A stretch of 20,884 nucleotides of DNA from the IMG/VR virus record IMGVR_UViG_3300034152_000765, positions 1 to 20,884 of that record. One strand, 5' to 3'. The notes under the pieces were generated by a model. The model was not told where the DNA came from. It worked only from the letters and a program-made list of their open reading frames with translations, and searched no databases. Numbering within the stretch: position 1 is the stretch's first letter; every line of letters begins with the position of its first letter. Source of the DNA: a virus. Shown in pieces: positions 1-20,884 of this stretch. A program made the translations under genes and the position numbers.

Positions 1-20
1 ATTTGCTAAGAGGAGTCAAC

Positions 21-1235
21 ATGGAATCTCGGGGCAGTCGTAAGCTCATTATGGTAACTGCCGAAAACAACAATAAATTCTACAACATGAACGACAACGG
101 CGACGGCACATTCACTGTAGAATGGGGCAGAGTAGGGGTCACATCTTCAACCACAGTTTATCCTATTAGCAAATGGGATAGAATGTATAAGAACAAGACA
201 AAGAAAGGGTACAAAGACGTCAGCGAGATATACGTCGAAGAATCAGAAGATGGCGAGGATTTCGCTGGAATCAAGAACCATGCAATCTCACGTCTTGTAA
301 TAACACTTCAAAATTACGCAAACAAATCAGTCAGTAGCAACTACTTGGTTACATCTGATAATGTTACGCAGAAGCAGGTTGATGAAGCACAAGCTTTAGT
401 CGACGCTTTGGCGACACTAAAAGCTGATGACCCAGAACCAGTCAACGATCTTTTGTTGGAAATCTATTCGATCATTCCCCGTAGAATGGCCAATGTGAAA
501 TACCACTTGTTTGGCGATATGTCACGTATCGGATCGTTCACCGACGAAAATGTAAAAAGGCTGATCACAAACGAGCAAGCGACTCTAGATGTTATGGCTG
601 GCCAGGTATCAACTAACACCAAAACGAAAGTCAAAGATAGTAAAAAGACTCTGCTTGATGCCATGGGTTTAGCTATTGAGCCTGTTGATGATAACGATAT
701 GGCAAATATCGAAATCATGATGGGACCAAATTGGCGACAGTTCAAAAGAGCATTCAAGGTTATTAACGTCGGAACTCAGAATAGATTTGATGAATGGCTA
801 CAAAGAGTCGCCCACAAAAATGTGAAGCTTTTCTGGCATGGCTCCAGAAATGAAAACTGGTGGTCAATCCTCGACTCGGGCCTATTAATTCGACCATCTA
901 ATGCAGTTCGCACAGGAGCTATGTTTGGTAACGGAATCTACTTTGCTGACAAAGCGCAAAAGTCTATTGGCTATTCTTCTTTAAGGGGTTCTTATTGGAC
1001 TGGCGGCACTAGCAATACGGGATTCTTGGCTTTATTCCAAGTTCACACCGGCAACTGGTTACACGCTAAACGGCACGAATCCTGGATGTACAGCTTGAAT
1101 GAGAGCAAGTTGAAAAGCAAGGGTCCATATGACTCATTATTTGCTGAGGGCGGATATGATTTGAGAAACAATGAGTATATCATTTATAACCTCTCTCAAT
1201 GCACTGTCAAATATTTGGTGGAACTCAGTGGCTGA
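21..1235 (+). CDS. WGR-domain poly(ADP-ribose) polymerase-like protein
   Basis: Predicted NAD+-dependent ADP-ribosyltransferase of the PARP family (404 aa). An N-terminal WGR domain carries the literal Trp-Gly-Arg at residues 35-37. A helical PARP regulatory-like segment follows (about 85-215), with LLLEIYSIIP resembling the family's YTxIPH region. The C-terminal catalytic domain (about 230-404) has the H-Y-E triad: His273 in LFWHGSRNENW, Tyr307 in GNGIYFADKAQKS, and Glu385 in NNEYIIYN. The 34-residue His-Tyr spacing equals that of human PARP1 (H862/Y896). The order WGR-regulatory-catalytic is that of a minimal PARP2-type enzyme; no zinc fingers or BRCT are seen. The start at 21 is preferred over an in-frame ATG at 3 because AAGAGGAG (8-15) sits just upstream. 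In known PARPs the WGR domain senses DNA ends; here the target is unknown, and a role in DNA repair, host takeover or NAD metabolism is inference. Confidence 0.93.
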   Translation: MESRGSRKLIMVTAENNNKFYNMNDNGDGTFTVEWGRVGVTSSTTVYPISKWDRMYKNKTKKGYKDVSEIYVEESEDGEDFAGIKNHAISRLVITLQNYANKSVSSNYLVTSDNVTQKQVDEAQALVDALATLKADDPEPVNDLLLEIYSIIPRRMANVKYHLFGDMSRIGSFTDENVKRLITNEQATLDVMAGQVSTNTKTKVKDSKKTLLDAMGLAIEPVDDNDMANIEIMMGPNWRQFKRAFKVINVGTQNRFDEWLQRVAHKNVKLFWHGSRNENWWSILDSGLLIRPSNAVRTGAMFGNGIYFADKAQKSIGYSSLRGSYWTGGTSNTGFLALFQVHTGNWLHAKRHESWMYSLNESKLKSKGPYDSLFAEGGYDLRNNEYIIYNLSQCTVKYLVELSG

Positions 1236-1428
1236 AGAACCCTATATAATCGAACAAAGAACAATAACTATAAGAAACTATAATCCGGACTACGGAGATA
1301 ATAGAGTTTGTAAATGCGGACATTCTTATTATCGCCATTTTGATACGTATGACTACATGGAAGATGTAGGCTGTAAATATTGTGATTGTTCTACATTTGA
1401 GGAGAAAGAAGATGAAGAGGTTAGGTAG
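1228..1428 (+). CDS. small Cys/His-rich putative zinc-binding protein
   Basis: A 66-aa protein whose centre carries CKCGHSYYRH followed about 15 residues later by CKYCDCSTF, a Cys/His pattern typical of small metal-binding folds. The C-terminus is acidic. A GTG at 1228 is preferred as start because it gives an 8-nt overlap with the PARP stop and has GGTGG at 1217-1221; the upstream in-frame ATG at 1171 would lie deep inside the PARP gene. No function can be assigned. It is probably translated by coupling to the PARP gene. Confidence 0.72.
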   Translation: MAEEPYIIEQRTITIRNYNPDYGDNRVCKCGHSYYRHFDTYDYMEDVGCKYCDCSTFEEKEDEEVR

Positions 1429-1768
1429 AGATACAGACGGTATAACGCAGATAAGCTTAGATGCTTTGAAATTATTGAAAGAAGAAGGATATAAACTGGA
1501 AGTTGTCAGAATATATGGCACTACGACAATGGACATTTCGTCCGTCTTCTTCTTTGGAAAAAATCTTGAATACTTTTATGTAGCTTCAGGCTTTTCAATC
1601 GGATATGGTGGTGAAGGGCCCCATGGTCTTTGGAAAGCTATTCGATTATGGCATCCCGACAAGCTCGGCGAAGATTTTTGGAAAACGGGAATATCACAGT
1701 TGAGCACAGAAAACGATTGGACCTGGAGTCCAGAAAAGGGTTGGGAGGTTATAATATCTAATGGATAA
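1412..1768 (+). CDS. hypothetical protein
   Basis: A 118-aa protein of unknown function, starting MKRLGRDTDG. GAGGAG at 1399-1404, 7 nt before the ATG, decides this start over an in-frame ATG at 1382. The middle is hydrophobic and aromatic (SSVFFFGKNLEYFYVASGFSIGYGG) without a clear membrane segment, and the C-terminal third is Trp-rich (WKAIRLWHPD, NDWTWSPEKGW). It overlaps the 3' end of the Cys-rich gene by 17 nt and the next gene by 8 nt, so it sits in a tight co-transcribed series. I do not recognise the family. Confidence 0.78.
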   Translation: MKRLGRDTDGITQISLDALKLLKEEGYKLEVVRIYGTTTMDISSVFFFGKNLEYFYVASGFSIGYGGEGPHGLWKAIRLWHPDKLGEDFWKTGISQLSTENDWTWSPEKGWEVIISNG

Positions 1769-1943
1769 AGAACGAATAGAGCGTCTTGGGCATCTAGCAT
1801 TTTATGGCTACTCTCAGTACGTTCAAGAAGTAGAGAAATCTAAGAAGACAGAGAGCGGTAATCGAGTAGAAACAACAGATGTAGTCCAAATGCTTGATAC
1901 TTTTCCAGAATACGTTGGAAATCGCATAAATATATTTGTTTAG
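1761..1943 (+). CDS. hypothetical protein
   Basis: A short, charged 60-aa protein, start MDKERIERLGHLAFYGYSQ. GGGAGG lies about 12 nt upstream, somewhat far, so translational coupling to the overlapping preceding gene is likely. No recognised domain. Its 3' end contains TCGCATAAATATATTT, one of a set of similar AT-rich elements near gene starts in this window. Confidence 0.65.
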   Translation: MDKERIERLGHLAFYGYSQYVQEVEKSKKTESGNRVETTDVVQMLDTFPEYVGNRINIFV

Positions 1944-1951
1944 GAGGTAAT

Positions 1952-2152
1952 ATGGGAGACGAAGACAAACAAGAAGCAACAATGACAATATCGGAGGTTC
2001 AGGAACTACTAGACAAACAGAGAAAAGAGACTCATGATAATATCGTAAAATTTTCAGCTACAGTTGCTTGTTTCACATCTAAACAAGTAGTCGCAGCTTT
2101 TTCTAAATCAGCTTCTATAGCTTATGAAACTAAGCTTGATAAATATTTCTAG
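1952..2152 (+). CDS. hypothetical protein
   Basis: A 66-aa protein with an acidic N-terminus and a helical, probably coiled first half (TISEVQELLDKQRKETHDN), then an Ala/Ser-rich segment. The ATG follows a strong TTAGGAGG Shine-Dalgarno at a 5-nt spacing, and AT-rich sequence with an ATAAATATATTT core lies directly upstream. Function unknown; no close family recognised. Confidence 0.72.
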   Translation: MGDEDKQEATMTISEVQELLDKQRKETHDNIVKFSATVACFTSKQVVAAFSKSASIAYETKLDKYF

Positions 2153-2156
2153 TCAT

Positions 2157-2196
2157 CTAATCCCTAAGCAAGATTAGCTAGACCAAGATTAGGAGG
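2157..2196 (+). promoter_or_regulatory. possible RBS-controlling hairpin
   Basis: CTAATC at 2157-2162 can pair either with GATTAG at 2172-2177 (6 bp, 9-nt loop) or with a second GATTAG at 2187-2192, which overlaps the start of the AGGAGGG ribosome binding site of the gene at 2202. Mutually exclusive pairing could modulate translation. The helices are short and AT-rich, so this may be chance. Confidence 0.25.
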
Positions 2197-2201
2197 GTAC
2201 G

Positions 2202-2669
2202 ATGAGTACTTACAAAACATTGGAAAAGACAGATATCGAGTCTGTCTTCGAAGACCTTTTAGACAAGAATAGTCAAACGACTTCCCTTGAAGTAAAGGAG
2301 GAGTTACGGAACAAAGGGTTCTGGGCTACACAAGCCGTAGTTGGCACAGAACTTCGAAAAATTGCAGACGAGAAAGAGTGCGACTGGAACTTCAATGGAA
2401 CTTACCGCATCTATTATGAGCCGGGTACCCTAATGAGCCCGACCTCGGTTCAGACTGTTACAGTCACTTCAAGTCCTCCTAAGCTTCCCATACCGAATGA
2501 CCTCCGAGACCCGATTACTAATCCTGTCAAAGATGATTGGGAAGTCAGTTGTATTGGCCAAGACGTCATGTATTTCAGTGGAAAGCTGAGAGCTGGTCAA
2601 GCAAAATCGCTTTACGTGCAAAGCACGGAAGCGGACTTTTTAGATGTTAGAGTTCTGAGAGTCCAGTAA
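2202..2669 (+). CDS. hypothetical protein with helical N-terminus
   Basis: A 155-aa protein; the ATG is 5-6 nt behind AGGAGGG. Residues 1-60 look like a compact helical domain reminiscent of a winged-helix fold (IESVFEDLLDKNSQTTSLEVKEELRNKGF, quoted here only to mark residues 13-41 in part). A Pro/Thr/Ser-rich linker follows (about 78-105), and then a small beta-rich C-terminal region with charged residues. It is the last gene before a strong intrinsic terminator, so it closes the first transcription unit. DNA binding is a guess from the N-terminal pattern only; no function is assigned. Confidence 0.8.
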   Translation: MSTYKTLEKTDIESVFEDLLDKNSQTTSLEVKEELRNKGFWATQAVVGTELRKIADEKECDWNFNGTYRIYYEPGTLMSPTSVQTVTVTSSPPKLPIPNDLRDPITNPVKDDWEVSCIGQDVMYFSGKLRAGQAKSLYVQSTEADFLDVRVLRVQ

Positions 2670-2690
2670 AAAGAGGTCTCTTTCTCCCTT

Positions 2691-2716
2691 GGCCGCCTCA
2701 AAAGGGCGGCCTTTTT
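2691..2716 (+). terminator. Rho-independent terminator
   Basis: Perfect GC-rich stem GGCCGCC (2691-2697) / GGCGGCC (2705-2711) with a 7-nt loop, immediately followed by five Ts (2712-2716). It lies 21 nt after the stop of the gene ending at 2669 and ends the first block of genes. Confidence 0.9.
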
Positions 2717-2732
2717 GCGCATATTTACTATC

Positions 2733-2945
2733 GTGGTAAGTAAATGGACAGATACAAAATACAAGAATTTTATAGACAAAAAACGCAAAGAGCTTTTTGA
2801 AAGAGATAGCTGTTACGATAATGCTGGTGAATTTGTAATTAACTTGCTAATGCACACTGATGGTCTAGGCCCATTCATGAGAAAAAAGATGCATGTCACG
2901 TTTCCTCAAGTGAAATTAATATATGATATCGTCAATGGAATATAG
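2733..2945 (+). CDS. hypothetical protein
   Basis: A 70-aa basic protein (KWTDTKYKNFIDKKRKELF near the N-terminus, KKMHVTFPQVKLIYDIV near the C-terminus). The start is uncertain. The frame is open from a TTG at 2715, but that lies inside the terminator T-tract; GTG at 2733 is the first plausible start downstream, with no obvious Shine-Dalgarno. A GCATATTTACTA element at 2719-2730 sits immediately upstream and resembles elements before other genes here. An ATG at 2744 in another frame gives only 18 codons. Function unknown. Confidence 0.6.
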   Translation: MVSKWTDTKYKNFIDKKRKELFERDSCYDNAGEFVINLLMHTDGLGPFMRKKMHVTFPQVKLIYDIVNGI

Positions 2946-3252
2946 AGTGGGATACAAGCTTTTCCGTTTGAGGAAAGATGGCACACTGGGACCACTGTTT
3001 ATAAACAGAAAGCAAGTAATAGAAACTGGGAAATGGCTTAAAGCCGAAGCCCACAGAACTAAAGGCTATGCTTTCAGACCGGGATGGCATATTACGCATG
3101 CACCGTTTGCTCCCCATTTGAAAAAAGATGGACGCGTCTGGTATAAGGTTGAATTCGTAAATTACGAAGAGTATAAACGGCCTAAATCACAAGGAGGATT
3201 GTGGTTTGTAGCTCAGTGGATGAAGGTAGTTGAAAAATATTCGAAGGAGTGA
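2935..3252 (+). CDS. conserved phage-type hypothetical protein
   Basis: A 105-aa protein beginning MEYRVGYKLFRLRKDGTLG. Blocks such as GPLFINRKQVI, KAEAHRTKGYAFRPGWH and APHLKKDGRVWYKVEF, plus a late GGLWFVAQWMKVV, look like a small conserved phage protein type I have the impression of having seen, but whose function I do not know. An in-frame ATG at 2923 is an alternative start. Neither start has a clear Shine-Dalgarno, so translation probably couples to the gene it overlaps by 11 nt. Its last codons contain a sigma70-like promoter for the ligase gene. Confidence 0.78.
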   Translation: MEYRVGYKLFRLRKDGTLGPLFINRKQVIETGKWLKAEAHRTKGYAFRPGWHITHAPFAPHLKKDGRVWYKVEFVNYEEYKRPKSQGGLWFVAQWMKVVEKYSKE

Positions 3253-3258
3253 TATAAT
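3230..3258 (+). promoter_or_regulatory. sigma70-type promoter for the ligase gene
   Basis: TTGAAA at 3230-3235 and TATAAT at 3253-3258 are separated by exactly 17 nt, close to the bacterial housekeeping consensus. The expected transcription start (about 6-7 nt after the -10) falls at or next to the ligase ATG at 3265, so this transcript would be leaderless or nearly so. An AAGGAG at 3244-3249 is inside the spacer and 15 nt from the ATG, too far for a good ribosome binding site, but it could serve read-through transcripts. Confidence 0.6.
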
Positions 3259-3264
3259 AATCAC

Positions 3265-4548
3265 ATGGAAGACCTAAAGGTTTTGAAGCGATTAGTTTTT
3301 GAATTAAATCGCACAAATTCTAGCAACGAAAAGAAAGTTATACTTTCGAAATATCCCCAATGTAAAAAAATACTGAGATATACTTATGACTCATTCAAAC
3401 AATACTACGTCACATCAACTAACCTCAAAAAGATGGCACATCTCAGAAAGGGAAGACGGTACGATTCACTGTATAGTCTACTCGAAGCACTTCACAATAG
3501 AGACATCACAGGCCATGACGCCATCGGGGCAGTCAACATGTTCATCGATGAAAATAAGGCCTACGAAGAAATCCTCTATAGAATTTTCGACAGAAACCTT
3601 AAGACCAGAACTGACGCCAAGCTGATCAACAAAGTTTGGCCTGGTACAGTTCCCAGTTTTGACGTAGCTCTTGCACAGAAATACGACGATTATGCAGACC
3701 GGATTGATTTTCAGAAAGAAAAATGGTTTGCTTCTAGAAAACTTGACGGAGTCAGAGTTATAACGATTATAGATAGCAAAGGGAATATCAGTTTTTGGTC
3801 TCGTAAAGGCAAAGAATTTACAACTCTTGCAAAAGTTTCTGAAGCATTTAAGGGGCTCGGTCTAACTAATGCTATATTTGATGGAGAAATGTGTATTGTA
3901 GATAAAAAAGGTGATGAAAATTTTACTTCTATGATAAAGTTGATTAGACGTAAAGATTTTACGGTTCCTAATCCTCGGTATAAAATTTTTGATTATCTTG
4001 ACCCAAACGTCTTTGACAGAGGCGGTGGGGGAGCTAAACTGAGTGCAAGAAATAAGACGCTGAATACTATTGTTCCAGATAACCATCCAATCTTAGATGT
4101 TGTAGAACAGTGGCCAGTAAAATCGAAAGAGCATCTCACTGAACTTCAAGCCGAAGCCGCCGATAAAGGCTGGGAAGGTCTCATTCTTCGCAAGGATTGC
4201 CCATACGAGGGGAAAAGAACTAACAACATGCTGAAGGTGAAGAAGTTCGTCGATGCTGAATATAAGGTAGTGGATGCCGTCATGGGACCGATCAGATTTA
4301 TCGACAACGGCAAAGAGGTCGAGGAGGAAATGCTCTCGGCTATTACTATCAAACATAAAGGATATGATGTTTCAGTCGGCTCTGGATTTTCAATGGATTT
4401 TCGGAGAGCTGCTTATAAGGACCCATCCCTCATCGTCGGCAAAATCGTCACGGTATGTTATTTTGAAGAGACAACAAATAAACAGGGAACTATTTCACTT
4501 AGATTCCCAACAGTAAAAACCATCTATGATGAAGAAAGGGACGTATAA
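3265..4548 (+). CDS. ATP-dependent DNA ligase
   Basis: A 427-aa ATP-dependent polynucleotide ligase, expected to seal nicks during phage replication and repair through an enzyme-adenylate on a lysine. Residues 1-130 are a short helical N-terminal region. The nucleotidyltransferase domain has motif I K159-L-D-G-V-R, motif III with E208 in FDGEMCI, motif IV W303-EGLILRK, and motif V LKVKKF at 323-328. An OB-fold-like C-terminus (about 330-427) follows. The N-terminal extension and full OB region favour a DNA ligase over the RNA-ligase type encoded at 8854. The start ATG at 3265 is the only good one in frame, since a TGA lies five codons upstream. It has its own promoter-like sequence, and its stop overlaps the next ATG by one base (TAATG). 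Confidence 0.93.
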   Translation: MEDLKVLKRLVFELNRTNSSNEKKVILSKYPQCKKILRYTYDSFKQYYVTSTNLKKMAHLRKGRRYDSLYSLLEALHNRDITGHDAIGAVNMFIDENKAYEEILYRIFDRNLKTRTDAKLINKVWPGTVPSFDVALAQKYDDYADRIDFQKEKWFASRKLDGVRVITIIDSKGNISFWSRKGKEFTTLAKVSEAFKGLGLTNAIFDGEMCIVDKKGDENFTSMIKLIRRKDFTVPNPRYKIFDYLDPNVFDRGGGGAKLSARNKTLNTIVPDNHPILDVVEQWPVKSKEHLTELQAEAADKGWEGLILRKDCPYEGKRTNNMLKVKKFVDAEYKVVDAVMGPIRFIDNGKEVEEEMLSAITIKHKGYDVSVGSGFSMDFRRAAYKDPSLIVGKIVTVCYFEETTNKQGTISLRFPTVKTIYDEERDV

Positions 4549-4793
4549 TGACTTCTGAAAACATGAAGGCAGAAATAGCAGCAATGATTGAGGTTGCAAT
4601 CTATAACTTCATCAGTACGCCGTGGTATGTGCATCTTGCAAAAATTGCACATTTGGTTTTCTTTGTAGTGGGTACATTAATAGCTATTAGCATCTCAAGC
4701 TATTTACTTGGTTGGATAGTGATAGCCGTTACCATTGCATACGTCATATTCTGGGCCGCATGGCTCGGGAAAAGAATCGAACGTAAGGTATAA
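4548..4793 (+). CDS. small membrane protein, two TM segments
   Basis: An 81-aa protein with two predicted membrane segments, roughly residues 33-52 and 54-73, and a basic tail (GKRIERKV), so both ends probably lie in the cytoplasm. The N-terminal 30 residues look amphipathic. The ATG shares a base with the ligase stop, so translation is coupled. A holin-like or membrane-anchor role cannot be told apart from the sequence. Confidence 0.75.
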   Translation: MTSENMKAEIAAMIEVAIYNFISTPWYVHLAKIAHLVFFVVGTLIAISISSYLLGWIVIAVTIAYVIFWAAWLGKRIERKV

Positions 4794-4800
4794 TGGTCAT

Positions 4801-5169
4801 ATGGATAGCACTATGAAATGCAAATTTTTAGAGATTTCGCTTACCACTTATTTTAAGTGGAGGTTGGGCGAGTTTCTCACAAACCTCGACAAGCGGAATG
4901 AAGCTCGGTATGATCGAATCATGGACAAATCTTTTGATGAAAATCTGTCCGAAAAAGCACAGATGAAGATGGCTGAAAAAGCTGAACGGATTCGAACTCG
5001 CGGAAGCGATAATTCTGATATGTTCATCGAGGCCTCTGGTTATGCTTTGGGGATGACTCAGAGTATGACCGGTTACGCCAAGAAAGCCTGGTACCGCTAC
5101 TACTACGGAACCAAGCTTTACTCGATCATTATTCAGAATTGGCTTTCTAGACCCTGTTTTAGCCGTTAG
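4801..5169 (+). CDS. hypothetical protein
   Basis: A 122-aa protein beginning MDSTMKCKFLEIS, mostly helical and charged (residues about 25-75 rich in Lys/Glu/Arg), ending with a Tyr-rich stretch (AWYRYYYGTKLYS). ATG 4801 is chosen because it follows the stop of the membrane-protein gene by 7 nt; an in-frame ATG at 4735 would overlap that gene extensively. Its stop overlaps the end of the only minus-strand gene by 4 nt. No family recognised. Confidence 0.7.
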   Translation: MDSTMKCKFLEISLTTYFKWRLGEFLTNLDKRNEARYDRIMDKSFDENLSEKAQMKMAEKAERIRTRGSDNSDMFIEASGYALGMTQSMTGYAKKAWYRYYYGTKLYSIIIQNWLSRPCFSR

Positions 5170-5561
5170 GTTCTAGCAGCAGATCCGTATACAACACCGG
5201 GGTAGAGTTTTTTCTCGCCCCGTTCTTGTTCTTTTCGAGCAGCTGCTTCTTTTCTTCCTATAACTGTTTCAGTTTCTTTAGCCTTTTGTGCTTCGAGCTT
5301 AGAGTTAACTATTTTAATTAAAGCAGAATCGACTTCGTCAATTTTTTTACCAGGTTTTTGTAATCGTGCAGCTATATCTTTAACGCTTCCAATACCAGCT
5401 GCAGGAGTAAGGTCCCCAAGCCATTTTTCAGCTGCTTTCTGTCCAGCTGGGCCCCCTCCTGTTTTCAAGGCTCGAATATATACATCTCTAAGGCCTTGCC
5501 AAAGTTTTACTACTTCTGCGAGATCTCGTTCATATAATTCTAATGCAACGTTGAACTCCAT
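5166..5561 (-). CDS. hypothetical protein, the only minus-strand gene
   Basis: A 131-aa protein starting MEFNVALELYERDLAEVV. It is Ala/Lys/Glu-rich, and its C-terminal half is probably a long helix or coiled coil (residues about 80-118), with a Gly/Pro-containing centre (GGGPAGQKAAEKWLGDL). On the minus strand AAGGAG lies about 8 nt before the ATG, and no credible + gene covers this stretch, so it is real rather than a shadow. It converges on the gene ending at 5169 (4-nt overlap) and diverges from the gene at 5615 across a 53-nt promoter region. Opposite orientation in an otherwise uniform block suggests separate timing of expression. Function unknown. Confidence 0.82.
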   Translation of the reverse strand: MEFNVALELYERDLAEVVKLWQGLRDVYIRALKTGGGPAGQKAAEKWLGDLTPAAGIGSVKDIAARLQKPGKKIDEVDSALIKIVNSKLEAQKAKETETVIGRKEAAARKEQERGEKKLYPGVVYGSAART

Positions 5562-5588
5562 GTTTTTTTCTCCTTCTGGTATTATCTT

Positions 5589-5600
5589 GCATATTTTTAT
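5589..5600 (+). promoter_or_regulatory. GCATATTTTTAT intergenic element
   Basis: GCATATTTTTAT precedes AAAAGGA and the ATG at 5615. An almost identical stretch, GCATATTTTTAC plus AAAAGGA, occurs at 18927, and related GCATATTT copies occur at 2719 and 18299. Presence between genes upstream of starts suggests a phage promoter or other expression signal; no good sigma70 -35 accompanies it here. Confidence 0.4.
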
Positions 5601-5614
5601 AAAAGGACTCAGAT

Positions 5615-5869
5615 ATGTTTGGATGTAAGCACGAATATGGACCTGTTAAAAAAGACGGCTATCAGTACTGCAAAAAGTGTGGTAAGGCAATAGTTGCTCC
5701 ATGTAAACATGAATGGGAAAGAATCAAAATAGTAGAAGTAGAAAACTTCGGTCAGAAAGTTGGTCATATCTACATTTCAGAGTGCAAAAAATGTTTAAAG
5801 ATAAGGCAAGAACATGTATATTCAAAAGGTTATGAATATCTTTACACAAAATACGGAGGGGTCTTTTGA
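5615..5869 (+). CDS. small Cys-rich putative zinc-binding protein
   Basis: An 84-aa protein with four Cys/His clusters: CKHEYGP at 4-10, YCKKCGK at 18-24, CKHEWER near 30, and ECKKCLK near 56, followed by a Tyr-rich tail. The paired CKHE and CxxC arrangement suggests two small zinc-binding modules. AAAAGGA at 5601-5607 is the ribosome binding site. Its TGA stop overlaps the TTG start of the radical SAM gene, so the two are probably made together; it might be a partner of that enzyme, but this rests on context only. Confidence 0.8.
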   Translation: MFGCKHEYGPVKKDGYQYCKKCGKAIVAPCKHEWERIKIVEVENFGQKVGHIYISECKKCLKIRQEHVYSKGYEYLYTKYGGVF

Positions 5870-6801
5870 AGATACAATCTGCTTCTCTTGATGTTCCCGG
5901 AGTTTGCCCAAATAAATGTAAATTCTGTGTTTCTGAACTTTGGCGCAAAGGCAAAGTTGATATGCTCAATAATGTATTCAAGTTTAACTCAGAGGATATA
6001 GACGATTGGGTTAGAAATGCATTCACAGAAAGGCTTGTCTATCTAAGGCAAAAGGATGTAGACACTCTCGTTCTAACAGGTACATATTCTGAGCCAATAT
6101 TCAACAAAAAATATCTCGGGTTTTTTGATAAAGTCAATAGATCTCTCGGAGACAACAAGTTCGTCAATATAGAAGTACAAACTTCTGGCGTAGGCTTGAC
6201 CCCAAAGAAACTAGTTCTTCTTGATTCTATTGGAGTAAAAACTATATCGCTTTCTCTTGCGTCACTTGACGACGATGCAAATTTTGAGATCATGCAAACT
6301 CAAGAAAAGCTAAAAAATTTTACTATCCTCAAAGTTTGTCAACTTATTAAGAATGCTGGCTTTAATCTCAGACTCAGCCTTAATATGAATCGTGAAGGGT
6401 TTGAGGAACACGAATTTTCAGCAAGTGGAGAGTTCTGGCATAAAAACTATCATAATATTTTCATGGACTGCCAAAAGTTGAAAGCTGACCAGGTTACATT
6501 TCGTAAGCTCTATTCAACTGGAGAGGATGGCGAAGTAAACGGCTGGATACGAAGTAACAGAATGACACTTTACAATCCAGACTGGTGGAAATTCTTGGCT
6601 AGGTACGTAAAACAATTCGGCAGACCACTTAATAGGCTTCCATTCGGAGCCATGAAATATTCAATCGAAGGCATGTCTACAGTGATTGACTTCGATTGCA
6701 TGAACAAGAGAAGCAAAAAAGAAGGTTTGAAATATCTTATTCTAAGGAGAAATTGCAGGCTCTATTCTGAATGGGACGATCCTGCATCGTTAGTATTCTA
6801 A
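5866..6801 (+). CDS. radical SAM protein
   Basis: A 311-aa radical SAM superfamily protein. Cys14, Cys18 and Cys21 in VCPNKCKFC form the CX3CX2C motif that binds the [4Fe-4S] cluster used to cleave S-adenosylmethionine. Downstream come TLVLTGTYSEP (about 67-77), like the GGEP strand-2 motif, and IEVQTSGVGL (about 101-110), consistent with a TIM-barrel core. No SPASM-type Cys cluster is evident at the C-terminus. The start is TTG 5866, supported by GGAGGG at 5855-5860 with 5-nt spacing. Substrate and reaction are unknown; QueE-like, activase-like and peptide- or nucleoside-modifying roles all remain possible. Zinc-finger-like small proteins flank it on both sides. Confidence 0.88.
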   Translation: MKIQSASLDVPGVCPNKCKFCVSELWRKGKVDMLNNVFKFNSEDIDDWVRNAFTERLVYLRQKDVDTLVLTGTYSEPIFNKKYLGFFDKVNRSLGDNKFVNIEVQTSGVGLTPKKLVLLDSIGVKTISLSLASLDDDANFEIMQTQEKLKNFTILKVCQLIKNAGFNLRLSLNMNREGFEEHEFSASGEFWHKNYHNIFMDCQKLKADQVTFRKLYSTGEDGEVNGWIRSNRMTLYNPDWWKFLARYVKQFGRPLNRLPFGAMKYSIEGMSTVIDFDCMNKRSKKEGLKYLILRRNCRLYSEWDDPASLVF

Positions 6802-6866
6802 TGCCTTGACGACATGGAGAAGACCCTATAACCGGTAGAACAGGTTGTAAGATTAAATCAGCTATT

Positions 6867-7055
6867 ATGGGAATAGATATAATTAAAGAAAGTGGCAAAT
6901 TACGCTGTTCTGAATGTAACAATAAGTTTATCAGATTGAAATTTATTGAGTCTACTGGCGAACAACTTTGTGAATCATGTCTAGAAAGAAAGGGTGGGTT
7001 TGAATATATGGGCATCATAAAAGAACTTGACGAGGAGTTCCCTGGTGTCAAGTAG
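6867..7055 (+). CDS. zinc-ribbon small protein
   Basis: A 62-aa protein with a zinc-ribbon pattern: LRCSECNNKF at about 12-21 and LCESCLE at about 35-41. ATG 6867 has no convincing Shine-Dalgarno. The frame is open upstream to an in-frame TGA at 6807-6809, preceded by ATG CCT that starts exactly at the radical SAM stop (TAATG). Read through, the extension would be M-P-(TGA)-RHGEDPITGRTGCKIK, which looks protein-like, so the N-terminus is uncertain (see findings). Function unknown. Confidence 0.68.
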   Translation: MGIDIIKESGKLRCSECNNKFIRLKFIESTGEQLCESCLERKGGFEYMGIIKELDEEFPGVK

Positions 7056-7239
7056 AGCAGCAATAAAGAATATAATCCGCGGGCGCTCTTGTGACTCGTG
7101 TCAACATCATTTTGTAACATCTGATAGAAGAAAGAAAGAAATATGTTTTCTCCACGTTGAAGTTGGTCAATTTAGGCCAGCAACGTTGCCAATACCAGAA
7201 GAAAGAACGTGTGAGAATTGGGAGATATCTGATGATTAA
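7045..7239 (+). CDS. small Cys-rich protein
   Basis: A 64-aa protein with CDSCQHHF at about 16-23, CFLH near 35 and a terminal CENWE, a Cys/His spacing seen in small metal-binding phage proteins. GTG 7045 is chosen because GAGGAG at 7032-7037 precedes it by 7 nt; the longer in-frame ATG at 7027 would start upstream of that site. It overlaps the previous gene by 11 nt and the next by 8 nt. No function assigned. Confidence 0.75.
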   Translation: MSSRAAIKNIIRGRSCDSCQHHFVTSDRRKKEICFLHVEVGQFRPATLPIPEERTCENWEISDD

Positions 7240-7609
7240 AGAATTAATAGATTGGTGGAATAACGCTCCGCCAAAACCTATGCCTAACTGCCAAATATGC
7301 AAATGGGTTGAGGTCGGCCTTGCTGGTAAATTCTGTGGTGCACAAGGCGGACATTCATGTATATCCGTATACAACACGCGAATGTGCAAAAAGCTGTTCG
7401 AAGAAGAAGACAACACTGTCTACCAGCGAGTAAAGAAGGCAATAACTATCGCTTTTCAATATGGGTCAATAGATGGAGCTCATCACAAGATGTGGGTGAT
7501 TGACCAGATTGTTAGAACTCTTCTTGCAGAAGAATACGATACAGTCGTAGAAGAATACAAAAACTGTGAAGACGGTCCATATGAATGGGAAGAAGGGATA
7601 GCACCGTGA
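7232..7609 (+). CDS. conserved phage protein with HHKMWVIDQ block
   Basis: A 125-aa protein with two parts. The N-terminal 55 residues carry Cys pairs (NCQICKW, FCGAQGG, SCISVYN, MCKKLF), probably metal-binding. The C-terminal half has the string SIDGAHHKMWVIDQIVRTL and ends with YEWEEGIAP; my recollection is that this block recurs in many unrelated phages as a conserved protein without assigned function. ATG 7232 follows GGGAG at 7220-7224. The Cys-rich N-terminus joined to this block may be a fusion. It shares GTGA with the PspC-like gene. Confidence 0.82.
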   Translation: MIKELIDWWNNAPPKPMPNCQICKWVEVGLAGKFCGAQGGHSCISVYNTRMCKKLFEEEDNTVYQRVKKAITIAFQYGSIDGAHHKMWVIDQIVRTLLAEEYDTVVEEYKNCEDGPYEWEEGIAP

Positions 7610-7788
7610 AGAGATTGTATAGATATCCTGATGATGGTGGGATGATTGGCGGAGTCTGCGAAGGACTTGGCCGATATTTCGAAATAGACCTATCTTTTAT
7701 CAGAATAGTTTGGGGTTTATTAATGTTCGGTGGAGTTGGTATTGCGCTGTATATCATTTGTTGGATTGCAATACCCGCTAAAGTATGA
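7606..7788 (+). CDS. PspC-domain membrane protein
   Basis: A 60-aa PspC-type protein: RLYRYPDDGGMIGGVCEGLGRYF followed by DLSFIRIVWGLLMFGGVGIALYIICWIAIP (positions 3-25 and 28-57, given in part) matches the PspC domain, a short amphipathic N-terminus plus one hydrophobic hairpin or segment. In bacteria PspC takes part in the envelope stress response and toxin resistance at the inner membrane. A phage copy might protect the membrane or dampen host stress signalling; this is inference. The start is GTG 7606, overlapping the preceding TGA. Confidence 0.85.
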   Translation: MKRLYRYPDDGGMIGGVCEGLGRYFEIDLSFIRIVWGLLMFGGVGIALYIICWIAIPAKV

Positions 7789-8081
7789 ATCACGAAGAAA
7801 CATACAGAAAAGCTAGAAAAGCGTACGGTTTAGAATTCGAGTTAGATCTACTACAAGAGGAATGTGCTGAAGTCATTCTAGCATGTTCTAAAATGAAGCG
7901 ATTTCCAGGTGAAGAGAGCTTGACGAAATTCTTCGAAGAGATTGCCGACGTCGAGAATCTTTTCGAGCAGATGAAACAATGGTTCCCATCGATGCGTGAA
8001 TATGTCGAAGAAAAAAGAAACGAGAAGATGATAAGATTAGCTAAAAGGATCGAGGAGCATTATGAGCACGAAGATCTATGA
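7785..8081 (+). CDS. MazG-like nucleotide pyrophosphohydrolase
   Basis: A 98-aa all-alpha protein with the MazG-superfamily metal-binding pattern: EEcaE at residues 25-29 and EIAD at 52-55, separated by the usual loop and helix. Family members hydrolyse NTPs or (d)NTPs to NMP and pyrophosphate; phage versions have been proposed to adjust nucleotide or ppGpp pools. The length matches a single minimal MazG unit. The ATG overlaps the PspC stop (ATGA), and the gene is overlapped by the next gene by 20 nt. Substrate unknown. Confidence 0.8.
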   Translation: MNHEETYRKARKAYGLEFELDLLQEECAEVILACSKMKRFPGEESLTKFFEEIADVENLFEQMKQWFPSMREYVEEKRNEKMIRLAKRIEEHYEHEDL

Positions 8082-8679
8082 CATGTATAAATATCACAGG
8101 AATATTTCTGAACTGATGGTATGGCTCAAGAAGTTCCGGAGAGCATATGAACGAACGGCAACTCGAGAAATAAGTTTCATGTTAGGTAGTGGAGCCTGGC
8201 GACCAGAAAGCGATCGTGGACCCCTTTATGGAGAATCTGGTCATCTGAACTATTTTGTTTTGATGGACATGCTAAAAGCAGAAATCAAGAGAGGCATGAA
8301 CGAGCCTTTCAATATAAACTTTTCAGCTGTCGTGTATCCGCATAAAAGAACTTTGTTTGTACAGTTCTTCGGCCTGGACTTTGGACTTAGATATTATTCT
8401 AAGTGGCTTCGACAGCACATAGATAATAATGATAAGTTCGAAGACTACTCATATTGGGACAACACCGATCCGCCCGATGGAATTAGTTATTCTACATGGC
8501 GGAAACGAGGTAAACTATTCGATAGAATCTTCAGCAAGTTTCATTTCTTCAACTCAAATGGTTTAGTATATGAGATGTCGAATGACGAGTCGTTGTTGAA
8601 CATAAGTCGTCATGTGGCGATTTGGAGGGATAGAAATAATGAGGTTAATAGAAAAAATAAAGAAGTTCAGATTAACTAA
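8062..8679 (+). CDS. hypothetical protein
   Basis: A 205-aa soluble protein, start MSTKIYDMYKYHRN, supported by GAGGAG at 8052-8057. It is rich in aromatic residues and Arg/Lys (LFVQFFGLDFGLRYYSKW in the middle; HFFNSNGLVYEMS later), with a highly charged C-terminus. No recognised motif. Position between the MazG-like gene and a small membrane protein gene gives no clear hint. Confidence 0.8.
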   Translation: MSTKIYDMYKYHRNISELMVWLKKFRRAYERTATREISFMLGSGAWRPESDRGPLYGESGHLNYFVLMDMLKAEIKRGMNEPFNINFSAVVYPHKRTLFVQFFGLDFGLRYYSKWLRQHIDNNDKFEDYSYWDNTDPPDGISYSTWRKRGKLFDRIFSKFHFFNSNGLVYEMSNDESLLNISRHVAIWRDRNNEVNRKNKEVQIN

Positions 8680-8851
8680 GCGAAATTTTGCTTTTGTCAT
8701 TGCAGCCGTAGTAGTTGTAATACTATTTGTTGTTGCTGCTATCACGGACGGTATTCTTTATGCGATCGCCATTCTTGTTGGATTAGCACTGATTATAGCA
8801 ATTCTAGCAAAGCTATTACCGTGGATAGAATCTAAACTTCCTGAGGAGTAA
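8639..8851 (+). CDS. small membrane protein, two TM segments
   Basis: A 70-aa protein with a basic N-terminus (MRLIEKIKKFRLTKRN), two hydrophobic segments at about 17-35 and 38-58, and an acidic C-terminal tail. ATG 8639 is chosen because GGAGGG at 8624-8629 precedes it; it overlaps the end of the upstream gene by 41 nt. Holin-like size and topology, but no lysin is visible nearby, so no function is assigned. Confidence 0.75.
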   Translation: MRLIEKIKKFRLTKRNFAFVIAAVVVVILFVVAAITDGILYAIAILVGLALIIAILAKLLPWIESKLPEE

Positions 8852-8853
8852 AT

Positions 8854-9891
8854 ATGGAACGCAAATTGGCCAGCATACAAAAAATAGTCGATATACAACC
8901 TATCGAAGGCGCCGACATGATAGAAGTGGCAACTGTTCTTGGTTGGCATTGCGTTGTGAAGAAAGGCGAGTTTCAACCTGATGATCTTTGTGTCTATTTT
9001 GAGGTTGATTCCCTGCTCCCTGTCAAAGAGCAATATGAATTTCTAAGGAAATCTTGCTTCAATAGCAGGCTCAATGGGTTCAGGATAAAAACCATCAAGC
9101 TTCGAGGGCAAGTTTCTCAGGGCCTCGCAATTCCAGTTGAAGATGTGTTCGGTAAAATCGACATGCTAGACCTCAAAGAAGGTCTTGATGTAACTGAAAT
9201 TCTTGGTGTCCGAAAGTACGAAGTTGAAATACCTGTATCTCTCAGCGGAGCAGCTAAGGGCAATTTCCCCTCTTTCGTTCCTAAAACTGACGAGATTAGG
9301 ATTCAGTCTGTGCCAGCAGTGCTTACTCGCTATAATGGCGTGCCATTTGTTGTAACGGAAAAACTAGATGGGACTTCTTCGACCTACTATGTGAAAGATG
9401 GTGAGTTTGGTTTCTGTAGCAGGAACTGGGACTTCAAAGAAGATACTGAAAACACATACGCGAAAATAGCAAAGAAATACGACATAAAAGAAAAGTTGAG
9501 TAAGTTCGGCAAAAACATTGCAATACAAGGTGAAATCGTAGGACCTGCTATACAGAAAAACAGATATAAGCTCGCTGACCACATGCTCTTTGTATATCAT
9601 GTCTTTGACATAGACAACTACAGATACTTCAGCCACAACGATCTTGAAGACTTCAGCACAGAATTTGGTTTCAACATTGTGCCAACTGTTGCAAGAGGAA
9701 TATTTCTTGAAGAGTGCATGAGAAGTGTTGATGAAGCAGTTGAATTTTCTGTTGGTCAATCTCTTATATATAAAGACATGCAAAGAGAGGGCATTGTAGT
9801 AAAATCTGCATTAGAGAAGAGAGACCCAGACATTGGAAGATTGTCTTTCAAAGTCATAAATCCAAAATATTTGCTCAAATACGAGGACTAA
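8854..9891 (+). CDS. RNA ligase, DRB0094/Rnl5 type
   Basis: A 345-aa ATP-dependent RNA ligase of the Deinococcus DRB0094 (Rnl5) type. The N-terminal ~150 residues form the OB-like domain characteristic of this family (IEGADMIEVATVLGW, then PDDLCVYFEVDSLLP), and the nucleotidyltransferase domain follows. Motif I is E169-K170-L-D-G-T-S (adenylated lysine 170), motif IV REGIVVKS at 311-318, motif V SFKVINPKYLLK at 331-342. Characterised Rnl5 enzymes seal nicks in duplexes with an RNA 3'-OH end. In this phage, with its tRNAs, tmRNA and RNase P RNA, repair of cleaved tRNA is an attractive but unproven role. Ribosome binding site GAGGAG lies 6 nt before the ATG. Confidence 0.92.
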   Translation: MERKLASIQKIVDIQPIEGADMIEVATVLGWHCVVKKGEFQPDDLCVYFEVDSLLPVKEQYEFLRKSCFNSRLNGFRIKTIKLRGQVSQGLAIPVEDVFGKIDMLDLKEGLDVTEILGVRKYEVEIPVSLSGAAKGNFPSFVPKTDEIRIQSVPAVLTRYNGVPFVVTEKLDGTSSTYYVKDGEFGFCSRNWDFKEDTENTYAKIAKKYDIKEKLSKFGKNIAIQGEIVGPAIQKNRYKLADHMLFVYHVFDIDNYRYFSHNDLEDFSTEFGFNIVPTVARGIFLEECMRSVDEAVEFSVGQSLIYKDMQREGIVVKSALEKRDPDIGRLSFKVINPKYLLKYED

Positions 9892-9892
9892 A

Positions 9893-10078
9893 ATGTTTAG
9901 TATCACTTTTATTCTTTCACTAGTAGTGCTTTTTGAAAGTATCGCGATTGTGATTATGGTGTTGCGAATGCATAGGCATAAGAAGCATTACAAAGAAGTA
10001 TTAAATAAAATATACAGAGCATACAACACGTCGTATAGACAAATGAAAGGAATGCAATCTCTTTTTGACGAAAGATAA
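9893..10078 (+). CDS. small single-TM protein
   Basis: A 61-aa protein with one N-terminal membrane helix (about 4-23, FILSLVVLFESIAIVIMVL) and a basic, helical cytoplasmic tail (RMHRHKKHYKEVLNKIYR). It starts two bases after the RNA ligase stop, with GAGGA just inside that gene. Function unknown. Confidence 0.72.
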   Translation: MFSITFILSLVVLFESIAIVIMVLRMHRHKKHYKEVLNKIYRAYNTSYRQMKGMQSLFDER

Positions 10079-10084
10079 AAGTAT

Positions 10085-10429
10085 ATGACTAGAGATAGAC
10101 TTGCCTCTAACTTAAAAGCAGATTTACAGAACAGAAGCTATAGGCTTACAGGCGACCCGAAAATCATACTTGAACAGACTATATCTGGTCATTTGAATGG
10201 GAGAACTCTATTCTTGAACTTCATCAATAATGTGTCGCGAAAATTGATGAAATATGAAGCTCGATTAGATGGCATATATGTATTAGAAGAAGACAAAAAA
10301 AGAAGGAGGAAAGTGTCGTATAAAAACGGAGAGGAAATATTTGACGGTTTGATACGGTCAGACGGTAAGGTGTTTATTGTCGAAGTAATGATAAGAAACA
10401 AAAGATTTCAAATACCTGTAAAACTATAA
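10085..10429 (+). CDS. hypothetical protein
   Basis: A 114-aa, strongly basic protein (NVSRKLMKYEARLDGIY, EEDKKRRRKVSYKNGEE). No recognised domain. It ends directly before the tmRNA (stop TAA at 10427-10429, tmRNA at 10431), so the tmRNA may be released from a transcript reading through this gene. The Shine-Dalgarno is weak. Confidence 0.7.
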   Translation: MTRDRLASNLKADLQNRSYRLTGDPKIILEQTISGHLNGRTLFLNFINNVSRKLMKYEARLDGIYVLEEDKKRRRKVSYKNGEEIFDGLIRSDGKVFIVEVMIRNKRFQIPVKL

Positions 10430-10430
10430 T

Positions 10431-10680
10431 GGGGATGCACTGGTTTCGACCGGAATACAGAGAAGACTGATTGAAGTTTCATTTGCTATAAACGGCGAAT
10501 ATCAACTAGCTGCATAAGCAGCACTCGGCTATTACAAAATCAGTTTCCTAATACCTGAGTAATAGCTAACAAAGATTAGGAACAAAGTAAAAAAGTTAAG
10601 AGCTTGAACTGCTCTATAAAATGGTTCGTGCAAATCAGTTGGAAAGTTCCGGGACGCGAGTTCAATTCTCGCCATCTCCA
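10431..10680 (+). ncRNA. ssrA: tmRNA (transfer-messenger RNA), tag AINGEYQLAA
   Basis: Ribosome-rescue RNA of one-piece type. The acceptor stem pairs GGGGATG (10431-10437) with CATCTCC (10673-10679), with A10680 as discriminator and no encoded CCA. TGGTTTCGAC follows the 5' strand, as in tmRNAs. The T arm is GCGAG-TTCAATT-CTCGC (10656-10672). ACTGATT (10466-10472) pairs with AATCAGT (10633-10639) as the long P2 helix. The tag frame GCT...GCA TAA (10485-10517) encodes AINGEYQLAA, ending in the LAA degron. An H-type pseudoknot forms from GCTATTAC (10528-10535)/GTAATAGC (10559-10566) and TTCCTAAT (10545-10552)/ATTAGGAA (10575-10582). At 250 nt it is much shorter than the 363-nt E. coli RNA, so some pseudoknots must be missing. 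Confidence 0.96.
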
Positions 10681-10754
10681 GTATCTTATCCTTTTCTATC
10701 TTGAAAAAGACTTCTTCTTGAGAAAAGCTAATATAAAATAAACAAAGAGGAAAT

Positions 10755-10814
10755 ATGACTAGTTCAAACCGACACGTTGCGACATACCCTTCAACAAATA
10801 AACTGGTAATATAA
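10755..10814 (+). CDS. possible 19-aa leader ORF upstream of RNR
   Basis: A short frame, MTSSNRHVATYPSTNKLVI, has a good AGAGG site 5-6 nt before its ATG and stops 66 nt before the RNR start. It lies in the only sizable non-coding leader between the tmRNA and the RNR gene (10681-10880). Upstream of it CTTTTCT (10691-10697) and AGAAAAG (10721-10727) could form a loose hairpin with no T-tract. It could be a leader peptide controlling RNR or simply chance. Confidence 0.35.
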   Translation: MTSSNRHVATYPSTNKLVI

Positions 10815-10880
10815 AATCATTACTCGTGCAAATATTACAGAGAAAGTCCGCGTGCTGTTTAATAAAGGAGGAGTTTATAA

Positions 10881-13800
10881 GTGAGCTTAGAATGGTTACA
10901 GCCGATATCGAAAGAACAGTTTGAAATAAAATATCAGTTTCATAGGTCGAGCCCAGAAGAGGTTATACGAGATGTAGCTACAGTTATATCAGAGGTTGAA
11001 AAACCAGAAAAAAGAGAAGCTATAAAAGAAAAGTTTTATGAAATGATGGTAAATAGGAGGTTCATACCTGGCGGTAGAATTTTAGCTAACGCTTGGCCCG
11101 GAACCCCAGTCAAGAACTACATCAACTGCTTTACGGTTGGAACCGAAGACGACATGACTTCGATTTATAACACCTTGGCAGAGGACGCCAAAATATCTAA
11201 GGTGGGCGGGGGAGTCGGCTTGGACATCTCACCATTGAGACCCAAGGGCTCCCCTCTTTCTGTGGGTGGTGAAGCTTCAGGACCCTTATCTTTCCTGAAG
11301 ATATTCGATGCATCAGCTAAGATTATAATGACAGGTGGCTCAAGACGTTGTTTGCCAAAAGGTGCCTGGATAAACACTCGATACGGAATGAAAAAGATTG
11401 AAGAAATAGAAATTGGCGAAGAAGTTTTGACATCAGATGGATATGCGAAAACATCTGGTAAATTCGAGCAAGGAGAACAAGAGACTATAAAAATAATCAC
11501 TCAAGATGGCGAATTTGAGTGCACGCCAAACCATAAAATGCCAGTCTTTGACAGCTGCTTTACTTATACCTGGAAAGAAGCTAAAGATCTAAAAAAAGGT
11601 GATAAGTTAGTCTGGGTGGCTCAAACTATTGAAGGGAAAGACACTAGGCTACCCCCATTTGAATATATCAAGCCGCTGAGCTCAACAACTTGTAAAGACA
11701 TAACAATACCTCAATTAGATGCCGACATTGCGTGGTTGTTTGGTCTCATTCATGGAGATGGTTGCGTGCGACTCATAGGAGCCGGCAAAGGCAAGCTAAC
11801 TATTGACTGTGACCCTAAGTATCCAGAAATTGTAGAAAGAGCTAAAAACATTATTTCAAAATTTGGAATAGATGCGACTGTAAGAAAGCGTTTTGGCAAA
11901 AAAAGCATAACCGGCTCTATTGTAATCAAAGTACACTCTAAACAACTAGCTTTATTTTTATCTCAATTCAAAATTCCAAATAGCGATATATCTATCCCCT
12001 CTTTCATAATGGAGGGGCGACAGGAAATAAGAGCAGCTTATTTAGCTGGACTTTTTGACAGCGATGGGTCTGCCAGAAATAGATCTATAAAAGCTGTTTG
12101 CACAATTTATCCCAACTTTAAAAACGATATAGTAGCTCTATACAGTTCTTTATCAATACCAGTAAGAGTTATCGCAAAAAGAAGTAGAAAAAATAATTGG
12201 AGAGATAAATACTTAGTAAAAATTGTTGGTTCAACGTCAAGAGAATGTTTTGATAGATTTATAGCTCCACATTCGCAGAAGTTTATTTATAGAATTAGAG
12301 ACACGAAAAGCGCCTTTTATGGAAAAAGCAAACACGACCACAACTTCCCAATGATGTTTTTCAAAAATATAGAATTAAGAAAAAAAGACAGATTAGCAAA
12401 TGTGTGCACCAAAAATAAAAATATAACCTTTTCTACTCTATCAAGAGTACTGGATAAAAAACTAAACTTAATCCCAATTGATTTTATCAAAATAGTTCCA
12501 GGTAGAAAAATAGAAACATTTGATTTAGAGGTTGAAAATAAACACGAGTTCGTATCTTCTGGCTATTTAACTCACAATTCTGCTCATATTGCTTTGCTTG
12601 ACGTGTCGCATCCCGATATAGAAGAGTTCATAACGTGTAAACAAGGTGACAAGAACAGAGAACTTACACAGTTTAATATTTCCGTCAAGGTCACAGACAA
12701 GTTTATGAAGGCTGTTGATGAAGACAAAGATTGGAATTTAACCTGGGGAGGTGATGTTTATAAAACGGTAAGGGCTCGTCACTTGTGGGATATGATAGCT
12801 AAAAATGCATACAAGAACAACGAACCAGGTATATTCAATGTAGATACAATCAACCGATACAATAACGGTTGGTGGATGTATGAAATACACCAATGCAACC
12901 CGTGCATAACTGGAGATACATTAATTGCTGTAGCTGATGGTAGAAACGCAGTCCCTATAAAACAGCTTGCTGAAGAGTCAAATGACATTCCAGTTTACGC
13001 AAAGGATGGCGACGGAAAAACTGTTATTAGAATGATGAGGAATCCAAGAATAACAGGACACAATAAGAAAATCCTTAAAGTATACTTAGATGATGGCACT
13101 ACAGTTAGATGTACCGAGAATCACAAATTCATGCTTAATGATGGATTTTACAAGGAAGCAAAAGATTTAAATGTTGGCGACTCTCTAAAAAGATTTGATT
13201 CATATATTTCAAACAAGAAATACAGACAGATCAAGTCTGGCACCGGAAGAGACAGACAACAATACAGAATGATTGCTGAGCATTTTGGTTTAATAGGCAA
13301 TCCTAAAACTGAGGCAATACATCATTATGATTTCGATCTGCTAAATGATCTACCAGAAAACTTAGTTGCCATGGATCGCAATGAGCACCACGAACTTCAT
13401 TCAGAAAGAATGAAAGGTGACAACAATCCGATGCGTAAATACTCAGAAAGAAACTGGATGAACAATCCAGATGCTCAGCAAGCAACACGAAAGAAACATC
13501 ACATTGGAGCAAATAGAAGCGATGAAACTAAAGCTAGAATGAAAGAGGTAATGGCTGGGAATAACCATCAAGTCAGCTCAATTGAGCTAGACGGGCATGA
13601 AGATGTTTATAATGGAACAGTAGATGATTATCATAACTACGCAATTGTAACTTCGTCTAATGATGAAAAGTTCATTACCACTTCGGGAGTATTTATTAAA
13701 AATTGTGGAGAACAAATGTTGGAAAAATACGGCGTTTGTTGTTTAGGGGCTATGAATCTTACTGCTTACGTAGTAAATCCATTTTCTTCTGAAGCATATT

Positions 13801-15179
13801 TCGATTTCACTAAGTTAGAAAGAGATGTAGCTTTAGCTGTAAGATTTTTAGATAACGTCCTTGATGCTGCCGAATATCCTCTAGAAAAGATAACAGAGCA
13901 AGTCCAAAGCTTGAGAAGAATAGGTCTTGGGTTTATGGGTCTTGGCGATGTATTCGCTATGATGAGAATGGTCTATGGCGATAAAAAGTCGCGTCATCTA
14001 TCAAAAGAAATAGCACAGTTGTTGAGAGACTGTTCTTACATGACTTCTGCATCTTTAGCTCAAGAAAAAGGCTCGTTCCCACTGTGCGACAACGATAAAC
14101 TGTTGCAATCAAATTTTATTCAGAAACTGCCCGATATAATCAAAACAGAAATAAAAAAACATGGTCTAAGAAATATAGCACTAAACACAGTTGCTCCGAC
14201 TGGCACAACTGCTCTTACTTTGGGAATGAATTGCTCTTCGGGAATTGAGCCGATATTTTCTTTAGAATATCAAAGGAATATCAGAACTAAATCTAATCCC
14301 GACGAGTATATTACACAAGAAGTTTTTGATTACGCTTGGGGGATGTGGAAACTTTTTAGAAGCGAAAGACCAATAAAAATCCCTGAGTTCTTCGTGACTA
14401 CAAAAGATATAGCGCCAAAAGACAGTATAGATATACAGGCAATATTTCAAGAGTATATTGACGCTGCTATCAGTAAGACTTTGAATCTTCGTCCAGGAAC
14501 TACTTTTGAAGAATACAAAGACTTGTTCTCTTATGCATACAAGAAGGAGCTCAAAGGCTTCACAACTTTCAACCCTGACGGAAGTATGCGAGGTATTTTA
14601 GAATACAACGTTCCATTCAAAAATGGCAAAAACAATAGTAACGGATATATCAAAAGAAGGATAGCTCCTCCCCGAGAAAGGGATTTACCGTGCGACATAC
14701 ATAAAACTACTATAAAGGGTAAAAAGATAGTTGTTCTTGTTGGAAAACTGAAAGGTTCTTTGTATGAAATATTTGTAGATGATGATTCTAATGGAAGCTT
14801 GGACTTAGATAAAATAGGAAAGAACGGAATAATCAGAAAAGTCGGTAGCAATAAATACAACCTAATAGTTCAGAACGGTGAAGAAAAAGTTGTAGTTGAA
14901 AACTTGAGCAAAAACTTCGGCGGCACTTACGGAAGTCTTGCACGCTTTGTTTCAATGTCTCTCCGGCATGGAACGCCACTTCAGTTTATAGTAGATCAAC
15001 TTACAAAATCAAAAGAATTCGTTGGTTTTGAGCGCTCTGTATCTCGTGTTCTAAAGAAGTATATAAAAGATGGAGAAAAGGTTATAACTGGCGACGTTTG
15101 TCCAGAATGTGAAGGCGAGCTAGAATTCAAAGACGGATGTGTTTTCTGTCCAAACTGTGCTTGGAGCAAGTGTCTCTAA
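10881..15179 (+). CDS. nrdJ: class II (B12-dependent) ribonucleotide reductase precursor with two inteins
   Basis: A 1432-aa precursor; removal of two inteins (410 and 267 aa) leaves a 755-aa reductase, the usual size of NrdJ. It reduces ribonucleotides to deoxyribonucleotides by a thiyl radical generated from adenosylcobalamin. Extein landmarks: Cys83 (NYINCFTVG) and Cys953, the likely redox pair; NPCGE formed across intein 2, with Cys942 as the radical cysteine and Glu944; LNTVAPTGTTALTLG (phosphate-binding PTGT) later. The C-terminus has CPECEGELEFKDGCVFCPNC, the zinc-binding tail typical of NrdJ. No ATP-cone is evident at the N-terminus. GTG 10881 is preceded by AAAGGAGGAG. No separate small subunit or activase gene is seen, consistent with class II. 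Confidence 0.93.
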   Translation: MSLEWLQPISKEQFEIKYQFHRSSPEEVIRDVATVISEVEKPEKREAIKEKFYEMMVNRRFIPGGRILANAWPGTPVKNYINCFTVGTEDDMTSIYNTLAEDAKISKVGGGVGLDISPLRPKGSPLSVGGEASGPLSFLKIFDASAKIIMTGGSRRCLPKGAWINTRYGMKKIEEIEIGEEVLTSDGYAKTSGKFEQGEQETIKIITQDGEFECTPNHKMPVFDSCFTYTWKEAKDLKKGDKLVWVAQTIEGKDTRLPPFEYIKPLSSTTCKDITIPQLDADIAWLFGLIHGDGCVRLIGAGKGKLTIDCDPKYPEIVERAKNIISKFGIDATVRKRFGKKSITGSIVIKVHSKQLALFLSQFKIPNSDISIPSFIMEGRQEIRAAYLAGLFDSDGSARNRSIKAVCTIYPNFKNDIVALYSSLSIPVRVIAKRSRKNNWRDKYLVKIVGSTSRECFDRFIAPHSQKFIYRIRDTKSAFYGKSKHDHNFPMMFFKNIELRKKDRLANVCTKNKNITFSTLSRVLDKKLNLIPIDFIKIVPGRKIETFDLEVENKHEFVSSGYLTHNSAHIALLDVSHPDIEEFITCKQGDKNRELTQFNISVKVTDKFMKAVDEDKDWNLTWGGDVYKTVRARHLWDMIAKNAYKNNEPGIFNVDTINRYNNGWWMYEIHQCNPCITGDTLIAVADGRNAVPIKQLAEESNDIPVYAKDGDGKTVIRMMRNPRITGHNKKILKVYLDDGTTVRCTENHKFMLNDGFYKEAKDLNVGDSLKRFDSYISNKKYRQIKSGTGRDRQQYRMIAEHFGLIGNPKTEAIHHYDFDLLNDLPENLVAMDRNEHHELHSERMKGDNNPMRKYSERNWMNNPDAQQATRKKHHIGANRSDETKARMKEVMAGNNHQVSSIELDGHEDVYNGTVDDYHNYAIVTSSNDEKFITTSGVFIKNCGEQMLEKYGVCCLGAMNLTAYVVNPFSSEAYFDFTKLERDVALAVRFLDNVLDAAEYPLEKITEQVQSLRRIGLGFMGLGDVFAMMRMVYGDKKSRHLSKEIAQLLRDCSYMTSASLAQEKGSFPLCDNDKLLQSNFIQKLPDIIKTEIKKHGLRNIALNTVAPTGTTALTLGMNCSSGIEPIFSLEYQRNIRTKSNPDEYITQEVFDYAWGMWKLFRSERPIKIPEFFVTTKDIAPKDSIDIQAIFQEYIDAAISKTLNLRPGTTFEEYKDLFSYAYKKELKGFTTFNPDGSMRGILEYNVPFKNGKNNSNGYIKRRIAPPRERDLPCDIHKTTIKGKKIVVLVGKLKGSLYEIFVDDDSNGSLDLDKIGKNGIIRKVGSNKYNLIVQNGEEKVVVENLSKNFGGTYGSLARFVSMSLRHGTPLQFIVDQLTKSKEFVGFERSVSRVLKKYIKDGEKVITGDVCPECEGELEFKDGCVFCPNCAWSKCL
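11349..12578 (+). mobile_element. intein 1 in RNR, LAGLIDADG (DOD) type
   Basis: Residues 157-566 of the RNR precursor (410 aa), in frame. It starts with Cys (CLPKGAWINT) after GGSRR and ends YLTHN before Ser567, giving the spliced junction GGSRR-SAHIALL. It has the N-terminal splicing block and TPNHKMP (block B histidine), two DOD endonuclease motifs, LFGLIHGDG (about 285-293) and LAGLFDSDG (about 388-396), and a C-terminal HEFVSSGYLTHN block. All splicing residues look intact. Confidence 0.93.
12903..13703 (+). mobile_element. intein 2 in RNR, HNH type with NUMOD3-like region
   Basis: Residues 675-941 (267 aa), in frame. It begins CITGDTLIAVADG after HQCNP and ends GVFIKN before Cys942, reforming HQCNP-CGEQML. 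Block B is CTENHKFML. The centre has an HNH-nuclease pattern with HHYDFDLLNDLPENL (from His814) and EHHELHSE, followed by GDNNPMRKYSE and repeats of the NUMOD3 kind. The C-terminal block is DDYHNYAIVTSS...GVFIKN. The host cysteine +1 doubles as the RNR catalytic cysteine. Confidence 0.92.
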
Positions 15180-15192
15180 AGATAAATATATT

Positions 15193-15576
15193 ATGAAATA
15201 TGACTATAAATACAACTGGCTTTTTGGCGACCAACCGAAGATAAACAAAGAAGTTGTCAATTGGCTATTCGAGAAGGAAAATTATCAAGGCATTGGGTTC
15301 AAAGTCGATAGCGTAAGAGATGATTTTCCAAGGCTTGTCGATGCTATAGAAGACGAAATAGACTCTGCTCGTACAGAAGCAGCGCTAGAAAGATTAGAAT
15401 ATGTAGATGTAGTGTTGCTAAGTAATACTATTGGCGAGCTTTGGTTTAGCTTCGCGACAAATCCATCTGGCTCTAGCGCTCGAGTGTTCAAAAACGTTTT
15501 AGTTGTAAAAGTGGCTAAAGGAAAACCGGGCGATGACGTGCCGCTATCTGCTCGCATAAATTATGCTCGATGGTAG
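15193..15576 (+). CDS. hypothetical protein
   Basis: A 127-aa protein, MKYDYKYNWLFGDQPK at the N-terminus, acidic overall, with a helix rich in Glu/Arg/Ala in the middle (DAIEDEIDSARTEAALERLEY) and a beta-like C-terminal part. ATG 15193 is chosen over 15139, which lies inside the RNR gene. No Shine-Dalgarno is visible; instead GATAAATATATT lies directly before the ATG, so the message may be leaderless or translated by coupling. Function unknown. Confidence 0.75.
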   Translation: MKYDYKYNWLFGDQPKINKEVVNWLFEKENYQGIGFKVDSVRDDFPRLVDAIEDEIDSARTEAALERLEYVDVVLLSNTIGELWFSFATNPSGSSARVFKNVLVVKVAKGKPGDDVPLSARINYARW

Positions 15577-15586
15577 GAGATTTATC

Positions 15587-15826
15587 ATGGATTTAGAAAA
15601 ACTTTTGAAAGATTTGGATAACGAACTTACTACTGAGGGTTATTACATAAGAGGCTCGCAAGATGGGACTGGCCCTAATAAAGATAGCGCAATGGCTGCT
15701 ATGGGGAGAACTGGTCCTAAATCTGGTAGAAAAATGGGAAATTGTCCAGACAGAGAAGATTTCGATTCTGATGAGGAATATGAAAAAGCTGTAAAGAAGT
15801 GGAAAAAAGAAATGGAAGAAGACTGA
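15587..15826 (+). CDS. hypothetical acidic protein with TGP motifs
   Basis: A 79-aa protein, start MDLEKLLKDLDNELTTEG, with DGTGPNKDSAM and GRTGPKSGRKMGNC in the centre and a very acidic, helical tail. The TGP/GxGxC pattern echoes the next gene, so both may descend from one module. TAGGAGA at 15574-15580 supports ATG 15587 rather than the in-frame ATG at 15563. No function known. Confidence 0.75.
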   Translation: MDLEKLLKDLDNELTTEGYYIRGSQDGTGPNKDSAMAAMGRTGPKSGRKMGNCPDREDFDSDEEYEKAVKKWKKEMEED

Positions 15827-15838
15827 GGAGGTTTTCTT

Positions 15839-16039
15839 ATGCCAAGATTTGATAAAACTGGACCTAACGGTGAAGGTCCAATGACCGGTAAAGGTTTTGG
15901 ACGCTGCAACGAAAATAGAGATGATTTACGCAATAGATCAAGATTTGGCAGAAGGCTAAATATGCTGTATGATTTAGACCGTATTGGAGCAGCAAGACAG
16001 CTTAGAAAGAACAGACGCAGAAGAAGAAACAATGTCTAA
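15839..16039 (+). CDS. DUF5320-like small basic protein
   Basis: A 66-aa protein whose first 23 residues, MPRFDKTGPNGEGPMTGKGF plus GRC, closely resemble the MPxFDGTGPxGxGPxTGxGxGxC signature of small proteins grouped as DUF5320. The rest is strongly basic and ends with an Arg/Asn-rich tail (RKNRRRRRNN). The ribosome binding site is GAGGAGG. Function of the family is unknown; the basic tail might bind nucleic acid. Confidence 0.75.
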   Translation: MPRFDKTGPNGEGPMTGKGFGRCNENRDDLRNRSRFGRRLNMLYDLDRIGAARQLRKNRRRRRNNV

Positions 16040-16430
16040 GTCTAGCTCTAAAACATACAGAAACTTCATGATAAAACAGGCATTTAGAGATAGTATGGAA
16101 GAAGTGCAAGATTTGTGGGATGAAGAGATAAAGAAAGATTTGAGCTCACCCAACAAATGGATTCCCGTGCAGTTCAGCGAAAAAGAAAGAGAAATAAGCA
16201 AGTATGATATTGGTTACGCAAGGCATATAACTACTGAAAGTGGCACTATTAGAATTGAAATAGAACTGTTTCGAGACGGCTTCCATATTACACCAAAGAA
16301 CTTAAGAGTCGGCGGGGTGTCCTCGAGGCTCTTAGAGCGGTGGAAACCAATTCTTTCACAAACTGTTTCAGAAGTTGCACCAAAAGCAAATGAAATGGTT
16401 GATAAAATAATTTCTTTTCTAAAAAACTAA
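16032..16430 (+). CDS. hypothetical protein
   Basis: A 132-aa protein, start MSKSSSKTYRNFMIKQAF, mixed alpha/beta with many charged residues, and a C-terminal helix (SEVAPKANEMVDKIISFLKN). ATG 16032 is taken because it overlaps the previous stop by 8 nt; the in-frame ATG at 15984 would overlap that gene much more. No clear Shine-Dalgarno. No recognised family. Confidence 0.72.
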   Translation: MSKSSSKTYRNFMIKQAFRDSMEEVQDLWDEEIKKDLSSPNKWIPVQFSEKEREISKYDIGYARHITTESGTIRIEIELFRDGFHITPKNLRVGGVSSRLLERWKPILSQTVSEVAPKANEMVDKIISFLKN

Positions 16431-16450
16431 ATATAAGCATACTCTTATAT
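16431..16450 (+). repeat. inverted repeat ATATAAG/CTTATAT
   Basis: ATATAAG (16431-16437) and CTTATAT (16444-16450) are a perfect 7-bp inverted repeat with a 6-nt spacer, directly upstream of the GAAGGAGG ribosome binding site of the PRPP-synthetase-like gene. It may be an operator or a 5' RNA hairpin; the AT-rich stem is weak and lacks a T-tract. Confidence 0.4.
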
Positions 16451-16464
16451 GAAGGAGGTTTTTC

Positions 16465-17412
16465 TTGTCGGAACTAGCTTTGATTTCAGGCAGAGCAGGA
16501 CGTCATTTGGGTGAGGCGATATCTAAATATCTAGACGATAGATGCTGCATCGTGAATCCAAATACGGATGAGTTTGCTAATAACGAGATTACAGTTCAAT
16601 TTAGTGAAAGTGTTAGAGGCAAAGATGTATTTGTAATAAATACATTCAACTCAAATCCAAATAAAGATTTGATTGAAACTGGTCTTATTATAGATGCAGC
16701 TTTACATTCTCCAGCGAGACGAATCACTGCTGTATTACCGATAATATATGGAAGTCGGCAAGATAGAAAAGATAAACCAAATAAACCTGTAACCATCCAA
16801 TGGGTTGCCAAAATATTAGAAGCGTCCGGAGTGAATGGTATAATAACTACTTCTTTACATTCTCCCCATTCTGAAACTGCTTTCAGAATACACATTGACA
16901 ACGTTAGTCCAAGCACTATGTTCTTGCGGCAGCTAACAAAAGAATATGAAAAAAGTAAATTTACTATTGTATCTACAGATACCGGTGGTCTTCCTCGGGC
17001 GAGACATTATGCAAAGCAACTCGGTGCAGACTTAGCTTTTGCTGATAAAAGAAGGACTGGCAAAAATAAAGCTGAAATAATAAACTTCGTCGGCAATGTG
17101 AAAGAAAAAGATTGTTGGATTATAGAAGACATGATTGATACTGGCGGCAGTTTATGTGAAACAGCTGAAAGACTGATAGAAGAGGGTGCTAAGCGTGTCA
17201 GATGTCATGCAACACATCTTATATTATCAGAAGATGCTGTATGTAAGATAGACGATTCTCCAATAGCAGAAGTATGGGGTACTGATTCAATTTTTCACGA
17301 CTGGCTTTCAGACAAGTTCAAAATATTTTCATTGAATGCACTTCTTGGCGATGTAATATTGCGCACTCACGAAGATAGAAATATCGCGTCACAAATCCTC
17401 ACAACTCGCTAA
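16465..17412 (+). CDS. prs: ribose-phosphate pyrophosphokinase family protein
   Basis: A 315-aa member of the PRPP synthetase family, the usual full length (about 315). It has FANNEITVQFSESVRGKDVF (about 35-54), SRQDRK at 97-102 (ATP site), HSPHSETAF from His132, and the ribose-5-phosphate/PRPP loop EDMIDTGGS at 221-229; STDTGGLPRARHYAKQLGADLAFADKRR spans the middle. PRPP synthetases transfer pyrophosphate from ATP to ribose-5-phosphate. A phage homologue may instead be an ADP-ribose pyrophosphate-forming enzyme of the NAD-rebuilding type; the sequence alone does not settle it. TTG 16465 is the start, with GGAGG 7-8 nt upstream. Confidence 0.9.
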   Translation: MSELALISGRAGRHLGEAISKYLDDRCCIVNPNTDEFANNEITVQFSESVRGKDVFVINTFNSNPNKDLIETGLIIDAALHSPARRITAVLPIIYGSRQDRKDKPNKPVTIQWVAKILEASGVNGIITTSLHSPHSETAFRIHIDNVSPSTMFLRQLTKEYEKSKFTIVSTDTGGLPRARHYAKQLGADLAFADKRRTGKNKAEIINFVGNVKEKDCWIIEDMIDTGGSLCETAERLIEEGAKRVRCHATHLILSEDAVCKIDDSPIAEVWGTDSIFHDWLSDKFKIFSLNALLGDVILRTHEDRNIASQILTTR

Positions 17413-17447
17413 GATAATAATATAATAACTTCAGTTGGAGGGCTGAG

Positions 17448-17741
17448 ATGATAAACGAGCGAACTGACCCAGATAGAGAGCGCGGCGGTTATAAAGCTAT
17501 GGCTTCATCTATCGGCATGGGAGATGAATGGAAGAAAGTTAGAAGCTACATGCAGAGCGACGAATTCAAAAAGAAAATAGCTGATGCAAAGAAAAGAGCG
17601 AAAGACGCTGATGACCCAGACGCTTATTTAGCGTCAGTAGAAAGAAGAATACTTAGAGGTCATTTCGACAAATCTGAAGAAATAGGCAATTTGAGCAGCT
17701 TCTTGAAATCTTTGAACAGCGAGCTTGAAAGCCGGGAGTGA
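17448..17741 (+). CDS. hypothetical charged helical protein
   Basis: A 97-aa, highly charged and probably all-helical protein (KKKIADAKKRAKDADDPDAY in the centre, coiled-coil tendency). Start ATG 17448, with TTGGAGGG about 7 nt upstream. The 35-nt gap before it contains ATAATAATATAATA, AT-rich and -10-like, but with no good -35. Function unknown. Confidence 0.75.
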   Translation: MINERTDPDRERGGYKAMASSIGMGDEWKKVRSYMQSDEFKKKIADAKKRAKDADDPDAYLASVERRILRGHFDKSEEIGNLSSFLKSLNSELESRE

Positions 17742-17745
17742 GTGA

Positions 17746-18048
17746 ATGAAGCTTAACGAATTTCTAAATAGATTAAATGAAGTAGAAGATGTAGAAGATA
17801 TTGAAGTAGAACACCCCGGACTATTAGAAGTACCAAAAGGAAAAGAAGTAGATGATTTACCTCTTTCTCATTTCAAAAGCTTAGTTGAGAAAAAAGGTTA
17901 TGAAGAAGTAATACGTGGCTTACAAAATCTCAGAAGGTGGAATAAAAATAGAGACACTAAACTTTCTAACTGGGCTGATGATATAATGGACAGAATGAAA
18001 GATTGGGTTGAAAAGAAAAGAGAAGATAACCCTGACTTTGCAAAATAA
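17746..18048 (+). CDS. hypothetical acidic protein
   Basis: A 100-aa protein starting MKLNEFLNRLNEVEDVEDIE; an acidic N-terminus, then DDLPLSHFKSLVEKKGYEEVIRGLQNL and a basic/acidic helical tail. Ribosome binding site GGGAG at 17734-17738. The opening MxLxxFLxxLxE is shared with the next gene, suggesting a common N-terminal module, possibly a cleaved or targeting leader. Function unknown. Confidence 0.75.
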   Translation: MKLNEFLNRLNEVEDVEDIEVEHPGLLEVPKGKEVDDLPLSHFKSLVEKKGYEEVIRGLQNLRRWNKNRDTKLSNWADDIMDRMKDWVEKKREDNPDFAK

Positions 18049-18060
18049 TGGAGACTAAAA

Positions 18061-18294
18061 ATGAATTTAGAACAGTTTTTAGGAACACTATCTGAAGAAC
18101 TTAATGAAGCTAAAAAAGAGCCGGTAAAAATGGATAAAGACGATGTTTATCAAGCAGCGATGAGAACTGCCAAAAAAGTATTTGGTGACGAAGTTGATGA
18201 GAAAAAAATAAAAGAAATGGCGAAGAAAGCAATCGAAATGGCTGATACAACAGACGATGCTATCGAGATTGTCCAAAACATGATTAGAGAATAA
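18061..18294 (+). CDS. hypothetical helical protein
   Basis: A 77-aa protein starting MNLEQFLGTLSEELNEAKKE, Lys/Glu/Ala-rich and all-helical in appearance, without Cys or Trp. The first 12-15 residues resemble those of the gene at 17746. TGGAGA lies 6-7 nt upstream. Function unknown. Confidence 0.75.
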   Translation: MNLEQFLGTLSEELNEAKKEPVKMDKDDVYQAAMRTAKKVFGDEVDEKKIKEMAKKAIEMADTTDDAIEIVQNMIRE

Positions 18295-18298
18295 CATC

Positions 18299-18310
18299 GC
18301 ATATTTATCA
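18299..18310 (+). promoter_or_regulatory. GCATATTTATCA intergenic element
   Basis: A member of the recurring GCATATTT set, here followed by ATAAATATCTC and then ACAGGAGAG, the ribosome binding site of the gene at 18335. The 40-nt gap holds nothing else. Proposed as a phage expression signal because copies sit before several genes in this window. Confidence 0.38.
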
Positions 18311-18334
18311 TAAATATCTCTACAGGAGAGTAAT

Positions 18335-18721
18335 ATGAGAGTTCTTTTTATAACCGTTATTGCAATGCTAGCAGCATCTGTAGTAATGCTTCAAGCTGAA
18401 ACTCCACAGACTATCGAAGAATATTCTGGTTATCAGTGGGAGAGATTGATGCTCAGAGAGAAAGTCGATATAGTCGGTGGAGTTCTAGCCGGTATAAATA
18501 TGACGAAAGACTTTGTGCTTGATTTAGATACTGACGTCTATGAACATTATTTGGCATTCAACAAGTTTTTGATGCGCCACAATATAACCGCTAAAATCAT
18601 CGAGACGCTAGACAAGTATTATGAGTTGAACAGAGAAAACTATAAATATAACGATAGATGCACGCTTATGATTATGGCAATTTATGGGAAATATTGGTGG
18701 AATTGCACTAGCTCTAAATGA
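18335..18721 (+). CDS. secreted hypothetical protein
   Basis: A 128-aa protein with a typical signal peptide: MR, then a hydrophobic run at about 3-18 and a probable cleavage site after VMLQA (about residue 21). The mature part is helical and has two Cys in its C-terminal region (DRCTLMIMAIYGKYWWNC), a likely disulfide. It would act in the periplasm or outside the cell. The general pattern recalls small periplasmic effector-immunity proteins, but this is only an impression. AGGAGAG ribosome binding site. Confidence 0.78.
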   Translation: MRVLFITVIAMLAASVVMLQAETPQTIEEYSGYQWERLMLREKVDIVGGVLAGINMTKDFVLDLDTDVYEHYLAFNKFLMRHNITAKIIETLDKYYELNRENYKYNDRCTLMIMAIYGKYWWNCTSSK

Positions 18722-18909
18722 TTTCAGTAAAGCGGGCAGAAAGATTTTTAGAAAAGGATGGATTGTTCTGGGACGGAAAGAGGCGAAAACTAAATAGTGT
18801 AAAGAAGCTGTCCGACGAAATAATTCTTGGCTACTTCGAAGAAAATGTAGTATGTAACTTAGAAATAGTTAAATTTGAAATAGACGGAAAGTGGAAATCT
18901 ATCTCTTGA
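18718..18909 (+). CDS. hypothetical protein
   Basis: A 63-aa protein, MISVKRAERFLEKDGLFWDG at the start, basic, ending with FEIDGKWKSIS. The ATG overlaps the previous stop (ATGA), so translation is coupled. No recognised motif. Confidence 0.65.
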   Translation: MISVKRAERFLEKDGLFWDGKRRKLNSVKKLSDEIILGYFEENVVCNLEIVKFEIDGKWKSIS

Positions 18910-18926
18910 AAACTCTATTAGAAATC

Positions 18927-18938
18927 GCATATTTTTAC
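18927..18938 (+). promoter_or_regulatory. GCATATTTTTAC intergenic element with TTGAAA upstream
   Basis: GCATATTTTTAC, nearly identical to the copy at 5589, is preceded by TTGAAA at 18906-18911, 16 nt before CATATT. This could be a weak sigma70-like promoter, or the GCATATTT string could itself be the signal. It precedes the 42-aa ORF at 18974. Confidence 0.4.
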
Positions 18939-18973
18939 AAAAGGATGAAAGATATTTTCAAAAGGAAATAAAA

Positions 18974-19102
18974 ATGAGTATTCTTTGGCATACACTCAAA
19001 CCGACTCTATCACATTTATTTTTTGAAAAGTGTGAGGGGTCTATAGCACCAACATATCAAAGAGTAGATAATATTGGTGCAATGTATGGAGGGTTTGCCT
19101 AA
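18974..19102 (+). CDS. small ORF, 42 aa
   Basis: An ATG with AAAAGGA about 7 nt upstream opens a 42-codon frame (MSILWHTLKPTLSHLFFEKC at the start; ending NIGAMYGGFA). It fills the otherwise gene-free stretch 18910-19178, follows a GCATATTT element, and lies just before a strong terminator, so it is a plausible short gene. A separate 8-codon frame at 18944 is probably meaningless. Function unknown. Confidence 0.5.
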   Translation: MSILWHTLKPTLSHLFFEKCEGSIAPTYQRVDNIGAMYGGFA

Positions 19103-19114
19103 GGCATAAGAAGT

Positions 19115-19130
19115 TTATCATATATGATAA
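19115..19130 (+). repeat. 16-bp perfect palindrome
   Basis: TTATCATATATGATAA is a perfect 16-bp palindrome touching the 5' base of the terminator stem that follows. It could be an operator for a dimeric regulator or simply extend the RNA structure at the end of this transcript. Confidence 0.5.
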
Positions 19131-19164
19131 GCCCTTCATACTTCACGGTATGAAGGGCTTTTTT
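19129..19164 (+). terminator. strong Rho-independent terminator
   Basis: AAGCCCTTCATAC (19129-19141) pairs perfectly with GTATGAAGGGCTT (19148-19160) over a 6-nt loop and is followed by Ts to 19164. It closes the transcription unit upstream of the homing endonuclease gene. Confidence 0.93.
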
Positions 19165-19178
19165 ATTGGGAAATTATT

Positions 19179-19646
19179 ATGACAGCTATATACATACTGG
19201 AAAATAAAATTGATGGAAAGATTTATGTTGGGCAAACAACAAAACTTAGAAAAAGAATTGGCGCTCATAAGAGACAGACATCAAAAGTAGCTTATGTAGA
19301 TAGAGCTATCAATAAATATGGCTGGGACAATTTTCAGGAATATATTTTTTACGTACCAGAAAGCGAATTGGACTATTTTGAAACAGAAATGATAAAAAGA
19401 CTGGACAGTCTAATTGGTAATAACGGATACAATATTGATCTTGGAGGACGTAAGAACCCTATGTATAGAGTTCATAGGTTTGGCGAGGACAACACGATGT
19501 ATGGCAAAAAACATTCTGAAGAAACAAAAAGGAAACAGAGTGTATCTAATAGAGGTGAAAATGCTCCAAATTGGAAGGGCGATAACGTAAATAAAAGGCA
19601 ATTAATTAGAAGAAAGAGGCGGGAGGAAGTTTCGACGATATATTAA
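19179..19646 (+). CDS. GIY-YIG homing endonuclease with NUMOD3 region
   Basis: A 155-aa free-standing endonuclease. The GIY-YIG domain is at the N-terminus: IYILENKIDGKIYVGQT (4-20) with Tyr5 and Tyr16-Val-Gly, Arg26, and the probable catalytic Glu68 in YFETEMI. The second part (about 105-140) has GEDNTMYGKKHSEETKRKQS, the NUMOD3 DNA-binding motif of mobile endonucleases, then a basic tail. It starts 15 nt after a strong terminator and lies just before the tRNA cluster, a common place for such selfish genes in phages. The Shine-Dalgarno is weak. The target site is unknown. Confidence 0.88.
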   Translation: MTAIYILENKIDGKIYVGQTTKLRKRIGAHKRQTSKVAYVDRAINKYGWDNFQEYIFYVPESELDYFETEMIKRLDSLIGNNGYNIDLGGRKNPMYRVHRFGEDNTMYGKKHSEETKRKQSVSNRGENAPNWKGDNVNKRQLIRRKRREEVSTIY

Positions 19647-19656
19647 GATTAAGGTG

Positions 19657-20007
19657 ATGATTAGTCTCGACACGTGGTTGAAAAACTACTTAGACGGGAA
19701 ACAAATCCCAAAAGAATGTGAAGGCGAAATGATCATTACTATGACGGAGAGAACAAATAATTATTGTCAAATAGGAATTTGTTCGGAAGCTCCTGATTTT
19801 AGATTTGAGAAGTTTTTTGGTAACAGCAATGTGGATGCATATTTCACGATGCTGTTCAACACTTATATAGTTGGAAGGAAGAAGAAATACTATATAGCCA
19901 TTGATTCGAATGTATGGAGCTGTCTCAAGACGGCGAAGAAAGTCCTACTTAAAGGACAGTTTCGAAATCGGGCTATAATAGACATTGTAAAGATTGACGA
20001 TCTTTGA
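19657..20007 (+). CDS. hypothetical protein
   Basis: A 116-aa protein starting MISLDTWLKNYLDGKQIPK, mixed alpha/beta, with aromatic residues in the centre (FRFEKFFGNSNVDAYFTMLF) and a basic tail. TTAAGG lies just before the ATG at 19657; a GTG at 19654 is an alternative. It is the last protein gene before the RNA cluster. No family recognised. Confidence 0.7.
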   Translation: MISLDTWLKNYLDGKQIPKECEGEMIITMTERTNNYCQIGICSEAPDFRFEKFFGNSNVDAYFTMLFNTYIVGRKKKYYIAIDSNVWSCLKTAKKVLLKGQFRNRAIIDIVKIDDL

Positions 20008-20149
20008 CAAAGAAAACCGAACGGGGCGGAAGACCAATTGTGGTATAGTCCCTAGTATGGTATCAGAGAAGGAATAACGAAAATTCTAGAATTGACAAAA
20101 GCAATTCTTAACATTCATATTCGCTGGGCCAAGATTAGGTCCAGCATTC
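20008..20149 (+). other. RNA-like spacer with two hairpins before tRNA-Tyr
   Basis: No ORF. Two hairpins with 7-nt loops are visible: AGAATTG-acaaaag-CAATTCT (20088-20108) and GCTGGGCC-aagatta-GGTCCAGC (20123-20145, one G-U). The second ends 4 nt before the tRNA-Tyr. Neither is followed by a T-tract, so they are not terminators; they may be tRNA-precursor processing signals or a small RNA. The first ~80 nt show no clear fold. Confidence 0.45.
20092..20121 (+). promoter_or_regulatory. possible promoter before the tRNA cluster
   Basis: A consensus -35 TTGACA (20092-20097) is followed after 18 nt by CATATT (20116-20121), 4 of 6 matches to the -10 consensus. It would start transcription about 25 nt before tRNA-Tyr. 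The -35 overlaps a hairpin, so RNA structure may be the true constraint. Confidence 0.35.
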
Positions 20150-20233
20150 GGGTCGGTATGCAAGTTTGGCTAAAGCAGGCTGTCTGTAAAACAGTTCTCT
20201 AAGAGTTCGGGGGTTCGAATCCCTCCCGGCCCA
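20150..20233 (+). tRNA. tRNA-Tyr (GUA)
   Basis: Acceptor GGGTCGG (20150-20156) pairs with CCGGCCC (20226-20232), discriminator A20233, no encoded CCA. The anticodon stem GCTGT/ACAGT encloses CTGTAAA, anticodon GTA at 20186-20188. A long variable arm (about 20196-20208) fits bacterial tyrosine tRNA, and the T loop is TTCGAAT. Confidence 0.94.
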
Positions 20234-20236
20234 CTC

Positions 20237-20367
20237 AAGAATGCTTACAGGGGAGATAACTGAAACAGTGTATAGTGATCATAGTGCACGGCGGGGGTGA
20301 TATTGGCAGTAAGCCTGAATAAGACTGAATGCCGGTTTGATTCCGGCTCTCCCCTGTAAGCATTCTT
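20237..20367 (+). ncRNA. tRNA-like element inside a perfect 20-bp inverted repeat
   Basis: The arms 20237-20256 and 20348-20367 are perfect 20-bp inverted complements (left arm AAGAATGCTTACAGGGGAGA). The inner 7 bp GGGGAGA/TCTCCCC sit exactly like a tRNA acceptor stem, because directly 5' of the right arm is a T-arm-like hairpin GCCGG-TTTGATT-CCGGC (20331-20347). No convincing D and anticodon arms are found in the 74 nt between (20257-20330); small helices such as ACTG-aaa-CAGT (20259-20269) and CAGT...ACTG (20307-20327) are possible. The acceptor-to-acceptor length of about 105 nt is too long for a normal tRNA. It may be a divergent tRNA, a tRNA mimic, or an RNA with an RNase III-type processing stem. 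Confidence 0.6.
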
Positions 20368-20371
20368 TCAT

Positions 20372-20445
20372 AGGCGTCTAGGCAAATGGTGAAGCCGATT
20401 GTCTTATAAACAATTGATGTCTGGGTTCAATCCCCAGGGCGCCTA
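20372..20445 (+). tRNA. tRNA-Ile (UAU)
   Basis: Acceptor AGGCGTC (20372-20378) pairs with GGCGCCT (20438-20444, one G-U), discriminator A20445, no encoded CCA. D stem GGC/GCC. Anticodon stem ATTGT/ACAAT encloses CTTATAA, anticodon TAT at 20405-20407, reading AUA. T arm CTGGG-TTCAATC-CCCAG. Most bacteria read AUA with a CAU-lysidine tRNA instead. Confidence 0.92.
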
Positions 20446-20447
20446 CT

Positions 20448-20689
20448 ATGCTCGACTCCACGCTGGTTTTGGGATAAAAAGAACTTAGTTCTTATCCCGT
20501 AACTGGAGGAAACTCCGGACACATTTGCTTGCTGTGGGAGTAACTATAGTTGGGAATTGACAACTATAGTTTCGTTATTACCACAGAGTGTGCAACCACA
20601 AGCAGGCAGAGACGGTGAGCAAGTCTGTGAAGCCGGGTAGTGGGCATAGATAGATGTGGAGATAGAACAGAATTCGGGTTACAGAGCAT
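20448..20689 (+). ncRNA. rnpB: RNase P RNA, strongly reduced
   Basis: Catalytic RNA that cuts 5' leaders from tRNA precursors. P1 is ATGCTC (20448-20453)/GAGCAT (20684-20689); P2 CTCCAC (20456-20461)/GTGGAG (20656-20661); P3 hairpin GGGATAA (20471-20477)/TTATCCC (20492-20498). CR-I reads GGAGGAAACTCCGGAC (20505-20520), and P4 pairs CCGGA (20515-20519) with TTCGG (20673-20677), where E. coli has GGG/CCC. GTGTGCAACCACAAGCAGG and GAGCAAG (20617-20623) match later conserved regions, and CATAGATAGATG plus ACAGAATTCGGGTTA match CR-V. TGCTTG/CAAGCA is a P7-like helix around an 11-bp hairpin (20542-20571). At 242 nt against 377 in E. coli, much of the specificity domain, P15-P17 and P18 appear absent. 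It fits tightly between tRNA-Ile and tRNA-Val. Confidence 0.9.
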
Positions 20690-20692
20690 TAC

Positions 20693-20765
20693 GGGCGATT
20701 AACTCAGTTGGGAGAGTGCTACTCTTACAAAGTAGAAGTCGCAGGTTCGAACCCTGCATCGCCCA
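20693..20765 (+). tRNA. tRNA-Val (UAC)
   Basis: Acceptor GGGCGAT (20693-20699) pairs with ATCGCCC (20758-20764), discriminator A20765, no encoded CCA. Anticodon stem CTACT/AGTAG encloses CTTACAA, anticodon TAC at 20726-20728. T arm GCAGG-TTCGAAC-CCTGC. It starts 4 nt after the RNase P RNA P1 helix. Confidence 0.95.
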
Positions 20766-20884
20766 TATGGTCGGAGGTTGTCGACGCCACTGATTGTAGC
20801 ACAAGGAATAGATAGAGTAGTGATGGCCAAGTCGACTGGCTTGAAGCGAAATTGAACTTAGGTCTGGGAGAATCCCAGTGGCCC
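20766..20884 (+). other. unresolved structured RNA-like segment, cut by window end
   Basis: No ORF and no complete tRNA. Visible pairing: GTCGAC at 20780-20785 and again at 20831-20836 (self-complementary), GCC near 20786 with GGC near 20825, and a CTGGG-AGAAT-CCCAG hairpin near the right end. The stretch from about 20820 (TGATGGCCAAGTCGACTGGC) recalls the start of a Ser/Leu-type tRNA, but the anticodon stem does not pair convincingly and the 3' end lies beyond the window. Confidence 0.35.

Follow-up and report, generated by a model that had tools for sequence, protein, structure and literature searches.

A reduced, catalytic-domain-type RNase P RNA between tRNA genes of a virus record represents a class found so far only in phages

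RNase P counts as a housekeeping enzyme in both cells and organelles, and phage tRNAs are presumed to depend on the host for their maturation. The catalytic domain (C-domain) of the E. coli RNase P RNA has been characterised apart from its specificity domain (S-domain): freed of the S-domain, it cleaves alone (0.095 units, a rate some 100-fold below that of the full RNA), and with C5 it reaches 18 units under other salt conditions, being more than 100-fold better than without C5. Disruption of a P6 mimic lowers the rate of this C-domain RNA 8- to 28-fold and removal of P15-17 abolishes cleavage, while removal of P18, which docks on P8 of the S-domain, is harmless for the RNA alone and has a three- to four-fold cost with C5 (PMC5839562).

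Here we analyse a stretch of 20,884 bases (the window) which is a whole IMG/VR virus record, and in which a sequence-only reading had pointed out a short RNase P RNA between two tRNA genes. This RNA shares with type A (RF00010; E. coli M1 RNA) the conserved regions CR-I and CR-V, helices P1-P7 and P15-P17, the GGU of L15, the P2/P4 and P6 pseudoknots and the order of all these elements; it differs from type A in being without P9-P14, CR-II/CR-III and P18, and in its size (242 nt compared to 340-420). The sequence-only reading knew of no characterised phage RNase P RNA, and neither a phage RNase P RNA nor a phage RnpA was found to be reported in the open-access literature, including two jumbo-phage reviews and an RNase P survey and history.

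Structure and setting of the RNA at 20448-20689

The plus-strand segment 20448-20689 is an RNase P RNA in reduced form, carried on a phage record. The RNaseP_bact_a model (RF00010, class A) matches 20444-20695 over its whole length with 43 bits (cmscan, E 1.6e-10), a score which is significant and does not reach the curated gathering score of 100 bits; R1, a covariance model of the class core whose structure omits P4 and P6 and whose E-values are rough (short calibration), gives 135.6 bits, the window RNA being one of its training members. Alone, the window RNA folds 4.2 sd lower than its shuffles. The covariance-model match is the one the sequence-only reading anticipated, and its placement of the RNA also proved correct in coordinates, strand and spacing (P1 ends at 20448 and 20689, discriminator of the upstream tRNA at A20445, start of the downstream tRNA at 20693). 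The S-domain and P18 being absent and the score lying under the cut-off, the RNA is not filed as a type A member: it falls within the known RNase P superfamily, outside type A proper, as a structurally distinct variant, and belongs to a previously unreported class that has so far been found in phages only.

The helices were checked one by one and, as read from the sequence alone, CR-I, CR-V and P1 to P4 are all present in the right order. The outer helix P1 (ATGCTC 20448-20453 with GAGCAT 20684-20689) and P2 (20456-20461 with 20656-20661) have 6/6 pairs each and covary in relatives. The P3 hairpin (20463..20506) consists of three stacked helices with 6/6, 7/7 and 6/6 pairs, counted per helix, the inner two sharing two bases; it pairs in the window and was left out of the covariation count. 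CR-I (GAGGAAACTCC, 20506..20516) matches the RF00010 consensus and leads into P4 (20512-20519 with 20673-20679, 7/7 pairs), with U20514 bulged at the position of E. coli U69. The compensatory change from G-C to A-U described for P4 relative to E. coli is there, accompanied by an extra swap from G-C to C-G. P5 (20520-20523 with 20589-20592) pairs and covaries; P6, in J5/7, joins 20525-20530 to 20617-20622 in L17 as a pseudoknot (6/6 pairs); and P7 (20532-20537 with 20581-20586, region 20532..20586) has 6/6 pairs and covaries. Between the P5 strands there are, by inspection, only P7 and a 10-bp hairpin inside it (20542-20571), the sole remnant of the S-domain; none of P9-P14, CR-II or CR-III is found in the window RNA. 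J5/15 (GCAA, 20592..20595, the region of E. coli A248) is kept in most relatives.

The sequence-only reading held most of the S-domain, P15-P17 with L15, and P18 to be missing, and this stands for the first and the last only. The P15-P17 region (20596..20643) is present, pairs and covaries: P15 (CCAC 20596-20599 with GTGG 20640-20643), P16 (20605-20607 with 20632-20634), P17 (20610-20613 with 20623-20626) and, in L15, the CCA-binding motif GGGTA (GGGUA, 20635-20639). With P15-P17 and L15 in place, the argument that tRNA genes without CCA fit a loss of L15 falls. The 3' part of the core, CR-V (ACAGAA, 20667-20672) followed by the 3' strand of P4 (ACAGAATTCGGGTTA, 20667..20681), matches RF00010, and no hairpin corresponding to P18 is found in the 27 nt separating CGGGTA from ACAGAA. 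Thus only P18 and, apart from P7 and one hairpin, the S-domain are missing, and their joint loss makes sense since P18 docks on P8.

The RNA lies in an array of plus-strand tRNA genes (ARAGORN), none of which encodes CCA, as the sequence-only reading had said of the flanking pair: tRNA-Tyr(GUA) (20150..20234), tRNA-Ile(UAU) (20372..20446, the RNA starting 2 nt after its discriminator) and tRNA-Val(UAC) (20693..20765, 3 nt downstream of the RNA). The gap between tRNA-Tyr and tRNA-Ile contains, at 20249-20356, a tRNA-like element with acceptor stem and T arm, read at low stringency by ARAGORN as a tRNA-Ser(GCU) in which 10 nt are inserted close to the anticodon. Elsewhere the window encodes a phage-borne protein with PARP catalytic and WGR domains (3-1235), an RNA ligase of the PHA02142-type family (8854-9891), a tmRNA with the short tag GEYQLAA (10431-10680), and a large subunit of ribonucleotide reductase containing two inteins, which carry homing endonuclease domains (10881-15179).

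Relatives of the window RNA and their covariation

A first pattern, with CR-I a short distance from CR-V, yielded 11 loci in IMG/VR, every one of them recognisable as an RNase P RNA and most accompanied by tRNA genes; a second gave 11 further loci, of which 8 are real, and L015, L016 and L019 are chance matches with neither tRNAs nor helices; a third gave 21 further loci, 8 of them with class-model matches, and a narrower class pattern returned one already-known locus and nothing more. The blastn search of GenBank phages with the window RNA gave chance matches only, so the relatives were used as queries, which retrieved two uncultured giants, LR745206 (634,780 b) and LR756511 (595,163 b), and the cultured Microbacterium phages A3Wally, Zooman, Big4 and one more. 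The RNA of the Microbacterium phages, a related reduced form, lies unannotated within tRNA arrays; in A3Wally the RNA (93858-94065) coincides with no annotated feature and lies about 5 nt from a tRNA-Arg gene on each side (ARAGORN; one ends at 93854, the other starts at 94071).

R1 found members outside its training set in the giant phages LR756502 (642 kb, 118 bits), LR756501 (735 kb, 91 bits) and LR756508 (484 kb, 73 bits), and in L119, L116, L110, L115, L124, L122 and L125 (80-140 bits); the giant genomes are metagenomic. RF00010 gave no match at all on the 735 kb genome, which may explain the lack of reports. Bacillus G, XacN1, Atu_ph07 and two cyanophages showed no match to either model, and R1 run on 296 Bacteroidota genomes returned none, under filters so strict as to make the result uninformative. 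The tRNA-rnpB-tRNA layout, proposed as a feature to be sought in other large phages, recurs in A3Wally, and the spacing of tRNA and RNA is also tight in L116, L006, L012 and L013, but for roughly half of the class the surrounding DNA examined contains no tRNA gene, and none of the giant phages checked has a tRNA adjoining the RNA there; adjacency to tRNAs is therefore not general.

Other forms were encountered: a smaller phage RNase P RNA of about 160 nt without the S-domain hairpin (L020, 782-939, minus strand; RF00010 79 bits); another form closing an array of 13 tRNAs on a record with TerL (L009, 10596-10802; RF00010 118 bits, above the cut-off); further reduced forms in L013, L014 and L021, where the tRNA genes mostly encode CCA, unlike those of the window; and a GOLLD RNA (L004, 2438-2853) whose tRNA array also includes a reduced RNase P RNA and a tmRNA. 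The class match in L128 (4362-4518) appears disrupted in its 5' half (CR-I, P6), possibly an insertion or a decayed copy, and was left out of the clean members.

Covariation was counted in ten phage sequences of the class of the window RNA. The full-length MAFFT alignment misplaced P1-P3 of the window, and for this reason ungapped blocks were used, hand-cut at the helices, which favours pairing somewhat; conserved letters on their flanks fix the positions of P4, P6, P15 and P16. In eight helices, including the P4 and P6 pseudoknots, 382 of 390 cells are paired (97.9%) and 31 of the 39 pairs show two-sided changes, P4 alone contributing 70/70 pairs with two-sided changes in 4 of its 7. The covariation score is 0.801, compared to 0.215 (sd 0.023) when shuffled and at most 0.112 with the partners slid; the value was not reached in 500 shuffles, nor in any of 1000 whole-strand shuffles, and the changes reappear when the core is aligned largely automatically. 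The covariation among homologues called for in P1, P2 and P4 is thus found. Among ten aligned new R1 matches, P6 is intact in nine (54/54 pairs, with new forms such as CUUCUU/GAGAAG), the tenth being L128, and eight of those nine have P4 either intact or off by one; R1 misaligned the 3' end of L095, whose P4 pairs on reading by hand. The A-rich CR-I, the bulged U, the GGGU of L15 (GGGTA or one base off in all ten aligned sequences) and CR-V are conserved, and this conservation of the active-site letters indicates selection on the catalytic core.

The class was also sought in cells. The size pattern gave 62 loci in 84,980 cellular species, with a top R1 score of 56 bits, compared to 80-168 bits for nearly all phage members. 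These loci proved to be CPR, Elusimicrobia, archaeal, gapped, ordinary or chance matches, none of them class-like: their RNAs either retain the core of the S-domain or, in archaea, lack the S-domain and belong to a different sequence group. TerL (Terminase_6N match) was found in 8 of 22 carrier records.

Protein partner, tRNA-maturation genes and probable function

Two of the giant carriers encode their own RnpA (PF00825), LR745206 (634 kb; L027 1465-1812, LR745206.1 76444-76752) and LR756502 (642 kb; L100 1435-1803, LR756502.1), both with the RNR motif and both above the NCBI rnpA cut-off of 38.35 bits (44.3 and 52.5, respectively). RnpA was not found in the other 14 records checked or in the 20.9 kb window record. 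We know of no earlier report of rnpA genes in phages that carry the RNA. Eight of 11 carriers encode a CCA-adding-enzyme domain (PF01743), which fits tRNA genes without CCA together with a retained L15; CCA-adding enzymes of jumbo phages were already known (PMC7824862). The distance between the RNA core and an RNA ligase gene of the PHA02142 type is about 35 nt in LR756501.

The window RNA retains the P4 active site and the bulged U in it, conserved joining regions rich in A, the docking site of the bacterial protein (P2/P3), P6, and P15-P17 together with L15; sequence and covariation agree on the loss of P18 and of nearly all of the S-domain, including the part that binds the T loop. From these features of sequence, structure, selection and placement we infer catalysis, a protein partner and substrates, and the window RNA is likely to be a natural stand-alone catalytic domain which is transcribed with the tRNA array, binds RnpA and cleaves the 5' leaders of phage pre-tRNAs. 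The RnpA would be that of the host here, and the phage's own in at least two giant relatives; tRNA-Val is a likely substrate, whose cleavage would mature the tRNA and free the 3' end of the RNase P RNA simultaneously. The presumed advantage would be that the maturation of phage tRNAs continues where the host enzyme is in short supply, degraded or kept away from the phage RNA. Maturation of phage tRNAs, one of the functions suggested by the sequence-only reading, remains the best reading of the function, and something unseen may substitute for the S-domain. Host independence is plausible only for the two giants encoding RnpA; nothing in the 20.9 kb fragment shows it for the window phage. More tentatively, and as a reading we consider somewhat less probable than its opposite, giant phages might themselves encode a full RNase P, made up of the reduced RNA and RnpA, which, with the CCA-adding enzyme and the RNA ligase, would form a host-independent line of tRNA maturation, the window RNA being a natural free-standing catalytic-domain ribozyme that would also free itself from the tRNA-rnpB-tRNA transcript.

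The RNA could instead be a cis-acting element, processing only its own tRNA-rnpB-tRNA transcript and not serving as a general enzyme in trans. The spacing of 2 and 3 nt in the window, that in A3Wally and the tight arrangement in L116, L006, L012 and L013 are what such an element would show, and phage theta ribozymes do cut beside tRNAs in cis (PMC10879173); this reading is nevertheless improbable, because an element acting only in cis would lack a substrate in the many members, including all the giants checked, without an adjoining tRNA in the DNA examined, and the retained L15 and P6 suit cleavage in trans. Marginally less probable again is a decoy, that is, a non-catalytic RNA which titrates or inhibits host RNase P through RnpA and so cuts the host tRNA supply: it would be consistent with the conserved protein-binding P2/P3, the shortened P16-P17 and the interference of jumbo phages with host translation (PMC13282480), but would not need the conserved P4 core, bulged U, L15 GGGU and P6, all strongly constrained, and would make the RnpA of two carriers superfluous.

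The idea of a decaying, non-functional relic of a host rnpB, acquired with the tRNA cluster, could appeal to the reduced size and the low score with the standard model; for the class as a whole the covariation already contradicts it, every helix showing compensatory changes in deeply diverged phages and in members outside the training set. The invariant active-site letters also speak against it, as do, in the window copy, 6/6 pairs in P1, P2, P6 and P7 and 7/7 in P4, and we judge it very unlikely. Equally remote is bacterial DNA misfiled as viral: no structural phage gene was found among the scanned proteins of the 20.9 kb record, yet the neighbours of the RNA match phage families (RNA ligase phrog_968, NrdA phrog_84, PRPP synthetase phrog_619), the class occurs in TerL records with a related form in cultured phages, and the class model separates the cellular loci from nearly all phage members.

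Dispersed tailed phages, among them two very large ones with RnpA, encode RNase P components of their own in forms which standard annotation misses. The cultured phages of Microbacterium foliorum, with their related reduced form, make a direct test possible.

Comparison with other reduced RNase P RNAs and with phage ribozymes

The archaeal type P/T RNAs of Pyrobaculum and Vulcanisaeta have naturally lost nearly the whole S-domain and P18, as has the phage RNA, in which P7 and one hairpin remain; type P/T works with archaeal proteins (PMC4919922). There is no sequence kinship, Vulcanisaeta and Thermoproteota RNAs scoring at most 25 bits with R1. The yeast mitochondrial RPM1 resembles the phage RNA in being a reduced RNase P RNA co-transcribed with flanking tRNAs, and differs from it in being organellar, in its protein (RPM2) and in the helices retained. 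Phage theta (HDV-like) ribozymes also lie beside tRNA genes and have been proposed to act in tRNA maturation; they are unrelated RNAs that self-cleave at tRNA 3' ends (PMC10879173). The RNAs of CPR bacteria (Patescibacteria) are likewise missing helices and sub-threshold in Rfam (PMC8172020); unlike the phage RNA, those found here are chromosomal and keep the S-domain core (ACAGAAAC...GTGAAACG).

Natural catalytic domains without a specificity domain bear on the evolution and the minimal size of this ribozyme, and the engineered E. coli construct Eco CP RPR delP18 is similar in design: S-domain and P18 are gone and P15-17 and P6 kept (PMC5839562). The phage RNA differs in being natural, in having a real P6 in J5/7 and not a mimic, and in its closed P7 with one hairpin and its shorter P16 and P17; the construct is active with and without C5.
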